DNA from: a virus
IMG/VR virus record: IMGVR_UViG_3300027741_000022
Coordinates: 62,001-126,000 of that record
DNA length: 64,000 nucleotides
Strand: one strand, 5' to 3'
Shown: piece by piece, positions 1 to 64,000 of the stretch
Layout: every line of letters starts with the position of its first letter
How positions within the stretch are numbered: the first letter of the stretch is position 1
Position numbers and translations under genes: made by a program
The notes under the pieces: model-generated
Seen by the model: only the letters and a program-made list of their open reading frames with translations
Database searches by the model: none
What the model was told of the DNA's origin: nothing

Positions 1-2132
1 ACAATAACGCAGATAGCCTTGAATTCGGTATCGGTGATGTTAGCACCATCATTGATATTCTTCGAAACAGGCTTTATTCAAATCCAATTCGCACTTTGAC
101 TCAAGAATATCTTTGCAATGGCAGAGATAGTCATCGTGATGCAGGCAGCGCCAATACTCCTTTGAGGGTCACTCTCCCAACAAAGCTTGATAGTGTTCTT
201 AAAATCAGAGATTTTGGAACGGGTTTGTCGCCAGATCGTGTTAAGGATGTTTTCGTTCTTTACGGAAGCAGCACAAAGCGTAAGGATAATGTTCAAACTG
301 GTGGTTTCGGTATTGGTGCAAAAAGTGCGTGGGCTTACACCGATAGCTTTGTTGTTGTGAGCTACCATGACGGTAAGTGTCGAACTTATATTGCTCATAC
401 TGGTAAGAATAGCAACGGCACTCTTGAACTTATCAATGAAGTTGATTCGACCGAACCCAACGGTGTTGAAATTCAGGTTCCAGTAAAGGAGTGTGATATC
501 GAGCAGTTTGTTTCTGCCGTTTATCGTTGCACTTATTTTTGGGATGTTAAGCCTGAGTTGAAGGGAATTACAAACATTGAAATTCCTGCTTCTTGGACTG
601 CAGGAAGCGATAAGATTCTTTACAAGAAGGATAATTGGTTTCTCCTTGAAAAGGATGATCTTGTTAAGCGTCTTTTCGACTCATACAACCAGGACATTTA
701 TGTTCTGATTGACAAGATCCCATATAGCATCAATAAGTTTTCTCGGGAATGTCCTGAGGTTGAAAAGCTTAAGTCTGCTTCATATGCCGCTCACATGAGC
801 TTTATTGAAGTTGGCAACGGTGTTCTTGAAGTCTCTGCCACTAGGGAAAGCATTTCCGATAAGGAAGGCAGCAAGCACAAGGTTAATGAAATTTGTGAAG
901 AGGCAAGAAAGTCTCTTTATTCTTGTGTGGAAGAGCAGTTTGAAAAAGATTTCAAGGACATTCCATCTTATATTAACTTCTACTTTAAGCTTAAGGCTAC
1001 ATTCAATCTTGCGAATTTTCCTAAGACTTTGGATGTTGCTTTCAAGAAGAATGGATGTGCTTACAAGCTTCTTCCCAATGGAAAGATTGAATCAACTAGC
1101 TTTAATGGTTGTGCTGTTGAGCGATACAATATCAAGCGCCAAAAGTCTAGGCGAATTCTTAATCGTGTTGGAAATGCGGAAATTCATTTTGGTGAAGAAA
1201 AGGTTAAATTTGTTCTTGTCAATGAAGATAAGAATGGAAGGCATGTTCCTGAATATGTTTTCAAGGAAAAGATCAAGAAGCTTTTCTATGATGATGAAAC
1301 CTTGTCCTATGTCTATGTGATCAATCACTACACAGAGGAGCAAAGGAATAATCTCAAGGATCATCTTGAAGCTATCTACATCACAGATATTCAGCTCGAT
1401 AAGCCTGCGTATAAAGCCAAGAAGGAAAGCGGCACGGTCAGCATCAGGTACATTAAGCCTGCCGATCATCGATATGGATATAGGCATGGCAAGCTTGAGT
1501 CTGATAGCAAGGAAGATGTAACCCTGGAATCAATCGAGTCCAGTGCTCATAATTATATTTCTGTACCTTTTTCAGGCTCAGAAGAATATGATTTCGATAA
1601 CCCTATCTTTGTTGAAAACATCAAGTTTCTTATTGAGCATGGTGATTACAAAATTATCAAGCTAAGTAAGCGAGATTATGATGCCGTGAATACTCTTGAT
1701 AATGTCATGGAATATTCTGAGGTTGCTGAATCTATCAGTGATCATGTTGAAATTGATGATAAGATTATTGAGGACTTTGTTTTCAAGCAGGCAAGCAACA
1801 CCTTTGAGCCATTGAGGAAGTCTCTCGACAAGATCAAGTGTGATAAGATTGCAGAATATTTCCGAATCAAGGGTCAGGCTCCTGCTGAGAATAGAAGGAA
1901 TGCAACCACTATTCCGGATAGGATTCTTGCAATGTATCCCTACTATTCTAAGGTCAACGATAACGTAAAGAAGATTGCAAAGCTTGAAGAGGAAATCACT
2001 CAGAAGTATCCGCTTATGAAGCAACTTAGCTATATCATCGGTGGATATTATGGTAACCATGCAGATCGTAATAAAGAGCTTAACGAGTTTGTGTTTTATC
2101 TCAATGCCAAGCATAGCAAGGTGGCGTCGTGA
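1..2132 (+). CDS. rIIA: rIIA-like GHKL ATPase protein (5' end cut by window)
   Basis: The reading frame is already open at base 3 and has no credible start inside the window, so the N-terminus lies to the left. The protein has the GHKL/Hsp90-type ATP-binding set: an N-box like EYLCNGRD, a G1 box DFGTGLS and a G2 box GFGIGAKSAWAY. This set, the preceding FGIGD...ILRNRLY segment and a long helical C-terminal half match phage rIIA-like proteins. In T4, rIIA and rIIB are membrane-associated and act in exclusion of superinfecting or lambda-lysogen hosts; the role here is inferred. An rIIB-like gene follows after two small genes, which supports the call. Confidence 0.88.
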   Translation, partial: NNADSLEFGIGDVSTIIDILRNRLYSNPIRTLTQEYLCNGRDSHRDAGSANTPLRVTLPTKLDSVLKIRDFGTGLSPDRVKDVFVLYGSSTKRKDNVQTGGFGIGAKSAWAYTDSFVVVSYHDGKCRTYIAHTGKNSNGTLELINEVDSTEPNGVEIQVPVKECDIEQFVSAVYRCTYFWDVKPELKGITNIEIPASWTAGSDKILYKKDNWFLLEKDDLVKRLFDSYNQDIYVLIDKIPYSINKFSRECPEVEKLKSASYAAHMSFIEVGNGVLEVSATRESISDKEGSKHKVNEICEEARKSLYSCVEEQFEKDFKDIPSYINFYFKLKATFNLANFPKTLDVAFKKNGCAYKLLPNGKIESTSFNGCAVERYNIKRQKSRRILNRVGNAEIHFGEEKVKFVLVNEDKNGRHVPEYVFKEKIKKLFYDDETLSYVYVINHYTEEQRNNLKDHLEAIYITDIQLDKPAYKAKKESGTVSIRYIKPADHRYGYRHGKLESDSKEDVTLESIESSAHNYISVPFSGSEEYDFDNPIFVENIKFLIEHGDYKIIKLSKRDYDAVNTLDNVMEYSEVAESISDHVEIDDKIIEDFVFKQASNTFEPLRKSLDKIKCDKIAEYFRIKGQAPAENRRNATTIPDRILAMYPYYSKVNDNVKKIAKLEEEITQKYPLMKQLSYIIGGYYGNHADRNKELNEFVFYLNAKHSKVAS

Positions 2133-2416
2133 TGAATAACAAAAAGTGGGAGGTCAATTACAGAGGATCTCTTGGTAAATGGGCGGAGCGTTTAAAGGAA
2201 AGTGATGAAAAAAAGATTACAAGTGGTTTGTTTAAAAGATATCTTGAAGCAAAGAAGCTGTTAAATTCTTTGGTTGATGAGATAAATAAACTTGAAACAG
2301 ACGCAGAATCAACGTATCTTTTGTTAAACGCTGTCCCCCACAGCATGTCTGAAAATGAAAATGCTGTTTTTCTTAAAGAATTAATTGTTTATATCAACTC
2401 GAAGGAAGTAAAATGA
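2132..2416 (+). CDS. small hypothetical protein between rIIA and rIIB
   Basis: This 94-residue protein starts at an ATG overlapping the rIIA stop (TGATG), so it is probably translationally coupled. It is lysine/glutamate-rich and largely helical, with a central segment that could form a short coiled coil. No family is recognised. A GTG three bases upstream is an alternative start. Confidence 0.7.
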   Translation: MNNKKWEVNYRGSLGKWAERLKESDEKKITSGLFKRYLEAKKLLNSLVDEINKLETDAESTYLLLNAVPHSMSENENAVFLKELIVYINSKEVK

Positions 2417-2694
2417 AGACTATGGCAAAAGAACCAAAAAACACTGCTGCTGATATTGTTGAAGAAAAGAAAATCAATGAGAGCGATATTATTGATTTGC
2501 TTTTTAAGCAAGTTGAAAAGCCTAAAAATTGTATCAAGATTAAGGCTGTGAATGTTTATGGAAATCGTTATCGTATAAACATTTGGACTATTGTTCATGA
2601 AGATAGTTTTGATAAAAATAAGATTACACAAAGCTACTTCTGTATTGTAGATGAAAATAAAGTTAAGATCATAATGGGTAATAACACCCCGTAG
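2413..2694 (+). CDS. small hypothetical protein
   Basis: This 93-residue protein starts by ATGA overlap with the preceding gene. Its N-terminal third is charged and the rest looks like a small beta-rich domain (VNVYGNRYRINIWT). No family is recognised. It closes the rIIA operon just before a copy of the 18-bp element. Confidence 0.7.
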   Translation: MKTMAKEPKNTAADIVEEKKINESDIIDLLFKQVEKPKNCIKIKAVNVYGNRYRINIWTIVHEDSFDKNKITQSYFCIVDENKVKIIMGNNTP

Positions 2695-2711
2695 TTTCTT
2701 CTTGGTACGCT
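2694..2711 (+). promoter_or_regulatory. 18-bp phage element, copy 1 (GTTTCTTCTTGGTACGCT)
   Basis: This is a pyrimidine variant of the repeated GTTTCCTCCCGGTACGCT element. It sits 38 nt before the rIIB-like start, right after the stop of the previous operon. It is a candidate phage promoter whose TACGCT end could act as the -10. Confidence 0.6.
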
Positions 2712-2749
2712 TTCTTCTTAGATGGATACTCTACAATAAGCGAGCGAAA

Positions 2750-4081
2750 ATGAAATACTATAACCTCAACAATTCGATAGTTCTTTCTTTTGATGGTATC
2801 GTCCAAACTATTAGCAAGGATGATTACCGTTACTCAAGGATCAAGGAAGCCCTTTCCAATCAAGATTTTGATTCTGTAAGGGTTGCCGTAGACCCGACCA
2901 AGAATCTTGACAAGGAAGGGTTTGTTGTTGAAAACGGCTTGGTGTGTTTCAAGGGAGAGCCAATCCCCAGCATCCTTGGTAATCAATTTTTGAAATACAA
3001 GGAGAGTAGCTGGGTATTCAAGAGTCTTCTCAATTTCTGGTTCAATCTCAAAACTAGGGTGGACAATGAGACTGCAAGCCAGATGATCAATGCTCTTGTT
3101 GAGAATGGGGCATATCCGATTACAGAGGATGGCTTTTATCTTGTTTATAGAAATGCTAATGCAGATCAAACCAAGAGCATTCTCAATAAAAGAAATCAAG
3201 AAGTTGGTTCTATCAACTTTTATAACATTGCTTCTGTTCCTCAGGAGTATAGCAATTTCTTTTATGAGAGAAAGAATCTTGATGATATCTTAACTTCTGT
3301 TTTTGGTTTTTCTGCCAAAAAGTTGAAGAAGATTGCAATTCAAGAAATGTTCAAGCCTGCAATCAATTTTATTGATCATACCTTTTTGCTTTTTGGAGAT
3401 GCTTTCAAGGACGTTCTACATCCCGATAACCTCTATGAAGTTCTTGATAAAAAGCTTTTCAAGATTACTCACGGAGACGCTCAGAGTTATAAAAATTTCA
3501 ACGCTTTTCTCAAAGAATACAGCATAGAGAAAAACGGAACATATAGCCAGAAGAAGATACTTAATCTTTTGTCGAGCGCAAAAGAACAGGTGCGTCTTGT
3601 TGAAATTGGAAGTTATTTTGTTGAGCTCAAAGAAAAGATTAATCTGGATGTTCAGAGGATTCAGTTCACCAATGACTGCCAGACAATTTTTGAATATCTC
3701 AGGTCTGAGCATAGAAAGCTTAGCGATCCTGAAGTCAAGCTTAATATCGAAGAGAATTTCCCAGAATTTTGGGAGCTTAACGATATTGAGGTTGGTAAGC
3801 TTAGATTTCTTTTCCCCAAGACAAACTATGACTTGAAGGAATGGACTAATCTTATGCAAAATTGTATTGGAACACACGGGTATGACAAAAGAGTTATTCA
3901 AAAGGCATGTGTTGTTTTTGCATTAATGTCAACAGATACCAATGAAATGATTTACAATATTGAGATTTCAAACAAGAACGTTGTTCAATTCAACGCAAGA
4001 GGCAATCGTCCTGCAACGCCTTCCGAAAGAAAAGAAGTTTGCTCTCTGTTGAAGGAAAAAGGATTGATTTTTAAGGAATAA
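2750..4081 (+). CDS. rIIB: rIIB-like protein with PcfJ-like C-terminus
   Basis: Translation probably starts at the ATG reading MKYYNLNN. The N-terminal half has the layout of phage rIIB-like proteins: an ISKDDYRYSRIKEAL segment, then GEPIPSILGNQ, then AYPITEDGFYLVYRNANAD. The C-terminal part carries a segment like the PcfJ family (LMQNCIGTHGYDK, later VVQFNARGNRPATPSE), known from plasmid and phage proteins of unclear function. Proximity to the rIIA-like gene supports a shared membrane or exclusion role, but that is inferred. At 443 residues it is longer than T4 rIIB, which fits the extra C-terminal domain. Confidence 0.8.
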   Translation: MKYYNLNNSIVLSFDGIVQTISKDDYRYSRIKEALSNQDFDSVRVAVDPTKNLDKEGFVVENGLVCFKGEPIPSILGNQFLKYKESSWVFKSLLNFWFNLKTRVDNETASQMINALVENGAYPITEDGFYLVYRNANADQTKSILNKRNQEVGSINFYNIASVPQEYSNFFYERKNLDDILTSVFGFSAKKLKKIAIQEMFKPAINFIDHTFLLFGDAFKDVLHPDNLYEVLDKKLFKITHGDAQSYKNFNAFLKEYSIEKNGTYSQKKILNLLSSAKEQVRLVEIGSYFVELKEKINLDVQRIQFTNDCQTIFEYLRSEHRKLSDPEVKLNIEENFPEFWELNDIEVGKLRFLFPKTNYDLKEWTNLMQNCIGTHGYDKRVIQKACVVFALMSTDTNEMIYNIEISNKNVVQFNARGNRPATPSERKEVCSLLKEKGLIFKE

Positions 4082-4097
4082 TTGATAGTTGAAAAAC

Positions 4098-4137
4098 AAA
4101 CATCCATAGTGTATATTGTTTTACACTATGGATGTTT
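4098..4137. promoter_or_regulatory. perfect 16-bp inverted repeat over a start codon
   Basis: Arms 4098-4113 and 4122-4137 are exact reverse complements around an 8-nt centre. The ATG of the next gene (4128) lies inside the right arm, so the RNA hairpin would bury it. On the minus strand the hairpin is followed by a T-rich stretch and could act as a terminator; on the + strand no T run follows. Confidence 0.75.
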
Positions 4138-5393
4138 GCATATTAACTTGTTATTATAATCCCACCAATTCTGAGAATAGAACTCAGAATTTCTATAAAT
4201 TCTTGGATTCCGCTAAATCAAGCGGAATGGAAGATCATCTTTTTGTTTGTGAAATAGCAAAAAACGATCAGCCAAGATTGACTCCAACAAAAAATCATTT
4301 TTTGTTGTTGAGTGAAGATGATCTATGGCACAAAGAATGTGCTATAAATTTTTTAATTAAAAAAACACCAGAAAGCTATAAAAAAATTATAGTTTCTGAT
4401 TGTGATCTTATTTTTAATGATCTTGGGTGGGTTGAAAAGACCAGCGACTTGTTAAACGAGTATGTGTTTGTCCAACCATATGACAAGATAAAGTATCTTG
4501 GACCCGTAGAAGGCTCCTACGACAGTTTTTACGCCGGTATTGTGTCGTATATGCAAAACAGTAGGGTTGTGGATTTTGGCAATCCTGGGGCTCTTGTAGC
4601 GTATAGGAGAGACTATCTGAGGGCTGTTGATGGTCTTTTCGATAAATGCGTTGTGGGTGGAGGGGATACTATAAATATTATCCCTTTCTTTATTAATAGT
4701 TTCATGAAGTTAGATTTCCTAAATAGAGTTTGCCCAGACACCAGAGTTGAAGCTTTAGACTACATAAATAATTGTGTTGATTTCATTAAAAATAGTGGAT
4801 TGGGTTATGCGGCATATTTAAAAGACGTTGTTTTGACTCATTTGTTCCACGGAATGATAAAACACAGGCAATATGATTCGAGATACAACATAATTAACAA
4901 AATAACATTCAAAAAGAATTTTAAGAAAAAAAATGAATTATATCAGATAACATCAAACGAAAAACTGAAAAATGATTTAAAAGAATATTTGATTGAAAGA
5001 AAAGAAGATTTTAAGCTAAAAGATACAGCCTCTGTATGCATCAATAGCGCTAAATATCCTGTCGAATACGACATATTGTGGTTATGTGAACACAATAGCT
5101 TTATATTTAACAATATATCAAGAGTTAAGTTTCATTTGAAGAAAGTTAAACAATTAAAGAATTTTAAAGTAATATCAAATGATAAAGAAATATTCTCTAT
5201 ATTTGTTGAAAACAAAGCAGTTGTTGAAATTGAAAATCCAAATGTATTATTGATTAGCTCTGACTATTTTATCCCAGCTGATCTTGGCGAAAGTAAAGAC
5301 ACAAGAAGGCTATCTGTTGTTCTTGAGAAAATAGAGATAATTGCTAAAGACGCAACAGAATATACCAACTATCCGCTAGAGGATATATCTTGA
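4128..5393 (+). CDS. GT-A type glycosyltransferase-like protein
   Basis: The start is most likely ATG 4128 (MDVCILTCYYNP); an in-frame TTG at 4116 is an alternative. The N-terminal 200 residues look like a GT-A fold: an opening strand, the DxD-type motif VSDCDLIF that usually binds metal and nucleotide sugar, and a segment NPGALVAYRR...GGGDTI like the acceptor end of GT2/galactosyltransferase-like enzymes. The C-terminal 180 residues are not recognised. It begins a sugar-handling cluster that includes GDP-fucose synthesis, so transfer of a sugar to a phage or host surface structure is a fair guess; donor and acceptor are unknown. Confidence 0.7.
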   Translation: MDVCILTCYYNPTNSENRTQNFYKFLDSAKSSGMEDHLFVCEIAKNDQPRLTPTKNHFLLLSEDDLWHKECAINFLIKKTPESYKKIIVSDCDLIFNDLGWVEKTSDLLNEYVFVQPYDKIKYLGPVEGSYDSFYAGIVSYMQNSRVVDFGNPGALVAYRRDYLRAVDGLFDKCVVGGGDTINIIPFFINSFMKLDFLNRVCPDTRVEALDYINNCVDFIKNSGLGYAAYLKDVVLTHLFHGMIKHRQYDSRYNIINKITFKKNFKKKNELYQITSNEKLKNDLKEYLIERKEDFKLKDTASVCINSAKYPVEYDILWLCEHNSFIFNNISRVKFHLKKVKQLKNFKVISNDKEIFSIFVENKAVVEIENPNVLLISSDYFIPADLGESKDTRRLSVVLEKIEIIAKDATEYTNYPLEDIS

Positions 5394-6598
5394 TTGAACA
5401 ATTTTTAAACACTGAATTAGATCCTATTCAAACAATAGAAGTTTACTCTAAATTTGCTTCTAAACTGATGTTTTTAGAAGAGGGTATTGTTAGAAATGTA
5501 ATAGAAAAATTAAAGAAAAACATAGAGGATTGGGCTGTAAACAAAAGCTTGGTTTATAAAAATCACGATTATATTAAAACATACAACAGAAAAGATTTGT
5601 TAAACAAAGAAGATTGGTATGTTGATGAATTAAAAGAACAATCACAAAATTTTTCAACAAGTGGTAGCACAACCGGCGATCCTTTCTCATACAGTATTTG
5701 GAGCAAATACATAGATTACATAGAGGATGAACATCAATACGGTATGATATTAGATGAGTTTGATATTGATAGAAAAGATGTCAATATATTGGTTTTGATT
5801 AAACTTCCGTATAATCCCAAAACAGAAGAGTTTACCACAGAACAGATTTGCGACTCTGGTTATACAATGCATACTCATAAATCTATAAGTAGCAAAAGAT
5901 ACTTTGTGAATTTCGATGGCTACATTGAAAATGCAGACGATTGGCACAAAAAGCTATTTGAATTCATAGCAAGCAAATCGCTTGATGTGATCATATCAAC
6001 AGGACCGTCCATAAACACTCTTTGTTTTTATTTGAAAAAATTTAATTATACAAACAAACTCTGTAAACTACTGAGTCACACTGGTGAGTTTTTGATAAAG
6101 CAAGATGCTCATTATTTAAAAGAAAATAAATATATCGATAATTTTTGTGATCACATGCGGTGTTGGGATGGAGGTGCAACATTTTTTACATGTAAATTTG
6201 GAACTTATCATTTGATGGATAATTTGAGTTGGGTTGAAGAAGATGAAAACAATAAAATGATAAGCACAGATTACTTTTCTTTGCCTGCTCCCTTTATTCG
6301 TTATTGGAATGGAGATCTTTGTAAAATATCCAATGATTATCAAAGATGTGATTGCGGCAGATTATATCGTTCTTTCAAGATGCTTGAGAATAGACCTTTT
6401 GGTTTAAAAGGAACAACAAAATTAACATCCATAAAACAACAAGTTTCTAAATTGAATTTTAAAAATGACATTATCCAGGTAAAATTTGACAATCTAAAGG
6501 TTGATATTATCACAAAAAGAGAACTGCTTGATTTTGAAAAACAACAGTTAAATAATATTTTTAATGAATATAAAATAAATTATAGCAATTATGGCTAA
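5390..6598 (+). CDS. CapK/PaaK-like AMP-forming adenylating enzyme
   Basis: A TTG start overlaps the stop of the glycosyltransferase gene (TTGA). The phosphate-binding loop STSGSTTGDPF is typical of the acyl-adenylate superfamily. The later CDCGRLYRSF segment matches the Cys-containing region of the PaaK/CapK branch (phenylacetate-CoA ligase-like). Members of that branch in polysaccharide clusters are thought to activate small acids for decoration of sugars. The position between a glycosyltransferase and the GDP-fucose genes supports a role in surface glycan modification, but the substrate is unknown. Confidence 0.75.
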   Translation: MIEQFLNTELDPIQTIEVYSKFASKLMFLEEGIVRNVIEKLKKNIEDWAVNKSLVYKNHDYIKTYNRKDLLNKEDWYVDELKEQSQNFSTSGSTTGDPFSYSIWSKYIDYIEDEHQYGMILDEFDIDRKDVNILVLIKLPYNPKTEEFTTEQICDSGYTMHTHKSISSKRYFVNFDGYIENADDWHKKLFEFIASKSLDVIISTGPSINTLCFYLKKFNYTNKLCKLLSHTGEFLIKQDAHYLKENKYIDNFCDHMRCWDGGATFFTCKFGTYHLMDNLSWVEEDENNKMISTDYFSLPAPFIRYWNGDLCKISNDYQRCDCGRLYRSFKMLENRPFGLKGTTKLTSIKQQVSKLNFKNDIIQVKFDNLKVDIITKRELLDFEKQQLNNIFNEYKINYSNYG

Positions 6599-6785
6599 AT
6601 ATTTCATGAGAACATTTTTTTTAATTTTACTTTTATCATTATTTTGCATTGGATGTAAAGAAGTTTCTTGTAAATGTGGAAACGAAAAATGCGGTCCTGA
6701 ATGCAAAAATCAATGCGACGGACTTAGATGTATTCCTGGCGAGCCTTGCTGTGATAAATGTATTTGCAAAAAAATCAGCCACTAG
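6591..6785 (+). CDS. small cysteine-rich secreted or lipoprotein-like protein
   Basis: The ATG at 6591 overlaps the previous stop. The 64-residue product has a hydrophobic signal segment (FFLILLLSLFCIGC) followed by a cysteine-packed tail with many Cys residues in C-x-C and CC spacing. The Cys after Ile-Gly could be a lipobox cysteine, though the -3 residue is unusual. The fold is probably a small disulfide- or metal-stabilised domain. No family is recognised. Confidence 0.65.
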   Translation: MAKYFMRTFFLILLLSLFCIGCKEVSCKCGNEKCGPECKNQCDGLRCIPGEPCCDKCICKKISH

Positions 6786-6817
6786 AAGCTGTGTAATTTT
6801 TTTGATATATTTGTTGC

Positions 6818-8959
6818 ATGAGAAAAGCACTAATTACGGGAATCACGGGTCAAGATGGTTCCTACCTATCAGAACTTCTATTAAATAAAGGGTATGAAGT
6901 TCACGGAGTAATAAGAAGAAGCTCACTAATAAACACCAGTAGAATCAATCACGTATACGATCAATTGAATCTTCATTACGGAGATCTTACTGATTCTACA
7001 AATATCGTAAGGATTATACAAAAAGTTCAGCCAGATGAAATTTATAATCTGGCGGCACAAAGTCATGTGAAAGTATCTTTTGAATTGCCTGAATACACAG
7101 GCGATGTTGATGCTCTTGGAACTTTAAGGGTTTTAGAGGCTGTTAGATTATTGGGACTTGAGAAAAACACAAGAATTTATCAAGCATCTACTTCTGAGCT
7201 TTATGGTCTTGTACAAGAATCTCCTCAAAAAGAAACAACTGCATTTTATCCAAGATCTCCTTATGGTGTTGCAAAATTATATGGTTTTTGGATTGTGAAA
7301 AATTATAGAGAATCTTATGGAATGCACGCCAGTTCTGGTATTTTATATAACCACGAATGTTTTGACTCTAACACTCCATTGATTATTAAAAAAAATAATT
7401 TTATAGATATTGTTTATATAAGAAGTTTAACGCCAGAGAGAAAAAATATTCAAAAAGAAAATAATGTATTAACAAAAGAAATTAATAATTTGCAAGTTTG
7501 GAACGGAGAAAAATTTGTCAAAATTAATTTAGTGACAAGAAGAAAAATTAGCACGTTAGATAAAGAAAATCAAGAAAAAATAAATTTCAACACAAGGTCC
7601 GGAGTGGTTAAAGTTACACCTAATCATAAATTATTATTAAATAATTTTGACAAAATAACCGCCAGAGACGTCCCTTTAAACACAGAGCTTAAACATGGAG
7701 AATTTCCTCCTACTGATTGTTTGACTAATCTTACAATTGAGGAGTCGCAATTATATGGAATGCTTGTTGGTGATGGTAATATTTCTCAAAATAGAATTAG
7801 ATTTACAAATAACGATGAATTGATTCGAGATAAATTTATAAGTTTGTGCAGAAGTGTTTTCGGCAATATTACCCACAAGACACACTCCCACGCACTAGGC
7901 TATGGTGTCACGACACAAGTTGATATTTCTGGGTTGTCTAAAAATAAAGTTGCGTCAATAGCAGAAGAAATTTATGAGAAAAAAACAAAACACAAGAAAG
8001 TTCCTCAAAGAATATTGAATTCATCTATAGAAGTCAAAGAATCATTTTTTGAGGGATATTATGCTTGTGATGGACTAAAGAAAGATAGATGTACCTATAA
8101 ATATAAGTCGCTAAAAAGCAATTCTCCAATTTTATGTCAAGGTTTATTACTAATTGTCTCGCAAATAACAGGACAAAAATATAATATAAATGTTTTTGAG
8201 CAAAACAACAAAGAGTATTATCAAATAAATTTAAGGAATTCAAATAAAATTAATAATAAGGGTAGTCATTTTTTAAAAAATGACTCAGAGCTGAAGAAAA
8301 AATCTTCTTTAAAAAATGAAAATAAAGATTGTTTTGTGTATGATATAGAAACAGAATGTGGTTATTTGAATGCCGGGGTAGGAAAATTGGTTGTGGGTAA
8401 CTCTCCAAGAAGAGGTCAAACATTTGTTACTAAAAAAATAACAGATGCTTTTTACAAGATATCCACCAATCAACAAGATTGTCTTTATCTTGGCAATTTA
8501 AATGCTAAACGTGATTGGGGTCACGCAAAAGATTTTGTGGAGGCTATGTGGCTTATTCTTCAACAATATGAGCCTGATGATTACATAATAGCTACTGGCG
8601 AACAACACTCAGTCAGAGAATTTGTCGAGAAATCTGCTGCTTATTTTAATATGAAAATAGAGTGGCAAGGTGAAGAGTTAAATGAAATTGGAATTGACGT
8701 AAACTCTGGAAGAACTGTTGTTAAAGTTGACGCCAGATACTTTAGACCAGCAGAGGTTGAGTCTTTGCTTGGTGATGCAACAAAAGCAAGAGAAAAATTA
8801 GGATGGGTTCCTAAAACTTCTTTTGAACAACTTGTTGAAGATATGTGCGTGAATCAATTGGAGCAAAAAAATGAACAAAACAAGCAGAATATTTGTGACC
8901 GGACACAAGGGATTGGTTGGCTCGGCAATATTAAGAAATTTACAAAAAAATGGATATAG
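6818..8959 (+). CDS. gmd: GDP-mannose 4,6-dehydratase interrupted by an intein
   Basis: The host protein is GDP-mannose 4,6-dehydratase, which makes GDP-4-keto-6-deoxymannose. It has an N-terminal NAD(P) loop GITGQDGSYL, the STSELYG serine motif and the catalytic YxxxK in YGVAK. The normally continuous segment NHE-SPRRG is split: residues 181-528 form an intein beginning at Cys after NHE and ending in VVGN before Ser. After splicing, the extein regains SPRRGQTFVTKK and a normal dehydratase C-terminus. The last 30 residues overlap the fcl start. The product is used by the next gene to make GDP-fucose. Confidence 0.93.
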   Translation: MRKALITGITGQDGSYLSELLLNKGYEVHGVIRRSSLINTSRINHVYDQLNLHYGDLTDSTNIVRIIQKVQPDEIYNLAAQSHVKVSFELPEYTGDVDALGTLRVLEAVRLLGLEKNTRIYQASTSELYGLVQESPQKETTAFYPRSPYGVAKLYGFWIVKNYRESYGMHASSGILYNHECFDSNTPLIIKKNNFIDIVYIRSLTPERKNIQKENNVLTKEINNLQVWNGEKFVKINLVTRRKISTLDKENQEKINFNTRSGVVKVTPNHKLLLNNFDKITARDVPLNTELKHGEFPPTDCLTNLTIEESQLYGMLVGDGNISQNRIRFTNNDELIRDKFISLCRSVFGNITHKTHSHALGYGVTTQVDISGLSKNKVASIAEEIYEKKTKHKKVPQRILNSSIEVKESFFEGYYACDGLKKDRCTYKYKSLKSNSPILCQGLLLIVSQITGQKYNINVFEQNNKEYYQINLRNSNKINNKGSHFLKNDSELKKKSSLKNENKDCFVYDIETECGYLNAGVGKLVVGNSPRRGQTFVTKKITDAFYKISTNQQDCLYLGNLNAKRDWGHAKDFVEAMWLILQQYEPDDYIIATGEQHSVREFVEKSAAYFNMKIEWQGEELNEIGIDVNSGRTVVKVDARYFRPAEVESLLGDATKAREKLGWVPKTSFEQLVEDMCVNQLEQKNEQNKQNICDRTQGIGWLGNIKKFTKKWI
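7358..8401 (+). mobile_element. intein (348 aa) with LAGLIDADG-type endonuclease domain
   Basis: The insert starts with Cys1 (CFDSNTPLI) and ends with a block like VYDIETECGYLN followed by VVGN, with Ser as the +1 residue. The splicing block TPNHKLLL is visible near residue 265. Two degenerate LAGLIDADG helices appear: LYGMLVGDGNIS near residue 312 and FFEGYYACDG near residue 410. The penultimate residue is Gly rather than the common His; some active inteins tolerate this. The intein lies in a conserved active-region segment of gmd, as expected for inteins. Confidence 0.92.
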
Positions 8960-9797
8960 CAATATACTTACAGTTGATAAAAAAGATCTTGATTTAACTG
9001 ACTCATCTGCAGTAGATAAATACTTTTCAGATAATTACATTGAGTATGTTTTTAATGCCGCTGCTAAAGTTGGTGGCATAAAAGCCAATAATACACAACC
9101 TGCAGATTTTATAACACAAAACATAAGAATACAAACTAATCTTATTGAATCTTCAAATAGACACGGTGTTAAAAAATTCTTGTTTCTCGGCAGCTCTTGC
9201 ATATACCCAAAATTTGCAAAACAACCAATAACAGAAGATCAATTGTTAGCTGGGTGTCTTGAGCCTACAAACGAAGCTTATGCTATCGCAAAAATCTGTG
9301 GAATTAAAATGTGTCAGGCATACAGTCAGCAATATGGATTCAATGCTATTTCCTTAATGCCAACAAACCTGTACGGTCCAGGAGATAATTATGATCCTAA
9401 AAACAGTCATGTATTGCCTGCTATGATCAGAAGGTTTCATGAAGCCAAAATTAATAATGTTTCTGAAGTGGTTTGTTGGGGTGATGGCTCACCAAAAAGA
9501 GAGTTTTTATATGTAGATGATCTGGCGTATGCTTGTTTGTTGTGTATGTTGAATTACGAAAGCGATGAAATTATAAATGTGGGAACAGGCACTGATATAA
9601 CCATAAAAGAGCTCGCTGGGATTGTTGCAAATGTTGTTGGTTATGAAGGAAGTATTGTTTGGGATGATGTTGCTGCAATCAACGGCACACCCAGAAAAGT
9701 TTTAAATATCGATAAGATAAAATCTCTTGGATGGGAAGCTAAAGTGGATTTACCCACGGGCATATCCGAGGCATACTCAAGTTTCTTGGCAAAGTAG
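8871..9797 (+). CDS. fcl: GDP-L-fucose synthase
   Basis: This 308-residue protein is a short-chain dehydrogenase-type epimerase/reductase with the Rossmann loop VTGHKGLVGSA, the LGSSCIYP serine motif and a catalytic YAIAK. These features, and TNLYGPGDNYDP, match GDP-4-keto-6-deoxymannose epimerase/reductase (WcaG/Fcl). It uses the Gmd product to make GDP-L-fucose in the cytosol. Its ATG lies about 89 nt inside the end of gmd, so the two are co-translated. GDP-fucose would feed a fucosyl- or related transferase such as the one upstream. Confidence 0.92.
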   Translation: MNKTSRIFVTGHKGLVGSAILRNLQKNGYSNILTVDKKDLDLTDSSAVDKYFSDNYIEYVFNAAAKVGGIKANNTQPADFITQNIRIQTNLIESSNRHGVKKFLFLGSSCIYPKFAKQPITEDQLLAGCLEPTNEAYAIAKICGIKMCQAYSQQYGFNAISLMPTNLYGPGDNYDPKNSHVLPAMIRRFHEAKINNVSEVVCWGDGSPKREFLYVDDLAYACLLCMLNYESDEIINVGTGTDITIKELAGIVANVVGYEGSIVWDDVAAINGTPRKVLNIDKIKSLGWEAKVDLPTGISEAYSSFLAK

Positions 9798-9814
9798 TTT
9801 CCTCCCGGTACGCT
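9797..9814 (+). promoter_or_regulatory. 18-bp phage element, copy 2 (consensus)
   Basis: An exact GTTTCCTCCCGGTACGCT copy overlaps the fcl stop region, 34 nt before the ligase-like gene. It is followed directly by a 10-bp hairpin (9815-9842). Confidence 0.65.
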
Positions 9815-9842
9815 CTCTTGTTGGCAGAAACACCAACAAGAG
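9815..9842 (+). promoter_or_regulatory. hairpin in the leader of the ligase-like gene
   Basis: CTCTTGTTGG and CCAACAAGAG form a perfect 10-bp stem with an 8-nt loop directly downstream of the 18-bp element. The weak ribosome-binding sequence AAGAG lies in the 3' arm, 6 nt before ATG 9849, so folding could limit translation or stabilise the 5' end of the mRNA. Confidence 0.65.
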
Positions 9843-9848
9843 AAATAT

Positions 9849-10478
9849 ATGTACGATTCTTTTAAGTATCTTTATCCCCCGCGACCGGAAAACGCTTTAA
9901 CTCCCGATAGAATTTCATACTATGAAAAGCATGGATTTGTCGGTCAATACAAAAAGAACGGGACTTGTAGCATTTTTGCAATAAATCATCCTGCTGATTT
10001 TATTGCAATGACAAGACATAACGATAATCATAAGCAATGGGCATTTTCAGAGTATTTCCACGGTTGTTTTACCAAGTATCTTCCCGCGAATAAGTGGCAC
10101 GTTCTTGTTGGTGAAGTTCTTCATTCAAAGACAGTAAACATCAAAGACACAGTTTATATTTTCGATATTCTTGTGTATAATTCCGAAGAGCTTTATGGCT
10201 CAAAGTTTATGGATCGCCAAAATCTTCTTAAAGAGATATTCCAGGCAGATCATAAGCAGCAGATGTATTCTCATTATGAGGTCGAGCCAAGGTTTCTATT
10301 AGCTAGAAATTTTGAAGGTGGTATGTATGATATGTTTAAGAATATCGAGGACAAAACAGTAGACGAGGGTTTTGTTCTTAAAAAGAAGGACGCAATTCTT
10401 AAGGACTGCTACTCCCCCAGCAATAACAGTTCATGGCAGATTAAGTTTCGACACCCTTCTAAGAAATATCAGTTTTAA
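9849..10478 (+). CDS. ATP-dependent nucleic-acid ligase-like nucleotidyltransferase
   Basis: The 209-residue protein has the order of motifs of the covalent nucleotidyltransferase superfamily: a KxxG-type motif I in GQYKKNGT near residue 36, a central LVGEVL strand, motif IV-like DEGFVLKKK near residue 177 and motif V-like SWQIKFRHP near the end. This suggests an adenylating ligase-type catalytic domain without an OB-fold. Whether it joins RNA or DNA, or only adenylates, cannot be told. It heads a cluster driven by an 18-bp element. Confidence 0.65.
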   Translation: MYDSFKYLYPPRPENALTPDRISYYEKHGFVGQYKKNGTCSIFAINHPADFIAMTRHNDNHKQWAFSEYFHGCFTKYLPANKWHVLVGEVLHSKTVNIKDTVYIFDILVYNSEELYGSKFMDRQNLLKEIFQADHKQQMYSHYEVEPRFLLARNFEGGMYDMFKNIEDKTVDEGFVLKKKDAILKDCYSPSNNSSWQIKFRHPSKKYQF

Positions 10479-10858
10479 TGGATAATCTTGATAAACTTAT
10501 AGATGACCTAAGAGATCTCTTGTCCAGGAAATATATCGAACAATATTATTTAATTACGTCGAATTTGTCAGTTCGAGTAAAAGATCTTGATGTTTTGCAA
10601 AATTGGATTTGTTTTCTTAAAAAAAATAATATAGATTCACTTCAGCCGCCAGAAATTTGGAGTAAATGTTTGACTACTGAGGAAGTCTTGGTGAATTTAA
10701 TCAATAAAGATCAACACAAGATTAAAAATAAAATAATTTTCAAGATGCAAGATGCAAACCTTCAACAGTTTTTTCGATCAGTTCATAATAACAAATATTT
10801 TTTAACCACAAGAGAAAATGCTCAAAAATTAGTTGTTCTTGGATCTTTTGAAAATTAA
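10478..10858 (+). CDS. hypothetical protein
   Basis: This 126-residue, mostly helical protein starts at an ATG overlapping the previous stop (TAATG). No family is recognised. The tight spacing places it in the ligase-like operon. Confidence 0.65.
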   Translation: MDNLDKLIDDLRDLLSRKYIEQYYLITSNLSVRVKDLDVLQNWICFLKKNNIDSLQPPEIWSKCLTTEEVLVNLINKDQHKIKNKIIFKMQDANLQQFFRSVHNNKYFLTTRENAQKLVVLGSFEN

Positions 10859-10866
10859 GGGATTTA

Positions 10867-11445
10867 ATGTTATATACTAAGTTTAAAATTAGCGATCATG
10901 CTGCCGAGAGGTTTCGTGAAAGATTTGATCATATTAAGTTGTCGATAGACACTCTGCTGCAAAATTCTATTTATTTTGGTGGACAAAAAGGATCCGACTA
11001 CCTACTTATTAACAAAGAGCATGAAATCGTTTTTCCTGTATCCTGTGACCACATAATCAAATCGGTTCTCACGCTCCAGCAAGCTAAATCAAATCTTTCA
11101 CTTATTAACAAAACAATACTATTCGAATTAGAGAAGAGTAAGTGTGAAGAACTACGAAAAAACGCCGAAGATGAAATTGTCAGTAAATTAAAAATTTTGG
11201 CAAGAGAATATCTTTCTCTTAGACCAGAAGAGCACAGAAATTGTCCTGGAGTTCAAGAGACAAAGTGTTTGATAAAGAAAATTAAAAAGACATTATCTTT
11301 GCCCTCTGCACAGATCGACAAAATTTTTATAGGTGAAATAATAAGAATCGTGCAAGAGTCAGATTGGTCTTGTTTGAATCCTGATAGTAACTGGTCTAGC
11401 ACCGAGGAATTGTTATCTAATTTTAAGTTAGATCCAAAAGCTTAA
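10867..11445 (+). CDS. hypothetical protein with HAAERFRERF motif
   Basis: The 192-residue protein opens with a small domain containing HAAERFRERF. A similar HxxxRxxER pattern followed by a beta-rich segment is seen in the protein at 31829-33016, so the two may share a domain. The rest is helical. Function is unknown. Its 3' end overlaps the end of the convergent gene by 18 nt. Confidence 0.65.
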   Translation: MLYTKFKISDHAAERFRERFDHIKLSIDTLLQNSIYFGGQKGSDYLLINKEHEIVFPVSCDHIIKSVLTLQQAKSNLSLINKTILFELEKSKCEELRKNAEDEIVSKLKILAREYLSLRPEEHRNCPGVQETKCLIKKIKKTLSLPSAQIDKIFIGEIIRIVQESDWSCLNPDSNWSSTEELLSNFKLDPKA

Positions 11446-12027
11446 TGGACACCAAATTCTATTTGATAAACCGCATTTTCTCAATCCAATATTCACCCAG
11501 TTATTGCAGTTTGTTACACAGCTATATTTTAGATTTGACTCGTAAAAGTCCCCAATCTGATAGTGCCAATCTTCTTTTTTTATTTTTTGTTTATTGTATG
11601 AATTTGTTATATGTTTCTTTAATGCGTTGAATTGTTTTTTGTTTGCAGTGAATTTTTTCAATCTTTTTTCTTTGGGAATTTCATCTAAAAAGTCTACTCT
11701 CAATACGGTTTTGTTTAATCCAAAGAAAGCTTTTACAAAATTTTCAATTTTTAGATCTGCCCACTTTTGTGTCTCTAAGAATATTGATCTGTCGCCCCAA
11801 CCTATTGAAACATATTTCTTATCAGTCTTAAATATATTTGTCCAATCTTTTGATTCAAAAACATAGTCAGAATGAATAGCATCTTTTATCACAAAAATCT
11901 TTTTTCTGCCTTTCAATTTCTCAATTTTTCCACTTTTAAATAGCGGCAAAAGCAAGCAACAAATCAAATAAATTAAGAATATTGGGAAAAAAACTAAAAA
12001 TACGGTAAAATAAAACAATTTCTTCAT
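11428..12027 (-). CDS. DUF2459-like membrane-anchored protein
   Basis: This 199-residue protein has one N-terminal membrane segment (residues 4-30). The remainder carries marks of the DUF2459/TIGR02117 family: a DAIHSDYVF segment, IGWGDRSIFLETQKWADL, and a C-terminal Cys/Trp-rich TNCNNWVNIGLRKCGL. The family is common in bacteria and has no firm function. It is one of the few minus-strand genes here and is convergent with its left neighbour, which suggests a separate acquisition. Confidence 0.75.
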   Translation of the reverse strand: MKKLFYFTVFLVFFPIFLIYLICCLLLPLFKSGKIEKLKGRKKIFVIKDAIHSDYVFESKDWTNIFKTDKKYVSIGWGDRSIFLETQKWADLKIENFVKAFFGLNKTVLRVDFLDEIPKEKRLKKFTANKKQFNALKKHITNSYNKQKIKKEDWHYQIGDFYESNLKYSCVTNCNNWVNIGLRKCGLSNRIWCPLSFWI

Positions 12028-12080
12028 GCATTAGCTATCCATTTTATTTTAATTTTTAAATAAAAGAATTATATATACTT

Positions 12081-12103
12081 ATAGAAGAAATTGTTTCTTC
12101 TAT
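12081..12103. promoter_or_regulatory. perfect 10-bp inverted repeat between divergent genes
   Basis: ATAGAAGAAA and TTTCTTCTAT flank a 3-nt centre. The element lies in the divergent intergenic region 26 nt before ATG 12129, with an A/T-rich promoter-like stretch on its left. It could be an operator or an mRNA leader hairpin. Confidence 0.5.
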
Positions 12104-12128
12104 TGTCTTAATTTTTAAGGAGAAAAAT

Positions 12129-12347
12129 ATGGCTAGCTATGCAGTTAAATTAACTCCCGATGTTGTAAACCTCGGGACAGAAGGTTCTTTAGACGTTACC
12201 GTCAATGGCGTAAGCATCCAAAGAACAATGGACATGGTTCTTGTTAAGAACAGCGGTTACAAAATGGTCAGCAGACTAAAAGATGGCGATACATTTGATG
12301 ACGTTGTTTCTGATCTTGGCATGTACGCAAACGTTGTTGAACTCTGA
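12129..12347 (+). CDS. small protein sharing a domain with the SPRY-domain protein
   Basis: This 72-residue protein has a strong AAGGAG ribosome site. Its sequence (YAVKLTPDVVN...EGSLD...QRTMDM) is clearly related to the N-terminus of the large minus-strand protein at 35830-36798 (YNIKLTPGLIN...EGSLD...QRTLNM). The shared unit is probably a small beta domain used in a structural or surface protein. It has its own terminator, so it is a single-gene unit that may be strongly expressed. Confidence 0.75.
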   Translation: MASYAVKLTPDVVNLGTEGSLDVTVNGVSIQRTMDMVLVKNSGYKMVSRLKDGDTFDDVVSDLGMYANVVEL

Positions 12348-12376
12348 TCTATTTTTTCATAAAATGGTCTAAATTG

Positions 12377-12417
12377 GACGCTCTGGTTGAAAAACTTGGG
12401 CGTCTTTTTATTTTTTA
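12377..12417 (+). terminator. intrinsic terminator after the 72-aa gene
   Basis: GACGCTC pairs with GGGCGTC (one G-U) and is followed by two T runs (TTTTTATTTTTT). Confidence 0.8.
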
Positions 12418-12426
12418 GGTGAGAAA

Positions 12427-13179
12427 GTGATTTACAAAAACCGATCCCAGGCAGTCAAAGAAACTGGAATTTCTTATTTAGGATCTGTGAATCTTACTGC
12501 AAAGCACATAAAAGCCTATAAGTATAACGAGCTTACATATTCGCTTTATTTAGCTCCAGCAGACATATCTGGATATGAAGTTTGTCCTCTCAGAACAAAA
12601 GATTGCACAAGAGCTTGTTTGCATGAATCTGGGTTAAACAAAATAGATGTTAAGGCAAACAAGATAAATAAATCCAGGATTGCCAAGACTAAATTGTTTT
12701 TCGAAAACAGAGATTTCTTTATGCGTTGGATGATTGATGAAATCCAATCCGCAAGAGAAAAAGCCACTAGACAGAACCAAAGGTTTTCGGTTAGACTCAA
12801 CAACACTAGCGATATATCGCCGGAGCAGTTTGCCTTGGGTGGCAAAAATATATTAGAAATTTTTAATGAAAATCAATTTTATGACTACACGAAGCTATAC
12901 AGAAGAATAGATCTTGCTAAAAAGTATCCCAATTACGATATAACCTTTAGTTATAGCGGTGAAAATAAAGAAGATTGTTTAAATGCCTTGAATATAGATG
13001 ATACTCGGGTTGCAGTTGTTTTTAAGGATGTTTTGCCCGAAAAATTTTGGGATTTTGATGTTGTGAATGGCGATGAATATGACATGAGATATTATGATCC
13101 CAAGAATGTTGTGATTGGATTAAAGTTTAAAGACGTAAGAAACGAAATAGATTTCGAAAACACTTCTTTCATAAACTAA
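12427..13179 (+). CDS. Gp88-like phage protein (tentative)
   Basis: A GTG start is preceded by a good AGGTGAG site. The 250-residue protein contains a Cys-bearing segment (VCPLRTKDCTRACLHESG) followed by VRLNNTSD and a Tyr-rich region. This order resembles the phage and plasmid Gp88-like family, of unknown function. A metal site or redox Cys pair is plausible. The family match is from memory of the motif and is moderate. Confidence 0.6.
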   Translation: MIYKNRSQAVKETGISYLGSVNLTAKHIKAYKYNELTYSLYLAPADISGYEVCPLRTKDCTRACLHESGLNKIDVKANKINKSRIAKTKLFFENRDFFMRWMIDEIQSAREKATRQNQRFSVRLNNTSDISPEQFALGGKNILEIFNENQFYDYTKLYRRIDLAKKYPNYDITFSYSGENKEDCLNALNIDDTRVAVVFKDVLPEKFWDFDVVNGDEYDMRYYDPKNVVIGLKFKDVRNEIDFENTSFIN

Positions 13180-13180
13180 T

Positions 13181-13741
13181 ATGCCAAAAACAGATCTGGT
13201 TCGTGGAAAGTCTGCAAAACAGTGGGCAGAGGAATTGAATCTTTCTGTCCCTCGTATATACCAGCTCAAAAGAAAAAATCAGCTTGAAGCTAAAATAGAT
13301 GGCTTTTGGCAACCTACGATTAAACAGTATCCAAAATATTTTGGGCATTCTTCAAAAGAATGGGCTAAGAAGCTCAATACTTCAAGATCGAAGATAATGG
13401 AGCTGATTCGTAGTGGCGAATTTGAAAAAGTAATTAAAACTGGTGTTTTTCCAAAGAAAAAAGTTGGGCGGTTAATTGACGGTAAAAATCTTAGCCAATG
13501 GGCTAAAGAACTTGGCATAACAAGAGAAAGAGCCAGACAACTCGCAAACAAAAACAAACTTGTTGGAAGAAAAACAAATGTGAATCAATATGAAGAATAT
13601 AGAAAAAGGAAGCAACAAGAAATAAGCCAAGAAAATAAATTAATTCTCGAAGTCTATAAAAGCCTCAAATTATCAAAAGAAGAATTAGCAATAAAATTAA
13701 ATACAACAATATACAAAATTGATAGAGCGCTAGAGTCCTAG
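13181..13741 (+). CDS. triple helix-turn-helix DNA-binding protein
   Basis: The 186-residue protein contains three similar helix-turn-helix units: KSAKQWAEELNLSVPRIYQL near residue 10, HSSKEWAKKLNTSRSKIMEL near 57 and KNLSQWAKELGITRERARQL near 102. A fourth weaker unit may be near the C-terminus (LSKEELAIKLNTTIYKI). Such tandem HTH proteins bind DNA as regulators or packaging/terminase small-subunit-like factors. It lies 1 nt after the Gp88-like gene. The target is unknown. Confidence 0.75.
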   Translation: MPKTDLVRGKSAKQWAEELNLSVPRIYQLKRKNQLEAKIDGFWQPTIKQYPKYFGHSSKEWAKKLNTSRSKIMELIRSGEFEKVIKTGVFPKKKVGRLIDGKNLSQWAKELGITRERARQLANKNKLVGRKTNVNQYEEYRKRKQQEISQENKLILEVYKSLKLSKEELAIKLNTTIYKIDRALES

Positions 13742-13759
13742 GTTTCCTCCCGGTACGCT
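13742..13759 (+). promoter_or_regulatory. 18-bp phage element, copy 3 (consensus)
   Basis: Exact consensus copy directly after the HTH gene stop and 52 nt before the MoxR-like gene. Confidence 0.65.
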
Positions 13760-13811
13760 TTGCTGTTGTAGGAGTCGGGAACCACAATACACTTTTTTAG
13801 GAGTCGATAAT

Positions 13812-14870
13812 ATGTCCGAAAGCCTCATGATTGACCGGAATCTTATTACTGGAAGTCTTGCCGACACGATCAGGCGTAACCGTAAGGATGAACGCCCAGC
13901 CCTTATTTTTGGTCCTCCAGGTGTAGGTAAGAGCGAGCAAGTTAGGCAGGCTGGCGAAGAAGCGGACACTGTAATTGATCTTAGGCTTAACAGCTTGGAT
14001 TCAATTGATCTTCGTGGTCTGCCAACAATTCAAAAAGATGAGAATGGCAATCCAACTAAGGTTGTGTGGATTCGTCCTGAGTTTATTCCTTGGGATGGTA
14101 GGGGCATTCTTTTCCTCGATGAAATCAATACTGCTGCTCCAAGTGTTCAAAATCCGGCTTTACAGTTGGTTTTGGATCGCCGTATTGGATCGCATGAGTT
14201 GGGTAAGGATTGGTATATTTGTGCCGCCGGCAATCGTGCAGAAGATAAGGCGCACGTTTACCCTCTTAGCGGAGCTTTGATCGACAGGTTTGCTGTTTAT
14301 GATTATTTGCCCGATTATATGACTTGGAGTGATTGGGCGATGAAGAGTGGCATTCACGATACCGTGATCGGTTTTATTTCCTTTAGGAAAGAGCTTTTGC
14401 TCCAGCCAAGAGTTGATGAATATACTCCAAGCACCAATCCAAGAAGCTGGTCTTATGTGAGCAAGAAGCTTCACAATAAACACACAAGCCTGCAGGATAT
14501 TAGAGCTTGTGTTGGAGCGGCTGCAAGTGAGTTTCTCGCATATCTAGATGTTTATAAGAATCTTCCAGATATGGATAAGCTGATTAGCGGTAAGTCTAAG
14601 TGGAAGGAAGACAAGTCTAAGATCAGTGTTAGTTATGCAATTAGCACAAGTCTTGCAACCCATCTTCTTGGCAACAAGACTCCAGAAAAGATTCTCGATA
14701 ATTGTATGAATGTTGTTCTTGAGATGAGTCCAGAACCCGCAGCACTTTTTGTTAGACGGGCAATGAATTCTACGTCTAAGATTAAGTCTCTCATGTATTC
14801 AAGCAATGTTGTTGAAAAGTGGCTTGAGAAAAACCGAGAGCTTATTTCTGCATCTGTTGATCTTGTCTAA
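13812..14870 (+). CDS. MoxR-like AAA+ ATPase
   Basis: The 352-residue protein has a Walker A GPPGVGKS near residue 37, a Walker B ILFLDEIN near 102, an asparagine sensor in ICAAGNR and an arginine-finger region LIDRFAVYDY, as in the MoxR/AAA_5 branch. MoxR ATPases act with VWA-domain partners in metal insertion or protein-complex remodelling. The next gene encodes such a partner, so the two probably work as a pair. The start follows GGAG. Codons are more C/G-ended than in many neighbours, suggesting strong expression. Confidence 0.88.
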   Translation: MSESLMIDRNLITGSLADTIRRNRKDERPALIFGPPGVGKSEQVRQAGEEADTVIDLRLNSLDSIDLRGLPTIQKDENGNPTKVVWIRPEFIPWDGRGILFLDEINTAAPSVQNPALQLVLDRRIGSHELGKDWYICAAGNRAEDKAHVYPLSGALIDRFAVYDYLPDYMTWSDWAMKSGIHDTVIGFISFRKELLLQPRVDEYTPSTNPRSWSYVSKKLHNKHTSLQDIRACVGAAASEFLAYLDVYKNLPDMDKLISGKSKWKEDKSKISVSYAISTSLATHLLGNKTPEKILDNCMNVVLEMSPEPAALFVRRAMNSTSKIKSLMYSSNVVEKWLEKNRELISASVDLV

Positions 14871-14889
14871 TAGAAAGAGAACGTGATAT

Positions 14890-16218
14890 ATGCCCACAAA
14901 GACAAAAGTTAAACAAAATCTTGAAATTTCTCAAGAAGAAGAAAATGGATTTCGTAATAGACTAGATGTTGTGTTGTTTGGTTTTGCTCATTGGTTTCCT
15001 TTTTGGGGAATCTTGAGTGAAAGGTGCCGGTATAGTTTGACAAAGAACAACCTTCTTTGTCCAACTGCTTGTGTTGATAAAAATGGTCATATCATTTTCA
15101 ACCTTGAGTTTGTTGCCACATTGAGCAACGAGCAATTTCTTTTCTTGGTTGCTCATGAAATTTGTCATTTTGTTTTTGAACACGCACCCAGAATGGGAGG
15201 TAGAGATTCTTTATTGTGGAATATAGCGGCAGATTATGCTATTAATCTGATGCTTCACTATCAATTCAACAACATGAAATATATCATCAAGGATATTATT
15301 TTTGATGATTCTTGGAAAAGTGGGGGAGAATGTAAATATGATGGATTGACCGTAGAAGCTATTTATGAAGATCTCAAGAAGGATAAAGACAATAAGTATG
15401 TCAAGGCTATGGGGTCTGGCAATTCTCCCAAGGATATTATTGTTTATGTTTTCGATGAGAACGAAAATGAGCCTGGAGACGGCAAGCCTTCTGAAGGTGA
15501 TATAAAGTATGTCAATATTAGAGATCGGCGTGTTCCACTTCCAAACAAAAAGGGTAAATCTCCCGAGCAAATTTCTCAGGAAATGAAGGATCATGTTCGC
15601 AAAGCAATTACCGAGGCTTTTACTATTTCAAAAAGTCAAGGAAATATGCCTGCTAATTTTGAGCGAGCTATCCATAAACTCTTAAAGCCAAAGATTGATT
15701 GGATTTCTGCCTTAAGGCAGCGATTGAGGCATGGCGTAAGCAGAATGGAAAAAAGAGACACTACTTGGATGATTCCTAATCGTAGGTTTCTTGGCGGAGA
15801 TTTTGTTTTTCCAAGTAATGTTGGTCCCGAAAGCCCAAAGATTTGCTATGCTATTGACACAAGCGGCAGCATGAGTCAAGAAGATATTACCAAAGCTATT
15901 TCTGAGCTTGAGGAAATTCGAAAGAGGTTTAACGCAAAGGTTTATTTTCTTGATTGTGACGCAAATGTTTATTCAAGCAAGTGGATTGGTCCGAATGAGC
16001 CACTGCCTAAATTAGCTGGTGGTGGTGGAACTGACTTTAGACCTGTGTTTGAACACTTAAACGACAAGAAAATCAATCCAGATTACTGTATATTCTTCAC
16101 TGATGGATATGGTGAATTTGGAGAAAACCAAAAGCATCTAAATGTTCTTTGGATAATGACAAGCGATGTTGTTCCTCCGTTTGGAGACGTTATTCGTTAT
16201 AATGTAATGCAGGAGTAG
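14890..16218 (+). CDS. metallopeptidase-like plus VWA domain protein (MoxR partner)
   Basis: The N-terminal third has a zinc-peptidase HExxH motif (LVAHEICHFVFEH near residue 92), as in the putative metallopeptidase domain paired with DUF2201. The C-terminal part is VWA-like with a metal-site DxSxS (AIDTSGSMS near residue 320), a later GGGGTDFRP threonine motif and FTDGYGEF. This architecture usually sits beside a MoxR ATPase, as here. A chaperone-like or protein-modifying role during infection is likely but unproven. Confidence 0.85.
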   Translation: MPTKTKVKQNLEISQEEENGFRNRLDVVLFGFAHWFPFWGILSERCRYSLTKNNLLCPTACVDKNGHIIFNLEFVATLSNEQFLFLVAHEICHFVFEHAPRMGGRDSLLWNIAADYAINLMLHYQFNNMKYIIKDIIFDDSWKSGGECKYDGLTVEAIYEDLKKDKDNKYVKAMGSGNSPKDIIVYVFDENENEPGDGKPSEGDIKYVNIRDRRVPLPNKKGKSPEQISQEMKDHVRKAITEAFTISKSQGNMPANFERAIHKLLKPKIDWISALRQRLRHGVSRMEKRDTTWMIPNRRFLGGDFVFPSNVGPESPKICYAIDTSGSMSQEDITKAISELEEIRKRFNAKVYFLDCDANVYSSKWIGPNEPLPKLAGGGGTDFRPVFEHLNDKKINPDYCIFFTDGYGEFGENQKHLNVLWIMTSDVVPPFGDVIRYNVMQE

Positions 16219-16222
16219 TGTT

Positions 16223-16888
16223 TTGAAGGATTATTTCTACAAACCAGTCAAGGAAGATACAAAAGAACAAAACGTTCTTTTTTGGGGCTGCTTGCATTAT
16301 GGGCACGATCCAGATTGGAATATCCCTCTTTGGAAAAATAGGGGATACAATAGCTGTGTCGAACACGATTTAGGGATCGTGAATAATTGGAATTCAAAGG
16401 CAAGCCAAAATACAATTGGTTTCCTTTTGGGTGACAATATATTTGGACATAATGCCGAGGAACGACTTAAAAAGTTTTTCCAAGACATAATGTTCAAAAA
16501 GCTTTATGTCATGCCTGGAAATCATCAGGCTGGATGGAAACAGATATTTGAAAGTGTCGATGAAAACGTTTATACTGAACATGGAAGAGAAGTAATTTTT
16601 GTTCCAAATTATCTTGAAGCCGTAATTGGTGGTCAAGAAATTGTAATGTCTCATTATCCTTTGGCGAGTTGGAACCGTCAAAGCAAAGGATCTTTTATGA
16701 TTCATAGTCACACTCACGCCAATCTTTACAAAAGTGAAGTCGGTAAAATTCTCTATAAAGCCAAGATTATAGATGTGGGCGTGGAAAATTGTCCATTTCC
16801 AATGAGTCTTTCTGAGATAAAACAAAAATTTAGGAACATGAACAACACTTCTTTTGACCACCATACTTCTGATACACTAATGCCTTGA
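16223..16888 (+). CDS. calcineurin-like metallophosphoesterase
   Basis: A TTG start follows AGGAG with 7-nt spacing. The 221-residue protein has the spaced motifs of the superfamily: WGCLHYGHD (D replaced by C in the first motif), GDNIFG, MPGNHQ, and SHYPLASW followed by HSHTH. The Cys in the first metal motif is unusual. A second phosphoesterase lies at 42162. Substrate is unknown; relatives act on nucleic acids, nucleotides or phosphoproteins. Confidence 0.8.
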   Translation: MKDYFYKPVKEDTKEQNVLFWGCLHYGHDPDWNIPLWKNRGYNSCVEHDLGIVNNWNSKASQNTIGFLLGDNIFGHNAEERLKKFFQDIMFKKLYVMPGNHQAGWKQIFESVDENVYTEHGREVIFVPNYLEAVIGGQEIVMSHYPLASWNRQSKGSFMIHSHTHANLYKSEVGKILYKAKIIDVGVENCPFPMSLSEIKQKFRNMNNTSFDHHTSDTLMP

Positions 16889-16899
16889 CAGGTTAAAAA

Positions 16900-17658
16900 A
16901 TGCTCAGACAAAGAATTCATTATTGGAGTTGCAGCAAGTTTGCAAACCTTATTAGAGGTTGTGAAAAACCACCTTATTTAACTATGGAGGATTGGGAAAA
17001 GTGGAGAAGCGAGGTAAAAGCCAAGTCCCCAATCAGATACTTTATTGCAGAAAAACTGCTGAATAAAATTCAGGATTTCATTAACTTTCCAAAAGACACC
17101 TACAACAGCATCAGATATTACATAAGAAATAGATTTATCACTAAGACTCATTATCTTAAAACCGGTCTGGAGCCTGGGGTTTATCATGAGCTTGATGAAA
17201 GAATTTTATACGGATTATTTAATGAGCTTGTTGATTTTGTAGAAGTTGAACAAGCATGGATCAATTATATTTCTAATGACAAGAAATATAATTTCAAAAA
17301 TGGAAGATGTATAGAATCTGGTCTTGATCACCTTAAATGGGCTTCTGGATTGAAGTATGATGAAGATTGCGGAATAGCAGAGGGAGAAGAACTTTATGGC
17401 AAGCCCACACCACAATCAGAATCAGCATTAAAGATTTTAGAGCTATACAATTGGTGGAAAGATAGAAAATACCGCCTCGATCCAACCGAGGCTAGTGGTT
17501 GGTCTGATTATTGTCAAAAAAAGAAAATTGAAGGCAAAAATGATGAAGAAAGTAGAATCGCACTAGAAAAATTGACTAATTTAGAAGAAAAATATGAAAA
17601 AGAAGATGAAGATATGCTGATAGAATTAATAAAAATTCGCAAACATTTGTGGACTTAA
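16900..17658 (+). CDS. hypothetical phage protein
   Basis: This 252-residue, Trp/Tyr-rich protein has N-terminal RIHYWSCSKFANLIRG and a charged helical C-terminus. It follows the phosphoesterase after 11 nt, so it is in the same operon. No function is recognised. Confidence 0.65.
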   Translation: MLRQRIHYWSCSKFANLIRGCEKPPYLTMEDWEKWRSEVKAKSPIRYFIAEKLLNKIQDFINFPKDTYNSIRYYIRNRFITKTHYLKTGLEPGVYHELDERILYGLFNELVDFVEVEQAWINYISNDKKYNFKNGRCIESGLDHLKWASGLKYDEDCGIAEGEELYGKPTPQSESALKILELYNWWKDRKYRLDPTEASGWSDYCQKKKIEGKNDEESRIALEKLTNLEEKYEKEDEDMLIELIKIRKHLWT

Positions 17659-17673
17659 AACTATAAATAACTC

Positions 17674-17835
17674 ATGAGAGTTATTTGCGTAAACAATGAA
17701 AATTATCCGGTTTCTCTTTCTTTAAATAAAGAATATGAAGTTGTAAGAATAGAAGAATTTTTTTATGTTATTTTGGATGAAACTCTAGAAGAATACTTAT
17801 ACCCAATAGAGCTTTTTGAAATTTCAAAGGATTGA
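17674..17835 (+). CDS. small SH3-like hypothetical protein (53 aa)
   Basis: The frame encodes MRVICVNNENYP, then NKEYEVV and LYPIELFEI, a pattern common in very small phage proteins that look like a five-strand SH3-type barrel. The stop overlaps a TTG of the next frame. Confidence 0.55.
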   Translation: MRVICVNNENYPVSLSLNKEYEVVRIEEFFYVILDETLEEYLYPIELFEISKD

Positions 17836-17858
17836 AAAAGCATCTAACATATTGTATA

Positions 17859-18284
17859 ATGAAGGCTATGAATCTCGAAAGGATTATTGAGACAAGCTTT
17901 GCTCTTGCTGGCAAATATCCCTATAAAAATAGGTGCAAGCACTTTAGCTTTATTCTTGAAAGAAATAGATTAATTTCCATTGGAATAAACAGCCCTAAAA
18001 CTCATCCGCTAAACTTAAAGTTCAATTATGTCAACAAGCAAAAGCTTAAGATAAACGATATAGTTGGAACACATTCTGAATTGAGTGCTGTGATAAAACT
18101 TGGTAATGAAAATTGCAAAGGTCTAACTATCATCAATACAAGAGTCAATAGAAACAACGAAATAGATAATAGTTGTCCTTGTAATGGCTGTAAGGATATG
18201 ATTAAGAAGCTTGGTTTTAAGAAGTTAGTTTATACCACAAAACAACAAAAATTTGAAATCATAGATGTGGAAAAAATCTCCTGA
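17859..18284 (+). CDS. cytidine/deoxycytidylate deaminase-like protein
   Basis: The protein has the zinc-deaminase signature: HSELSAVIKLG (HxE) near the middle and CPCNGCKDMIKKLG (PCxxC) 45 residues later. This pattern belongs to the cytidine deaminase-like fold, which works on nucleotides, RNA or guanine derivatives. Start choice is uncertain: TTG 17832, ATG 17859 and ATG 17868 are in frame, and none has a strong ribosome site. A TATAAT-like box (17855) overlaps this region. Substrate is unknown. Confidence 0.72.
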   Translation: MKAMNLERIIETSFALAGKYPYKNRCKHFSFILERNRLISIGINSPKTHPLNLKFNYVNKQKLKINDIVGTHSELSAVIKLGNENCKGLTIINTRVNRNNEIDNSCPCNGCKDMIKKLGFKKLVYTTKQQKFEIIDVEKIS

Positions 18285-18480
18285 AGACAGTGGTTTCTAT
18301 TGGTATTGTTATAGTAAAGATAAAACCTTACATAAAGTTGTTTGTCAGTACGAACGTGTGTCTAAATCTGTTATCTTTCCGGGCGGTGGATATTCAGCCC
18401 CCTACACCCCTTTAGAGCATCTTAGCGATCTTGATGGTTTTTGGTTCGGTCCTATAGTGCCTCCTGATGATCCCGTATAA
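18265..18480 (+). CDS. small hypothetical protein
   Basis: This 71-residue, Trp/Tyr-rich protein starts inside the end of the deaminase-like gene. The SPEDSGFYWYCY opening and DGFWFGPIVPP end suggest a small beta domain. No family is recognised. Confidence 0.55.
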   Translation: MWKKSPEDSGFYWYCYSKDKTLHKVVCQYERVSKSVIFPGGGYSAPYTPLEHLSDLDGFWFGPIVPPDDPV

Positions 18481-18490
18481 AGGTTTTGAG

Positions 18491-19333
18491 ATGGATTTCA
18501 AAGATAGAATCGAAAAAATAAAAAGTATACTTCCTTTAAAGTTTTTTTACGAAAAAAGCTTTGATACAAATTCAAGAACTAAAATATTATCTGATTTGAA
18601 GTTGGATGGTCTCGATAAAGAATCATCTATTTTAAGATGCGGAGTTCTTTTAACTAGGGAGCAAGAACTTCACCTGTTCAGAAGATATAACTATATCAAA
18701 TATAGGATTTCCAAACTAACTGTCAATCTTGAAAAATTAAGAGATAGTGGATTAACTGAGATAGAAAAAAATATCAATAAGATGCACGAGACCAGAAATG
18801 TTATCATGAAGTGTAATATGCGTCTTATTGTTAAACCTTCTATCAAACATTTTGGCGTAGATACCTTTAATACAGAAGAGTTTTTCTCTAATGGTTATAT
18901 TCACATGATGAGAGCTATAGACTTTTTTGATCATACAAGAGGGTTTAAGTTTTCAACATACTTTGTTAATGTTTTGTATAGAAATTTTCAAAGAGATAGA
19001 GCTAAGCTTTTTGATAGCAGGTGTGATTTTCTTGAACATGATCCTCAAGACCAAAGAGATGTCAATTACCGAGAAATAAATCACAACTATAACAGACGGT
19101 TTATCAAAGATATGTTAGCCACTTTGGGCGAAAGCTTAAAGGGTTCAAGAAAAGATCCTGTTGTTAGAGCGGCTGTTATTGAAAAATATTTCGGCATAGA
19201 CAACGGCGAAGAAAAAACACTACATGAAGTTGGTCTTCAATTTGGTGTTTCAAGAGAGCGTATTCGACAATTGGTTGATGATACAATCAATGTTCTTAAA
19301 AAATCAAACATCTCTTACGATCCCCTTGATTGA
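18491..19333 (+). CDS. sigma-70 family RNA polymerase sigma factor
   Basis: ATG 18491 is chosen because AAAGG precedes it; ATG 18467 is an alternative. Region 2 is clear (FFSNGYIHMMRAIDFFDHTR, then KFSTYFVNVLYRNFQRDRAK). The C-terminus carries region 4 with a helix-turn-helix (LHEVGLQFGVSRERIRQLVD). At 280 residues it is a short group 3/phage-type sigma without region 1.1. It should redirect host RNA polymerase to phage promoters. The repeated 18-bp element is the obvious candidate target. No copy of that element lies just before this gene, which fits expression earlier than its targets. Confidence 0.9.
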   Translation: MDFKDRIEKIKSILPLKFFYEKSFDTNSRTKILSDLKLDGLDKESSILRCGVLLTREQELHLFRRYNYIKYRISKLTVNLEKLRDSGLTEIEKNINKMHETRNVIMKCNMRLIVKPSIKHFGVDTFNTEEFFSNGYIHMMRAIDFFDHTRGFKFSTYFVNVLYRNFQRDRAKLFDSRCDFLEHDPQDQRDVNYREINHNYNRRFIKDMLATLGESLKGSRKDPVVRAAVIEKYFGIDNGEEKTLHEVGLQFGVSRERIRQLVDDTINVLKKSNISYDPLD

Positions 19334-19341
19334 AGTGGTCT

Positions 19342-19449
19342 ATGCGTAGAAATTTAGAAGAATTTTTTCTTTATTTTTGGCAACTATCTGGTGTTGTCTT
19401 TATATTTTTAATGATTATGATCACAATAATCAGAATATTATCGATTTGA
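19342..19449 (+). CDS. single-pass membrane peptide (35 aa)
   Basis: The frame encodes a charged start MRRNLEEFF followed by one hydrophobic helix rich in Ile/Met/Phe. Short transmembrane peptides of this kind are frequent in phages. The ribosome site is weak. Confidence 0.4.
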   Translation: MRRNLEEFFLYFWQLSGVVFIFLMIMITIIRILSI

Positions 19450-19554
19450 CAACTTCTTCAAAGATTATACACTCAGCACTTCTTGCGGGGGGTCTGAGAA
19501 TCACTGGTGGAACGTGATTTAAATTTAGCTTATAGTTAGATTATGGAGAATCTA

Positions 19555-20181
19555 ATGATAGAAGAATATGTTGATGTTGATTGTGAAGAATCACCTATTG
19601 ATTTAAGTTTTTGGGAAGAGTCTTATGGATATGATCACTATGAAACTTATTTTAAGACCGTTAATCAAAAATTAAAATCTGACGCTAAATTTGCTTTTCA
19701 ATATGCACAAAAAAATGGTAGACTAACAAAAGAATATGAACGTGTTTTTCTAACTGATCCTGAACAAGCTTTTTTATATTCTTTTTGGGTTATTCGTTGT
19801 AAGCTTCCCGTAGGAATAGAAAAAGTTTTTATAAAGAGTGCAAAGTGGGCTTTTTCTTATGCAAAAAATGTTTACAAAGGAAGATTGCCAAAAAATTTAG
19901 AAAAGGCTTTTGAGAATGACCCAGAATCAGCTTACAACTATGCTATTTTTATAAATCAAAAGCTTGAAGAGAAAACTGAGAATGTTTTTTTAAGAGATAC
20001 AATTGAAGAGCGAGGCGATGTTCTTCATGAAGATTTTTTTTGGGCTTGTCTTTATGCTAAAAATGTATTAAAAGGCAGGTTCTCAGAAAAAACCCATAAA
20101 TCGCTTTTCTTGAGGTACAGTTTTGATGAAGGATGCTCTAAGAAGTTTCTTAAGGAATATTTTAATGAAAACAAAGCCTGA
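19555..20181 (+). CDS. helical-repeat protein (AYxYAxxVxKGRL family)
   Basis: The second ATG (19555) has GGAG at a good distance and is preferred over 19543. The 208-residue protein carries degenerate helical repeats such as KWAFSYAKNVYKGRLPKNLEKAF and ESAYNYA. Four other proteins in the window (25142, 26988, 50646, 55403) share this pattern, so it belongs to a local paralogous family. The repeat looks like an alpha-solenoid for protein contacts. Function is unknown. Confidence 0.7.
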   Translation: MIEEYVDVDCEESPIDLSFWEESYGYDHYETYFKTVNQKLKSDAKFAFQYAQKNGRLTKEYERVFLTDPEQAFLYSFWVIRCKLPVGIEKVFIKSAKWAFSYAKNVYKGRLPKNLEKAFENDPESAYNYAIFINQKLEEKTENVFLRDTIEERGDVLHEDFFWACLYAKNVLKGRFSEKTHKSLFLRYSFDEGCSKKFLKEYFNENKA

Positions 20182-20365
20182 GCCGACAAGAGTCAGAGTG
20201 ATAGATGAAATAAAAATTGGCGACTCTGTTCGCTTAAAATACGCCTCAGAAGAAGATATTAGGCTTACAGCTTATTATCTTTGGGAGCAAAATGGAAAAA
20301 TCGGAGATAGCAATCATTGGTGGGCTAAAGCAGAAGAGCATATCAGAGAAAAAATGAAGGCTTAG
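20165..20365 (+). CDS. DUF2934-like small protein
   Basis: This 66-residue protein starts inside the previous gene. The segment RLTAYYLWEQNGKIGDSNHWW resembles the DUF2934 family (small, helical, AYxLWExxG...W). It has no known function. Confidence 0.6.
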   Translation: MKTKPEPTRVRVIDEIKIGDSVRLKYASEEDIRLTAYYLWEQNGKIGDSNHWWAKAEEHIREKMKA

Positions 20366-20553
20366 CTCTTCTTTCGTTTCTTTTTCTTTCGTTTTTTCTT
20401 ACCAACTAGCTTTTCAACTTGCCAAGGTAAAGCTGTAGAATGACTATGAATAGATGCAGCGGGTATAGGTGGTTTTAAACCTAATGCTGCGTCCCAACGC
20501 AATCTTGTTGCTGGGCTTGATTCCTTAGCCAACCATTCTTTAAAGCTTATCAT
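20362..20553 (-). CDS. small basic phage protein (63 aa)
   Basis: The minus-strand ATG encodes ISFKEWLAKESSPATRLRWD, then HSHSTALPWQVEKL, and ends in a run of Lys/Arg. The FKEWL...SPATRLR...PPWQVE pattern recurs in small phage proteins in my recollection. The very basic tail suggests nucleic-acid binding. It converges on the DUF2934-like gene. Confidence 0.6.
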   Translation of the reverse strand: MISFKEWLAKESSPATRLRWDAALGLKPPIPAASIHSHSTALPWQVEKLVGKKKRKKKKRKKS

Positions 20554-20578
20554 AATAATATATATGCTTGCGTGACAA

Positions 20579-20596
20579 GTTTCTTCCTGGTACGCT
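20579..20596 (+). promoter_or_regulatory. 18-bp phage element, copy 4 (GTTTCTTCCTGGTACGCT)
   Basis: Variant copy between the minus-strand gene and the next + gene. A TGACA box sits directly upstream. Confidence 0.6.
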
Positions 20597-20621
20597 ACTT
20601 GGTTGCGACGAATAACAAACT

Positions 20622-20635
20622 GTTCGTGGTACGCT
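20622..20635 (+). promoter_or_regulatory. partial 18-bp element, copy 4b (GTTCGTGGTACGCT)
   Basis: A second, shortened copy keeps TGGTACGCT 39 nt after copy 4. The pair forms a tandem arrangement unlike the other loci. Confidence 0.4.
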
Positions 20636-20668
20636 GAGAAATCTGGCGTAAGCCGGATAGATAAGTTC

Positions 20669-20980
20669 ATGGAGTTTAAGTGCTTTTTAGAAATGGCAAG
20701 TTTCACTTTGCCACACCCCATTAAAATAGATGGTGAATATGTAACTGCTGTAGATATGCAGTTTGAAAAATATCCACGTACAATAAATGATTCTGGCAAG
20801 GTTATGAACCAAGGATCAAAGTTTATTGCAAAGATACCAGATAGCTCCGACTATATTGTTTATGATGGAGCCGGAAGTTCTAATTTTGTAAGTAAAAACG
20901 ATATAATTGGATATATCACAAGAGGTTTCAGTAAAATTGGCGTCGATTGGTGGAAAAAAGCCTTCTTTGTAAAAGATTGA
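20669..20980 (+). CDS. hypothetical protein
   Basis: This protein of about 103 residues follows the tandem element. ATG 20669 or 20693 may be the start; neither has a strong ribosome site. It has a beta-rich middle (IKIDGEYVTAVDMQF) and a Trp-containing end. No family is recognised. Confidence 0.6.
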   Translation: MEFKCFLEMASFTLPHPIKIDGEYVTAVDMQFEKYPRTINDSGKVMNQGSKFIAKIPDSSDYIVYDGAGSSNFVSKNDIIGYITRGFSKIGVDWWKKAFFVKD

Positions 20981-20987
20981 GTTAACT

Positions 20988-21203
20988 GTGAATTGTTCAA
21001 ATTGCGGCGAAGTTGTAAATTTTGAAAGAGCTGAATTTCTTCTTTCTACACACAGACAAATTACTTGTTTGATTTGTTCTAAAGAGCCAAGAAAGACTGG
21101 CTTGATGGACTATTCTCATAAAACCGCCCCACAACTTGTCCTTCTGCCAGAAGATCCAGAAGTAAAAAGAATCGCAATGAGGGCTTTTTGCAGAGCTAGG
21201 TAA
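20988..21203 (+). CDS. zinc-ribbon protein
   Basis: A GTG start gives MNCSNCGEVV, with a second CxxC in ITCLICSKEP, so four Cys form a zinc ribbon like TraR/DksA-type fingers. The C-terminal half (KTGLMDYSHKTAPQLVLLP ... MRAFCRAR) recurs in phage zinc-ribbon proteins. It is probably an RNA polymerase- or nucleic-acid-binding regulator, by inference. Confidence 0.65.
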   Translation: MNCSNCGEVVNFERAEFLLSTHRQITCLICSKEPRKTGLMDYSHKTAPQLVLLPEDPEVKRIAMRAFCRAR

Positions 21204-21479
21204 ATGAGCATAGATAATCAAATTTCAATTATCGCAAAAAAGAATAAAGATTTGGCAAACTGTATTGATAATCAATATGGTTGTTTGACGATGGAAAATA
21301 TTAAAGAGCTTGCCAAAGACTTTCCGACTCATATGCTTTTGGTAAGGTGTGGCAATGGAAGGTTCGTTACAGCCGCCGACAGTGTAGAGCATTTTTGTGA
21401 GGTTGTTGGAAAGAGCAATAAAGATTATGTTCGTGATGTATCCTTAGTTGTTGATGATTGGATTCCCAATAGGTTTTAA
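21204..21479 (+). CDS. hypothetical protein
   Basis: This 91-residue protein starts at the ATG directly after the zinc-ribbon stop. It is helical at the start with a beta-rich centre (MLLVRCGNGRFV). No family is recognised. Confidence 0.6.
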   Translation: MSIDNQISIIAKKNKDLANCIDNQYGCLTMENIKELAKDFPTHMLLVRCGNGRFVTAADSVEHFCEVVGKSNKDYVRDVSLVVDDWIPNRF

Positions 21480-21504
21480 TTTTTTAATATAGGAGATTAT
21501 AAAA

Positions 21505-21786
21505 ATGGGTTCTTTAACAGTTGTTAAGCCTGCAGGCAGTGTTGCACTTCCCGATAATGATCAGTGGTCAAATCGCTTTGAAATTAGAAGCGAAAGCAGC
21601 AATAGAGTGTATATTGTTGCTCAAAATAAGAAAACTGGTAATTGGGGTTGTAGCTGCCCTGGATATTTGAGTAAGAGAAAGTGCAAGCATCTTATTGATG
21701 GTTGTGGTCTTGACGAGCAGCAGATTCATGGTAACAAGAATGCTATTGAAAATCATTCTCCTTCAACTTACAAAAGGATTGGTTGA
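21505..21786 (+). CDS. SWIM-type zinc-finger protein
   Basis: The 93-residue protein contains WGCSCPGYLSKRKCKHL, a CxCx(n)CxH pattern of the SWIM zinc finger, which binds DNA or protein. The surrounding beta strands (FEIRSESSNRVYIV) fit small phage SWIM proteins. A GGAG site precedes the ATG. Confidence 0.7.
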   Translation: MGSLTVVKPAGSVALPDNDQWSNRFEIRSESSNRVYIVAQNKKTGNWGCSCPGYLSKRKCKHLIDGCGLDEQQIHGNKNAIENHSPSTYKRIG

Positions 21787-22151
21787 TGGGCGCCAGTTTT
21801 AACTACGTTATTGTTCCTAAGAAAATTCAGTCGAGAAAAGACTTGAAAAAGTTTTATGAAGACACCAAGCAGAAATTATTTGATGAATACGGCGAAGATT
21901 TTGAGGGATACAGTGGCGACATGGCGGTAGATAATGGAGAGCTTGAGATTAAAGAAGATCTTAAGCTTGATTTAACGCGACTTGGTCTTCCTAAATACAA
22001 AAAGGTTTTGACCAAGAATAGCTTTAGTGAAGATTATAGTGTTGTAGAAAAGATGATGGACTTGGTAACTGAACACGTTGAAAAATGGGGTCCAAGCATC
22101 GCAATTAGAGTTAATGATCAATGGGTTATTTGTGGCTCCTATAGTGATTGA
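21786..22151 (+). CDS. hypothetical protein
   Basis: The 121-residue protein starts by ATG overlapping the SWIM gene stop (TTGATG). It is charged, with an N-terminal strand (FNYVIVPKK). No family is recognised. Confidence 0.6.
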   Translation: MGASFNYVIVPKKIQSRKDLKKFYEDTKQKLFDEYGEDFEGYSGDMAVDNGELEIKEDLKLDLTRLGLPKYKKVLTKNSFSEDYSVVEKMMDLVTEHVEKWGPSIAIRVNDQWVICGSYSD

Positions 22152-22159
22152 GGAAACAA

Positions 22160-22585
22160 ATGCAAGTTGTAATCACAGACGGTGGAAGAAAAGAAGCTGG
22201 ATATAAAGCCCGTAATTCTGGTGATTGTGTCTGCAGGGCAATATCAATTGCCACTAAACAGGATTACCAAAAGGTCTACGACGATCTAAACGAAGTTGCA
22301 GAAAGAGAACGCCCAAGAGGAAAAAAGAAAAGAAGTAATTCCAACACAGGTGTTCATAAAGTTACCATTAAGAGGTATATGGAAAATTTAGGTTGGACTT
22401 GGGTGCCGACCATGAAAATCGGAACTGGTTGTAAAGTTCATTTAAAAAAGGAAGAATTGCCTTCAGGAAGGCTCGTAGTCAGTGTCAGCAAACACTTAGT
22501 TGCTGTTATCGATGGAGTTATTCACGATAACCACAACCCAGCCAGAAATGGCACTCGTTGTGTTTATGGATATTGGACCAAATGA
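22160..22585 (+). CDS. papain-like fold phage protein (tentative)
   Basis: ATG 22160 follows GAGGA. The protein has a SGDCVCRAISIAT segment near the N-terminus and a HLVAVIDGVIHDNHNP segment later, in the Cys...His order seen in small cysteine-peptidase-like folds. The pattern GVHK...LGWTWVPTMKIG recurs in phage homologues. Catalytic activity is not certain. Confidence 0.6.
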   Translation: MQVVITDGGRKEAGYKARNSGDCVCRAISIATKQDYQKVYDDLNEVAERERPRGKKKRSNSNTGVHKVTIKRYMENLGWTWVPTMKIGTGCKVHLKKEELPSGRLVVSVSKHLVAVIDGVIHDNHNPARNGTRCVYGYWTK

Positions 22586-23412
22586 AATTAGGCATCGTTG
22601 TTGGTACACACGGAACACCAGCTTTTATTCATTTACACCTTGAAATTTCCAAAAGATTATACCCAGAAAAGATTCTCATAGTAGATGATAATTCTTGTGA
22701 ATCAGATAAAATAAAGAATCTTTGCGAAGAATATAGTGTAGATTTCTTACCAGAAACTGGTTCGACAAAAGGTTTCTATGATAGTATCTATAAAGTTTGT
22801 ATAAACTGCAAGCAAGAAAAATTAACAATAAACGATATTTGCGAAAAATGTAATAAGCATTTTCTTGGTGACATTAGTTTAACTGCAAGCGGTCTTAGAT
22901 GGGCAAAAACCAATAATGTTGAATTATTGGTAAAATTCTCCAGAAGATTTATTCCTTTATATGATTGGCGTCAAGAGCTTGTTAGAATAGCTTTGACCAC
23001 TAATTATCCAGCATATACATCTTGGGACGAAGATAGCAAATTTGGCTTTAAAACTGAGGCTGTTGCTTTTACAGTTGATGATTGGATCAAATATGGTGCC
23101 GTTGACATAATGGAAAATTGCAAGCCCGCCTTGGCTGAATCTTTTATGTGGGCTAATTGCTTAAGATTATTTGAAATAAAAAAAATTAATGAGCAGAAGT
23201 TTTCATTTGATCAATTTAGACCAGTAGATCCATATTGGCACCTAATAAAGAACTATCAACTCGGATATGGACAGTGGTTTATAGCTGGTACTGCAAGATC
23301 TCAAAGATTAAGTTGGCGTTTATGGCATCACGTTAATTCACCAGCTGATTATCTATATCTGGCAAATAGTCTTGGAATTAATTATTATACAGAGAAAGAT
23401 TTCATAGTATGA
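22582..23412 (+). CDS. GT-A type glycosyltransferase-like protein with zinc insert
   Basis: ATG 22582 overlaps the previous stop (ATGA). The N-terminus (KLGIVVGTHGTPAFIHLHLE, then ILIVDDNS) matches the first strands of family 2-like glycosyltransferases. A CxxC...CxxC insert (CINCKQEK ... CEKCNK) near residue 80 should bind zinc. The usual later DxD is not obvious, so activity is uncertain. It is separate from the 4-10 kb sugar cluster. Confidence 0.6.
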   Translation: MKLGIVVGTHGTPAFIHLHLEISKRLYPEKILIVDDNSCESDKIKNLCEEYSVDFLPETGSTKGFYDSIYKVCINCKQEKLTINDICEKCNKHFLGDISLTASGLRWAKTNNVELLVKFSRRFIPLYDWRQELVRIALTTNYPAYTSWDEDSKFGFKTEAVAFTVDDWIKYGAVDIMENCKPALAESFMWANCLRLFEIKKINEQKFSFDQFRPVDPYWHLIKNYQLGYGQWFIAGTARSQRLSWRLWHHVNSPADYLYLANSLGINYYTEKDFIV

Positions 23413-23720
23413 AAAAAAAGCGTAATTTTGGCGATGTGTTTGCAAAATATAAAACATATGATGATAGTTGTGGCAGAGGTTGTGTAGATGAATGGAGTCA
23501 TTCATTTAATCAAAAATACTCTCAGCAAGAAGCAAAGAATATTGTAAAAGAAATCGATCCATATACTCTTATGGAATTGGATCGAGATTGCACTTTAGCG
23601 GATCTTAAGCTAAGATATAGAAAGCTTATGATGCAACACCATCCAGATCGCGGTGGTGATCCAATTAAATGCAAGATGATAATTGCAGCATACTCAATCT
23701 TAGAAATGAGACTATCTTGA
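23409..23720 (+). CDS. DnaJ-domain protein
   Basis: The C-terminal 60 residues form a J domain with the HPD motif (MMQHHPDRGGDP) and flanking helices. J domains stimulate Hsp70 ATPase. The 103-residue protein has no zinc or substrate domain, so it would recruit host DnaK to a phage target. It starts by overlap with the previous stop. Confidence 0.85.
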   Translation: MKKKRNFGDVFAKYKTYDDSCGRGCVDEWSHSFNQKYSQQEAKNIVKEIDPYTLMELDRDCTLADLKLRYRKLMMQHHPDRGGDPIKCKMIIAAYSILEMRLS

Positions 23721-24010
23721 AAGTTGAACATTTTGAATGTATTTGTTACAGCGATGAACACAGGCTTACATTCCAAATAGACGACGATATTAAGAATGGA
23801 TGGAAGCCAGAATTTTACACAAGTGTATTTCTAGCCGAACATAGCGATATTTTTAAAAGAATTTGGACTGCAATCAAATATATTTTTGGATATAAATGCA
23901 GATACGGTCATTGGGAAAATTTCATCATGAATGAAAAAGATATTGATAGGATGCTAACTGTCCTGCAAAACTACAAAAAAGTTCTAGAAGAGTCTAAAAA
24001 TGCTGGTTAA
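23717..24010 (+). CDS. hypothetical phage protein
   Basis: A TTG start overlaps the DnaJ stop (TTGA). The segment EFYTSVFLAEHSDIFKRIW then YIFGYKCRYGHW recurs in phage hypothetical proteins in my recollection. Function is unknown. Confidence 0.6.
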   Translation: MKVEHFECICYSDEHRLTFQIDDDIKNGWKPEFYTSVFLAEHSDIFKRIWTAIKYIFGYKCRYGHWENFIMNEKDIDRMLTVLQNYKKVLEESKNAG

Positions 24011-24110
24011 TAGTACAGAATATGCTTGCGCCTTACTATCGATGCTTTTTGCTGGATTTGCATTAGGTGCTGGTATTTCCTCCTTTTTTCTGGCAAATGA
24101 AAAAAAATAA
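24000..24110 (+). CDS. single-pass membrane peptide (36 aa)
   Basis: The ATG lies inside the end of the previous gene. The peptide has one hydrophobic helix rich in Ala/Gly/Phe. It is the last frame before an 18-bp element copy. Confidence 0.4.
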   Translation: MLVNSTEYACALLSMLFAGFALGAGISSFFLANEKK

Positions 24111-24116
24111 CTTGAT

Positions 24117-24134
24117 CTTTCTTCCTGGTACGCT
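24117..24134 (+). promoter_or_regulatory. 18-bp phage element, copy 5 (CTTTCTTCCTGGTACGCT)
   Basis: Variant copy 49 nt before the HTH gene at 24184. Confidence 0.6.
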
Positions 24135-24183
24135 AGGATTGTGTCGTGATTGGTTTCGTTCATCTTTTATAGGAGAGCATTAA

Positions 24184-24462
24184 ATGGCTCGTAAGAAGCA
24201 GGTTGGTCGGACGGTTGGCAAGAAGTCGGTTGATGTTAAGACGTTCGTTAGCACCGTTATGGCTGCAAGCAAGAAGGGGCTTTCGCAGACTTGGGTTGCA
24301 AGTGAGCTTAATATCACCCCGGCTGCTGTTAGCCTTCGTTGCAAGTACCTCCGTGACAACGGGGTTAAGGGCTTGCCCGAATTTCCGCGTGGCAATCCCA
24401 CTACCGGAGGTCGGATTGATGTTAAGGCTTTGAACGATCTTGTTCGTTCTTGCCGTTCTTGA
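24184..24462 (+). CDS. helix-turn-helix regulator, paralogue of 55161 gene
   Basis: The 92-residue protein has a helix-turn-helix segment (QTWVASELNITPAAVSLRCK) and ends with GLPEFPRG. A related protein lies at 55161-55403 (KTVAEELGITPGAVRSRIK ... IPEFPKK), so the two are paralogues. The gene is flanked by an 18-bp element and a terminator and is richer in C/G-ended codons than its neighbours, which suggests high expression. It is probably a DNA-binding regulator or structuring protein. Confidence 0.75.
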   Translation: MARKKQVGRTVGKKSVDVKTFVSTVMAASKKGLSQTWVASELNITPAAVSLRCKYLRDNGVKGLPEFPRGNPTTGGRIDVKALNDLVRSCRS

Positions 24463-24499
24463 TTCGATCTGGTAAAACAGATTGTGTTGTGAAGATCTT

Positions 24500-24535
24500 A
24501 AGCCGTTTGACTAATAATCAAGCGGCTTAATTTCT
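24500..24535 (+). terminator. intrinsic terminator
   Basis: AAGCCGTTTGA pairs with TCAAGCGGCTT (11 bp, one G-U) around a 7-nt loop, followed by AATTTCTTT. Confidence 0.65.
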
Positions 24536-24572
24536 TTATATTAATCAAACATCCCAAGAAAGGAGTCTTGTT

Positions 24573-24950
24573 ATGAATGGGTGGAATTCTGAAATAACCA
24601 CACTCAGATTCAATAAATTCTTATTGGATAATTGGAGGGGTAAAACCCCAGGCGAATTAGCCTCTATTTGGAATAAAGAGAATTCAAGATACAGAACAAA
24701 TTCTGTATGTGTTGTTCATTCTTTGAATAGACTTAAAATTAAAATACCTACTGATGAAATTCAAGGTATTAAAAGATTGAGAGAAAAAGAATCTGCCATC
24801 AAAAAGGGCAAAAGATACACAAGCTCTAAAGATTTATTTGAACAAATAAAAGCTGAAAGAATAAAGCTTATGATGGTCAGGGTTGAAAAGAATAGAGATT
24901 TATGGACAGGAATGGAAGCAGAAGAATCTGTTTATCACAATGAACAATAA
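24573..24950 (+). CDS. hypothetical protein, possible DNA-binding
   Basis: The 125-residue protein has a good AAGGAG site. The opening (TLRFNKFLLDNWRGKTPGEL then VVHSLNRLKIK) resembles an HTH like the GcrA/Myb-type start. The rest is basic and helical. Confidence 0.6.
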   Translation: MNGWNSEITTLRFNKFLLDNWRGKTPGELASIWNKENSRYRTNSVCVVHSLNRLKIKIPTDEIQGIKRLREKESAIKKGKRYTSSKDLFEQIKAERIKLMMVRVEKNRDLWTGMEAEESVYHNEQ

Positions 24951-25155
24951 AGCGTTGCTTCAATCGTTTGAAAAAACTGTTTATTATGTCGCGGAAGATA
25001 AAGATGGTCCGTACATAACAAAAAATGAAGAGCCAAGTAAAAATGATACTTTGCTCTTTACATCTGAAAATTTATTTGTTGCCGAGTGTTTTCTTTGCAA
25101 GTGTTGTGAAAATTGGTTTGATGGAGAAGAAGATAGTGATAATGATGATGAATGA
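24940..25155 (+). CDS. small acidic protein
   Basis: This 71-residue protein starts by overlap with the previous gene. It ends in a CKCC segment and a Glu/Asp run (GEEDSDNDDE). Confidence 0.55.
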   Translation: MNNKALLQSFEKTVYYVAEDKDGPYITKNEEPSKNDTLLFTSENLFVAECFLCKCCENWFDGEEDSDNDDE

Positions 25156-25783
25156 TTCAAACATCACTTTTGATATCAATAGCTTTAGCAGAGACAAAAT
25201 AAGTTTGTTGAAGTTCTTGTATTCACTTAAATACAAGGGTTTATTTAAAAGAACCAGAGAGCTAGATATTTTCTTTTCTCAACAGCCATCTTTGGCATAT
25301 AAGTACACTAGAAATATAATTGTTGAAAAAGAGTGGTCACCAGCCGGATTAAACCCTGGCAGATGGACATATATTAATGTTGACAAAAATAGACTTGATC
25401 CCGATCAAGAAAAAGTATTTTTAAAGAACATTAAGTTTGGAATAGCATATCTTGAAATAACTCAGCAAAAAAAGTTTAGAGACGAAAAATTACATAAAAA
25501 ATTTGAGAAAAAAGTTTATAAAGACTCTGGGGCTTCTTTTGATTACGCAACAAGAGTTTTATATGAAAGAATCCCCGAAGAAAAAGAAATTATTTTTCTT
25601 GACAATTATTATGTAATGTATCATTATGCCATGATTGTTATTAAAGGAAAGTTCCCGGACAAAATTCACAATCAAATTCATCTAAGAAGTTTTGAAAAAA
25701 ATGTTTGGAGATTTGATTGCTTGCAGGCTTACTTAAAGCAAGATTCGTCACTCCTAGATAAAAATTATAGTTATTACAGATAA
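25142..25783 (+). CDS. helical-repeat protein (AYxYAxxV family)
   Basis: Three consecutive in-frame ATGs occur at 25142-25150; the first is used here. Repeats are degenerate (SLAYKYTRNIIVEK, ASFDYATRVLYERIPEE, VMYHYAMIVIKGKFPDK). It belongs to the local repeat family seen at 19555, 26988, 50646 and 55403. Function is unknown. Confidence 0.65.
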   Translation: MMMNDSNITFDINSFSRDKISLLKFLYSLKYKGLFKRTRELDIFFSQQPSLAYKYTRNIIVEKEWSPAGLNPGRWTYINVDKNRLDPDQEKVFLKNIKFGIAYLEITQQKKFRDEKLHKKFEKKVYKDSGASFDYATRVLYERIPEEKEIIFLDNYYVMYHYAMIVIKGKFPDKIHNQIHLRSFEKNVWRFDCLQAYLKQDSSLLDKNYSYYR

Positions 25784-26241
25784 TGTTTGAAATAATTAGA
25801 CTGGAAGATAAAACAAAACAGTCTATACACCATAAAATCTTATCCGGAATTCCAGTTCGCAGGGGATTTCGTAAAAAAACATTTTGTGAAAAAGAATATG
25901 CTTCTGACCCAGGTGATTTTGGAAGAGGAATATACTACGATACTAACTACTATAGGGCAAAAACCTATGGAGAGGTCATTAAAAGTATTCTTAAATTGAC
26001 TAATCCAATTGTTCTATCGAGTGGTGAAGCATATGAAATTGCCGAAAAATTTCAAACTGTCAGACTAAATGATGATTGGTATACACAAAATAATTCTCAA
26101 GACTCCATGCGAGCAAGATTGAATAATGCTCAAAAAATGACAGAATTCTTTCTTAATCAAGGATATGATGGTCTTGCGTCTGTAAACACCAGAATGGGTT
26201 CAATAGAAATAGTTGATTATAGACCTTATATCGAAGGTTAG
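25783..26241 (+). CDS. ADP-ribosyltransferase-like protein (tentative)
   Basis: The 152-residue protein starts at the ATG sharing a base with the previous stop. It has a GRGIYYDTNYYRAKTYGEV segment and a late GYDGLASVNTR...EIVDYRPY segment. Together these resemble the NAD-binding layout of ART-like domains (a G-x-G-hydrophobic-Tyr turn, then a G-D-G-L strand). Phages use such enzymes to modify host RNA polymerase or defence proteins. The catalytic glutamate cannot be assigned with confidence. Confidence 0.55.
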   Translation: MFEIIRLEDKTKQSIHHKILSGIPVRRGFRKKTFCEKEYASDPGDFGRGIYYDTNYYRAKTYGEVIKSILKLTNPIVLSSGEAYEIAEKFQTVRLNDDWYTQNNSQDSMRARLNNAQKMTEFFLNQGYDGLASVNTRMGSIEIVDYRPYIEG

Positions 26242-26243
26242 AA

Positions 26244-26261
26244 GTTTCCTCCCGGTACGCT
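26244..26261 (+). promoter_or_regulatory. 18-bp phage element, copy 6 (consensus)
   Basis: Exact copy right after the previous stop and 40 nt before ATG 26302, which has AGGAG. Confidence 0.65.
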
Positions 26262-26301
26262 TCTTGTGCGAGAGGATTTCTCATTATCTCAGGAGTATAA
26301 A

Positions 26302-26985
26302 ATGATTAAAATCAACGATACATTCAGATCAGCTTACGCCGATAGCAACGCTCTTTGGAAGGTAATTAAGAAGAAGAGTAGCGACGTTTATCTTTGCGAA
26401 ATTGTAAACGAACCTGTTGAGTATGATGGTAAGGTTTTTGATGGTGATTATGCTGGTACTCAGAAGGTTTTTCTGGCTCAAGAAGTTGAGAGATCAATCA
26501 ATTTTGAAAGAGTTTTCGATAAGATTCGTCAAAATCATGATGAATATTATGATTCTTTAGTTGAGGGTCAAATTGTCCATTATCACAATGGATTTGGCGA
26601 GTATGTAAGGTGTAGGATTAATCAAGATAAAAAATTGGTTGCTTTTGCTTTGGTGGGCAATTGGAGAATCCATGACTTGCCAAAGCGTCTGGCTGATGGT
26701 AAAATTCATTTGTCTTATTACTGCAAGATGATAATGAATCAAGAGCCATTTAAGCCCAATGCTTCTAATATATTTGAATTCCCTGGATTCTCAGATAAAA
26801 ATAATTTCAGTCCAATCAATGCCTCAGAAGTAGACATTAGTATTCCCGAGCAAACCAAGGAAGAAAAGCACACAAGCAGTCTTTGGGTTACTTTAAACGA
26901 AATTCAAAAGGAAATCTCGGATAACATTAGTCAAGATCCGAATGTTATTTTGGGGAAAATCAAGAAAATTATTTCAAGGAGTTGA
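26302..26985 (+). CDS. hypothetical protein
   Basis: ATG 26302 with AGGAG 6 nt upstream is preferred over an upstream GTG. The 227-residue protein has a beta-rich N-terminal half and a helical C-terminus. No family is recognised. Confidence 0.7.
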   Translation: MIKINDTFRSAYADSNALWKVIKKKSSDVYLCEIVNEPVEYDGKVFDGDYAGTQKVFLAQEVERSINFERVFDKIRQNHDEYYDSLVEGQIVHYHNGFGEYVRCRINQDKKLVAFALVGNWRIHDLPKRLADGKIHLSYYCKMIMNQEPFKPNASNIFEFPGFSDKNNFSPINASEVDISIPEQTKEEKHTSSLWVTLNEIQKEISDNISQDPNVILGKIKKIISRS

Positions 26986-26987
26986 AA

Positions 26988-27725
26988 ATGATTGAATGTA
27001 TCAAAAGTGCAGAAATTAGAGACGCACTCAATAGTGAGTCCCACAGCAAGAATACAAACTTGCTAAGAGATTTATTTACAGAAATTCCAACTCTGAAAAG
27101 TGTTGGCTTTTGCAAATACAATGAATATAATGATAATAATTATTCTGATTATTTCAAAATTACTTCAATAAATGGAGTAATTTTTGATCGTGATGACTGT
27201 TATGTCGATGAAGAAGGCAATGAAACAAAAGATTTGCCCAAAGAGATGCCAGATAGGAACTATGAAGTTCCATTCATCATCAAAACGCTAGAAAGCTTAT
27301 CAGAAGAATATGGTTATGACGATTATCTGGAAACAAGAGAATCTGTTTTAAGCAAACCCAGGAAAAAAGAAAATAAAGATAAAGCTTTCAATGCTTATTA
27401 TATCTCTTTAAAGACTGGTGAAAAAGTAAATGATTTATCTGTATTTAAAAACAATCCCAATTGGGCTCTTTATTATTCTATGGATGTTTTAAAAGACAGG
27501 CTTCCAAGGGAGATAGAGAGTGTTTTTAAGAAAGATATTAGATTTGCTTATTATTACGCAAAAAATGTCATAAAGGGTAGCCTTCCCGAAATGATTGAAA
27601 AGTATTTTCTTCAAAAAGCAAAAAATATTTTGCTTGAGACCTTTGATAAAGATGGTTATGTGAATCCCGAGGACAAATATTACCTTCGAAAATACGTAGA
27701 GTTTACTAACGGGAGCAAAAAGTAA
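26988..27725 (+). CDS. helical-repeat protein (AYxYAxxV family)
   Basis: ATG 26988 has AAGGAG. The N-terminal 130 residues are unrelated and acidic. The C-terminal part has the local repeat, for example NWALYYSMDVLKDRLPREIE and FAYYYAKNVIKGSLPEMIE. See the repeat family finding. Confidence 0.68.
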   Translation: MIECIKSAEIRDALNSESHSKNTNLLRDLFTEIPTLKSVGFCKYNEYNDNNYSDYFKITSINGVIFDRDDCYVDEEGNETKDLPKEMPDRNYEVPFIIKTLESLSEEYGYDDYLETRESVLSKPRKKENKDKAFNAYYISLKTGEKVNDLSVFKNNPNWALYYSMDVLKDRLPREIESVFKKDIRFAYYYAKNVIKGSLPEMIEKYFLQKAKNILLETFDKDGYVNPEDKYYLRKYVEFTNGSKK

Positions 27726-27892
27726 TGAAGAATTTTTTGATTTTTTCTGTTGTAGTTCTTGCAATTGTGTCTATGGGCTTTTCTAAAAAGACATACAAGT
27801 ACGTTTGTCCTAAGTGCAAGCTAGTTCAAGAGTATGAAAACATTGGAACAAAAAAGTGTCCCAATGATGGAAGAACCATGATTAGGAAGTAA
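27725..27892 (+). CDS. small secreted zinc-ribbon protein (55 aa)
   Basis: The frame starts at an ATG overlapping the previous stop. It has an N-terminal signal-like segment (FLIFSVVVLAIVS) followed by YVCPKCKLV and KKCPNDGRTM, a CxxC...CxxD ribbon. Confidence 0.6.
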   Translation: MKNFLIFSVVVLAIVSMGFSKKTYKYVCPKCKLVQEYENIGTKKCPNDGRTMIRK

Positions 27893-27893
27893 G

Positions 27894-28415
27894 ATGGAAA
27901 TTCGACATAAATATTTATCTAAAACAAGATTCCCAGAAATTGTAGTTAGGGAATACGATTTTGATAAATTCTGTGCTAAGTATAGAATTTTCAGCAATAT
28001 TGTTTCTGAGATGAAGAATATAATTAGCTCTGGTTTTAAGAACTATCTTGTTAATATTGTGTCTGCCAATTATAAGGCTGGCGAAAGAACCTGTTCGGAC
28101 ACTCGATACCATGTAGATGGAGAGTTTAATAGCGGCAATGAGTATTGCATATGGTGCAGTGGCGTAAACAGAACAATTTTTCCAAGTGAAACAATTGAAC
28201 TTCAGGACTTTCCAGCCGACAGAAATTCCCAGAATGTTTTTCTTGAAAGAGCTTTGAAAGGTAAAAAGTCTTCTGAAATCCCTAATCAAACTTTTGTTCA
28301 TTATTCAAGCAAAGATCCACACAAGGGCGTAAATTGTAAAAAGTCAGGCAGGCGTGTTTTTATTCGTTTGATGGGAACAAATTACATTGGTGCAAAAAAT
28401 TATGCAAAAATCTAA
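27894..28415 (+). CDS. hypothetical protein
   Basis: The 173-residue protein contains a Tyr-His-Val-Asp-Gly segment (TRYHVDGEFN) followed by EYCIWCSGVNRTIF, and a later HYSSKDPHKGVNC. An HxD-type metal site is possible. No family is assigned. Confidence 0.6.
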   Translation: MEIRHKYLSKTRFPEIVVREYDFDKFCAKYRIFSNIVSEMKNIISSGFKNYLVNIVSANYKAGERTCSDTRYHVDGEFNSGNEYCIWCSGVNRTIFPSETIELQDFPADRNSQNVFLERALKGKKSSEIPNQTFVHYSSKDPHKGVNCKKSGRRVFIRLMGTNYIGAKNYAKI

Positions 28416-29025
28416 ACCTATGTCTGTTTATTCTTATAAACAACACACAATAAACATATACTACGATAAAAACCCAGAAAATAACCCAAGGTCAAATGAT
28501 AATCTTGGAACTATTCTCTACGGAGATAATGAAGAATATCATGAACTTTGTAACTGGGGTGATGCAGTTGCAGATTGGGATGAGATAGAAGAAATAGAAA
28601 AAAATGACAGTTGCATATACACCCCAGTTTATGGTGCTGTAACAATGAATGGAATTGTTTTAAGTGCAAATCCTATTGGTGGTTTTGGCAAAAGTGGAAA
28701 ATGCGGAATAATTCACAACACAAAACGCAACCTTGATTTGATGAAGAGTTCTTACCACTCTTTCCAGAAAGATAGCAAATCTTTGCTCAGTAGTTTTTCT
28801 GATTATGATTGGGCTATCTCTGTTTTCAAAAAAGAAATACGAGTGTTTAGCGACTTCCTTGAAGGAAGAGTTTATGGCTATGAAACAGAAAATACTGCTG
28901 GGGAAGTTTTGGACAGTTGCTGGGGTTATATTGGAGTGGATATAAAAGAAATATACGAGGAAGCAAAAGAGATAATCGACAAGTGCTACTCTGAAAACGA
29001 AGAGCCTATTGAACAGCTTTATTGA
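28402..29025 (+). CDS. hypothetical phage protein
   Basis: Start is ATG 28402 or 28420; neither has a clear ribosome site. The centre (CIYTPVYGAVTMNGIVLSAN...GKCGIIH) recalls phage proteins with a YxHxGxxxSTxPFxCPWDSGQVG-like core, here degenerate. Function is unknown. Confidence 0.6.
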   Translation: MQKSKPMSVYSYKQHTINIYYDKNPENNPRSNDNLGTILYGDNEEYHELCNWGDAVADWDEIEEIEKNDSCIYTPVYGAVTMNGIVLSANPIGGFGKSGKCGIIHNTKRNLDLMKSSYHSFQKDSKSLLSSFSDYDWAISVFKKEIRVFSDFLEGRVYGYETENTAGEVLDSCWGYIGVDIKEIYEEAKEIIDKCYSENEEPIEQLY

Positions 29026-29039
29026 CGGATTGACAAGAA

Positions 29040-29057
29040 GTTTCCTCGCGGTACGCT
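29040..29057 (+). promoter_or_regulatory. 18-bp phage element, copy 7 (GTTTCCTCGCGGTACGCT)
   Basis: One-base variant with TTGACA 16 nt before TACGCT, so it reads as a near sigma-70 layout. It lies 53 nt before ATG 29111. Confidence 0.65.
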
Positions 29058-29110
29058 GTGGTGTTGTAGGACGGACGGATAGACAAAAATACTTATACAG
29101 GAGATATAAA

Positions 29111-29779
29111 ATGGGTTTTGCTGATGAAATTCCTTCGGACGATGCTGGCGATTCTAAGAAGAAGAGCAAGCCGAAGGAGCAGGTTTACTTTAGTGATACC
29201 GACGCTGGTGGTATGAATCTTTTTGATAAGGTTTCCGCTTTTAAGCACGCTATCAAGATTATTGAGGGCGAGCTGGATATTGCGGAAACTGATCTCAAGG
29301 CTGCACTTCGGCAGCGTTTTGCTCAAGAAGGCGTGAGGACTCATACCAAGCCCGAAAGCATTGAGGCTCAAGGTGATGTTGCCTCCTCCACAATTAGCTT
29401 CAAGAAGGGCATCAGCGTTCTTGATAAGAAGACTCAGACCGATTTTAAGAACCTTGGCGTCAACTTCAGTGTTGTTGAAAAGGTTGAAATCAAGAAGGCT
29501 GTTCTTCAAGATCAGTCTAAGGTCGATCAGCTCATTGATCTGATTAAGTCAGCTGGTCTAAAGGTCAGCGATTACTTTGATCGAACCGAGAAGATTGTTC
29601 CGAGTGATCGGACTACCTCCGATATTCTTGATAATGTCAAGGATGTCAGTAAGGTTGTAGAGTATTTCGAGAAGGTTAGCACTATTGCTATCGGAACTCC
29701 GCATTTCGACGGAGATAGCATTAAGGCTAAGAAGAAGATTGTGAGCATTCTTAATGCCACTGGAATCTTCCAGGTCTAA
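29111..29779 (+). CDS. hypothetical, probably highly expressed protein
   Basis: ATG 29111 has GGAG upstream. The 222-residue protein is charged and helical with no recognised family. An 18-bp element with a TTGACA box and a strong terminator enclose it as a single-gene unit. Its codons are more often C/G-ended. These features suggest abundant expression. Confidence 0.75.
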   Translation: MGFADEIPSDDAGDSKKKSKPKEQVYFSDTDAGGMNLFDKVSAFKHAIKIIEGELDIAETDLKAALRQRFAQEGVRTHTKPESIEAQGDVASSTISFKKGISVLDKKTQTDFKNLGVNFSVVEKVEIKKAVLQDQSKVDQLIDLIKSAGLKVSDYFDRTEKIVPSDRTTSDILDNVKDVSKVVEYFEKVSTIAIGTPHFDGDSIKAKKKIVSILNATGIFQV

Positions 29780-29810
29780 GTCGCCCTCTTAAGTGTTTTT
29801 ACAGGGAGGG

Positions 29811-29848
29811 TGGAATTTCCACCCTCCCTGTTTTTGTTTAGGGATATG
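29811..29848 (+). terminator. strong intrinsic terminator
   Basis: ACAGGGAGGGTGGAA and TTCCACCCTCCCTGT are perfect arms around a single central T, followed by TTTTGTTT. Confidence 0.92.
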
Positions 29849-29850
29849 TT

Positions 29851-29928
29851 ATGAACGAGAATGAATATTATGATTGGCTTGCAGAATTAGCCGGAACACA
29901 AGAAACACCAGAGGATTATAAGGTTTAA
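29851..29928 (+). CDS. very small protein (25 aa)
   Basis: The frame MNENEYYDWLAELAG... follows a GGGAT site and ends 2 nt before the next ATG. It is short, so coding is only plausible. Confidence 0.35.
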   Translation: MNENEYYDWLAELAGTQETPEDYKV

Positions 29929-29930
29929 CA

Positions 29931-30203
29931 ATGGATGATATCGACATAATTAATCTCCAGTATTTTGATCCGCAGGGAAGAATTTCTTCTGCTTATGTAG
30001 TTAGAACTTGGTTCTCAATGTATCCTAATAACAGCTATTCTGAAGAAGATTTTGTGGATGGTCTTTATTGTGCAAGAAATAAGGAAGATGCTTTCAAGCA
30101 AATGTTTGAAGATTTTGCTAAGAGTTGCCCCGAAAGGAAGATTGAAAAGTTTGAACTATTGAGAATTAATGGTGGAATTGAAAATCGAAAGCCAATGGTG
30201 TAA
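29931..30203 (+). CDS. hypothetical protein
   Basis: This 90-residue protein begins with the acidic opening MDDIDIINLQYFDPQGR. No family is recognised. Confidence 0.6.
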   Translation: MDDIDIINLQYFDPQGRISSAYVVRTWFSMYPNNSYSEEDFVDGLYCARNKEDAFKQMFEDFAKSCPERKIEKFELLRINGGIENRKPMV

Positions 30204-30204
30204 T

Positions 30205-30789
30205 ATGAAAAATATTCCTGTAGGATCTGTTGTTAAAGGCTTTACAAAGCTCGGAAGTCAAACAAAAGAAAAATGGACAAGGGGAACTTATATTGGCAAC
30301 AATAAGGTGGAGTTTTGGACAGGTGTTGTAGTAACTCTGCCGGACGACAAGATCAAAGAGTATAAAAGGTTTGAGCGAATTGGTAAGGAATATCCAGAGC
30401 AAAGTGATTTTGTAAATAAAAATTGGAATAAACTCAAAGAAGATGTAAAAGAAAGCGTAAGTAAATTTTTTCCTCAAGTTAAACTTGAAATAGACGAAGA
30501 AGATTATGTTATTTATGCTCTTGAAAATTCAGTTAGTATTTGTCCTGCTATTATTGAGCGGGAAAGTATTTTTGCTTTTACAGAAACTTCCACTTGGCAG
30601 GTTTGCGTAGAGATAAATTATCCGTCTACACGTTGGGAGCCAAGCACAAGTGAGTTATCAGAAATCAGCGAGTCTCCAAACACTATAACAGCATCTAGAA
30701 TGTTCCTAGATGCTGTTTGGAAATACTCTACAGAAGATTATTGGCAGAACAAATATGATGATGAATTGGCAAAGGAGTTTGTTGATTAA
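30205..30789 (+). CDS. hypothetical protein
   Basis: ATG 30205 follows the previous stop (TAATATG). The 194-residue protein has an SH3-like opening (VGSVVKGFTKLGS...RGTYIGNN) and a Trp-rich C-terminal half. No family is recognised. Confidence 0.6.
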   Translation: MKNIPVGSVVKGFTKLGSQTKEKWTRGTYIGNNKVEFWTGVVVTLPDDKIKEYKRFERIGKEYPEQSDFVNKNWNKLKEDVKESVSKFFPQVKLEIDEEDYVIYALENSVSICPAIIERESIFAFTETSTWQVCVEINYPSTRWEPSTSELSEISESPNTITASRMFLDAVWKYSTEDYWQNKYDDELAKEFVD

Positions 30790-30839
30790 TAATACCTAAA
30801 AAGAAGTAGAAGAATGGCAAGCAATATAATATATATTGT

Positions 30840-31073
30840 ATGCCTAAATTTTATGTAAAACACAAAGATTTAACACTTCTCACAGATGAAATTAATTCAG
30901 AAAACGCAGCAGCTAGAATGATGCTTTTGCTTGAAGAGTTGAATACAAAAAGCTTAATTTATGTAGATGAACGAGGATACAGGACAAAAACTGCTGCATA
31001 CAAGTATAGTATTGTTAAAACAATTAGCAGGCACTCAAACAAGCCTGTTTGGTATTTGAAAATCAAAAAATAA
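30840..31073 (+). CDS. hypothetical protein
   Basis: This 77-residue basic protein begins with a strand pair (PKFYVKHKDLTLLTDE) followed by a helix. An ATATAAT-like stretch lies directly upstream. Confidence 0.55.
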   Translation: MPKFYVKHKDLTLLTDEINSENAAARMMLLLEELNTKSLIYVDERGYRTKTAAYKYSIVKTISRHSNKPVWYLKIKK

Positions 31074-31192
31074 TGCTGTTTCTTTTGAGGCTCTATACAA
31101 AGAGGTCAGCAGCAGATACAATACGTCGGTATTTTTCCGATCCTTCAAGGAAGAAGATTGTTTATGAAAGAAATGAATCCAGAGCTAGTTGA
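31073..31192 (+). CDS. small basic peptide (39 aa), tentative
   Basis: The frame starts by TAATG overlap and encodes MLFLLRLYTKRSAADTIRRY and a basic end. It overlaps the next gene by 29 nt. Coding is plausible because of the coupling only. Confidence 0.35.
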   Translation: MLFLLRLYTKRSAADTIRRYFSDPSRKKIVYERNESRAS

Positions 31193-31619
31193 ATCACTGG
31201 CTTATCTGGAAGAAAAACAACAACGATCTAAATCTTTGGTTGTTTGGGATACACCAACACCAATTATTGATTTTGGATCTTTTGAGTGGGAAGTTCCTTT
31301 TCTCACTGTTTGGCTTGACGATGTAAGACCAATGCCAAAAGATTTTGATGTTCATGTGACAAACGCACATGATGCAATAGAAATACTTAAAAAAAATAGA
31401 GTTAGACTTATCAGTCTTGATCATGATTTGGGTGAAGATACTCAAACAGGATATGATGTCGCAAAGTTTATTGAAAAACAGGCTTACGAATACTCAATAG
31501 ACAATAAAAATGGTTTGAAGCCCATCGAAATTAGGGTTCATTCCTCAAATCCTGCTGGTGTTAAAAATATTTTGATGTGCATTGAAAACGCATATGATTT
31601 TTGGGATACGGAGGCTTAA
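31164..31619 (+). CDS. cREC-type receiver-like domain protein
   Basis: The 151-residue protein has the receiver-like pattern LTVWLDDVRPMP, then AHDAIEILKK, LISLDHDLGED and a late VHSSNPAGVKN. This matches the 'cyclic-phosphate processing receiver' type (cREC), proposed to act in nucleic-acid end repair or sensing. The acidic pocket residues (WLDDVR, DHDLGED) are present. A ligase-like gene at 9849 is a possible functional partner, though distant. Confidence 0.72.
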   Translation: MKEMNPELVESLAYLEEKQQRSKSLVVWDTPTPIIDFGSFEWEVPFLTVWLDDVRPMPKDFDVHVTNAHDAIEILKKNRVRLISLDHDLGEDTQTGYDVAKFIEKQAYEYSIDNKNGLKPIEIRVHSSNPAGVKNILMCIENAYDFWDTEA

Positions 31620-31796
31620 ATGATTATTTCTCTTAACAAGGACATTAATTGTGAGCTGGTCTGTAGAATTGTTAAAGAATTAATTCAAAAGAATGTTAAA
31701 TCAAAAGAACAAGCTAGTAATATGGCTTTGTCTATTACAATTGTTGAAATAAAAGATGCAGAAGAAAATGCTACTCTTGCTATAGAGCAAAAATAA
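31620..31796 (+). CDS. small hypothetical protein (58 aa)
   Basis: The ATG overlaps the previous stop (AAATGA). The peptide is helical with two Cys (NCELVCRIVKEL). No family is recognised. Confidence 0.55.
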   Translation: MIISLNKDINCELVCRIVKELIQKNVKSKEQASNMALSITIVEIKDAEENATLAIEQK

Positions 31797-31828
31797 TTAA
31801 ATAGTCTATCATTCAAACGAGGGATCGT

Positions 31829-33016
31829 ATGAACAAGATTTCGAAGAAAAGGAAGACTCTTCTTGAAAAGACAATCAAACTAACAGAGATAGAAGATCAA
31901 TATAAGCTTCTTCCTGCAAAAGCTAAAGAGATTGTAAGCGCCTTTAGTTGGCCACAAATATCAATCAATATTGATCAAGCCAAAAACTTTTCAGAAATAA
32001 AGATTGTTGAACAAAATATAAAAAATGCTCTATCGAACAAAAAAATAGTTATTAAGAATGGTGAAATGCCATTGTCTGAGGTTTATTGGATTTTTGGTCT
32101 TAACAACATATTTAAATCATTAAAGGCAGAATCTTCAATCAATATTGGCATTCTGAAAAGAGAGAAGATAACAAAGAATTTAGATTTTTATACAAATCTA
32201 TATGATGTTTCGAGTAATCTTTCTGATGCCATAAGTGATACTCTTGCCGAAATACACATTGAATATTTTCAAGAAGTATTTGAAGTAATCTTGCAAGAAG
32301 TATTTAAGCACTTCCACTTTGATAGAGATGGTATCTATCCTTGTTTTGAATTCTGTGAAACTGCAGGGCGTAAAAGATATCCTCAAGTAACTATCAAGAA
32401 GCTTTCACCTACCAAAAGAGTTTTCTCAATAGATGGCAAATCCAGGGCTGCATATTGTTGCCATCATTTTAATCATTACGATTCTTTTCCCATAACAATA
32501 AAAGAAAATACAGTAAATAATATCAAGCCTGCTGCTGTTTACATCCAAGACCATGCAATAAACAGGATGATTGAAAGGCTTAAAATAACGCCCTCTGGAT
32601 ATATGTTTGAAGGCGTAGCCAGATCTTTAATTGATCCTGTTGTTTCGGGCAGAGATGGCGAATCTTACTTGATTGACTATTATTATGCAAATAAGAAAAT
32701 GGGTTATTTGGTAGTACGCCCAGTCGAAGACATTCTTTTGATAAGAAGCTTTAAGTTTATTACAATGAGTGGAACCCCTGAGTTCTATAGACTAAAGCGT
32801 GAATTGGGGGGAGATAGGCACGATTTTGAATACCTTGGGTTGGACACTGTAGACGGTCTAATAAATTCAGATCTTCACAAAGATTCAAAACTAAGGCGAA
32901 TATTCAAAAATTGTGGTCTTTCACACTTGTTTGAGTTTTCCAAAAATGTAAAATTTGATAATCCAAGATCTTTGATTGCGGAAGAAATCAAAAAATATTT
33001 CCAAATTGATAAATAG
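31829..33016 (+). CDS. hypothetical protein with HAINRMIERL motif
   Basis: The 395-residue protein follows GAGGGAT. Its C-terminal half has YIQDHAINRMIERLKI, then beta strands YLIDYYYAN and GYLVVRPVED. The HxxxRxxER pattern is also present in the 10867 protein. The N-terminal half is helical. This may be a nuclease- or toxin-like fold, but no family is assigned. Confidence 0.6.
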   Translation: MNKISKKRKTLLEKTIKLTEIEDQYKLLPAKAKEIVSAFSWPQISINIDQAKNFSEIKIVEQNIKNALSNKKIVIKNGEMPLSEVYWIFGLNNIFKSLKAESSINIGILKREKITKNLDFYTNLYDVSSNLSDAISDTLAEIHIEYFQEVFEVILQEVFKHFHFDRDGIYPCFEFCETAGRKRYPQVTIKKLSPTKRVFSIDGKSRAAYCCHHFNHYDSFPITIKENTVNNIKPAAVYIQDHAINRMIERLKITPSGYMFEGVARSLIDPVVSGRDGESYLIDYYYANKKMGYLVVRPVEDILLIRSFKFITMSGTPEFYRLKRELGGDRHDFEYLGLDTVDGLINSDLHKDSKLRRIFKNCGLSHLFEFSKNVKFDNPRSLIAEEIKKYFQIDK

Positions 33017-33020
33017 TAAC

Positions 33021-33167
33021 GTGAACGCCAATCCTTACACCGACAATAAAGTTATACAAGGCATGATTAAAGATCACAAAGAGCTAGAGCGTAAATGTAA
33101 GTTTTGCAAAGTAAAAACTAACAAAGAAGTTTGCAAAGACTGTAGTAGAATCAATCCAAAAGCATAG
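33021..33167 (+). CDS. small zinc-ribbon protein (48 aa)
   Basis: A GTG start gives a charged lead followed by CKFCKVKTNKEVCKDC, a four-Cys ribbon. Confidence 0.55.
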   Translation: MNANPYTDNKVIQGMIKDHKELERKCKFCKVKTNKEVCKDCSRINPKA

Positions 33168-33172
33168 CACTT

Positions 33173-33535
33173 ATGATCAAAGTCAGATTCAATTTAGGTC
33201 GCGGGGGATACTATCGACATTGGCAGGTAACAAAGTTTCCCAATGTAGATTATTTTGACCCAAGCAAGTACAGCTTGATACTAACTAGTTGCCGGCTTAA
33301 AAATGTTCGCAACGTTGCCGACAAAATCTTTAACGGACAAAACAAAGATGTTTGTAGCTGGGTGATTTGTTACGAAGCTATAGTTACTCAAGCAACACCA
33401 GAAGTAAATCCAGAAAACGAGATAGCCTATAATCCAAAGGTTAATCCCTTTTGGACAGACCACCTTGGCAACAACATTGATGGATCAAGCTATGAAAAAA
33501 TAGTCAGTGTGGGAAAAAGGCTTTACCGCATCTGA
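33173..33535 (+). CDS. hypothetical phage protein
   Basis: The 120-residue protein begins IKVRFNLGRGGYYRHWQV and has VNPFWTDHLG later. This beta-rich pattern (KVRFxLGRG...HWQV...NVRNVADKIFNG) recurs in phages as I recall. Function is unknown. It converges on the minus-strand gene that follows. Confidence 0.65.
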   Translation: MIKVRFNLGRGGYYRHWQVTKFPNVDYFDPSKYSLILTSCRLKNVRNVADKIFNGQNKDVCSWVICYEAIVTQATPEVNPENEIAYNPKVNPFWTDHLGNNIDGSSYEKIVSVGKRLYRI

Positions 33536-33732
33536 CCGTTTGCCACCATATCTTCCATGATATAAAATGCTTTTTCACATCTTAAATCGTTAAGCTTTTT
33601 GATGCCCAAAAGAGTATCGGCAATTTCATCAGGACTCATTCCGGAATTTAAAATCTTTTCACATAAAATATCAATGTCTTCTGATGTTTGAAAACACTGA
33701 GTTATCGCTTGCTCTAAATCAAATCTATTCAT
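33523..33732 (-). CDS. small helical protein (69 aa)
   Basis: The minus-strand ATG 33732 has GGAG at 6 nt, so the longer upstream frame is unlikely. The peptide (NRFDLEQAITQCF...) is helical and acidic. No family is recognised. Confidence 0.6.
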   Translation of the reverse strand: MNRFDLEQAITQCFQTSEDIDILCEKILNSGMSPDEIADTLLGIKKLNDLRCEKAFYIMEDMVANGQMR

Positions 33733-33779
33733 GGCTTTCTCCTTAAGAATCATTTTAATACAAACAAGAAGCAAAATCA

Positions 33780-34598
33780 ATGCGAATTTTAGCTCACAGC
33801 GGTAAAGCACATCAAGATGACTTCTTGGCAGCTTGTGTTTGCTGTTATAAACTTAATACAAAAGAAGTGTTTAGAGATGCTTATAAAGAAGAAGATTTAA
33901 TTGATCCGGATTGTTGGGTATTAGATCAAGGTAGAAAGTTTGAGCCAGAGCTGCACAACTTTGATCACCACCAAATAGAAGAAGAAATTTGCGCTTTTAC
34001 TATGGTGTTAGATTATTTTTATGGCAAAAAATATAGAGAGTATATGCCACAACTCAGATTTGTGGAAATATACGATAGCTATGGTCCAAAAAAAGCCGCT
34101 GAATTTGTTGAAATGAAACAAGACAATTTGGATATTGTTTTGAGCCCTATTCACACTTCTATGATGCGGGTGTTTTCAAAAATAGAAGGTAGGGTTGAAG
34201 ATCCTATGCTTTCTATTATGAAAGAAATGGGCTTCGAAATATGTAGTCAAATTGAAAACACAGAAGTTCTTTTGAATGCTCTGGATGAGGCTATTTATTT
34301 TGAGTATGAGGATGTTAAAATACTCGATAATGTTAATTGCAAACTTCCAGAAGGATTCAAACATGACGTTTTGCCCACAAAGCTTTATTCGAAAATCAAA
34401 GACATATACCCAGAAGTTATTTTAACCAAAGACAGTAGACAAGACGGATACAGAATGATCAGCACAAATACTGATTGTTTGAAGTTTTTGCCTAATCCAT
34501 GTTCGTATTTTGTTCATAACAGTGGTTTTCTTGTTGGGTTCAAGAAATATGAAGATTATATGGTTATATTAAAAAATTACATAGAAAGAGGAAAATGA
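33780..34598 (+). CDS. MYG1-like (UPF0160) metal-dependent hydrolase
   Basis: The protein opens with LAHSGKAHQDDFLA and has LHNFDHHQIEEE, as in the MYG1 family of DHH-related metal-binding proteins, which can act as 3'-5' RNA exonucleases. At 272 residues it is near the family length. Its start lies in the divergent region opposite the minus-strand gene. Confidence 0.75.
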   Translation: MRILAHSGKAHQDDFLAACVCCYKLNTKEVFRDAYKEEDLIDPDCWVLDQGRKFEPELHNFDHHQIEEEICAFTMVLDYFYGKKYREYMPQLRFVEIYDSYGPKKAAEFVEMKQDNLDIVLSPIHTSMMRVFSKIEGRVEDPMLSIMKEMGFEICSQIENTEVLLNALDEAIYFEYEDVKILDNVNCKLPEGFKHDVLPTKLYSKIKDIYPEVILTKDSRQDGYRMISTNTDCLKFLPNPCSYFVHNSGFLVGFKKYEDYMVILKNYIERGK

Positions 34599-34681
34599 AT
34601 AAAAATTTAATTATTCTTTTTATCTCTTTTATTATGGGAATTGGATTTGTTTTGTTGGTTGAAAATATAGGTGCAAAATGA
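34595..34681 (+). CDS. single-pass membrane peptide (28 aa)
   Basis: Starts and stops by ATGA overlaps with both neighbours, with one hydrophobic helix (LIILFISFIMGIGFVLLV). The double coupling supports coding. Confidence 0.55.
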   Translation: MNKNLIILFISFIMGIGFVLLVENIGAK

Positions 34682-35013
34682 GCGAAAACCTTGAGAATGA
34701 TTTAAAATCATGCGATTGGATTATAGATAAGTGCAAAAATTCAAAGAAGTATAGTCAAAATTTTTATGCCGCCATCTGCAATAATGATTTTTTCAAAAAC
34801 AATCAAGAATGGCACTGTAGCTGGAGAGCCGCAGGCAGAATAGTTTCTGAATTGACTGGGGTTGGAGACTATTTAGATTATTATTGCTCTGGTCTACAGG
34901 CTGATTATAGCAATGACGATGGTTATGTTGCAGAAGGCATTGTTAAAAATGAAATAAAAGATGATCTGAATAAACTTGGATGGACAGTCAAACAAAATGA
35001 GGAACTGGCATGA
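34678..35013 (+). CDS. hypothetical protein
   Basis: The 111-residue acidic protein overlaps both neighbours by ATGA. The centre is Trp/Tyr-rich (WHCSWRAAGRIVSELTGVGD), which suggests a compact helical domain. Confidence 0.6.
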   Translation: MSENLENDLKSCDWIIDKCKNSKKYSQNFYAAICNNDFFKNNQEWHCSWRAAGRIVSELTGVGDYLDYYCSGLQADYSNDDGYVAEGIVKNEIKDDLNKLGWTVKQNEELA

Positions 35014-35225
35014 AACCAAATATTGAAGTTTCTGTTGAAGGAAAGCCTGTTGAAATTGAGTTCATGCCCAGCGCATACCTCGATCAAACATACGATGAAA
35101 TATTCGTGCAGTTAAAAGATTCCGAAGAATATGAAGAAAAACTCAATGACCAAATCACTTTGTACAAAGACGTTAAAACAAATGAAATAATTGGCTTGAA
35201 GATACACTATTTAAACAAAATCTAA
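35010..35225 (+). CDS. small hypothetical protein
   Basis: This 71-residue acidic beta-type protein (PNIEVSVEGKPVEIEF...DVKTNEIIGLKIHYL) resembles DUF2283-like small proteins only loosely. ATGA overlap upstream. Confidence 0.55.
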   Translation: MKPNIEVSVEGKPVEIEFMPSAYLDQTYDEIFVQLKDSEEYEEKLNDQITLYKDVKTNEIIGLKIHYLNKI

Positions 35226-35800
35226 TGGACAATTCAGAAGTTTTATTGATGTTTAGCGGCGGCTTGGACTCTACTGGAGTCTTTTATAAGCTGCTAAAAG
35301 AAAACAAAAAACTTCATATTCATCATCTTCATTTGGTGAATAAAGAAAATAGACACAAGGCAGAAAATATTGCTGTTAAAAATGTCTGTGAATATATGAA
35401 AACGTTAGGAGATTTTGAATACAGCGAAAGTTATCATGAATACCCATGCTATAATAAAAATTTCATGTGGGACAGCGATATGTATAACTTTATAGCAGGA
35501 ACCATATGCCTGTCTTTAAAGAGTGTTAAAGAAGTCGCTTTGGGAATGACAAAATCTGACATAACAAGAAGCGTCACAGACAGAGCAGAGCGTGGCACAA
35601 AAATATTTGAATCTTTCGGCACAAGTGCCAAAAAAGTTTATCCGCTCAGAGACATGACAAAAAAAGAAGTCTTTGAAATGCTTCCAGCAGAATTGAGAAG
35701 TTTAACATGGAGTTGTAGAACACCAATATACTTGCCTGATGGTGATATGAAGCGATGTAAAAGATGCAAAGCCTGTAGCGAACTAATATTTAAAAGATAA
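35225..35800 (+). CDS. QueC-like PP-loop ATPase
   Basis: The 191-residue protein has the PP-loop MFSGGLDSTG near residue 9 and a C-terminal zinc-type cluster LTWSCRTPI...CKRCKACSELI, as in 7-cyano-7-deazaguanine (preQ0) synthase. QueC makes preQ0 from 7-carboxy-7-deazaguanine. Some phages use preQ0 derivatives to modify DNA. No QueD/QueE/FolE or DNA-transglycosylase homologue is seen in this window, so the pathway would be completed elsewhere. It could instead be another PP-loop amidotransferase-like enzyme. Confidence 0.7.
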   Translation: MDNSEVLLMFSGGLDSTGVFYKLLKENKKLHIHHLHLVNKENRHKAENIAVKNVCEYMKTLGDFEYSESYHEYPCYNKNFMWDSDMYNFIAGTICLSLKSVKEVALGMTKSDITRSVTDRAERGTKIFESFGTSAKKVYPLRDMTKKEVFEMLPAELRSLTWSCRTPIYLPDGDMKRCKRCKACSELIFKR

Positions 35801-35829
35801 AATTACCACTCTAGTATAAGCATCCCCGA

Positions 35830-36798
35830 TTATGTTGCAGTTGGTGTTGCCGTAGCAGTTGGTGTTGCCGTAGCAGTTGGTGTTGCCGTAGCAGTTGGTG
35901 TTGCCGTAGCAGTTGGTGTTGCCGTAGCAGTTGGTGTTGCTGTAGCAGTTGGTGTTGGAGTTGGAGTTGGAGTTGGAGTAATCAAAGGAACTTCTTCGGA
36001 GCCTACTAAAACTTTAAATCCTTCCGGAGGATTAGATACTGAATTATTAATTGATATTTGACCAAAGACGCCATCGTAAGCATATGGACAAGCGCCCGGA
36101 TAAACATCTCCAGATATAGCTGATATGTCTATTCCACCTGTTGTTGTCGCTGGATCTCCATTGTCGCCATTCCAATCTCCGCCATCAACTCTAAACCAAA
36201 TCGAATTATTCATTCTATCAACGGCAACATCCACAATATTTCCATTTTGTTGAAAATTTAAGCCTAGATTGATGTGATTACCATCAAAAAAGACCTTACC
36301 ATCATCCCAAAAACCAATTGAATTAGCATCTCCACCTAGATAATTATTATTGTTTATATCAGCTTGATGGCTTGCTATTCCCACACCTGTATAACTTTCA
36401 TAATTACCATAAACTGTTACCATGCTGAAAACAACTTTTTCGCCACTTTTTATTGCATAATTTGTTAAAACTATTGTTTCGTCTGCACCACTGTCATCTG
36501 TAAATGAAGCCGTGCAATTATTGTTACTTAATTCTATATAATCCCCAACATAGTTTGGATCAAAAGCAAGAAGCCCCACGGTTTCAAAGGTTCCTATGCC
36601 ATCACTATTTTGAAAAGTTGTGTTATTGAATTCTTCGCCATCTTTGCCTGAAATTATCTTTTTATTACCAGCATTATCTATTTCATACATATTTAATGTG
36701 CGTTGTAGACTTTTACCGTTCAGTATAGATGAATCTAAACTGCCTTCTGAGGCGGGATTAATTAAACCAGGGGTGAGTTTGATGTTGTAGTTTGACAT
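35830..36798 (-). CDS. SPRY-domain surface protein with Thr/Pro/Ala repeat tail
   Basis: The 322-residue protein begins with a domain shared with the small 12129 gene (IKLTPGLIN...EGSLD). Residues about 100-270 resemble a SPRY/concanavalin-like sandwich (VVFSMVTVYGN...VGIASHQ...SIGFWDDGKVFFDG...DVAVDRMNNSIWFRVDGGDWNG). The C-terminal 45 residues are TP and TATATP repeats encoded by 18-bp DNA repeats. Pro/Thr linkers are usual in secreted or virion surface proteins. It may be a decoration or adhesion protein. Confidence 0.78.
   Translation of the reverse strand: MSNYNIKLTPGLINPASEGSLDSSILNGKSLQRTLNMYEIDNAGNKKIISGKDGEEFNNTTFQNSDGIGTFETVGLLAFDPNYVGDYIELSNNNCTASFTDDSGADETIVLTNYAIKSGEKVVFSMVTVYGNYESYTGVGIASHQADINNNNYLGGDANSIGFWDDGKVFFDGNHINLGLNFQQNGNIVDVAVDRMNNSIWFRVDGGDWNGDNGDPATTTGGIDISAISGDVYPGACPYAYDGVFGQISINNSVSNPPEGFKVLVGSEEVPLITPTPTPTPTPTATATPTATATPTATATPTATATPTATATPTATATPTAT
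35838..35979. repeat. tandem 18-bp repeats (and 6-bp repeats) in the SPRY gene tail
   Basis: The + strand shows about six to seven copies of CAGTTGGTGTTGCCGTAG, then four GGAGTT units. Each 18-bp unit encodes TATATP on the minus strand. Near-identical copies suggest recent expansion. Confidence 0.9.
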
Positions 36799-36822
36799 AA
36801 TACTTTATATATTAAATATAAA

Positions 36823-37257
36823 CTATTTTTCCCAAACTACCATTGCTATATCTTCTTGCGTGGGAATAACAAGGCTAGAACCGGGGAATTTATTTGGAAA
36901 ATGAGTAGCATATTTCATCCAAGAAAACTTTTTCAAGAAGACTCTAATAACAACCTTTTCGGCTATTTTTAACAAATCGTCAACTATATCCAAGCCCACT
37001 AAATTAACTACACCATCGCCAATAAAAACTTCTGCAAACTCTTTTATGTCCCGCCAATCACCTCTTAAAACGGGTTTAGATTGTTGAACAGGATACAAAT
37101 CAATCATAAACTCACAGAGAGGTTGAAGCTCTTTTGTCATTCCAAGTAGACAAATAGGACCGTAGCCCTTAGAATGATGACGATACAACTCCACTTCATA
37201 AGAATTGGGGCAAAGTGGAGGAGATAAATTCTGCCAATATTCTATATCTTTAATCAT
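36823..37257 (-). CDS. SAM-dependent methyltransferase-like protein
   Basis: The 144-residue protein starts IKDIEYWQNLSPPLCP and has ICLLGMTKELQPL, then RGDWRDIKEF and FIGDGVVNLV. These correspond to motif I-like and motif IV-like parts of a class I methyltransferase family in which GMT/GVTPEL replaces the usual glycine loop. It is short for the family. Target is unknown. Confidence 0.6.
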   Translation of the reverse strand: MIKDIEYWQNLSPPLCPNSYEVELYRHHSKGYGPICLLGMTKELQPLCEFMIDLYPVQQSKPVLRGDWRDIKEFAEVFIGDGVVNLVGLDIVDDLLKIAEKVVIRVFLKKFSWMKYATHFPNKFPGSSLVIPTQEDIAMVVWEK

Positions 37258-37279
37258 AATATTGCCGATACTTTATATA

Positions 37280-37519
37280 TTATCTGAAGTTTATTATTAA
37301 TGGATAAATCAAAAAAAACAAAACGTGAAACAAAAAGAAAAGAATCAAAAGTCCCACAGCTGTCATAAAAGGACTTATTGAAGTTATCTGGTTGGCTAAC
37401 TTCTTTATCTTTCTTTTATTTAAGTTGGCTTGACAAGCTAGGTAGTTTAGCTGAACATCATTGATGTCGCCTGTCATGTATCTTAGCGCTAATTCAAATT
37501 CTTCTGGTGTGCAATTCAT
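37280..37519 (-). CDS. small membrane protein
   Basis: The 79-residue protein has a helical cytosolic part and one C-terminal membrane segment (MTAVGLLILFFLFHVLFFLI). Its start overlaps the stop of the gene upstream on the minus strand. Confidence 0.6.
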   Translation of the reverse strand: MNCTPEEFELALRYMTGDINDVQLNYLACQANLNKRKIKKLANQITSISPFMTAVGLLILFFLFHVLFFLIYPLIINFR

Positions 37520-37803
37520 ATTTCTGATAAAAATTTCAAAAGTTTAATTTCTTCATCAGATAGTTTAACATTTACTGTTTTATTGTCAATAGAATCGTAT
37601 ATTTTTTTCAACAATTCGATTCCACCTGGTGTTGCTTTAATGTTTTCTGAATCTTGAAAAGACTCTAATGTGTCTGTGTAATTTTTGAAACCATCTATTA
37701 TCTGCTCTTTTACTGGTGCAATATAACCAATAAGAGCAAGTGCTAAAGAAACACTTATGCCTGTGCATAAAAGAACCTCAAAGAAAGAACTTCCTGTTCT
37801 CAT
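37516..37803 (-). CDS. membrane-anchored small protein
   Basis: ATG 37803 has GGAG; the longer frame is unlikely. The 95-residue protein has one membrane segment near the N-terminus (FFEVLLCTGISVSLALALIG) and a helical acidic tail. The start is slightly pilin-like. Confidence 0.55.
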   Translation of the reverse strand: MRTGSSFFEVLLCTGISVSLALALIGYIAPVKEQIIDGFKNYTDTLESFQDSENIKATPGGIELLKKIYDSIDNKTVNVKLSDEEIKLLKFLSEI

Positions 37804-37851
37804 AAAAACTCCTTTATAAGTATTTATGAGAACCAAAGAATAAAATCTTTT

Positions 37852-37869
37852 GTTTCCTCCCGGTACGCT
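37852..37869 (+). promoter_or_regulatory. 18-bp phage element, copy 8 (consensus)
   Basis: Exact copy between divergent genes, 66 nt before ATG 37936. This shows that it is linked to the rightward gene set, not to the leftward one. Confidence 0.65.
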
Positions 37870-37935
37870 TGTTCGTTGGAGTTCCTCGTGATGTTATTGT
37901 TGCTGTAAGACTTCCAGTGAAAAAAGGAGATAACC

Positions 37936-38223
37936 ATGAAGTGCATTTGTTGCGGAGCCGAAACTAAAAACTGGATTAAAGAGGATGATATCAATATCCC
38001 TAAATGCAGGGAGTGCTATAGATCAATTCCAGGATCGGAACTTCTTAGAACCTTTTGCTCAGAGTGCCGCCAACCCATGCTGATTACAGATCAAAAGCGT
38101 TCATATTTATTGTCATCGCGTTCTTCACCCAAATGTAATGATTGTGGAAACTTGAAGAAAATAGCAGCCAATGGTACTAATTTGACTCCTCGACAGAAAA
38201 TAGGATCAGGCAAGACAAAATAA
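37936..38223 (+). CDS. zinc-finger protein with two Cys clusters
   Basis: The 95-residue protein has CICCGAE...KCREC and FCSECRQP...KCNDC, each able to bind zinc. It is basic at the C-terminus. Nucleic-acid binding is likely. AAAGGAG precedes the start. Confidence 0.65.
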   Translation: MKCICCGAETKNWIKEDDINIPKCRECYRSIPGSELLRTFCSECRQPMLITDQKRSYLLSSRSSPKCNDCGNLKKIAANGTNLTPRQKIGSGKTK

Positions 38224-38224
38224 A

Positions 38225-38407
38225 ATGACTACCAAACAAGTTTTGCAGTGGCTTAAAAATTTGACTGAAGACGATATTATTGAAGGCAACGAAGATTGTT
38301 TTGTTATTAGGCAGTGCGAAGGCGTTGCTGCTAACTTAGAGCTTGGTGTTTTTGATACAGTAGATTTCCCTGAATGGATTAAAGAGGATGAATATGACAA
38401 CGCTTAA
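38225..38407 (+). CDS. small acidic protein (60 aa)
   Basis: The ATG follows the previous stop by one base. The peptide (TTKQVLQWLKNLTEDDI...) is acidic and helical. No family is recognised. Confidence 0.55.
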   Translation: MTTKQVLQWLKNLTEDDIIEGNEDCFVIRQCEGVAANLELGVFDTVDFPEWIKEDEYDNA

Positions 38408-38744
38408 AAAGACAGCTACTCTTGAAAAGCCGGTTCTAATCAAAGGCAATGGAACAAGCCTTTGGTGTGAGCCAGAGCAGAGTCATTGCGATTTCGTCAT
38501 TGAAGAAATGTTGATTGAAACTTGTGTTGACACAAACGATAAGCCATACGAGCTTAGGTTGTTTGGTAAGAACACACAGTGGTTTCAATACACTGATGAA
38601 AAGATTGAGACCCAGGTTAAAAAGAATTTTCTCAAGATTGTTCAAGAAGCGTTTCCCAAGTATAAGGTGATTAACATTACTTGGAGCGAACAAGGTATGC
38701 AGCCTGAAAACGGCTGGAGTTTTGATGTGGTGCTGGATGATTAA
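38394..38744 (+). CDS. hypothetical protein
   Basis: The 116-residue protein starts inside the previous gene after GAGGATG. It is beta-rich with several Trp. No family is recognised. Confidence 0.6.
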   Translation: MTTLKKTATLEKPVLIKGNGTSLWCEPEQSHCDFVIEEMLIETCVDTNDKPYELRLFGKNTQWFQYTDEKIETQVKKNFLKIVQEAFPKYKVINITWSEQGMQPENGWSFDVVLDD

Positions 38745-39018
38745 TAATAAAGAGCTACTTGACAGTTTTGCAACTATTACTTTGGGCGAAGCTATCAAGC
38801 CGATCAAAGATAAGATAATTGCAATTGAAACTGAAGAGGAAACCTTTTATTACTTTGACATTGCAGAAGGAGAATTGATACTGTATCCGGAATCAGATTA
38901 TCGGAATCCACAACACCAATGGTCGCTTGGCACAAAGGTAAAAATTTCTGGAACTGATTTAGAGATTGAAGGGAAAAAGTTAAGTTTTCTTGTCGGCAAA
39001 TTACATCAATTTAATTAA
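38737..39018 (+). CDS. hypothetical protein
   Basis: ATG 38737 overlaps the previous stop. The 93-residue protein has a beta-rich acidic core. No family is recognised. Confidence 0.55.
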   Translation: MINNKELLDSFATITLGEAIKPIKDKIIAIETEEETFYYFDIAEGELILYPESDYRNPQHQWSLGTKVKISGTDLEIEGKKLSFLVGKLHQFN

Positions 39019-39029
39019 GGATTAATAAA

Positions 39030-39452
39030 ATGCGTCTTCAAGATTGTCGGATTGGTATGAATGTTGTTTTTGGCACCACCAGATACGATGGGTTAAAGAC
39101 CAGAGGCACTGTTGTTAAAATCAATAGAGCCAAGGCTAAAATCAGAACAATTGACGCCAGGGGTAGGCATCCTGTTGGCGCAATTTGGAGTGTTCCTTAT
39201 TCGTTTATTGATGAAGTCAACAGCTTTGGCGTTGTTGTTAAAGATTCGTTGTCAGATAAGTTTATTGTTTACAAAAAGACTGATGGAATTTATGACGATG
39301 GAAATGAAGCCGAAGAAGTTACTGTCAAGTGCAAAGTAAACGATGACTATGTGAACGTTGTTTTCTCAGGCGGTAAGATGCGAATTGAATCTTGGAATGG
39401 CGTTCAAAACGTAGTGTTGCAAGAAGTTAATTTTCAAAATAGTTTGGGATAA
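39030..39452 (+). CDS. SH3-like/KOW-like hypothetical protein
   Basis: The 140-residue protein opens RLQDCRIGMNVVFGTTRYDGL then RGTVVKINRAKAKIRT, a strand pattern typical of small SH3 or KOW-type barrels. Nucleic-acid or protein binding is possible. Confidence 0.6.
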   Translation: MRLQDCRIGMNVVFGTTRYDGLKTRGTVVKINRAKAKIRTIDARGRHPVGAIWSVPYSFIDEVNSFGVVVKDSLSDKFIVYKKTDGIYDDGNEAEEVTVKCKVNDDYVNVVFSGGKMRIESWNGVQNVVLQEVNFQNSLG

Positions 39453-39464
39453 AAATATCTGTTG

Positions 39465-39495
39465 CCTCCTTGTCTAAATAATATAGACAAGGAGG
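39465..39495 (+). promoter_or_regulatory. hairpin burying the Shine-Dalgarno of the 42-aa gene
   Basis: CCTCCTTGTCTA and TAGACAAGGAGG are perfect 12-bp arms with a 7-nt loop. The AAGGAGG ribosome site is in the right arm, 5 nt before ATG 39501, so folding would block initiation. Confidence 0.75.
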
Positions 39496-39500
39496 TAGTC

Positions 39501-39629
39501 ATGGATGACGATTTATCCCAAAAAGAGTTAAGAGAACTTGTTTGGTATAGTTTGCTAATATCAGTAGGAATGCTTATTGTTCAGTTAGCTTTTAGATATT
39601 TGTTTAAGTATCTGCTAACACAAATCTAA
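39501..39629 (+). CDS. single-pass membrane peptide (42 aa)
   Basis: The peptide has an acidic start (MDDDLSQKEL) and one membrane helix (SLLISVGMLIVQLAFRYLF). An ideal AAGGAGG ribosome site is present but is inside a hairpin. Confidence 0.65.
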   Translation: MDDDLSQKELRELVWYSLLISVGMLIVQLAFRYLFKYLLTQI

Positions 39630-39641
39630 CCTAATTACTCG

Positions 39642-39680
39642 TTTTAGCTCCTCTAGCTACTGGCAAAAGAGGAGTTAAAA
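39642..39680 (+). promoter_or_regulatory. second Shine-Dalgarno-burying hairpin
   Basis: TTTTAGCTCCTCT pairs with AGAGGAGTTAAAA (13 bp, one G-U) around a 13-nt loop. The AGAGGAG ribosome site of the gene at 39680 is in the right arm. This repeats the design found 180 bp upstream with a different sequence. Confidence 0.65.
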
Positions 39681-40132
39681 TGAGTAGAACAAAAGTTTCT
39701 GTAGTAGCAGAACAGATATTAGAAGATTTAATAAATGGAAAGCAAACTTATAACAGGAAGCTAGGAAGCGAAATTGAAATTCTGGCTCCTGTAGTTGAGG
39801 AAAATAAAACTGGATTAAAAACCTGGTTGTTGTTAACTGCTTTTTGCTTTGTTGGAATATACTACGGTATAGAGTATTCTAAAAATAAAGTAACAGGTGT
39901 TGCAGTTAATGAAACCGGGGAGTTATTGAGTGACTCAAAGGTTGTTTTTTATTGTGTAGAAAATGAAGAACAACATACTTGTAAAACTGATGAAAAAGGT
40001 AATTTTAATACAAGATTACCAACAGGTAAATATAAGTTTTGGGTAAAAGATCATGGAAGCCTGGACACAACTAAAGTAACCGTAGAAGTAGCTGGGGAAA
40101 GTAATTACAGAGTAACTTCGTTTAAAAAATAG
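39680..40132 (+). CDS. membrane-anchored carboxypeptidase-regulatory-like domain protein
   Basis: The 150-residue protein has an N-terminal cytosolic part, one membrane segment (WLLLTAFCFVGIYYGIEY, residues 55-72) and an outer beta domain: VTGVAVNETGELLSDSKVV, then TDEKGNFNTRLPTGKYKFWV. That pattern is typical of carboxypeptidase-regulatory-like/Cna-B-type domains. Surface or periplasmic location is expected. Confidence 0.65.
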   Translation: MSRTKVSVVAEQILEDLINGKQTYNRKLGSEIEILAPVVEENKTGLKTWLLLTAFCFVGIYYGIEYSKNKVTGVAVNETGELLSDSKVVFYCVENEEQHTCKTDEKGNFNTRLPTGKYKFWVKDHGSLDTTKVTVEVAGESNYRVTSFKK

Positions 40133-40159
40133 GTTTTCAATACTAGTTTAAATAACAAA

Positions 40160-40231
40160 GCAGTTCTGGCAGAGAAGTTATGCACTTCACTTGTAATGAA
40201 GACTAGGTGGGCGCGATACCCATGGACTGCT
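40160..40231 (+). tRNA. tRNA-Thr-like (UGU), unusual D and T loops
   Basis: The 72-nt sequence folds with acceptor GCAGTTC/GGACTGC, anticodon stem CTTCA/TGAAG with loop CTTGTAA (anticodon UGU), 5-nt variable loop and T stem GTGGG/CCCAT. The D loop lacks a GG pair and the T loop is CGCGATA instead of TTCGANN, so the gene is divergent or decaying. CCA is not encoded. Confidence 0.55.
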
Positions 40232-40288
40232 CTTAAAATCACCAAAACGTTTTCGAAAAAATTTTACGGCATTTTACTTATATACTAT

Positions 40289-40879
40289 ATGAGTAAATTA
40301 AGCCCATCAGAGTGCGGAAAACTTGGTTACGAAAAAACAAAAAAAATCTTTGAAGAAAGACGAGAGTTAGCCCGGCAATCTTATTCAGATAACCCAAATT
40401 GTTGCCAATATTGTGGGGCTAAATTAGAATACGAGTCCAGGAAAAATAAATTTTGCACCAGATCTTGTTCTGCTAAAGTCAACAACGCAGATAGACGTAA
40501 AATAAGATTATGTTTGTATTGCAACAAACAACATAAATCAAAAAAATATTGTTCTCAGCAATGCAGAACAGATCTGGAGTGGCAGATCAAAAAAAATAAA
40601 ATAAACGAAAGCGGTAAAGTTGAAGGATCAAGACAAGCACGCCGCTATCTACTTGAAAAATTTAACAGTTGTCAAATGTGCGGCAATGATACTTGGCTCG
40701 GAAAACCAATTTTGCTTATATGTGATCACATAAATGGAAATTCAGAAGATTGGCGGCTTGATAACTTAAGAATGATATGTTCTAATTGTGATGCAACCAC
40801 ACCTTTCTACAAAAATAAAAACATGGGAAATGGGAGAGCATATAGAAGGTTGAGATATAAAGAGGGAAAATCTTTTTGA
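40289..40879 (+). CDS. HNH endonuclease
   Basis: The 196-residue protein has zinc pairs (CCQYCGAKLE, FCTRSCSA, LCLYCNKQH, YCSQQC) and a C-terminal HNH domain: SCQMCGND, then ICDHINGNSEDWRLDNLRMI and CSNC. Free-standing HNH enzymes in phages are commonly homing endonucleases. It lies between the tRNA-Thr-like gene and the intron-bearing tRNA-Gln, which is the usual place for such elements. Confidence 0.82.
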   Translation: MSKLSPSECGKLGYEKTKKIFEERRELARQSYSDNPNCCQYCGAKLEYESRKNKFCTRSCSAKVNNADRRKIRLCLYCNKQHKSKKYCSQQCRTDLEWQIKKNKINESGKVEGSRQARRYLLEKFNSCQMCGNDTWLGKPILLICDHINGNSEDWRLDNLRMICSNCDATTPFYKNKNMGNGRAYRRLRYKEGKSF

Positions 40880-40919
40880 ACTTGATTTGGTTTTAAAAGT
40901 TGTTAAAATGAATGAAAGT

Positions 40920-41198
40920 TGCCCGATAGCTTAACTGGTAGAGCAAGGGATTTTGTTAAAAACAGGATGCTCTAAGAGAAATTTTAGAAGTAGAATTGCT
41001 TAAATTCGGTGAAAGCTTTAAAATGCCAATACCGAGCCAAGCCTAAGAAAAATCTTAGGAAGGTGTAGAGACTTAACAGGCAACACCTAAAGCTAACGCC
41101 ATGGTGAAGATAAAGTCCAGACCACAAACAGCAATGGTAGTGAAAACTATAGTGGTAAGTGGTTCCCTAGGTTAGAGGTTCGACTCCTCTTCGGGCAT
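40920..41198 (+). tRNA. tRNA-Gln (UUG) split by a group I intron
   Basis: Exon 1 is 40920-40953 and exon 2 is 41160-41198. The joined tRNA has acceptor TGCCCGA/TCGGGCA (U1-A72, typical of Gln), D stem GCTT/GAGC, anticodon stem AGGGA/TCCCT, loop TTTTGGT (anticodon UUG) and T arm AGAGG-TTCGACT-CCTCT. CCA is not encoded. Confidence 0.85.
40954..41159 (+). ncRNA. group I intron in tRNA-Gln
   Basis: The 206-nt insert has conserved group I segments: AATTCGGTGAAAGC, CAATACCGAGCCAAGCC, GAAGGTGTAGAGACTTAACA and AAGTCCAGAC. It ends in G and its P1 pairs the exon TTT with an internal GGA so that a U-G pair marks the 5' site. It sits between anticodon bases 34 and 35 and carries no endonuclease gene. 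Confidence 0.88.
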
Positions 41199-41214
41199 TT
41201 TTAAAATAACCCCC

Positions 41215-41421
41215 ATGACCCTCCAAGACATAACTTCCGATTTAATTGAACACCTTCAGCAAACCACCAAATTGCCTGCCGGTTGCGATTTAAGCGACTT
41301 GGGCAATGAAATTGGTATTGCTATTGGCAAACACATAAACAAAGATAAAATGGGCTACGAATTAGATTCTTTTATAGCCGGAATCAAGCACGGTGTTAGT
41401 CTGGTTGACGGGACGCACTAG
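41215..41421 (+). CDS. hypothetical protein (68 aa)
   Basis: The protein begins TLQDITSDLIEHLQQTTKLP and is helical with a Gly-rich end. It starts 16 nt after the tRNA-Gln. No family is recognised. Confidence 0.6.
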   Translation: MTLQDITSDLIEHLQQTTKLPAGCDLSDLGNEIGIAIGKHINKDKMGYELDSFIAGIKHGVSLVDGTH

Positions 41422-41518
41422 CAGACGAAGCAGAACAGCGTAGGACGGGCGACAGCAACCGGGGCGGGATTATGGATGCCCGCCGGATCATGCCCACAGA
41501 CGGCAAGCAGGGCGTTTT
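41404..41518. other. GC-rich island
   Basis: About 110 bp are strikingly richer in G and C than the surrounding genome. They include an inverted repeat (GGCGGG ... CCCGCC) and GCCC...GGGC ahead of GTTTTAAT. No gene is convincing here apart from the end of the previous one. It may be a structured RNA, a terminator or an insertion. Confidence 0.5.
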
Positions 41519-41534
41519 AATAATAGGTATTAAC

Positions 41535-41723
41535 ATGATTAAAATTGGATACATGTGCAAAACAGATTATGAGCATGAATTGGGCTCTGCTGTTGGTGGA
41601 GTTATTGTTTATACTTCAATAGAAGATTTGAAAGAACATAAAAAATGTTGGCAAGATTGCGGTATAGTTGAAGTTTTGGTAGAATTGAATCTTCAAGTCA
41701 CAAAAGAAAAAGAAGATGAATAA
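41535..41723 (+). CDS. hypothetical protein (62 aa)
   Basis: ATG 41535 is preferred because the upstream part of the frame lies in the GC-rich island. The peptide (IKIGYMCKTDYEHELGSAVG...) is a small alpha/beta protein. No family is recognised. Confidence 0.55.
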   Translation: MIKIGYMCKTDYEHELGSAVGGVIVYTSIEDLKEHKKCWQDCGIVEVLVELNLQVTKEKEDE

Positions 41724-42165
41724 TTCGTTTCTACTGATATTTTTACTTTTAACAAACATTTCATTTGCTGAAGACTATGTTCTTCTTAATATTGATGTAG
41801 AAATTGATGCTGATCAAGAATATGTTGATCTGCCAGCTATCTCAAAGCAGAGTGAAAAAACTGAAAATCATATTGGATATGGAATCCATTTAGATGAATG
41901 GAATGTTAAAAACTACATCTCAAGAATTCACTTCAAAGAAAAACTTAAAAGTGATTCAATAATTAAAAAGAATACTCTTATTGTTTTGAATGGCAAACAC
42001 GAAGTTGAAAAAACAATTGATGGAACATTTGCACACAAATTTTTCGTAAAAGAACCAAAAGAGATAGAGTATATTGCCTGTGGAGTCTATATTGACTATT
42101 ATAGAGATTTGCTGGGAGAAAAAGTAAGGTTGGTTGGTAGATCGTTTCCAGAGAATTATCGATGA
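41716..42165 (+). CDS. secreted hypothetical protein
   Basis: The 149-residue protein has a signal peptide (SFLLIFLLLTNISFAED, cleavage likely after SFA) and a beta-rich mature part. Start overlaps the previous gene. Export to the periplasm or surface is expected. Confidence 0.65.
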   Translation: MNNSFLLIFLLLTNISFAEDYVLLNIDVEIDADQEYVDLPAISKQSEKTENHIGYGIHLDEWNVKNYISRIHFKEKLKSDSIIKKNTLIVLNGKHEVEKTIDGTFAHKFFVKEPKEIEYIACGVYIDYYRDLLGEKVRLVGRSFPENYR

Positions 42166-42761
42166 TAACTTTAATTGGCGATTTGCATGGTAAGTATAAA
42201 CGTTACCATGAAATAATCAGAGAAAAAGATCGCCACCCTTATACAATTCAATTGGGGGACTTTGGATTCGACTACAGCACGTTAGATAATGTTGATCCAA
42301 AAAATCATAAGTTCATTGGTGGCAACCATGATAATTATGATAAAGTCAATGCTGTTTCTCATTATCTCGGAGATTTTGGTTATACAACTTTAAACGATGT
42401 TGACTTTTTCTATTATAGGGGTGCATGGAGCATCGATCAGATATATCGCACAATAGGCATAGACTGGTGGGAGCAAGAACAAGTTAATATAGAGGGCTTT
42501 ATGAAGGCAAGAGAACTCTATCGACAAATAAAGCCAGACATTGTATTAACTCATGATTGTCCTGAAAGTGTTACTCCTTATCTTTTGCCTCCCGGTAGTA
42601 GAATATTTCAACAAAATACTGGCTGGGCTTTGCAAGAGCTATTTAATATTCATCAGCCAAAGATTTGGCGGTTTGGTCATTATCACAAAAGTTGGCAAAT
42701 GAATATTAGTGGTACAGATTTTAGATGTTTAAATGAGTTGGAAACAGAGGTGATCAGTTAA
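42162..42761 (+). CDS. calcineurin-like metallophosphoesterase
   Basis: The 199-residue protein has intact motifs: LIGDLHGK (D-x-H), LGDFGFD, IGGNHDN, LTHDCP and a final FGHYHKS. This is the Ser/Thr phosphatase/nucleotidase-type fold. Start overlaps the previous stop (ATGA). Substrate unknown. Confidence 0.88.
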   Translation: MITLIGDLHGKYKRYHEIIREKDRHPYTIQLGDFGFDYSTLDNVDPKNHKFIGGNHDNYDKVNAVSHYLGDFGYTTLNDVDFFYYRGAWSIDQIYRTIGIDWWEQEQVNIEGFMKARELYRQIKPDIVLTHDCPESVTPYLLPPGSRIFQQNTGWALQELFNIHQPKIWRFGHYHKSWQMNISGTDFRCLNELETEVIS

Positions 42762-42870
42762 GCCGAAAGGTTCTTGGTCGCGGGTATCCAAGATTAAATT
42801 AACTTCCGTAAAGTTTCGCAGGGTTTCTATAAGATTGAAACGCTGTTTTAGTTTTTAAATAGGAGTTATT

Positions 42871-42984
42871 ATGATTAGTAGAGAAGCAATTATCTGGACT
42901 GTCGGAGCATGGTTTGGCGGTAGTCTTGTGGGTCTAGTTATGTCTATGATGTTCTCAATCATCATATCAAGGATGCAACGATGA
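42871..42984 (+). CDS. single-pass membrane peptide (37 aa)
   Basis: Preceded by AGGAG; contains one helix rich in Gly, Val and Met (AWFGGSLVGLVMSMMFSIII). The stop overlaps the next ATG. The 109 nt upstream hold no gene, only a short GTTTC...GAAAC hairpin. Confidence 0.6.
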   Translation: MISREAIIWTVGAWFGGSLVGLVMSMMFSIIISRMQR

Positions 42985-43175
42985 CTAACGAAGACAAACA
43001 AGACTGTCTTACTTTACTAAAAGAAATAAAAGATGCTTGTAAGGTGCTCATAAAAAATAAAGATAAAGCTAATGATACCGATATACAATCATTTGCTTAC
43101 GCCATAGATCAATCTGTTGATGTTCTTGTTGAGATTATTGAAAATAAACCTTTACATATTGAAAAAATGCTCTAG
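42981..43175 (+). CDS. small helical protein (64 aa)
   Basis: The charged helical protein (DKQDCLTLLKEIKDACKVL...) overlaps the membrane peptide by ATGA. No family is recognised. Confidence 0.6.
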   Translation: MTNEDKQDCLTLLKEIKDACKVLIKNKDKANDTDIQSFAYAIDQSVDVLVEIIENKPLHIEKML

Positions 43176-43189
43176 AACAAAAAACTTTA

Positions 43190-43248
43190 CCGCTCGGGAC
43201 ATTTTCAATGATTTTTGCCAAAAATAACCAAAATATTCCCGCTCGGGA
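43190..43248. repeat. two direct CCGCTCGGGA sites before a gene
   Basis: Copies at 43190-43199 and 43239-43248 lie 49 bp apart, start to start. The second is part of the palindrome TTCCCGCTCGGGAA. The location, 12 nt before ATG 43261, fits an operator pair. Confidence 0.5.
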
Positions 43249-43260
43249 AAGAAAATAAAT

Positions 43261-43503
43261 ATGCCTTGGACACACAGAATAATTAAAAAGACTGAGATGA
43301 GAGAGTATCTTGAAAACTCAATCACCACATATGGTGTTCATCAAGTATATATTGATGAAAACGGAGACATATCAAGAATAGAAGATAACCCGATGCCTAT
43401 TTTTGATGAAAGCGTAGATAATCTTAAAGAAACTATTGAGAAAATTCAAGATTGTTTAAAAAAGCCTGTTATCGACTACGTTACTGGAAAGGAAATCCAA
43501 TGA
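43261..43503 (+). CDS. hypothetical protein (80 aa)
   Basis: The protein (PWTHRIIKKTEMREYLEN...) is charged and acidic toward the end. No family is recognised. Confidence 0.55.
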   Translation: MPWTHRIIKKTEMREYLENSITTYGVHQVYIDENGDISRIEDNPMPIFDESVDNLKETIEKIQDCLKKPVIDYVTGKEIQ

Positions 43504-43748
43504 AGAAAATCATTTTTTTAATAGTTTGCTTGCTATCTGTTTCAGTAAGCTGCGCGTGGTACGCTGTTCGACAAGATTCAATTCCAAAGATTGTTTCAAA
43601 ATCTGATGGTGCAGTTCCAATGGACAGTCCAAGAAAAAGCACAAGAATGGTAACTGTTCAACATGATGGACATTGGTTTTTAGTTCTTGGAGAACATTTT
43701 ACGCACCACATTGATTGCCCTTGTAAAAAAGCACTTGAAAAAGAGTGA
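43500..43748 (+). CDS. small lipoprotein-like protein
   Basis: ATG 43500 overlaps the previous stop. The signal segment IIFLIVCLLSVSVSC has a lipobox-like SVSC, so lipidation is likely. The mature part ends HHIDCPCKK, with His and Cys that could bind metal. A TGGTACGCT in its coding sequence is probably coincidental. Confidence 0.65.
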   Translation: MKKIIFLIVCLLSVSVSCAWYAVRQDSIPKIVSKSDGAVPMDSPRKSTRMVTVQHDGHWFLVLGEHFTHHIDCPCKKALEKE

Positions 43749-43786
43749 GGGTAGCCAACTATTACATTAGCTACCCTCACTTTTAT
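43745..43786. terminator. bidirectional terminator
   Basis: GTGAGGGTAGC and GCTACCCTCAC form an 11-bp stem. T-rich tracts follow on both strands, so it can end the + gene and the minus-strand tRNA-Asn. Confidence 0.88.
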
Positions 43787-43789
43787 ATG

Positions 43790-43926
43790 CTGACGAAACA
43801 GGTTTCGAACCTGTAACCTAGCGGTTATTCCACTGTTGGGAATTGAACCCAATAAATATCCAGCTTTTTGAGCTTCAATTCAGTGGCTTTGTACAGCCGC
43901 TCGCTCTACCGTTGAGCTATTCGCCA
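43790..43926 (-). tRNA. tRNA-Asn (GUU) with a 65-nt insert in the anticodon loop
   Basis: On the minus strand the outer parts form acceptor TGGCGAA/TTCGTCA with discriminator G (U1-A72 and G73, as in Asn), D arm GCTC/GAGC, anticodon stem AGCGG/CCGCT and T arm ACAGG-TTCGAAA-CCTGT. Removing 43828-43892 gives the loop CTGTTAA, anticodon GUU. The insert lies between bases 35 and 36. CCA is not encoded. Confidence 0.8.
43828..43892 (-). other. tRNA-like structured insert inside tRNA-Asn
   Basis: The insert folds on itself: outer stem CCACTG/CAGTGG, a T-arm-like TTGGG-TTCAATT-CCCAA and a small AGCT hairpin, like a D-armless tRNA. An alternative 13-bp pairing joins CCACTGAATTGAA to TTCAATT and CAGTGG with a 5-nt bulge. 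It does not have group I intron core sequences. Confidence 0.7.
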
Positions 43927-43988
43927 GTGATAAAAGTATTATACCATAGCTTAGTTTAAAATCAACCGTTTTGCTGAAAAATTAGTTT

Positions 43989-44016
43989 TTGACAAAACAA
44001 AAATTTCTGGTATCCT
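43989..44016 (+). promoter_or_regulatory. sigma-70-like promoter
   Basis: TTGACA and TATCCT are 16 nt apart, 35 nt before ATG 44051, which has AAGGAGG. Confidence 0.55.
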
Positions 44017-44050
44017 CTTAGCACCCACTATTTTTTCCAAGGAGGGAAAA

Positions 44051-44377
44051 ATGACACGATGCCTTTGTTTGATAGATGATAAATGGATTGAAAGACTTTC
44101 TCCAAAGTTCTCAGAAGAAGAAAAGAAAATCTTGGACGATTGCTCAAGTTCTAATGATGAGAATAGAACTAAGGTAATCAAAGATTATAATGAAAGAGGA
44201 TCTCGTCCTGCCTCCTTAGAGGACATTAAAATAGCCCAAGAAGTCTACGATAAGAATAAAGTAATTGGCTCCGAGTTAATCATTGCTAATATCATCCTTC
44301 CAGGTTTACACGGAAGTATAAATTGTAAAGTTGGCAAAGATTATAAGGTGGTTAGGTTTTACGCCCACCTTCATTGA
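44051..44377 (+). CDS. hypothetical protein
   Basis: The 108-residue protein opens with CLCLIDDKWIERL and has a VGKDYKVVRF end. It has the best ribosome site of the area and its own host-type promoter, so it may be expressed early. No family is recognised. Confidence 0.65.
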   Translation: MTRCLCLIDDKWIERLSPKFSEEEKKILDDCSSSNDENRTKVIKDYNERGSRPASLEDIKIAQEVYDKNKVIGSELIIANIILPGLHGSINCKVGKDYKVVRFYAHLH

Positions 44378-44430
44378 CAACCACCTCAGTTGATATTCCA
44401 TCTGTTTCTTAACTAACAAAGGACAACTAA

Positions 44431-44637
44431 ATGAAAATCACAATACTTATATCGACTTTAGTTTTACTTTTAGTCGCTTTTGTAGGTTACACATCAGTTC
44501 AAGCTAATCCTGAACCTGAGCCTATAAAAGTAGAGAAAGCTGATAAATCGAAATGTTTTTGTAACGGTTTGAGTTTACCTCAAGAACGTCAGTGTCCAAC
44601 AATGGATGATTTGGACAATGGAGTAATTTTGCGGTAA
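44431..44637 (+). CDS. small secreted protein (68 aa)
   Basis: A signal peptide (ILISTLVLLLVAFVGYTSVQA) is followed by a short Pro/Glu segment and a Cys pair (KCFCNG). Probably exported. Confidence 0.6.
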   Translation: MKITILISTLVLLLVAFVGYTSVQANPEPEPIKVEKADKSKCFCNGLSLPQERQCPTMDDLDNGVILR

Positions 44638-44715
44638 TAGATATGCCCGAATGTGGTGACGTTTTATAATTTTAGCCACTCAATATTTATTTTAAGACAC
44701 GTATATATCGTGTAT

Positions 44716-45462
44716 ATGGGAAAAATTATTAAATTTAAAGAATGGCTAAACGAAAGCCCCCTACAACACTACGGTTATGATTTTCACTCTGAGAACGACC
44801 CAGATGAAGGGTTTTTTAAAGATAAAGCTCAATCCAATAATGATGGTGCTGGCGATGAGTGGGATAAATTTAGTAAAAGAGACAAAATACTCATTTCTCA
44901 CCCCAAAACACTCAAAACGCTAGAAGATAAACTTAGAAAAAGCAGTTTTAACTTTATCATATTACTTATTGAACAACCATTAAGTAAAATCTACAACTAC
45001 CGCAATCGGCGTTCGGAATATGTAAGTCAAATACAAGAGTATCTAAGTGATAATGATATCAACATACAAAATTCAATAGTTTTTGCTAAAGACTCAACAT
45101 CAGGACATTTATTAACTCCTTGGATGATTCTTCACACAATAGGGCACGCCTTAGCTGATTCTCCTTACTTTAGGGATGAGATACAAAATTTAGTATGGGA
45201 AATTGATGGATTATCAAAAGACAATGTAGGTAAAGTGTTTGCTTTTAAAAGTGCCAAAGAATATAAAATACCTAACAGAGTAGAGCTTATTAATGAAATA
45301 ATAGCAGAATTTTTATGGAGTGGAAAGATAAGGATAAATCCAGAAATAGTGTCTTTAGACTCTGCAGAAGAAATAAAGAGTAAAGTCTTAAAGTTAGAAG
45401 AAGAAATAAAGAAAAGTTTAAGTCTTTGTGTTGGTAAGATAATATATGATAAATTAAATTAG
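44716..45462 (+). CDS. hypothetical phage protein
   Basis: ATG 44716 is chosen because the start GKIIKFKEWLNES matches a common phage N-terminus; upstream is an ACACG...CGTGT palindrome (44697-44713). The 248-residue protein has a HTIGHALAD segment that could bind metal (HxxxH). No family is assigned. Confidence 0.6.
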   Translation: MGKIIKFKEWLNESPLQHYGYDFHSENDPDEGFFKDKAQSNNDGAGDEWDKFSKRDKILISHPKTLKTLEDKLRKSSFNFIILLIEQPLSKIYNYRNRRSEYVSQIQEYLSDNDINIQNSIVFAKDSTSGHLLTPWMILHTIGHALADSPYFRDEIQNLVWEIDGLSKDNVGKVFAFKSAKEYKIPNRVELINEIIAEFLWSGKIRINPEIVSLDSAEEIKSKVLKLEEEIKKSLSLCVGKIIYDKLN

Positions 45463-45502
45463 GGTTAAGAGTAGATAAAATACACCACCCTAGAATATCT
45501 GC

Positions 45503-46216
45503 ATGGATTTTAAGCTATACTTAGAGATATCAGAAGAACTATTTAAAAACGCTTACTCTTTAGGCGAAATGCCAAGAGAAGAAGTTGAAAAGTTTCTTGA
45601 TAACAGAGGATTTGATTTCTCAACTAGAAGAGCTTTTACAACTTATTTTGGCTGGTCTGTGCCATGTAAAGAAGCTGTAGAAGCTATTAAAAAGTATGCC
45701 AGACAGCCAGTTTACGATGTTCTTGCAGGAAGTGGGTATTGGGCTAAGACGCTTAAAAAAGCTGGCATAAATGTAATAGCGTCAGATATTCATAAGATTA
45801 CTAGTAAGAATTATTACCATAGATCAAAAGAAGATCTACCAGATATTTCAAATTTAGTCAAACCTGAAAAAGAAAAAATACTCAGAAGGAATGCATTAAA
45901 AGTTGCGTATGACCTAAAAAGAGAAAGATTAAAAGGCGACGTTCTCATTAGCTGGCCACCCTATAAAGAACCATTTGCAACCGATATATTGGAAATGTTA
46001 CCAATAGGAAGTAGAGTTTTTTATATTGGCGAAGATATGGGCGGATGCACTGCTGACGCCAGCTTTCACCAATATCTTTGTGTGAACTTTGAACATCTTC
46101 ACACTGAAGATTTACCACAATTTCCTGGTATACATGATTACTTATCTGTTTATGAGAAAAAGCAAAATCTGCCAATAGATCCAAAGTATAGAGGCAAATA
46201 TTGGGTTGATGATTGA
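45503..46216 (+). CDS. SAM-dependent methyltransferase-like protein
   Basis: The 237-residue protein has a motif I-type segment VYDVLAGSGYWAKTL, an acidic loop NVIASDIH and a motif IV-type ISWPPYKEPF, as in class I methyltransferases. The following IGSRVFYIGEDMGGCTAD fits later strands. WPPY suggests an amino or small-molecule target. Start follows the previous gene after 40 nt. Confidence 0.75.
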   Translation: MDFKLYLEISEELFKNAYSLGEMPREEVEKFLDNRGFDFSTRRAFTTYFGWSVPCKEAVEAIKKYARQPVYDVLAGSGYWAKTLKKAGINVIASDIHKITSKNYYHRSKEDLPDISNLVKPEKEKILRRNALKVAYDLKRERLKGDVLISWPPYKEPFATDILEMLPIGSRVFYIGEDMGGCTADASFHQYLCVNFEHLHTEDLPQFPGIHDYLSVYEKKQNLPIDPKYRGKYWVDD

Positions 46217-46222
46217 CACCAA

Positions 46223-46240
46223 GTTTCCTCCCGGTACGCT
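46223..46240 (+). promoter_or_regulatory. 18-bp phage element, copy 9 (consensus)
   Basis: TTGACA precedes TACGCT by 16 nt. TTTCCTC can pair with GAGGAAA just before ATG 46261, giving a hairpin over the ribosome site. Confidence 0.68.
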
Positions 46241-46260
46241 CTGCCGGTAAGAGGAAAACG

Positions 46261-46494
46261 ATGAAGAATAAATACGAACAGAGTGCTGTAACTCTTGGTG
46301 ATTGGAACATTTCGTTAGTCAATGATGAAGATGGGCATTTATCTGTATATTTGTCTCATAAAGACGGAACTGAAATTATTGACTGCCAAGCCGATATTGG
46401 CAATGAGTACGAGTGGGCAGAGCGGTTTACCACAGAAAAAATAGAAAAAGACTATAATTTAGAAAATAACGACGATTATGATGATGATGAGTAA
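46261..46494 (+). CDS. small acidic protein
   Basis: The 77-residue protein ends with DDYDDDE. It is first in a run of acidic small proteins (46261-48040). No family is recognised. Confidence 0.65.
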   Translation: MKNKYEQSAVTLGDWNISLVNDEDGHLSVYLSHKDGTEIIDCQADIGNEYEWAERFTTEKIEKDYNLENNDDYDDDE

Positions 46495-46506
46495 AGGAGT
46501 TTGAAT

Positions 46507-46710
46507 ATGAAAAATTCTAAAGCGATCATCCCCAAGAATCTTATTGATGCTATTGATCGTTTGGTCGATAGTGGAGATGATGAAGGTTGTGAAGATTTGG
46601 TTGTTGTAGATAGGCAATGTTTTTTGGATTTAGTTGAGGTGTGTCATAATTTGGGTGTGGATCATATTTTAACCCACATCAAAGATGATGAAGATGAAGA
46701 CGACGAGTAA
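46507..46710 (+). CDS. small acidic protein
   Basis: The 67-residue protein ends DEDEDDE and starts at ATG 46507 after AAAGGAG. No family is recognised. Confidence 0.6.
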   Translation: MKNSKAIIPKNLIDAIDRLVDSGDDEGCEDLVVVDRQCFLDLVEVCHNLGVDHILTHIKDDEDEDDE

Positions 46711-46734
46711 TCAACAATAACAAGGAGAATATTT

Positions 46735-46989
46735 ATGCAAGATGAAAATCACTCTAAGAAACTTTATAGCGTTTTACATGCGTATGATGAAGGTGGGCAG
46801 TCTTTTACGGGTGAGATTGTAGATGCTAAATTTGCGAGCTACGAAGATGCGATGGATTTCATTCGTACAGCAGGCGTTGATGATGATGATGATGGTGACT
46901 TCGATTTAGATAACCAATATGTTTATATCATGACTCCAGATCATGAACTTATTCATATTACTTCGTATGATGTTAAAGAGAACAAGTAA
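46735..46989 (+). CDS. small acidic protein
   Basis: The 84-residue protein has an Asp run in the middle (GVDDDDDGDFDLD) and a good AAGGAG site. No family is recognised. Confidence 0.6.
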   Translation: MQDENHSKKLYSVLHAYDEGGQSFTGEIVDAKFASYEDAMDFIRTAGVDDDDDGDFDLDNQYVYIMTPDHELIHITSYDVKENK

Positions 46990-47020
46990 TTAATTTATTT
47001 TTTAAACAAGGAGAATTATT

Positions 47021-47254
47021 ATGCACGATGATGATATGGAAAAGGATGAGGCAGTTTTTCAGGCTTTCTTGAAGGCTACTACAGATGCTCTTGATGACCA
47101 TAGCGGCGGATGTATTGATAAAATGATCAATGCGTTTAGCTCATTTGGTTTTAATGTTCAGCACACCAGGAATGAAGATGGCACTCATGGTGGTGCTTAT
47201 GTCAATGGTGATGAAGGTGTTCCGGAAATCTTTTTCAAGAAGAAGAAGAGGTAA
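47021..47254 (+). CDS. small protein with basic C-terminus
   Basis: The 77-residue protein is acidic at the start (HDDDMEKDE) and basic at the end (FFKKKKR). AAGGAG precedes it. No family is recognised. Confidence 0.6.
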   Translation: MHDDDMEKDEAVFQAFLKATTDALDDHSGGCIDKMINAFSSFGFNVQHTRNEDGTHGGAYVNGDEGVPEIFFKKKKR

Positions 47255-47259
47255 TAATC

Positions 47260-47688
47260 ATGAGTAGAGATTTGTGTTATATTCCTGATTACATTCGGGA
47301 ATCTGCAAAAGATTTTGTGAAATCTTACAAAAAAGGTATTCCAGAAAGTGAGATTAAAGGTTATCTAAGAGAAGCAAATCATATCCTTAGCAATCTGTTG
47401 GCAGAAGCAAGGGAAGATGAGGATGAAGATGAGGAAGATGAGGATGAAGATGAGGATGAAGAAGAAGAAGTGCCTGCCAACAACGAAATGAAAGAGATTA
47501 TTGAAAAAATTGAAACAGAATTAAAGAATGCACAAGTAAAATTAAATCAAGCTTACACATACTCCAGAAATCATCCTTACCCTGGACCAAATTCTGGTAC
47601 TGCGGAGATTAGGATGTCTAGTGCACAAAATCGTGTCCATGCTATAGAGAGAAGGCTCTCAGAAGCAAGAAGGGGTAAAGTAGTTTAA
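47260..47688 (+). CDS. coiled-coil protein with long acidic run
   Basis: The 142-residue protein has a central Glu/Asp stretch of about 25 residues and a helical C-terminal part (AEIRMSSAQNRVHAIERRL). Acidic low-complexity regions are typical of DNA mimics or histone-like antagonists, but no specific role is shown. Confidence 0.6.
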   Translation: MSRDLCYIPDYIRESAKDFVKSYKKGIPESEIKGYLREANHILSNLLAEAREDEDEDEEDEDEDEDEEEEVPANNEMKEIIEKIETELKNAQVKLNQAYTYSRNHPYPGPNSGTAEIRMSSAQNRVHAIERRLSEARRGKVV

Positions 47689-47689
47689 A

Positions 47690-48040
47690 ATGGAAGTCTT
47701 TAAGATCAACGACAACATTGAAGTTTCTGTAAACTTTTCGTTTGAACAAGAATCTGATTGTGAAACTGGTTATGTTCTGACTTCTAATGGTCCGGACACA
47801 GTTGATAACTGGTATACTTATTATTACATGCACAGTTTTGATGTTGTTAAAGTCTTGATTGATGGAAAAGAAATCAATGATTACACAAAAGAACTGAGCG
47901 AAGAACAGGTTAATTTCATTGACTCTGAGGTTACTAAGCACGGAGAAGGCTTAGCAGAAAATATGGCAGAAGAAATGGAATGTGATTATTGTGAGGAGCC
48001 AGATGATTGGCGACCAGACGGTTATTACGATGAACCGTGA
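47690..48040 (+). CDS. hypothetical protein
   Basis: The 116-residue protein is acidic with a beta-rich N-terminus and a CDYCEEPDDW end. It closes the acidic-protein operon. Confidence 0.6.
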   Translation: MEVFKINDNIEVSVNFSFEQESDCETGYVLTSNGPDTVDNWYTYYYMHSFDVVKVLIDGKEINDYTKELSEEQVNFIDSEVTKHGEGLAENMAEEMECDYCEEPDDWRPDGYYDEP

Positions 48041-48042
48041 AA

Positions 48043-48060
48043 GTTTCCTCCCGGTACGCT
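48043..48060 (+). promoter_or_regulatory. 18-bp phage element, copy 10 (consensus)
   Basis: Exact copy right after the previous stop, 42 nt before ATG 48103. Confidence 0.65.
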
Positions 48061-48102
48061 GAGAGGGTGAGTCCGATTAAAAACACTAAGGAGCCTAAAG
48101 CT

Positions 48103-48390
48103 ATGAAAAAGACAAATAAAGCCGATCAGTGCGATCAGTATATGGATATGATGGGCGGATCTTATACTCAGATTACACCAACTACTAAAACTAAGCCTAT
48201 GACCCCTGTTGTTGATCTCGGACAGATGCTTGTGGCTTATGCTAAAGAAAGTGGACACCCTGCGGCTGTTATGGGTGCAAGAATGGCAGGCGAATTGCTC
48301 TTTCGCATTTCAGAGCGGGCTTGTGAATTGAAGGATGAGGTTTTGCTTGATGCTTTGCAGAAGCTCTGTCTTGTTGGTGAAAATAAGTAA
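48103..48390 (+). CDS. hypothetical protein
   Basis: ATG 48103 has AAGGAG at a suitable distance. The 95-residue protein has a disordered N-terminus and a helical second half (QMLVAYAKESGHPAAVMGAR). No family is recognised. Confidence 0.6.
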   Translation: MKKTNKADQCDQYMDMMGGSYTQITPTTKTKPMTPVVDLGQMLVAYAKESGHPAAVMGARMAGELLFRISERACELKDEVLLDALQKLCLVGENK

Positions 48391-48396
48391 ATCCTT

Positions 48397-48762
48397 ATGT
48401 ATAAATCTAAAAAGCATTTTGATGTTGAGTGCATGAAGGATTTAACTTCTCTGGCAGTAGTTAATAAATTCTTGAAGGAAGATATTTCAAGAGAATTTGT
48501 TGTTAAACATCATGTAAGCGGATATAGAGTTACGCTTAGGGATAGCGATTATGGTGAAATAACTTTTGCCACCGCTTATCATAATGTGCCTATGGCGTCT
48601 GCAATGGTGGATTGTATTGAAAGATACAATGATGGTATTAATCGCAAGGAAAAGGAAAAGATTGAAAGCCTTGCAAGAAGGAAAAAGCAAATTCAAAAGG
48701 AACTTGAAGAAGTTTCAAGGGAACTGACTGCTATTACTTTGAATAAGTTTGAGAATGTGTGA
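48397..48762 (+). CDS. coiled-coil hypothetical protein
   Basis: The 121-residue protein has a beta N-terminus and a long charged helix at the end (ARRKKQIQKELEEVSRELTA). No family is recognised. Confidence 0.6.
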   Translation: MYKSKKHFDVECMKDLTSLAVVNKFLKEDISREFVVKHHVSGYRVTLRDSDYGEITFATAYHNVPMASAMVDCIERYNDGINRKEKEKIESLARRKKQIQKELEEVSRELTAITLNKFENV

Positions 48763-48775
48763 AAAAGGATTAAAA

Positions 48776-49003
48776 ATGAACGTTGATTTGGATGATTATG
48801 TTTCTTTGTCTGTTACTTTCACGGAAGGTAAGTCCCATTCTGGCGATGTGATTAAAGGAATGAGATTTCATCTTGCCGATGATAATTCTGGCGTAAAGTG
48901 GTATCCGACCAAGAAAGCTATTGGCAAGTTAATTACTGTTCTTAAGGAGCTTGAAGAACAGATGACAGATGATACTAATGCAGAATGCGATGATGAATCT
49001 TAA
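48776..49003 (+). CDS. hypothetical protein
   Basis: The 75-residue beta/alpha protein opens NVDLDDYVSLSVTF and ends acidic. Start ATG 48776 follows AAAGGA. Confidence 0.6.
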   Translation: MNVDLDDYVSLSVTFTEGKSHSGDVIKGMRFHLADDNSGVKWYPTKKAIGKLITVLKELEEQMTDDTNAECDDES

Positions 49004-49034
49004 AGAAGGCGAACCAAAAGGAATTTGACACCAA

Positions 49035-49052
49035 GTTTCCTCCCGGTACGCT
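49035..49052 (+). promoter_or_regulatory. 18-bp phage element, copy 11 (consensus)
   Basis: TTGACA is 16 nt before TACGCT. GTTTCCT can pair with AGGAAAC about 15 nt downstream. ATG 49098 follows 45 nt later. Confidence 0.68.
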
Positions 49053-49097
49053 TGTGGTGAGAAGGAAACTCCCGGTGCAAAGGTCGAAGAAACCGTT

Positions 49098-49439
49098 ATG
49101 AATACTCTTGATGGCGTTTATATTTTGATTCAAAAAGGCAAGCCTGTATTTTGGAAACAAAAAGGACCGAATGGAAAAGATGTGTCTGGCTTAGTGATTG
49201 CTTTGACACATCAAGATGCAAAAAAGTGGAGCGATTGGTTTTACGAAAGACACAATCAAAGAATTAGCCCGTACCTTATGGGATCATCCTCTGAGAACTT
49301 CAATATAAGTCTCGCAGAGTTTTCAGCCCATGATTTGGGGGAAAGACTTGATGTTGTTTTTGTTTTAAATTACGAAGAAGATAAGCCAAGGTTTTGGTTC
49401 GTACCACCCGAGCAGCTTCCTGAAATTTTAGATAATTAA
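49098..49439 (+). CDS. hypothetical protein
   Basis: The 113-residue protein (NTLDGVYILIQKGKPVFWKQK...) is beta-rich with many Trp. It is directly joined to the RNase H gene. Confidence 0.6.
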   Translation: MNTLDGVYILIQKGKPVFWKQKGPNGKDVSGLVIALTHQDAKKWSDWFYERHNQRISPYLMGSSSENFNISLAEFSAHDLGERLDVVFVLNYEEDKPRFWFVPPEQLPEILDN

Positions 49440-49808
49440 ATGTTTGCAACAATATACACAGACATATCTGGTATTGATGGTAAGTGGGGATACTCTTGTT
49501 ATATCAAGTGTGACAAAGGAGTCCATTCAGACACAGGTATAATTTCTGAACTTTGTCACGATGCAAACCATGCAGAAATGATTGCTATTGTTACTGGCAT
49601 CAAAAGTGCTTTGAATAGATTCAAAGGCATCAGCAGAATACTTGTTGTGACAGATAGCATCAATGCTCAATACTCTCTTTGGACGGGAAGCAGACACAAG
49701 AAGTATCATCAAATTATTGATGAGTTTAGAGTCTTAGAAGAAAAAGTCGATAAAATCATGATCAAGTGGACAAAGGGACACAGATCAGATGATAGCGATA
49801 GAGCATAA
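49440..49808 (+). CDS. RNase HI-like protein
   Basis: The 122-residue protein has the RNase H layout: a first acidic strand ATIYTDISG, NHAEMIAIVTGIKSAL (Glu on the helix), RILVVTDSINAQYSL (Asp) and a last IKWTKGHRSDDSDRA (His, Asp). It would cut RNA in RNA-DNA hybrids, useful for primer removal or R-loop processing. Confidence 0.8.
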   Translation: MFATIYTDISGIDGKWGYSCYIKCDKGVHSDTGIISELCHDANHAEMIAIVTGIKSALNRFKGISRILVVTDSINAQYSLWTGSRHKKYHQIIDEFRVLEEKVDKIMIKWTKGHRSDDSDRA

Positions 49809-49868
49809 TAAGTGTGATAAAAGAAGCCGAGAGATTTTAAAGAAAACTAAGTAAAGGATTAAAAAACT

Positions 49869-50570
49869 ATGAAGACCGCCTATAAAAACTTGATTAGCTG
49901 GATTAGCGACAACAAAAATTTGCGTGATACGGATATTGAGATTGGTGTTACTTCTATCAAGCTCAACCCGGATCAGGTAAAAACTCTTAACGATTTGATC
50001 AATCGCAAGAATGAACTTGAATCTGGCTTCGTTTTGTATAATACAATTAGAGCCAAAATGTATTATACAAGAAGAGGAGATAGTATTTGTGTTGACATTG
50101 GCAACAGGAACGAAGGGTGTTATTTTTGGGACAAAGACGGTCTTTACTATGTTAGTTTCGATCCAGAGATTGAAGTTATTGAAAAAGTTGCGGCACAAGG
50201 CACTGATCCTCTTGCCGTTCTTATCAAAGACGGTTTAAAGCGGATTATGGGATCGCCCGAAAACCTTTATCATGTTCAAGATTTCTTCAAGCCTTTTATT
50301 GAATCTCACTCAGAAGAGATTCTTGATTATCTCAACGGTATGAACGATCTTGTGCGGGAATTTGAGAAGTTTTTTATGGAAATTAAACTTCCATGCTGGA
50401 CTGATTGGTATGTTGAAGACGAAAACGGAAACTACGTTGAGCCTTGGGTTGATCCCAATTATTCTGCTGATTGTCACATTTGGTGTAATTTCAAGTACAA
50501 GTTACTTATGAAGGCTTTGAATCTTTTAGCCGAGGGCGAAGAAGTGTTTTTTGAAAAGCCTGTTGTATAA
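49869..50570 (+). CDS. hypothetical protein
   Basis: The 233-residue protein is mixed alpha/beta with a Trp-rich segment (CWTDWYVEDENGN). AAAGGA precedes it. No family is recognised. Confidence 0.65.
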   Translation: MKTAYKNLISWISDNKNLRDTDIEIGVTSIKLNPDQVKTLNDLINRKNELESGFVLYNTIRAKMYYTRRGDSICVDIGNRNEGCYFWDKDGLYYVSFDPEIEVIEKVAAQGTDPLAVLIKDGLKRIMGSPENLYHVQDFFKPFIESHSEEILDYLNGMNDLVREFEKFFMEIKLPCWTDWYVEDENGNYVEPWVDPNYSADCHIWCNFKYKLLMKALNLLAEGEEVFFEKPVV

Positions 50571-50645
50571 ATTTATGTCTGACGACAAAAAAACATGAAC
50601 AAGACCCCATCGATTAATCAAATTGAAAAATAGAAAGAAATATCA

Positions 50646-51710
50646 ATGACAACCGCTAGTGAAAATATCAAGCCATACGAAGCATACAAAATTCTTGAAA
50701 AGAATTCGTACAAAGATGAAGCTGAAAAGCAAAAGTTATTGGATATTATCAAGACTGATGCTGATTATGCTTACCTTTATGCGTGTAATGTAATCGAAGG
50801 TCGATGGGAAGAATGTGAAGAAGTAATCAAGACTAATCCTTGGAATGCTTGCTATTATGCCCGAGAGATAATCAAAGGTAGATGGATTGAAGCAGAAGAT
50901 ATTATTAAAACTGATTCAGGTAGTGCTTATGCTTACGCAAGACATGTAATCAAGGGTCGCTGGCTTGAAGCAGAAGATATTATTAAAAAAGACCCCACTA
51001 TTTGGTATTGCGACGTTGGCACTGTCATTTCTCTTTATGCAGGGGATGTAATTAAAGGTAGATGGATTGAAGCAGAAGATATTATTAAAACTGATCCATG
51101 TTGTGCTTTTTATTATGCTTTTCATGCAATCGAAGGCAGATGGCTTGAGGGTGAAGATATTATTAAAAATGATCCACAATGGGCTTATGAGTATGCTCAT
51201 TGTGTAATCAAAGATAGATGGATCGAAGCAGAAAATGTTATTAAAACTGATAAGTTTTATGCTTCTTATTATGCAAAATATGTAATCAAAGACGAAAGCT
51301 TTTGGGAAAAACGAGAAGAAGAATTAAAAAAGATTAAGGATGAATTGATTCTTAATGATCCATTAAAATTAATTAACGACATTCACCAAAGCCGTGTAGA
51401 ATACGAACGAATGCGTATTGAATCAGAAAAGAAACGAGAGCAAGAACGTATCGAAGCAGAAAAAGAAAAAGAGCGACAACGTATCGAAGCAGAAAAGGAA
51501 AAAGAGCGTCAAGAACAAATTAGACTGCAAAACATCAAAAACAAGCACCAAAATTTAAATGATTGGCTATCAAAGATACAATCTTTGATCAACGAACACA
51601 ATATTGACGTCAGTTCGTTGATTCCAAACCAAGAAAATGATTTTTGTGAAATTGATGTTAAGAAAAAGATTATGGAATACGTTGCAGACCATATCCCTGT
51701 GACGGTCTGA
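50646..51710 (+). CDS. helical-repeat protein, best member of the family
   Basis: The 354-residue protein has about seven regular repeats of roughly 22-37 residues, for example AYAYARHVIKGRWLEAEDII and NACYYAREIIKGRWIEAEDI, followed by a long charged coiled coil (residues about 220-300) and a small C-terminal domain. The regular tandem suggests recent expansion. Five proteins in the window share the repeat. Confidence 0.75.
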   Translation: MTTASENIKPYEAYKILEKNSYKDEAEKQKLLDIIKTDADYAYLYACNVIEGRWEECEEVIKTNPWNACYYAREIIKGRWIEAEDIIKTDSGSAYAYARHVIKGRWLEAEDIIKKDPTIWYCDVGTVISLYAGDVIKGRWIEAEDIIKTDPCCAFYYAFHAIEGRWLEGEDIIKNDPQWAYEYAHCVIKDRWIEAENVIKTDKFYASYYAKYVIKDESFWEKREEELKKIKDELILNDPLKLINDIHQSRVEYERMRIESEKKREQERIEAEKEKERQRIEAEKEKERQEQIRLQNIKNKHQNLNDWLSKIQSLINEHNIDVSSLIPNQENDFCEIDVKKKIMEYVADHIPVTV

Positions 51711-51755
51711 GATTGGCAATCAACTAATACCCTTAAAAAAGAAAGAAAGAAAAAA

Positions 51756-52118
51756 ATGACAAATAAGAATGAATGGTTTTTTTTGTTCAATGATGGTGGA
51801 GTTTTGCCAACCTTTATTCGATTCACTACCAATAAAACCAACGATGAAATCAAAAAGAATTACGGTGGCAACAACAACTACTGCTCCAATGATGACGGTA
51901 GGCTGTTAGTCAGTGTTTGGTATTGCGATGAATATACAAGTGATTATAACGAGCTTGGTCACGATCTTGTCAATCACGGCGCCTCTTGTGGTGTTTATGA
52001 TGCGAATGACAAACGTCTTAACTTCCTAAATGCCAAAACAATTCCAACGGTTGATCTGGACGATGTTATGTCTCAGCCAGTTGTCAATGATACTGGCTAT
52101 TATGATTTGACTTGGTGA
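51756..52118 (+). CDS. hypothetical protein
   Basis: The 120-residue protein (NEWFFLFNDGGVLPTFI...) is a beta-rich protein with an AAGAAAGAAAG leader. No family is recognised. Confidence 0.6.
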   Translation: MTNKNEWFFLFNDGGVLPTFIRFTTNKTNDEIKKNYGGNNNYCSNDDGRLLVSVWYCDEYTSDYNELGHDLVNHGASCGVYDANDKRLNFLNAKTIPTVDLDDVMSQPVVNDTGYYDLTW

Positions 52119-52129
52119 TCTATAATACT

Positions 52130-52393
52130 ATGCCATACATTATCAAAAGCCAGATCAAGAAATACACGGTCAACAGTCACATGAAAGTTGTGTGTGTTTT
52201 TCAAGATGAGAAACTCGCCAGGTTTTATCTCAATAAACTTGCTGAGGAAGATAAGCTCAGGGTTGAAAACGATAGACTTATTCGCAGCACTGAAAAACAG
52301 GATAGTGGTTTTCGTAATCCACCCCGAGAGTTTTTTATTGAACACTATGAGTTCATGGATGATAAGGTTATGTTGAGTTCTTTTGAAGGTTGA
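52130..52393 (+). CDS. hypothetical protein
   Basis: The 87-residue alpha/beta protein (PYIIKSQIKKYTVNSHMKV...) starts at ATG 52130, 11 nt after the previous stop. It is the last gene before the Tas-like gene. Confidence 0.55.
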   Translation: MPYIIKSQIKKYTVNSHMKVVCVFQDEKLARFYLNKLAEEDKLRVENDRLIRSTEKQDSGFRNPPREFFIEHYEFMDDKVMLSSFEG

Positions 52394-52423
52394 TTTTTTC
52401 ACAAATAGAAAGAGATAATAAAA

Positions 52424-53338
52424 ATGGAAAAGAAGAAGTGTCCCACTTGTGGTAAGGGTATTTCAAGCAAGAAGATTGCCGATAGCTTGATGCCGGATAG
52501 CTTGACGAATCTTGGTACTGTTACTAGGCTCAATAAAGATCTTACTAACAAGATCCAGACCCTCACTAAGGATGAAGTGAGGTATATTGTTGATTACTAT
52601 TATATGATTCAAGAGAATCGTAAGCGAAGCACAAATCAAATCAGTGCTTTTGGCAAGGATAAAGAGCCTCATGAACTGTTTAGCTTCTTGAACGATCAAA
52701 CAGAAGTTCTTGAAACTCAAATCAAGCGGGCTATGGATTATTGGACTGATAGCTTTTTGGTTGCAAAGATTTTGAAGGACAAGGTTTATGGCATTGGTCC
52801 TGTTATTACTGCTGGTCTTGTTGCTCATATTGATATCAATAAGGCAAAGACTGCTGGTGCTATTTGGCGATATGCTGGACTTGATCCAACAAGCAAATGG
52901 GAAAAGGGGCAAAAGCGTCCTTGGAACGCAAGCCTTAAAACCTTGTGCTGGAAGGTTGGACAGAGTTTTATGAAGTTCTCTGGTAAGGAGCAGTGCTTTT
53001 ATGGTAAGCTGTACCAGAAGCAGAAAGAGTTTCTTGTAAACAAGAACAACGAGAATGGATTCAAAGAGCTTTCTGAATCTGTCTTGGATTCAAAGAACTT
53101 CAAGAACAAGGAAGTTTTGGCTAAGTATAAGAGTGGAACTTTGCCAGATGGTCATGTTGATGCTATGGCAAGGCGTTGGGTTGTTAAGTTGTTTTTGAGC
53201 AATGTTCATGAGCTTTGGTGTAAGGTTGAGGGTATTGATTGCCCCAAGCCTTATGTTATGGCTCATTTGGGACACGTTCATCACATTATTCAGCCTGATC
53301 TGCTTGATATTGACAGTTACTTGAAGAAAGAAGATTGA
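52424..53338 (+). CDS. tas: Tas-like (TIGR-associated) Nop-domain protein
   Basis: The 304-residue protein has a short CxxC start (KCPTCGKG), a helical segment (residues 83-120) and a helix-hairpin-helix core VYGIGPVITAGLVAHIDI followed by IWRYAGLDP. That core is typical of the IS110/IS116 transposase C-terminal domain and of the Nop domain of box C/D RNP proteins. There is no RuvC or HNH nuclease, so it is not a normal IS110 transposase and would correspond to a TasA-like form. The TGA stop lies inside the first repeat of the 36-bp dual-spacer array. These facts match RNA-guided TIGR-Tas loci of phages. The fold assignment is by motif only. Confidence 0.8.
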   Translation: MEKKKCPTCGKGISSKKIADSLMPDSLTNLGTVTRLNKDLTNKIQTLTKDEVRYIVDYYYMIQENRKRSTNQISAFGKDKEPHELFSFLNDQTEVLETQIKRAMDYWTDSFLVAKILKDKVYGIGPVITAGLVAHIDINKAKTAGAIWRYAGLDPTSKWEKGQKRPWNASLKTLCWKVGQSFMKFSGKEQCFYGKLYQKQKEFLVNKNNENGFKELSESVLDSKNFKNKEVLAKYKSGTLPDGHVDAMARRWVVKLFLSNVHELWCKVEGIDCPKPYVMAHLGHVHHIIQPDLLDIDSYLKKED

Positions 53339-54993
53339 ACCATGCTCGTCGATTTTAACATGAGTTTTGAGTGAACCACTAATCTTGATTTTAACAGACT
53401 CCAAGAGTGAACCAAAGTACGCGATTTTTAACAAGCGGATAGAGTGAACCAGCGTTTCAGATTTTAACAAAATATTCGAGTGAACCACCGCGATTGATTT
53501 TAACAAACTGGAAGAGTGAACCATGCGTTATGATTTTAACAACAACAGAGAGTGAACCATTTTTGCGGATTTTAACAACAGGTGAGAGTGAACCAAGGAC
53601 GAAAATTTCAACAACCTGCTTGAGTGAACCAAGGATTCCGATTTTAACACTTCGCAAGAGTGAACCTTTCCTGCCGATTTAGCACAATGCCTGAGTGAAC
53701 CATCAAAGTTGATTTTAACAGAGATGACGAGTGAACCATACCCGCTGATTTTAACAGTCCGCAAGAGTGAACCATCGAATCGGATTTTAACAACTGAGAT
53801 GAGTGAACCAACAAAGGAGATTTTAACATCAAGGTGGAGTGAACCAGTTTTTTGGATTTTAACAAATTGCGGGAGTGAACCACGAAAACAGATTTTAACA
53901 TAATCCGAGAGTGAATGGATTGATTTTAACAGTGGTAGAGAGCGAACCAGAATTGAGGATTTTGCATAGATGACGAGTGAACCAGCCATCAGGATTTTAA
54001 CACGCTGTACGAGTGAACCACTTGATATGATTTAGCAATATGTACGAGTGAACCATACGACTGGATTTTAACACACTACCCGAGTGAACCATGCGCGAAG
54101 ATTTTAACAGCATCAACGAGTGAACCACCAGAAGTGATTTTAAACAACTGAGGCGAGTGAACCACATTGGTCGATTTTAACACGGCAAACGAGTGAACCA
54201 CGCGGCTCGATTTTAACAAGCAAGGCGAGTGAACCATGCTCTTTGATTTTAACATGGGTTAAGAAGTGAACCAATCGACGCGATTTTTAACACGCCTCCC
54301 GAGTGAACCAGGGTTTCAGATTTTAACAAAATATTCGAGTGAACCACTTGATATGATTTAGCAATATGTACGAGTGAACCAAATTTCTTGATTTTAACAG
54401 GCGTGTAGAGTGAACCATACGCGACGATTTTAACAGCATCGAGGAGTGAACCACCAGAAGTGATTTTAAACAACGGAGGCGAGTGAACCACAGTGGTCAA
54501 TTTTAACACAGCAAACGAGTGAACCAACCTCGCATATTTTTAACAAACTGGACGAGTGAACCATTCGAATTGATTTTACACAGTGGAAGAGTGAACCAAA
54601 GTTTTTGATTTTAACATGATTCCAGAGTGAACCACGAAGTCTGATTTTTAACAGGCTGCCAGAGTGAACCATTTTTGGGATTTTAACAAAACGTCAGAGT
54701 GAACCAGCGAGCCAGATTTTTAACAAAGTACCAGAGTGAACCACCCTGCACTATTTTAACACCCACGGCGAGTGAACCATCGACAAGGATTTTACATGCA
54801 ATACTAGTGAACCAGTTCGCAGGATTTTAACACGCAGAAGGAGTGAACCATTTCGGACGATTTTAACATAATTGATGAGTGAACCAAGCTTGTTGATTTT
54901 AACAGGGTAGCCGAGTGAACCATCTTTGAAGATTTTACACAAAAGCCGAGTGAACCATATCCGCTGATTTTAAAAACGGAAAAGAGTGAACCA
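53333..54993 (+). repeat. TIGR-like array: about 46 units of 36 bp with two spacers each
   Basis: Each unit is GAGTGAACCA, 8 variable bases, GATTTTAACA, 8 variable bases. The two decamers match each other at 6 of 10 positions (GAnTnnAnCA), so the array also has an 18-bp pseudo-period. Most spacers differ. Variant blocks include GATTTAGCA and GATTTTTAACA. The array begins inside the tas stop region and its last half-repeat ends 2 nt before ATG 54996. In TIGR-Tas loci, tandem units are processed to 36-nt guide RNAs with two short spacers, which is the same length and layout as here. Confidence 0.88.
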
Positions 54994-54995
54994 AA

Positions 54996-55157
54996 ATGAC
55001 TAAATTAATCATGACAATTAGAGTTGCAGTTGATCTTGACAATCAAGATGCTATTGACGATGCTGTGGATAGCCTGGACGTTACTATAGTCGATCGATCA
55101 ATCGATCAATATGCCAATGTAGAGATACTGTCCAGTTCTATTGATGAGATAAGATAA
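54996..55157 (+). CDS. small hypothetical protein after the array (53 aa)
   Basis: The frame (TKLIMTIRVAVDLDNQDAI...) starts 2 nt after the last repeat and is followed by the HTH gene after 3 nt. The repeat itself supplies a GAG sequence at ribosome-site distance. It is a beta/alpha acidic peptide. Confidence 0.6.
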   Translation: MTKLIMTIRVAVDLDNQDAIDDAVDSLDVTIVDRSIDQYANVEILSSSIDEIR

Positions 55158-55160
55158 AAC

Positions 55161-55403
55161 ATGAAACAAGAAAACAAAGATCTATTAAAAAGTTTCAAAG
55201 CTGCCAAAAAAAGAACTGACACGCGGGTTTTTGTCGAAACCGTTGTAGATGTGTGGCAAAAAGGCGGAGATATTAAAACAGTTGCAGAAGAACTTGGTAT
55301 TACTCCTGGTGCTGTTAGAAGTAGAATCAAGAGCCTGAGGAGCAAGGTCACCGCTTGGGGCAGTTATGGTGTAGAAATTCCTGAGTTTCCGAAAAAGGTT
55401 TAA
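55161..55403 (+). CDS. helix-turn-helix regulator, paralogue of 24184 gene
   Basis: The 80-residue protein has KTVAEELGITPGAVRSRIK as a helix-turn-helix and an IPEFPKK end shared with the 24184 protein. It follows the array and could regulate the locus, but this is only position-based. Confidence 0.7.
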   Translation: MKQENKDLLKSFKAAKKRTDTRVFVETVVDVWQKGGDIKTVAEELGITPGAVRSRIKSLRSKVTAWGSYGVEIPEFPKKV

Positions 55404-56710
55404 TGATGCTGGACAAGATTAAAAACTCAGAAGTTTATTCAAAAATTAAACTTCTTGATAATCAAAGAACAAGCATGGCTGAAATTCTGGGTGAGGTTAA
55501 GAGCCACCACCAGTTTTATATTGACTTCTTGCTTGGTTTTATTCGGAATAAGCCCAATGCTTTGAAGGAAGATATTCGATATGCCCTGGACGTTGCTTCT
55601 TTTTATAAGGATAAGCCTGAACAGTTTGAGTACAAAAGTTTAAAGCCAATAGAATTGGGTGAGAAAAAATTCAAGGAAATTGCTAAAGCTTTTAATGAAA
55701 AGATAATTTCTAAGAACAAAAGTAAAATTCAAAAAGCAAAGCAAAAAGGCAAACTCATAGATAATGTAACCGTTGATGTTATCTATGAGGATAATGAATA
55801 TAAGCTGTATTTTATCCCAAAGCTCAAAAATGATTACTCAAAAGAAGAGCTAAATATCCAGCATTTGAAGTTTTGTTTTGTGGGATACGGAACAGAATGG
55901 TGTACGGCTCATCCTTCAGGCAATTATTATGAAGATTATGTCACACACGACATTTATACTCTTCACTTTAAAAACAAACCACACTCACAGTTCAACTTAG
56001 TGGGTGAAGAACTAAAAGAAATAGATCAAATGATGGATAGGGAAGATGAATATATTTCTGTTTTAAACCCGAAAATAATTTCTATCCTTGAAAAAGCTAC
56101 TGGTAAATCTGTTGATTTTAACAAATATCACCTGGCTGGAAAATATCGTCAAAAATTAGAGCATTTATCTGATGATGATAAAGCAAAAGCTATGTTTGAA
56201 ATAGAGCTCGAAGGAGATAAGCCTATTTACGAAAAAACAGAATTAGAATTAAAATTAGTTAAGGATATAATTTATTACTACAATTTACACGAAAATAAAT
56301 TGTTGGGAAAATTTGCATATGATAAATACAATAAAAATCTTCTCGCAATGTCATTATATTTGAACACAATCCTGAAAAGCAGATGGATAGAAGCAGAACC
56401 TGAAATTTTGAAAAATCTTTTGTCCTCGGACAAAACAGAAGCAGAGTTTGCTATTTCGTTTGTTGTAACATATGCAGAAAAAATCTTAAAAGGTAGATGG
56501 ATAGAAGCAGAACCTAACATTTTGAAAAATTCAGCTTTTGCTTATTTGTATGCAAGGCATGTTATAAAAGGCAGATGGATAGAAGCGGAAAAAAGCACGT
56601 TTAGCATTAATGATATTAATCGTGTGCTTTATGCAAGCGAAATGTTTGGCAATGATTATGAAGCTTATGAAGAATTTCAAAATGCAATCAAAACAAGCGA
56701 AATATCTTGA
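55403..56710 (+). CDS. PcfJ-like/helical-repeat protein
   Basis: The 435-residue protein has a helical N-terminus, a centre with GYGTEWCTAHPSGNYYEDYV and LYTLHFKNKPHSQFNLV-like strands (loosely like the late rIIB/PcfJ region) and C-terminal repeats ILKGRWIEAEPNILKN and YARHVIKGRWIEAEK of the local repeat family. Start overlaps the HTH gene stop (TAATG). Confidence 0.62.
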   Translation: MMLDKIKNSEVYSKIKLLDNQRTSMAEILGEVKSHHQFYIDFLLGFIRNKPNALKEDIRYALDVASFYKDKPEQFEYKSLKPIELGEKKFKEIAKAFNEKIISKNKSKIQKAKQKGKLIDNVTVDVIYEDNEYKLYFIPKLKNDYSKEELNIQHLKFCFVGYGTEWCTAHPSGNYYEDYVTHDIYTLHFKNKPHSQFNLVGEELKEIDQMMDREDEYISVLNPKIISILEKATGKSVDFNKYHLAGKYRQKLEHLSDDDKAKAMFEIELEGDKPIYEKTELELKLVKDIIYYYNLHENKLLGKFAYDKYNKNLLAMSLYLNTILKSRWIEAEPEILKNLLSSDKTEAEFAISFVVTYAEKILKGRWIEAEPNILKNSAFAYLYARHVIKGRWIEAEKSTFSINDINRVLYASEMFGNDYEAYEEFQNAIKTSEIS

Positions 56711-56781
56711 AGCATCTTAATGATTAACACAAAAAATATAACTTGAAACTTTCAAAAGAGATGCTAAAATAGAAACACGAA

Positions 56782-56799
56782 GTTTCCTCCCGGTACGCT
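56782..56799 (+). promoter_or_regulatory. 18-bp phage element, copy 12 (consensus)
   Basis: Exact copy 61 nt before ATG 56861. TCCCG can pair with CGGGA 17 nt downstream. Confidence 0.65.
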
Positions 56800-56860
56800 C
56801 TGAGTGTGTCGGGACGGTAGAACAGAACACATAAGAAAGGTTAGTTATAAGCGGATTTTG

Positions 56861-56977
56861 ATGGAAATGGCAAAGAGCGGAATGAATCGACCGCTTTCTA
56901 AGAATTTTTGGATTATGGGATACAATTCTGATTTTACAAAGATTATCAAGAAGATTAGACCCGATTGGTTTAAGTAA
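56861..56977 (+). CDS. small basic protein (38 aa)
   Basis: The frame MEMAKSGMNRPLSKNFWIMG, then TKIIKKIRPDWF, is basic and compact. It is the first gene after the element. Confidence 0.55.
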   Translation: MEMAKSGMNRPLSKNFWIMGYNSDFTKIIKKIRPDWFK

Positions 56978-56997
56978 TACATTATAAGGAGTTTATT

Positions 56998-57279
56998 ATG
57001 AGCACAGTTACTGACACGATAATTAAGTGCGATTTGCAGGACTTCCATACGGGCGACAAAACACTGATCCCCTGTACCATTGAGTTGAAAAACGGGTCGA
57101 TCTATATTCGCCCGGAAGGATATGGCGACTGCGGGACTGAGGACGGTTTTGGTTGTCCGGTTATTATTGAGTATTATGAGGGCAGTATTCGGGTAGTTGT
57201 GTGGGGCGATATCAATTCAGAAGATCCCACAGTTAATGTTAAACTCGATAATGCCCATGAATCAAAACGTCGTGACTAA
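56998..57279 (+). CDS. hypothetical protein
   Basis: The 93-residue beta-rich protein (IIKCDLQDFHTGDKTLIPCT...) follows AAGGAG. Its sequence is richer in G and C than its neighbours. No family is recognised. Confidence 0.65.
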   Translation: MSTVTDTIIKCDLQDFHTGDKTLIPCTIELKNGSIYIRPEGYGDCGTEDGFGCPVIIEYYEGSIRVVVWGDINSEDPTVNVKLDNAHESKRRD

Positions 57280-57305
57280 TTGTTTACATTTATAAGGAGT
57301 TTATT

Positions 57306-57611
57306 GTGAATACTGATACTGAAAAGAAGAAGAAGTATACAGCTAGTTTTACTGTAACGAAGTCGTTTGGGGTTGAGGTTGTTTTTGAAGCCCCAAATGA
57401 TGAAATTGCAGCAGAAATGGCTAGTGATATGGCACAAGACGATAGCGAATTCATTTCTGATAATTGTGATCTAGACACGGAATCTGTTCAGTCTATTGTT
57501 CTGGACAATAAGCCCTATGGCGATAGTCAGGAAACTAAAGTAGATCGTGAAGTTTCAAGGTGGTGCGATCAGTGGCTTGAAGATCGAGCAGAAGAAGAAT
57601 CGGAAGATTGA
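57306..57611 (+). CDS. hypothetical acidic protein
   Basis: A GTG start follows AAGGAG. The 101-residue protein begins KKKKYTASFTVTKSFGVEVV and becomes acidic (EDRAEEESED). Confidence 0.62.
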   Translation: MNTDTEKKKKYTASFTVTKSFGVEVVFEAPNDEIAAEMASDMAQDDSEFISDNCDLDTESVQSIVLDNKPYGDSQETKVDREVSRWCDQWLEDRAEEESED

Positions 57612-57618
57612 TTGATTT

Positions 57619-57890
57619 GGGTGATTAGCTCAACGGTAGAGCAATCGGCTTTAAAATTAAGAGTGCCTGAAAGGAAACTTTTGGAGTAGAACTGCTCAAA
57701 TTCGGTGAAGGCTTAACTGCTAATACCGAGCCAAGCCTAAGAGATTAGGAAGGTGTAGAGACTTGACGGGCAGCACCTAAAGTCGAAAGACAATGGCGAA
57801 GGTAAAGTCCAGACTACAAACCGCAAGGGCAGTGAAAACTGTAGTAGTACGTTAACCGATTGGTTGAAAGTTCGAATCTTTCATCACCCA
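57619..57890 (+). tRNA. tRNA-Lys (UUU) split by a group I intron
   Basis: Exon 1 is 57619-57651 and exon 2 is 57852-57890. The joined tRNA has acceptor GGGTGAT/ATCACCC with discriminator A, D arm GCTC/GAGC, anticodon stem ATCGG/CCGAT, loop CTTTTAA (as in bacterial tRNA-Lys) and T arm GAAAG-TTCGAAT-CTTTC. CCA is not encoded. Confidence 0.92.
57652..57851 (+). ncRNA. group I intron in tRNA-Lys
   Basis: The 200-nt insert shares the conserved core of the other two tRNA introns (TCGGTGAAGGC, AATACCGAGCCAAGCC, GGTGTAGAGACTTGACGG, AAGTCCAGAC). It ends in G and places a U-G pair at the 5' site. It sits between anticodon bases 34 and 35. No open frame is inside. Confidence 0.93.
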
Positions 57891-57989
57891 CTTTTTATTT
57901 GTTCTTTGACAATTTAAATTTTAAAAGAACTGAAGCACATACTATATTAGAGTATAGGATTTATAATCCATTACTTTAAGGAGGTATCT

Positions 57990-58403
57990 GTGCACAGTAA
58001 AAGGAAAGGAAATATAGGACAATTTGGTGTAGGACTAGCCTTGTCTAAGTTGGGCTATTCAATCTTTACAGAAGAAGGGGATATTTCTAAGATTGATTTA
58101 ATAGCAGAAAAAAATAATAATTTATTGAAAATTCAATGTAAAGCGGTAACACCTTCTTCAAAAGGATTTATACCAATTCCTTTGAAAAAAAGTGGACCTA
58201 ACTACCAGTTCAAGTATAATTCTAAAATGTTTGATTATTTTGGAGTTTACGATTTAGAAGATGGCTCTGTATATTTGATACCATCTTCTGTGCTAGACAG
58301 CCACAACAATATGTTTAGCTTAAGAAAATCAAAACCTAAAAATAACCAAATAGTTGGTGTGAATTATGCAGAGGACTATCTAGTTAAAAATATACTTGGA
58401 TAA
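57990..58403 (+). CDS. PD-(D/E)XK endonuclease, probable homing enzyme
   Basis: A GTG start follows AAGGAGG. The 137-residue protein has GQFGVGLALSKLGY, then DISKIDLIAE and LLKIQCKAV, the D...QxK core of the PD-(D/E)XK group that includes the cyanobacterial intron enzyme I-SspI. It lies between two intron-bearing tRNA genes. The introns lack their own endonuclease gene, so this protein probably spreads one or more of them by cutting intronless tRNA genes. Confidence 0.78.
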   Translation: MHSKRKGNIGQFGVGLALSKLGYSIFTEEGDISKIDLIAEKNNNLLKIQCKAVTPSSKGFIPIPLKKSGPNYQFKYNSKMFDYFGVYDLEDGSVYLIPSSVLDSHNNMFSLRKSKPKNNQIVGVNYAEDYLVKNILG

Positions 58404-58414
58404 AAACAAAACAC

Positions 58415-58687
58415 GGGAGCGTAGACCAACGGCAGAGTCAAAGGACTTGATATTAAATTGAGTGCTTAAAGAGAAATCTTTAATGTAGAATCGCTTAAAT
58501 TCGGTGAAAGCTTAACTGCCAATACCGAGCCAAGCCTAGAAATAGGAAGGTGTAGAGACTTAACAGGCGACACCTAAAGTCGAAAGACAATGGTGAAGAT
58601 AAAGTCCAGACTACAAACCGCAAGGGTAGTGAAAACTATAGTAGTAAGAAAATCCTTCAAGTACGAGTTCGAATCTCGTCGCTCCTA
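58415..58687 (+). tRNA. tRNA-Leu-like (UAA) split by a group I intron
   Basis: Exon 1 is 58415-58448 and exon 2 is 58649-58687. The joined RNA has acceptor GGGAGCG/CGCTCCT with discriminator A, anticodon stem AAGGA/TCCTT with loop CTTAAAA (anticodon UAA) and T arm ACGAG-TTCGAAT-CTCGT. The variable loop is only 5 nt, while bacterial tRNA-Leu normally has a long arm, so the amino-acid identity is uncertain. Confidence 0.8.
58449..58648 (+). ncRNA. group I intron in tRNA-Leu-like gene
   Basis: The 200-nt insert is close to the tRNA-Lys intron in the core (CAATACCGAGCCAAGCC, GGTGTAGAGACTTAACAG, AAGTCCAGAC) and ends in G. It interrupts the anticodon after U34, as in the classic cyanobacterial tRNA-Leu(UAA) intron. 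No frame is inside. Confidence 0.93.
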
Positions 58688-58733
58688 CTGTCATCGATGT
58701 TAATTTAATTTATTCACTAACTAACTAAAACTC

Positions 58734-59094
58734 GGGGACGAATTTGGTATCGACTGGATAAAAAGATTTATAATTGCATGTCGGAGTTAGTCGATGGCTC
58801 CGTTAAAAATCGACTAAAGCCTTAACCGGCACTGTTAATTACGCAATGGCTGCCTGATAAAAAGGGCTACCACGGATTTAGGAAGCTACTGTAGGATGCG
58901 TCCTAATAATTCGTCGTCAAATCCTACTGGTTTTCTGATGGTCAACTTATCAGAAAATGAGAAAATAGGTTGAGAGGTTTTAAAGACTTTTGTTTATTGT
59001 AGTCTTTAAGGTCTTATTGAACAATAAGCCAAACATGTGAAGAAGTTATATTTTGATTTATCTCAGGACAGGAGTTCAACTCTCCTCGTCTCCA
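58734..59094 (+). ncRNA. ssrA: tmRNA
   Basis: The 361-nt RNA starts GGGGACGAATTTGGTATCGA, as tmRNAs do, and ends CAGGAGTTCAACTCTCCT, then CGTCTCCA, pairing with GGGGACG to close the tRNA-like domain. The inner frame ends in GTT-AAT-TAC-GCA-ATG-GCT-GCC-TGA-TAA, giving a tag tail VNYAMAA like the bacterial NYALAA; with GCC as the likely resume codon the tag would be ALTGTVNYAMAA. Several pseudoknot-like arms follow. CCA is not encoded. It would rescue stalled ribosomes during infection. Confidence 0.93.
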
Positions 59095-59099
59095 CTTTC

Positions 59100-59143
59100 A
59101 ATCATCCCACTGTCTTGTGTTAGACAGTGGGATGATTGTTTTT
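59100..59143 (+). terminator. strong intrinsic terminator after tmRNA
   Basis: AATCATCCCACTGTC and GACAGTGGGATGATT are perfect 15-bp arms with an 8-nt loop, followed by GTTTTT. Confidence 0.95.
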
Positions 59144-59150
59144 AAACACT

Positions 59151-59384
59151 ATGAAAAACAAAAAGTTACTTAAAACATTTGATGGCGGTGAAACTACCGT
59201 ATATCAGGTTTGTTATTATCCTTCATCTCGTAGTGTTTATTTCAACGAGAAGCCAAACAAAAAACAACTATTAAACATTGCTGAAAAGTATTTTGAAATA
59301 ACTTCAGAAGAAGAAATAGCCCAGATAGATGAAAATTTTAGCGTCATTGAAGTCAAAGTTTTTAATTTGTATTCACCCCAGTAA
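59151..59384 (+). CDS. hypothetical protein
   Basis: ATG 59151 is preferred; the upstream part of the frame lies in the terminator. The 77-residue protein has a beta N-terminus and a helical centre. No family is recognised. Confidence 0.55.
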   Translation: MKNKKLLKTFDGGETTVYQVCYYPSSRSVYFNEKPNKKQLLNIAEKYFEITSEEEIAQIDENFSVIEVKVFNLYSPQ

Positions 59385-59389
59385 TTATC

Positions 59390-60022
59390 ATGAAAATTGC
59401 AGCCCGAAAACTTATGAGTTCTTTTGAAAAGATTCCACTTTTCTTTGAAGAAGCAACCATAAAGACTGAGGAAGAAACTATAGATGCTGTGATAGTTCAC
59501 AGCAAGTCTGATGATGTCCCAGATTGGTTTATCGCTACTGAAGAGCCCCGCTTTTATAGCGAAGATTACAAGGGTGTAAATGATTTAATACTTGAATGTA
59601 TTGATGGAGGCATGATAGAGGTCACTAGACTCGTCCACGGTAGTGAATGTATTGATGATTATTTGTTTGACCCAATTTCTAAAATTATAGTATATTTTTC
59701 TCAAGATGATCATCATGAAGATCCTGTTGATGTTAGTATTTTAAATAATGAAGAAAAGAATAAGTTGTTCCAAGATTATTCTTGTTATGCTTATGAGCAA
59801 GAAGTTGTTTTACCGAAAATTATTTACGACGAAGTGCTAAATTCATTGTCAATAAAAGATATCATAGAATTCAAAGAATACTTTAGAGAGAATTGTTCTG
59901 GTCTTGATGATATGCGCCCGAGATATAATTCGGAAGGTAAATTGACCGAATCAAAAGCAAGTCAAGAGGATCGTGAAAATTTCGAAAAATATTTTGATAA
60001 GATCTTGGCTTTGTATGTTTAA
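59390..60022 (+). CDS. hypothetical protein
   Basis: The 210-residue acidic protein (KIAARKLMSSFEKIPLF...) starts 5 nt after the previous gene. No family is recognised. Confidence 0.65.
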   Translation: MKIAARKLMSSFEKIPLFFEEATIKTEEETIDAVIVHSKSDDVPDWFIATEEPRFYSEDYKGVNDLILECIDGGMIEVTRLVHGSECIDDYLFDPISKIIVYFSQDDHHEDPVDVSILNNEEKNKLFQDYSCYAYEQEVVLPKIIYDEVLNSLSIKDIIEFKEYFRENCSGLDDMRPRYNSEGKLTESKASQEDRENFEKYFDKILALYV

Positions 60023-60039
60023 ATCTAAGGAGAATCATC

Positions 60040-60609
60040 ATGAGCACAACAATTGATATGCCAAGTTGGTTCAAATACACATACGATGACTTCATAGAGA
60101 AGAACTCGGAGGTTTGGACTTACATAAAAGAAAAACTTAAATTCGAAGAAATGATTGAGCTATATGCTATTTGTAAAGCAGAAAAAGAAATAACTGATGG
60201 TTTGTTTGAGATTGTTTTTGAACAATTTCACATGTATGAAGATGATATAAACAATTTTGTTAAAAGCAATAAGTATAAACTTCTTTCGTTCAATAAAGAA
60301 ACAGCCGATCTTGTTGGTGCTTGTGTTAAGAAAAATAATATAGCACAGGTTGTAGAAGAAGACTTGAAAAATTTGAATGAAATTGAAGAAAAGCTAAGAA
60401 GCTATGAGAAATCTTTTGGAATTAAATTTGATTTTGTTGATTTTGAATGTCTAAATAAAGCAAAAAAAATTGGCAAGTTTTGGATGCATGAAAAACAGAT
60501 AGTTAATAATGGCGATGTTTATGGTAGCGAGATAAACACGATAATAAATCTTTTTCCAAAAACGTTTGCGTATGTCAAAGAGAATGATTTGGATTGGAAC
60601 TTAGATTAG
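60040..60609 (+). CDS. hypothetical protein
   Basis: The 189-residue helical acidic protein has AAGGAG at the start. No family is recognised. Confidence 0.65.
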   Translation: MSTTIDMPSWFKYTYDDFIEKNSEVWTYIKEKLKFEEMIELYAICKAEKEITDGLFEIVFEQFHMYEDDINNFVKSNKYKLLSFNKETADLVGACVKKNNIAQVVEEDLKNLNEIEEKLRSYEKSFGIKFDFVDFECLNKAKKIGKFWMHEKQIVNNGDVYGSEINTIINLFPKTFAYVKENDLDWNLD

Positions 60610-60617
60610 GCAGGATA

Positions 60618-61088
60618 ATGATTACCATTAATACATTTTGGCATAGCAAAAAAGAAGCATCTTTGATTAGAAAATTAAAGAAAATTCTAACGGAAGATGC
60701 TTCTAAGATCAAAAAGTTTATTGATAGTAAAGCAAAATTTTTACCTCAAAAAGAAACAAACGCCAAACTTCTTGGTTCGTTTGTTAATAAAGAAAAATGG
60801 TGTGAAGAAAATTGGCGAGACACTGGATCGCCTTTAAATAGATCTGAGCGTTGGCATTTGAGGGCATTGCTCAAAAGCTTGTGTTCTACGAATTATGGAG
60901 ATTCTGAAAATCATTGCACTTATATTTTTTGTGTGCACCATAGATCATTTAATGCTGATATTTACGCTTTAAAAGGATTATCGGAAATATTCTGCGAGCA
61001 GACACTAGATTTTTTGCGAGAAAATAATATCAAGATTGAATATCAAATGGAGGATATTCACACCTGTGAATACCAATCAACTAAGTAG
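60618..61088 (+). CDS. hypothetical protein
   Basis: ATG 60618 follows GGCAGG. The 156-residue protein has a long N-terminal helical part and a CTYIFCVHHRSFN segment. No family is recognised. Confidence 0.62.
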   Translation: MITINTFWHSKKEASLIRKLKKILTEDASKIKKFIDSKAKFLPQKETNAKLLGSFVNKEKWCEENWRDTGSPLNRSERWHLRALLKSLCSTNYGDSENHCTYIFCVHHRSFNADIYALKGLSEIFCEQTLDFLRENNIKIEYQMEDIHTCEYQSTK

Positions 61089-61105
61089 TTTCCTCCCGGT
61101 ACGCT
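61088..61105 (+). promoter_or_regulatory. 18-bp phage element, copy 13 (consensus)
   Basis: Exact copy that begins on the last base of the previous stop codon, 40 nt before ATG 61146, which has AAGGAG. Confidence 0.65.
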
Positions 61106-61145
61106 CTGTATGTAGCTGGTTCTATTTTTATAACAAGGAGTTTAT

Positions 61146-61541
61146 ATGTATTACCCCCGAAGCAAGACAACTGATTCTATTCACAGCAAGATCGTGGTTA
61201 TTTGCGAACATCTGAGAACCAATTATAATGCTAAAAAGCATGGTGGTTATAACATCTATTCAGATGATAAGATCGTTGCTGCAACTGACACTTTTGTTCC
61301 CAACGTTGATCTTAGCGTCAAGGTTGGTCAAAATCTTGAGCGTGTTTTTGGTTGCAACTTTAATGGCGAACAGGTAACTTATCATCCTGGTAAGTGGGAA
61401 GATTATCTTGACGATCTTTACGTCAAGGCTCTTGCAATCCGACAGGAAAAGCAACAAGATGAACTGTTGAGGCTTGAGCAGGAAAAGTTGAATTGTGTTA
61501 GCGATGCCAGTGAAGCCGCCAATAATGTTTTTGCCAATTAG
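61146..61541 (+). CDS. hypothetical protein
   Basis: The 131-residue protein (YYPRSKTTDSIHSKIVVICEH...) ends in a charged helix and shows C/G-ended codon preference. No family is recognised. Confidence 0.65.
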   Translation: MYYPRSKTTDSIHSKIVVICEHLRTNYNAKKHGGYNIYSDDKIVAATDTFVPNVDLSVKVGQNLERVFGCNFNGEQVTYHPGKWEDYLDDLYVKALAIRQEKQQDELLRLEQEKLNCVSDASEAANNVFAN

Positions 61542-61555
61542 AAGAAAGCCTAAAA

Positions 61556-62089
61556 ATGAATTTATTTGCAAAAGAAGAAAAACTTGAAAAAGAACTGTCT
61601 GAAGTCAGGTTGGCAATACAAGAACAAGTTAGAACAGCTGGTGAACTACTACTTGATGAAGTTAAAGAAGAAATAAATTCGCTTAAGAATGCAAGTTTTT
61701 ATAATCAAGAAGAAACTATTGAGGTTAATGTAACCTACACAATAAAGAATTTTAAAATTCTTTACAGGGATTTGTTTGATTCAGATATATCATCTGTTGG
61801 TCAGTGTAAAGTAGAAATTAAACAAAAGCTAGGTTTGGGTTTGGGCATACAAGAAGAAGTTAAAAACACAATTGAAAATAATTTTGACGACCACAGGGTG
61901 TTTGAGTGGATTGGAATAAATTCAAAAGAACAAATTGGATGTATTTCTTCCAATACAAAGAAATTTATTGAAATGCATGAAAATTGTAGGCAAGATTTAA
62001 TCAAAAAAGCATCTTCTATTGGGAAGAAGTTAGGATTAACTACAGATGTAGTAAACAGGCTTCTAAAAAGTTATCTGGGGAGTGGATAA
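61556..62089 (+). CDS. coiled-coil hypothetical protein
   Basis: The 177-residue protein starts with a charged helix (EEKLEKELSEVRLAIQEQV) and has a central beta segment. No family is recognised. Confidence 0.62.
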   Translation: MNLFAKEEKLEKELSEVRLAIQEQVRTAGELLLDEVKEEINSLKNASFYNQEETIEVNVTYTIKNFKILYRDLFDSDISSVGQCKVEIKQKLGLGLGIQEEVKNTIENNFDDHRVFEWIGINSKEQIGCISSNTKKFIEMHENCRQDLIKKASSIGKKLGLTTDVVNRLLKSYLGSG

Positions 62090-62168
62090 ATGCAACTATA
62101 AACCGTAACTGATGATGCGGTTAGAGAATTTTAGAGAATGTTTCAATCAAAACCAGTAGGAGAATAAA

Positions 62169-62570
62169 ATGACTGATAAAATTTTTGAAGAATTAGATCA
62201 CATTTGTCATATTGCAGCAAATAAATTAAAGAGTAGACTTGGAGGAGGCAGAGATTTTACTGCTGCTGTTACATTTCGTAATTCTTTTCAAGATTTGAGT
62301 GGACAGACCCCTCTTTGGTCAATAACAATGCCAGACATTGATGGTAGAGAAATACTATTTAAAAAGCCAAATTATGATGAATTGATTGAAGAGTATAACG
62401 GAGAAAAAATAGAAGGTGGATACTACAATCATATTACATTAGACTTAACCGTATTTGGCGACAGTTATTCTGAGTGTTTTGAAGAATTCAAGCAAAAGAT
62501 CAACAATCTCCCAGAAGATGATAGCAGTTACCCAGATTTCAATAGTGGCGACATTATTCAATCTTTTTAA
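62169..62570 (+). CDS. hypothetical protein
   Basis: The 133-residue acidic protein has AGGAG upstream. It has an N-terminal helix and beta-rich middle. No family is recognised. Confidence 0.62.
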   Translation: MTDKIFEELDHICHIAANKLKSRLGGGRDFTAAVTFRNSFQDLSGQTPLWSITMPDIDGREILFKKPNYDELIEEYNGEKIEGGYYNHITLDLTVFGDSYSECFEEFKQKINNLPEDDSSYPDFNSGDIIQSF

Positions 62571-62581
62571 GGAATTTATTA

Positions 62582-62833
62582 GTGGATATCATTGAAATTG
62601 AAAACTTTGTTAAAGATAAAAGAAAAGTTGTAAAAGAATTTTTTGAAAATAATCCCGAAGAAAATGTTTTTACTGTTCTGTTTGAGCTTGTGGACAAGAA
62701 CCTAGATATTATCAACAAGTTCAAAAATGATTGTGAAAAATCTGGCGATGAGAAAGAAAAGGATCAGTTGAAGGATATGATCAAAAAAATGATGGACAGT
62801 GTTGTAAACAGTCTATCTGTTACCGTAGAATAG
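62582..62833 (+). CDS. small helical acidic protein
   Basis: A GTG start follows AAGGA. The 83-residue protein is helical throughout (DIIEIENFVKDKRKVVKEFF...). No family is recognised. Confidence 0.6.
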   Translation: MDIIEIENFVKDKRKVVKEFFENNPEENVFTVLFELVDKNLDIINKFKNDCEKSGDEKEKDQLKDMIKKMMDSVVNSLSVTVE

Positions 62834-62843
62834 AAAGTTAAAA

Positions 62844-63383
62844 ATGACCACAAAAGAAACCATCAGAAATAAGATTCCTTTGCCTAACCATTCTTTGAGT
62901 GATTTGGCTGATTCTTTGGCGACAGCATCAAATATTGCCAAAGGACTAGGAATAGACATTTCGCAAATGGGTGCTTGGAGAAGGGTCATTATCTCCAATA
63001 CTTTGGGACATAGCCCAGTTACTGGTTCTGGTGAATCGCTGCTTGATGCTACCAAAGATGGAGTAAATTACTCTTATTTGTCGTCTCATTATGGAAAAAG
63101 AGCACAGATTTATATGGGAGCATCAACATTATCAGCACCAAGAAAAGATGTAACATTTATTTTGGCTTTTTTCTCAGATCACGATTCTTCCAAAATTCTT
63201 TCAATGTGGAGTTGTGATTCTGATACTATTTGGAAAGAAGTAGAAGAACAAGCAGCTAGAAAAGCTAGAAAAGCTAAATCTAAAACCAAGCCAAAATCAC
63301 AGTTGGCTTATTTTTCTGAGGCATGGCTTCGATCTAAGAAGGGCAAAGGCGCAGAATTAATTTTCAAAAACGAGAATCTTTAA
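62844..63383 (+). CDS. hypothetical protein
   Basis: The 179-residue protein has a helical N-terminus and a basic linker rich in Lys/Ala/Arg (KARKAKSKTKPKSQ). No family is recognised. Confidence 0.62.
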   Translation: MTTKETIRNKIPLPNHSLSDLADSLATASNIAKGLGIDISQMGAWRRVIISNTLGHSPVTGSGESLLDATKDGVNYSYLSSHYGKRAQIYMGASTLSAPRKDVTFILAFFSDHDSSKILSMWSCDSDTIWKEVEEQAARKARKAKSKTKPKSQLAYFSEAWLRSKKGKGAELIFKNENL

Positions 63384-63384
63384 A

Positions 63385-63672
63385 ATGAAACTATACACCG
63401 TAACAGATAACAATATTGTGATTGAGTTTCTGAGTATTCAGCTAACTGATAAGCTTGAAGAAAAGGCAGAAATTATTGCTGCAAAAGGGTGGAAATTTTT
63501 CTTCAAAGAACAAGATAGTCTCACCGTTGTGGCATCTATGAAAGATGGTGTTGAGATTGGCGATAAATATCTTGGTTCCACAAGGATTGTAAAAAAAGAT
63601 GGCAATGTTCGCAAAGAAATCATACTGCTGGTGAATGAGACATTTCACGCAGTTGAAAATTCAGAGGATTAA
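63385..63672 (+). CDS. hypothetical protein
   Basis: The 95-residue alpha/beta protein (KLYTVTDNNIVIEFLSIQL...) starts one base after the previous stop. No family is recognised. Confidence 0.6.
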   Translation: MKLYTVTDNNIVIEFLSIQLTDKLEEKAEIIAAKGWKFFFKEQDSLTVVASMKDGVEIGDKYLGSTRIVKKDGNVRKEIILLVNETFHAVENSED

Positions 63673-63679
63673 AAGACAT

Positions 63680-64000
63680 ATGCCCACAACCAAAACTAAA
63701 ACCAAAACCAAACTTATAACCTTTGCAAATTTAGTAAATAATAAGCGTTACGCCACCATTCTTGCCAATTTAATTGAAGGTAAGATTTCCAAAGAAGAGT
63801 TTTTGAGCAAAGAAATTTATACAAGTATTAAAAAATCAATTCTTCTTGGAAGTTTTGAAGAAGAAAATGATGATCTCAAGCAAATTTCATCAAAGTTTCT
63901 TGAAGTCCTTAAAATAAAAGACAAAGATTCTCTCAAAAAGTTTACTGACAGTGTTAATGATGAATATTTTAGAGAGAACGCAACTGTTGAGAATGCTTTG
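63680..64000 (+). CDS. hypothetical protein (3' end cut by window)
   Basis: The frame opens with a Lys/Thr run (PTTKTKTKTKLITFANLVN) and is still open at the right edge after 107 codons. It is helical and basic at the start. No family is recognised. Confidence 0.6.
   Translation, partial: MPTTKTKTKTKLITFANLVNNKRYATILANLIEGKISKEEFLSKEIYTSIKKSILLGSFEEENDDLKQISSKFLEVLKIKDKDSLKKFTDSVNDEYFRENATVENAL

What the first reader, a model, noticed from the sequence alone, without database searches (positions are those of the whole stretch)
43790..43926. tRNA-Asn with a tRNA-like element inserted in its anticodon loop
The outer sequence is a good tRNA-Asn, but 65 nt interrupt the anticodon between bases 35 and 36. 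The insert has its own acceptor-like stem and a T-arm with TTCAATT, resembling a small D-armless tRNA, and an alternative long hairpin (CCACTGAATTGAA with TTCAATT...CAGTGG). It has no group I core. It may be a novel small intron, a nested tRNA, or an element that disables the tRNA.
Basis: partly seen in the sequence, partly recalled or inferred. Interest (0 to 1): 0.86.

Follow-up and report, generated by a model that had tools for sequence, protein, structure and literature searches.

The report
tRNA-like introns inside phage tRNA genes
Many bacterial viruses interrupt the anticodon of one of their own transfer RNA genes with a miniature transfer-RNA-like piece that probably lets ordinary tRNA-trimming enzymes cut it out before a viral RNA ligase joins the halves, a kind of gene interruption that I could not find described before.

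Summary
On the minus strand (43926 to 43790) an otherwise good tRNA-Asn is interrupted by 65 nt between anticodon bases 35 and 36, and the insert folds as acceptor stem + central arm + T-arm. It is not a one-off. Pattern scans of viral contigs gave about 42 tRNA genes from diverse phages with 43-75-nt inserts. They include isolated phages phiM12, Atu_ph07 and SCTP-2, where they are unannotated or called a pseudogene. Outer tRNAs are Asn, Lys, Thr, Ile and Met/Ile2, almost always split at 35/36 before U36-A37-A38; one Arg gene is split at 34/35. Helices of insert and interrupted anticodon stem covary strongly (99.8% of cells paired; 56% shuffled). Archaeal introns caught as a control lack the fold (0 of 13). 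Inserts range from complete tRNAs ending in CCA to 43-nt minihelices. Best explanation: RNase P and a tRNA 3'-endonuclease excise the insert as if it were a tRNA, leaving 3'-OH and 5'-P ends that a phage RNA ligase seals. 19 of 24 large insert lineages encode one, this phage included; controls 13 of 33. Splicing itself is untested; the ACAAA preceding the stem in this subfamily, and lineages without a ligase, remain unexplained.

The parts
43893..43926 (-). 5' exon of tRNA-Asn: acceptor 5' strand, D-arm, anticodon-stem 5' strand AGCGG and loop CTGT (bases 32-35)
   Evidence: sequence; RF00005 match 43790-43926
43828..43892 (-). 65-nt tRNA-like insert between anticodon bases 35 and 36
   Evidence: relatives L335, L110, L115, L064, L015
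43888..43892 (-). 5-nt A-rich leader ACAAA (ATAAA or AAAAA in relatives) before the acceptor-like stem; specific to this subfamily
43881..43887 (-). acceptor-like 5' strand G-CCACTG (the first G faces A, unpaired)
43853..43880 (-). central arm AATTGAAGCTCAAAAAGCTGGATATTTA in place of D and anticodon arms; base pairs 3-4/4 in five of six members
43836..43852 (-). T-arm of the insert: TTGGG-TTCAATT-CCCAA
43830..43835 (-). acceptor-like 3' strand CAGTGG
43828..43829 (-). AA tail (equivalent of bases 72-73), directly before the 3' exon U36-A37-A38
43790..43827 (-). 3' exon of tRNA-Asn: T36 A37 A38, anticodon-stem 3' strand CCGCT, T-arm, acceptor 3' strand, G73 (no encoded CCA)

Best explanation
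The insert is an intron whose removal signal is a nested tRNA mimic. SHOWN: the insert conserves an acceptor/T-arm minihelix (in some phages a whole tRNA with CCA end), sits at one site of the anticodon loop (35/36) before U36-A37-A38, and the outer tRNA is kept intact across it. INFERRED: host RNase P recognises the acceptor/T-arm elbow and cuts at its 5' side, leaving a 3'-OH on the 5' tRNA half. RNase Z, or another tRNA 3'-processing enzyme, cuts at its 3' side after base 73 or 76, leaving a 5'-phosphate on the 3' half. The halves stay paired through the anticodon stem, and an ATP-dependent RNA ligase (usually the phage's own T4 Rnl1-, Rnl2- or DRB0094-type enzyme) seals 35 to 36. No kinase/phosphatase step would be needed. 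Minimal 43-51-nt inserts would be whole nested tRNAs worn down to the part the processing enzymes read. In this window an extra trimming step must remove ACAAA from the 5' half.
For: Fold present in 41 of 44 inserts, against 0-1.5% of shuffles per sequence and 0 of 13 cellular introns. In the scan that demanded nothing of the insert, 21 of 23 have it. Covariation: 99.8% of cells paired vs 56.4% shuffled, 195 double-change cells vs 54.6. The stem starts 0-1 nt after base 35 in 36 of 42, and the tail is 1-6 nt, mostly 1-2 or 4-5, ending at U36. Whole or near-whole nested tRNAs: CTGT|tRNA-Gly...TCCA|TAA (L016)...TCCA|TAA (L072)...ACCA|TAA (L422), tRNA-Phe inside tRNA-Arg (L124). Minimal TTCRA-loop inserts keep a D-loop-like GG linker (AAAGGTAA). 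Outer identity fits register 35/36: all Asn have G73, the others A/T73. An insert-free homologue (Agrobacterium phage OLIVR5) aligns to Atu_ph07 with a clean 46-nt gap there. RNA ligase: own genome Rnl1 family (238 bits); 19/24 large insert lineages vs 13/33 controls, Fisher p 0.003. Six ligase-bearing insert records, this one included, have no AAA_33 kinase hit. Ligation of anticodon-loop breaks by T4 Rnl1 is established (PMC3400036).
Against: No transcript or splicing data. Several phages with the insert show no RNA ligase or RtcB (the 75-134-kb L004-like cluster, G005 of this very subfamily, G010), though the records may be fragments or the host may supply one. The window subfamily has 5 extra nt between base 35 and the stem, so a clean RNase P cut would leave ACAAA on the 5' half. 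Many inserts have only 4-6 bp acceptor stems, purine-purine mismatches at 1-72 and no CCA, so they are weak RNase P substrates. For this single sequence the minimum-energy fold is not the nested one. The ligase enrichment is not corrected for phage relatedness.
Confidence: 0.62

Rival explanations
1. It is a spliced intron, but the cuts are made by a different agent, for example a phage or host endonuclease that recognises the minihelix or the UAA 3' exon, or an anticodon-nuclease-like enzyme followed by repair; the tRNA-likeness serves binding by that enzyme.
For: Variable 3' tails (AAAAG, GAGAT, AACAG, AT), strict U36-A37-A38 rule, purine-purine mismatch at 1-72 and the ACAAA leader are not obvious for standard tRNA end processing.
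Against: Whole nested tRNAs with CCA ends at the same site argue for the ordinary tRNA enzymes; no candidate nuclease was identified.
Confidence: 0.22
2. The insert keeps the tRNA precursor untranslatable and resistant to host anticodon nucleases until it is processed, so its value to the phage is defence evasion or timing; removal as in the best explanation or otherwise.
For: Phage tRNAs are reported to carry anticodon-loop changes that avoid host tRNases (PMC10264068); all outer tRNAs here decode ANN codons, a class that includes known tRNase targets.
Against: After splicing the loop is standard (CTGTTAA in Asn) and again cleavable; no correlation with host nucleases was tested.
Confidence: 0.08
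3. The inner tRNA-like RNA is the product and the outer tRNA is only its carrier or a dead gene.
For: A few inserts are complete tRNAs (L016 Gly, L124 Phe); phiM12's gene was deposited as a pseudogene.
Against: Outer anticodon stem, acceptor and T-arm are maintained with compensatory changes, and most inserts lack an anticodon arm and CCA.
Confidence: 0.05
4. Degenerate group I intron or assembly artefact.
For: The same phage carries group I introns in four other tRNA genes.
Against: No group I match in the insert; relatives share the tRNA-like fold, not a group I core; found in isolated phages phiM12, Atu_ph07 and SCTP-2 and in many independent contigs.
Confidence: 0.01

Closest known systems
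Archaeal/eukaryotic protein-spliced tRNA introns (bulge-helix-bulge, splicing endonuclease + RtcB or Trl1)
   Same: Short non-catalytic intron in the anticodon loop, removed by protein (inferred here) and ligase
   Different: Site 35/36 instead of the usual 37/38, no such fold in 13 archaeal-type introns tested, phage hosts, 5'-3' ligases of T4 type instead of RtcB/Trl1; RtcB not found in the nine records tested
Group I introns in bacterial and phage tRNA anticodon loops
   Same: Interrupt the anticodon loop; present in four other tRNA genes of this same phage
   Different: About 200 nt with a catalytic core; the insert is 43-75 nt with an acceptor/T-arm fold and no core
T4 Pnkp/Rnl1 repair of host tRNA-Lys cut by PrrC
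   Same: Ligation of a broken anticodon loop by a phage Rnl1-family enzyme
   Different: Here the break would be made on purpose by tRNA processing and needs no kinase; the ligase would act in biogenesis, not repair
RNase P minimal substrates (acceptor + T-arm minihelix) and RNase P-processed tRNA-like structures
   Same: Same minimal architecture
   Different: Nested inside another tRNA, whose halves are then rejoined

Membership tests
Group I intron | Catalytic core recognised by RF00028 | tested here: not met
   No match in the insert even at E<=5, while three group I introns elsewhere in the same genome pass the gathering score
Group I intron | Self-splicing with guanosine cofactor | not testable with these tools
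   needs in vitro transcription
Archaeal-type BHB tRNA intron | Bulge-helix-bulge at the exon-intron borders | not tested
   No explicit BHB search was run; the predicted folds show an acceptor-like stem abutting the 5' border
Archaeal-type BHB tRNA intron | RtcB ligase in the genome | tested here: not met
   No RtcB in nine records tested, G000 included; a host RtcB is possible
tRNA-like nested intron (proposed) | Acceptor-like stem directly enclosing a T-arm with T(T/G)(C/G)RA loop | tested here: met
   41 of 44; covariation
tRNA-like nested intron (proposed) | Insertion at 35/36 followed by U36-A37-A38 | tested here: met
   All members of the table although the scans did not require it; L124 (Arg) is at 34/35
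tRNA-like nested intron (proposed) | Stem begins 0-1 nt after base 35 | tested here: not met
   36 of 42 meet it, but the window subfamily has 5 extra nt (ACAAA) plus the unpaired G
tRNA-like nested intron (proposed) | RNA ligase encoded by the phage | tested here: inconclusive
   19 of 24 lineages incl. this phage; absent in L004-like cluster, G005, G010
tRNA-like nested intron (proposed) | Excision by RNase P / tRNA 3'-endonuclease and exon ligation in vivo | not testable with these tools
   needs RNA data
Functional tRNA-Asn (outer) | Cloverleaf, U1-A72, G73, GUU after removal of the insert | tested here: met

The most novel reading that the evidence does not exclude
A previously undescribed class of bacterial-virus tRNA introns in which a nested tRNA (whole or reduced to its acceptor/T-arm) is the excision signal: splicing by general tRNA end-processing enzymes plus a phage 5'-3' RNA ligase. 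It would give phage RNA ligases a role in tRNA biogenesis and let one transcript yield two nested tRNAs in some phages.
Probability: 0.6. Interest if true: 0.95.

Novelty: categorically new. Interest (0 to 1): 0.9.

Why it matters
Known introns in bacterial and phage tRNAs are self-splicing (group I or II), and protein splicing of tRNAs is taken to be archaeal and eukaryotic. A short non-catalytic intron class at one anticodon site in many phages, with all stages from whole nested tRNA to 43-nt minihelix, would be a third way to split and rejoin a tRNA. It would make the standing question of why so many phages carry RNA ligases directly testable, suggest a simple route by which tRNA introns can arise (tRNA into tRNA), and rescue phage tRNA genes now missed or called pseudogenes.

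Tried and rejected
Group I remnant: no match and relatives do not support it. Alternative long hairpin: not conserved among relatives. Tandem-tRNA matches with a 73-75-nt 'insert' and cellular hits of the same pattern were set aside as false positives or archaeal-type introns. L061, L073 and L231 have inserts in the right place but without the full fold under my rule and are left out of the counts of fold-positive members. ARAGORN misplaces the intron border, which gives wrong isotypes (Ile, His), so borders were set from exon pairing and identity bases. RtcB and polynucleotide kinase as partner enzymes: RtcB absent in those tested, kinase patchy. The first alignment of the window subfamily used wrong strand coordinates and was discarded; one search replaces it. 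Literature searches found no description of this, but preprints and most subscription papers are not held.

Full report
WHAT IS THERE. The window is bases 62001-126000 of a 187,644-bp virus record. On the minus strand, 43926 to 43790, lies a tRNA-Asn with all outer arms (RF00005, 50.2 bits): TGGCGAA TA GCTC AACGGTA GAGC G AGCGG CTGT | 65 nt | TAA CCGCT AGGTT ACAGG TTCGAAA CCTGT TTCGTCA G. The 65 nt are ACAAA G CCACTG - AATTGAAGCTCAAAAAGCTGGATATTTA - TTGGG TTCAATT CCCAA - CAGTGG AA: an acceptor-like stem, a central arm and a T-arm, without D-arm. In the pieces of the record that were scanned with ARAGORN (nearly all of it) the only tRNA-Asn found is this one; four other tRNA genes carry group I introns (three in the window, one near record base 148,000) and two are uninterrupted.

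IT IS A FAMILY. Scans asking for a T-arm inside a tRNA, without demanding an anticodon or TAA, added others. After removal of artefacts, 42 fold-positive inserts remain (40 distinct helix sets). Outer tRNAs are Asn(GTT), Lys(TTT), Thr(TGT), Ile(GAT) and Met/Ile2(CAT). In every one the 3' exon begins U36-A37-A38 and the insert sits between 35 and 36. L124 is apart: a complete tRNA-Phe inside tRNA-Arg(TCT), between 34 and 35. L266 can be read as Thr at 35/36 or Lys at 34/35. Exon identity agrees with the anticodon in each case: all Asn genes have G73 (U1-A72 in all but two); the others have A73 or T73 with G at base 1.

ISOLATED PHAGES. Sinorhizobium phage phiM12 has one in tRNA-Asn, annotated as a pseudogene 'tRNA-OTHER', and its relatives phiM7 and phiM19 match at the same place. 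Agrobacterium phage Atu_ph07 has two, in tRNA-Asn and tRNA-Lys, with no tRNA annotated at either place. Salicola phage SCTP-2 has one in tRNA-Asn, also unannotated. Agrobacterium phage OLIVR5 has the uninterrupted gene, and the two align with a clean 46-nt gap at 35/36. So it is not an assembly artefact.

STATISTICS. 41 of 44 candidate inserts have a perfect acceptor-like helix (4 bp or more) at the borders enclosing an adjacent T-arm; at most 1.5% of dinucleotide shuffles of any one of them do, and 0 of 13 introns caught by a near-identical pattern in cellular genomes, mostly archaeal. Some scans asked for a T-arm, so the unbiased figure is that: 21 of 23. On 31 reduced sequences, 99.8% of cells in the outer anticodon stem and the nested acceptor+T helix pair, against 56.4% shuffled and at most 49% when slid; 195 cells have both sides changed. 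These reduced sequences were cut out by helix, so the cells-paired figure leans towards the structure; the variety of pair types (4-6 at nearly every acceptor position) does not depend on that. The anticodon stem, which is formed across the insert, covaries too, so the outer tRNA is under selection to fold.

ANATOMY. The stem begins 0-1 nt after base 35 in 36 of 42. When it begins after 1 nt, bases 1 and 72 are nearly always a purine-purine mismatch. The 3' tail is mostly 1-2 nt (after 73) or 4-5 nt (after 76 in tRNA numbering), and some tails are TCCA, ACCA, ACTA or AACCG. Sizes form a series: whole tRNAs (L016 tRNA-Gly, L072, L124), tRNAs that keep a D-arm (L014, L081, L082, L422), down to 43-51 nt with only acceptor and T-arm. 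Short inserts fall into two kinds: those with a TTCRA loop mostly have an unpaired linker with GG about three to five bases after the stem (AAAGGTAA), like the D-loop GG that contacts the T-loop; those with a TGCRA loop mostly have a small hairpin there.

MECHANISM. Acceptor/T-arm minihelices are minimal RNase P substrates (my knowledge). RNase P leaves a 3'-OH on the upstream fragment and RNase Z a 5'-phosphate on the downstream fragment, the ends used by T4-type RNA ligases; T4 Rnl1 seals anticodon-loop breaks in tRNA-Lys after end healing (PMC3400036). This phage encodes an Rnl1-family ligase outside the window (record bases 28485-29462, 238 bits). Of insert-bearing records of 80 kb or more, counting the L004-like cluster once, 19 of 24 lineages have an RNA ligase of Rnl1, Rnl2 or DRB0094 type, against 13 of 33 large tRNA-bearing phage records without a found insert (Fisher p 0.003; not corrected for relatedness). 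A more sensitive search added one more case (G071) and still found none in G005, G010 or the L004-like cluster. RtcB is absent in nine tested records. A polynucleotide kinase hit is missing in this phage and five other ligase-bearing ones, as expected if no end healing is needed. The U36 rule could reflect the preference of bacterial RNase Z for a uracil just downstream of the tRNA (from memory; the paper was not held) or a target preference at insertion; this is inference.

WHAT DOES NOT FIT. In the window subfamily (window, L335, L110, L115, L064, L015) five conserved A-rich bases stand between base 35 and the stem; a clean RNase P cut would leave them on the 5' half, so trimming or another cut is needed. 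Some insert phages have no detectable ligase.

NOVELTY. Papers in the held library describe phage tRNA ligases as repair enzymes (PMC7824862) and phage tRNAs as nuclease-resistant (PMC10264068); none that I found describes these introns. Preprints and most subscription papers are not held, so prior description cannot be excluded.

Noticed in passing
window 40920-41198, 57619-57891, 58415-58688; L446 1989-2285: Four further tRNA genes of this phage are interrupted by group I introns of about 200 nt in the anticodon loop, so five of its seven tRNA genes are split.
   Followed up: partly
L124 (around 5000-5140, + strand): A complete tRNA-Phe(GAA) lies inside the anticodon loop of a tRNA-Arg(TCT), between bases 34 and 35.
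   Followed up: partly
L340 and Agrobacterium phage Atu_ph07 (MF403008.1 323905-324023 and 68159-68280): Two split tRNA genes in one phage (Asn with TTCRA-type insert, Lys with TGCRA-type insert), both unannotated in Atu_ph07.
   Followed up: partly
L004, L009, L012, L029, L055, L056, L098, L435: A cluster of phage contigs (complete-looking ones 75-134 kb) with a 51-nt insert in tRNA-Asn but no detectable RNA ligase (RtcB, tested in four of them, also absent).
   Followed up: partly
window 57990-58403: A PD-(D/E)XK endonuclease ORF (PDDEXK_5) sits between two group I-interrupted tRNA genes, free-standing and perhaps a homing enzyme.
   Followed up: no
window 6818-8956: One long ORF matches GDP-mannose 4,6-dehydratase in two stretches, followed by an epimerase gene: a sugar-nucleotide pathway in the phage.
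   Followed up: no
window 13812-16218: Neighbouring AAA ATPase and DUF2201 (metallopeptidase + VWA-like) genes, like a MoxR-VWA pair.
   Followed up: no
window 58734-59095: The phage encodes a tmRNA with tag GTVNYAMAA.
   Followed up: no

What the first reader, a model, noticed from the sequence alone, without database searches (positions are those of the whole stretch)
52424..54993. TIGR-Tas-like RNA-guided locus: Nop/IS110-like protein plus 36-bp dual-spacer array
Seen: a nuclease-free protein with the GIGPVITAGL helix-hairpin-helix core shared by the IS110 C-terminal domain and Nop-type box C/D proteins, followed at once by about 46 units of two conserved decamers separated by two 8-base variable spacers. 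Known: TIGR-Tas loci in phages pair a Nop-domain Tas protein with arrays that give 36-nt RNAs holding two short spacers. The unit length, two-spacer design and gene order match. Inference: this is a working or recent TIGR locus of the TasA-like type. With no RuvC or HNH domain it may bind and block rather than cut, or recruit a separate nuclease.
Basis: partly seen in the sequence, partly recalled or inferred. Interest (0 to 1): 0.96.

Follow-up and report, generated by a model that had tools for sequence, protein, structure and literature searches.

The report
TIGR-TasA guide array in phage
A large bacterial virus carries a known but recently discovered kind of RNA-guided DNA-binding system (TIGR-Tas, the version without a cutting domain) with an unusually long library of 46 two-part guides, probably used to block the DNA of rival genetic elements.

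Summary
The window lies in a 187.6-kb IMG/VR virus contig. ORF 52424-53338 (304 aa) matches NCBIfam's curated TIGR-Tas model (184.5 bits, cut-off 100), and TasH (E=8e-17) and TasR (7e-12) among solved structures. Its AlphaFold model (pLDDT 85.5) finds only TasH and TasR structures in the PDB below E=1e-3. It has no HNH or RuvC domain, so it is TasA. The array (53333-54993) has 46 units: edge GAGTGAACCA, 8-nt spacer A, loop GATTTTAACA, 8-nt spacer B. It starts inside the tasA stop codon. About 60 of 74 viral relatives carry arrays of the same design. Repeat positions covary as the TasR structure predicts, and this array obeys the rule.

New details: tasA is 93% identical in two otherwise diverged large phages (median ORF identity about 50%), where arrays with the same repeats but other spacers sit elsewhere. 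One spacer pair recurs with A and B swapped, as dual-strand targeting would allow. No other gene is consistently linked to tasA. No natural target was found. Most likely use: guided DNA binding and blocking. New member of a known kind.

The parts
52424..53338 (+). tasA: 304-aa solo Nop/IS110-C-terminal-like protein without a nuclease domain
   Evidence: NCBIfam NF052498 TIGR_Tas_endo 184.5 bits, cut-off 100; phrog_4285 E=2.7e-35; Pfam Transposase_20 21.5 bits, cut-off 21.3; PDB TasH E=7.8e-17 and TasR E=6.5e-12; fold match to TasH/TasR
52790..52819 (+). GIGPVITAGL helix-hairpin-helix core, residues 123-132
   Evidence: G123, G125, A130 and L132 at least 90% conserved in 49-50 relatives; sequence reading
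52439..52450 (+). N-terminal CPTC knuckle (residues 6-9); low-confidence segment seen only in this protein and its two closest relatives
   Evidence: alignment A2, pLDDT about 50 in the model
53333..54993 (+). TIGR array: 46 units of edge repeat GAGTGAACCA, 8-nt spacer A, loop repeat GATTTTAACA (9-11 nt), 8-nt spacer B
   Evidence: parse; pattern count against control
53333..53342 (+). first edge repeat GATTGAACCA, overlapping the tasA stop codon TGA (53336-53338)
53586..53631 (+). unit with spacers AGGACGAA / ACCTGCTT, present with A and B swapped (15/16) in the array of relative G001 (G002: 14/16)
53909..53921 (+). damaged edge (GAGTGAA, CCA lost) plus a shortened spacer: a 5-nt deletion that fuses units 16 and 17
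54011..54662 (+). internal segmental duplication (2 x 326 bp): edge repeats kept, several spacers changed or replaced
54984..54993 (+). last edge repeat, 2 nt before the ATG of the next ORF; no terminator-like site follows on the + strand
54996..55157 (+). short ORF (53 aa) of unknown function directly after the array
   Evidence: sequence reading; no confident family

Best explanation
This is a TIGR-TasA locus of a large tailed-phage-like virus. tasA and the array are read as one transcript. TasA dimers bind the precursor through the box-D-like GA and box-C-like CA ends of the edge and loop repeats. A host RNase cuts in the middle of the edge repeats to give about 46 tigRNAs of 35-37 nt. In each RNP, spacer A pairs with one DNA strand and spacer B with the other strand of a 16-bp target (A followed by the reverse complement of B, gap 0-2), opening and bending the DNA. 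Without a nuclease, the outcome is most likely occupancy: blocking transcription, replication or maintenance of a competing mobile element. Shown here: protein family and fold, array architecture, repeat covariation, lack of a nuclease domain, recent lateral exchange of tasA. Taken from work on relatives (Faure et al. 2025): 36-nt processing, dual-strand targeting, and that TasA binds the RNA. Inferred: expression, blocking, rival elements as targets.
For: Curated TIGR-Tas profile above cut-off. PDB phmmer TasH 7.8e-17, TasR 6.5e-12; family profile TasH 6.4e-74, TasR 5.7e-36, IS621 2.6e-7. AF2 model pLDDT 85.5; all 11 Foldseek hits with E<=1e-3 are TasH or TasR. Array parse. 74 viral relatives, about 60 with period-36 dual-repeat arrays. 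Edge pairs 3-8 (90% paired, 74.6% expected if independent) and 4-7 (93.2%, 78.1%), loop pair 81% against 59.5%; the window's edge is G-C/T-A and its loop T-A where relatives have G-C. TasH branch separate, 100/100; window among the TasA rows. No linked nuclease or other partner. TasA of Flavonifractor binds 36-nt tigRNAs, and dual-strand targeting rules are published. Swapped spacer pairs between arrays.
Against: No RNA data. No natural target found in the phage itself or in two relatives above chance, or in 1.3 Mb of related loci. No terminator after the array, unlike the typical published locus. One unit is damaged and some loop repeats have lost the G of box D, so some of the array may be idle. 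Blocking as outcome is unproven even for characterised TasA.
Confidence: 0.72

Rival explanations
1. TIGR-TasA that guides a separate nuclease or recombinase of phage or host to the target, rather than blocking by itself.
For: TasA lacks a nuclease; the bent, opened target could serve another enzyme; a PDDEXK ORF lies 4.6 kb downstream. Faure et al. note tasParB operons and a possible integrase aid, and a ParB-like ORF recurs near seven close-kin TasA loci.
Against: Nothing but tasA itself is conserved across loci (63 of 74; next family 8, nearly all close kin). The PDDEXK ORF looks like a homing endonuclease tied to the neighbouring group I intron.
Confidence: 0.12
2. TIGR-TasA used to regulate the phage's own genes or the host chromosome (gene control), not rival elements.
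For: Blocking without cutting would suit regulation; the array is long.
Against: Own genome shows no exact target in any geometry and one-mismatch hits at control level; most spacers differ between relatives, which argues against conserved own targets. The host genome is unknown, so host targets are not excluded.
Confidence: 0.15
3. A relic: tasA intact but the array decaying and no longer used.
For: Damaged unit 53909-53921, a few loops with AA or TA in place of GA, loop-length variants.
Against: tasA differs from its relatives mostly at synonymous positions (65 synonymous against 21 non-synonymous codons). 39 of 44 parsed edges are perfect, and loop variants nearly all keep CA and the adjacent pair.
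Confidence: 0.08
4. IS110-type transposase remnant with an unrelated tandem repeat.
For: Pfam and PHROG label the family transposase.
Against: No DEDD/RuvC N-terminus; IS110 model far below its cut-off (26.1 against 140) while the TIGR-Tas model is well above its own; repeats covary as TIGR repeats across relatives.
Confidence: 0.01

Closest known systems
TIGR-TasA (e.g. Flavonifractor plautii FpTIGR; Faure et al. 2025, PMC12045711)
   Same: Solo Nop-domain protein followed by an array of alternating edge and loop repeats with two short spacers per 36-nt unit
   Different: 8-nt spacers (Fp: 9); 46 units against the usual 5-15; no terminator after the array; CPTC N-terminal extension; box motifs GA/CA instead of UG/CCA of TasR
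TIGR-TasH (Salicola phage CGphi29 SpTIGR; PDB 21kl, 9vzx, 9w04)
   Same: Phage-borne; 8-nt spacers, 16 nt in all; its edge repeat AAGCGAGCCA obeys the same 3-8 / 4-7 pairing; closest solved relative (33% over 171 aa; 6.4e-74 with the family profile)
   Different: TasH has an N-terminal HNH nuclease and cuts; this protein lacks it and lies on another well-supported branch
TIGR-TasR (TaTasR, PDB 9mty)
   Same: Nop core and array logic
   Different: TasR has an active RuvC nuclease; UG/CCA boxes; 9-nt spacers
IS110/IS621 bridge-RNA transposases
   Same: Shared C-terminal HhH/Nop-like RNA-binding domain (2.6e-7 with the family profile)
   Different: No DEDD transposase domain, no bridge RNA, no transposon ends; an array instead
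VIPR (PMC13142463)
   Same: Phage-encoded RNA-guided DNA binding with targets mapped to competing phages and shown to repress transcription: a functional analogue
   Different: RAMP protein and GGY/NN vrRNA, unrelated protein and guide code

Membership tests
TIGR-Tas | Nop-domain Tas protein | tested here: met
   NF052498 184.5 bits, cut-off 100; Foldseek TasH/TasR only at E<=1e-3
TIGR-Tas | Adjacent array of two alternating 8-12-nt repeats with two short spacers, unit about 36 nt | tested here: met
TIGR-Tas | Box C/D motifs shared by edge and loop repeats, with a covarying extra pair in the edge repeat | tested here: met
   GA...CA in both repeats; edge pairs 3-8 and 4-7 covary across the parsed loci. 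The letters of the boxes differ from TasR's UG/CCA but match phage relatives
TIGR-Tas | Array processed into 36-nt tigRNAs bound by Tas | not testable with these tools
   needs RNA sequencing
TIGR-Tas | tigRNA-guided DNA binding, A on one strand and B on the other | tested here: inconclusive
   Swapped spacer pairs between arrays agree with it, but no natural target found
TasA subtype | No nuclease domain fused | tested here: met
   304 aa, N-terminus lacks the HNH segment of TasH; TasH rows form a separate branch
TIGR-Tas (typical layout) | Rho-independent terminator after a truncated last edge repeat | tested here: not met
   last edge is full length and no + strand terminator-like site follows it; described as 'typically' in the paper, not a defining feature
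TIGR-TasA with tasParB | parB-like gene in the operon | tested here: not met
   no ParB-like hit among the neighbouring ORFs scanned between 49.4 and 58.4 kb
IS110 transposase | N-terminal DEDD domain and full-length IS110 profile | tested here: not met
   26.1 bits against a cut-off of 140, partial match only

The most novel reading that the evidence does not exclude
Phage TIGR arrays gain spacer pairs from double-stranded protospacers by an unknown acquisition process. The same 16-bp protospacer taken from opposite strands then appears as an A/B-swapped unit in different arrays (window 53586 against G001; L060 against L061), while the effector gene tasA is passed between diverged large phages independently of its array.
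Probability: 0.15. Interest if true: 0.75.

Novelty: new member of a known kind. Interest (0 to 1): 0.42.

Why it matters
The natural role, targets and spacer origin of TIGR-Tas are open questions, and TasA, its commonest effector, is the least understood. This locus, with two relatives that share the effector (93%) and the repeats but hardly any spacers, is a rare three-way comparison of array evolution. It shows effector exchange between diverged phages, arrays in different places, segmental duplication, spacer change with repeats kept, and an A/B-swapped shared unit, which is what the dual-strand targeting rule allows. The pairing rule found across about 60 arrays gives a simple test for finding further arrays.

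Tried and rejected
(1) Targets in the phage itself and in G001/G002: four geometries, gaps 0-2, no excess over control geometries. (2) 886 unique spacer pairs against 1.32 Mb of held DNA: 4 independent exact hits in the expected geometry at gap 1-2, but similar numbers elsewhere among controls; not significant. (3) IMG/VR pattern scans for the two swapped-pair targets gave 39 and 55 hits, in the range I would expect by chance from a collection of that size; a second spacer matching the same contig was no commoner than in the control geometry. (4) genome-contig scans found no cellular relative. (5) Single-sequence AF2 was useless, pLDDT 36.8. (6) Independent acquisition as sole cause of the swap at 53586: the two preceding units also show A-to-B likeness in the same order (7/8 and 6/8; about 1e-4 for a given neighbour pair), so shared descent with exchange of roles is equally possible; the L060/L061 swap is isolated. 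(7) Swap rows in L119, L068 and L095 are parsing artefacts (loop taken for edge). (8) VIPR considered and rejected as family: no GGY/NN repeats, different protein. (9) PADLOC has no matching model; phages collection, megablast of the upstream 12 kb: no match.

Full report
**Observation.** The window is bases 62001-126000 of a 187,644-bp virus record. ORF 52424-53338 encodes 304 aa. Directly after it, from 53333 to 54993, lie 46 loop repeats (GATTTTAACA and variants) alternating with edge repeats (GAGTGAACCA), separated almost everywhere by 8 nt of variable sequence. The edge-N8-loop pattern with up to 3 mismatches occurs 38 times on the + strand of the contig, never on the other strand and never for the reversed control. 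The first edge repeat overlaps the tasA stop codon. The last edge ends 2 nt before the next ATG. One edge (53909) has lost its CCA. Loop repeats of 9, 10 and 11 nt differ only inside the T-run. A 326-bp block is duplicated (54011-54336, 54337-54662): the repeats are kept, while some spacer pairs are identical, some mutated and some completely different.

**Protein.** NCBIfam has a curated model for this family, TIGR_Tas_endo, and the protein scores 184.5 bits against a cut-off of 100; the IS110 model gives 26.1 against 140. Sequence search of the PDB gives TasH at 7.8e-17 and TasR at 6.5e-12. The profile of 49 relatives raises these to 6.4e-74 and 5.7e-36 and brings in IS621 at 2.6e-7. The AlphaFold model made with the 49 relatives (pLDDT 85.5, pTM 0.80) finds 11 PDB chains at E<=1e-3, all TasH or TasR; Nop5 appears only as a weak match (E=2.1). 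The N-terminus has no HNH or RuvC domain. It has a CPTC knuckle seen only in this protein and its two nearest relatives, modelled with low confidence. In the tree the TasH rows sit together (100/100) and the window protein lies among the TasA rows.

**Relatives and the repeat rule.** A scan of IMG/VR gave 74 related loci, about 60 of which carry arrays with period 33-38, mostly 36. Edge consensus sequences include GAGCGAGCCA, GAACGAGTCA, GAATGAATCA, GATCGAGACA and GAGTGAACCA: position 3 pairs with 8 (G-C, A-T, T-A) and position 4 with 7 (C-G, T-A). Over 1,024 individual edges, 90% and 93% are paired against 75% and 78% expected from composition. The loop pair next to the boxes is paired in 81% against 60% expected. 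The window's loop GATTTTAACA looks odd beside the common GAGAGAACCA, but it has simply exchanged G-C for T-A. The TasR structure showed a covarying extra pair in the edge repeat, so this matches a published structural feature. It is a count over related sequences, not an independent proof.

**Two close relatives.** G001 (251 kb) and G002 (323 kb) share 93% of TasA residues. The nucleotide similarity (89%) stops at the gene's ends, and the fourfold-site divergence is 0.29-0.31 against a median of 0.59-0.63 for other shared genes; median ORF identity is about 50%. So tasA has been exchanged more recently than most of the genome. In both relatives the array has the same repeats but begins about 2 kb downstream of tasA (G001) or is split into two parts around other genes (G002). 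G001 and G002 share 12 near-identical units; the window's array shares almost none with them.

**Swapped units.** Among 1,024 units, two inter-array pairs match 15/16 with A and B exchanged: window 53586 against G001, and L060 against L061. About 0.006 are expected by simple arithmetic, and 20 column-shuffled sets gave none. Reverse-complement controls gave none at 2 mismatches or fewer. If A pairs with one strand and B with the other, as shown for TasR, a swapped unit addresses the same site. For the window case the two preceding units also show A-to-B likeness in order (7/8, 6/8), so shared descent with exchanged roles competes with independent capture of the same site.

**Targets.** None found. 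The phage itself and its two relatives show no excess. The pool of related loci gives a few exact hits in the expected geometry, but not more than controls. Single 16-nt sites are too short for searches of all IMG/VR.

**Function.** Faure et al. found TasA bound to 36-nt tigRNAs, suspected a conserved host RNase for processing, showed dual-strand DNA targeting by TasR and TasH, and suggested that TasA blocks rather than cuts. Across the 74 loci no other gene recurs beside tasA except in close kin, so a dedicated partner nuclease is unlikely. VIPR, an unrelated phage system, represses competing phages by guided DNA binding, which makes the blocking model plausible by analogy only.

**Verdict.** It is long (46 units; a few relatives are similar), lacks the usual terminator, and gives a useful three-phage comparison.

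Noticed in passing
window 58411-58690 with 57990-58403: A group I intron (RF00028, 58439-58624) appears to interrupt a tRNA gene (5' part GGAGCGTAGACC..., 3' part ...TTCGAATCTCGTCGCTCC), with a PDDEXK_5 / homing-endonuclease-like ORF just upstream.
   Followed up: partly
window 58734-59097: A complete tmRNA gene in the phage, tag peptide GTVNYAMAA.
   Followed up: no
window 40943-41140: A second group I intron (RF00028).
   Followed up: no
window 43790-43926, - strand: Rfam tRNA match spanning 137 nt, not reported by ARAGORN: possibly another interrupted tRNA.
   Followed up: no
window 50646-51710 and 55403-56710: Two proteins that share repeated 'YA..VIKGRWIEAE' units flank the tas locus; a homologue of the first also lies near tasA in G001 and G002.
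   Followed up: partly
G002:109755-112860 (L003 7333-10420): In G002 the TIGR array is split around about 2.4 kb of other genes, and G001-G002 similarity ends at the array edge: arrays seem to be recombination breakpoints.
   Followed up: partly
window 35837-35975: Tandem array of 7.7 copies of an 18-bp unit, GCAGTTGGTGTTGCCGTA.
   Followed up: no
L072 and L086: Other phage TasA loci with parses of 47 and 49 units, so very long arrays are not unique to this window.
   Followed up: no
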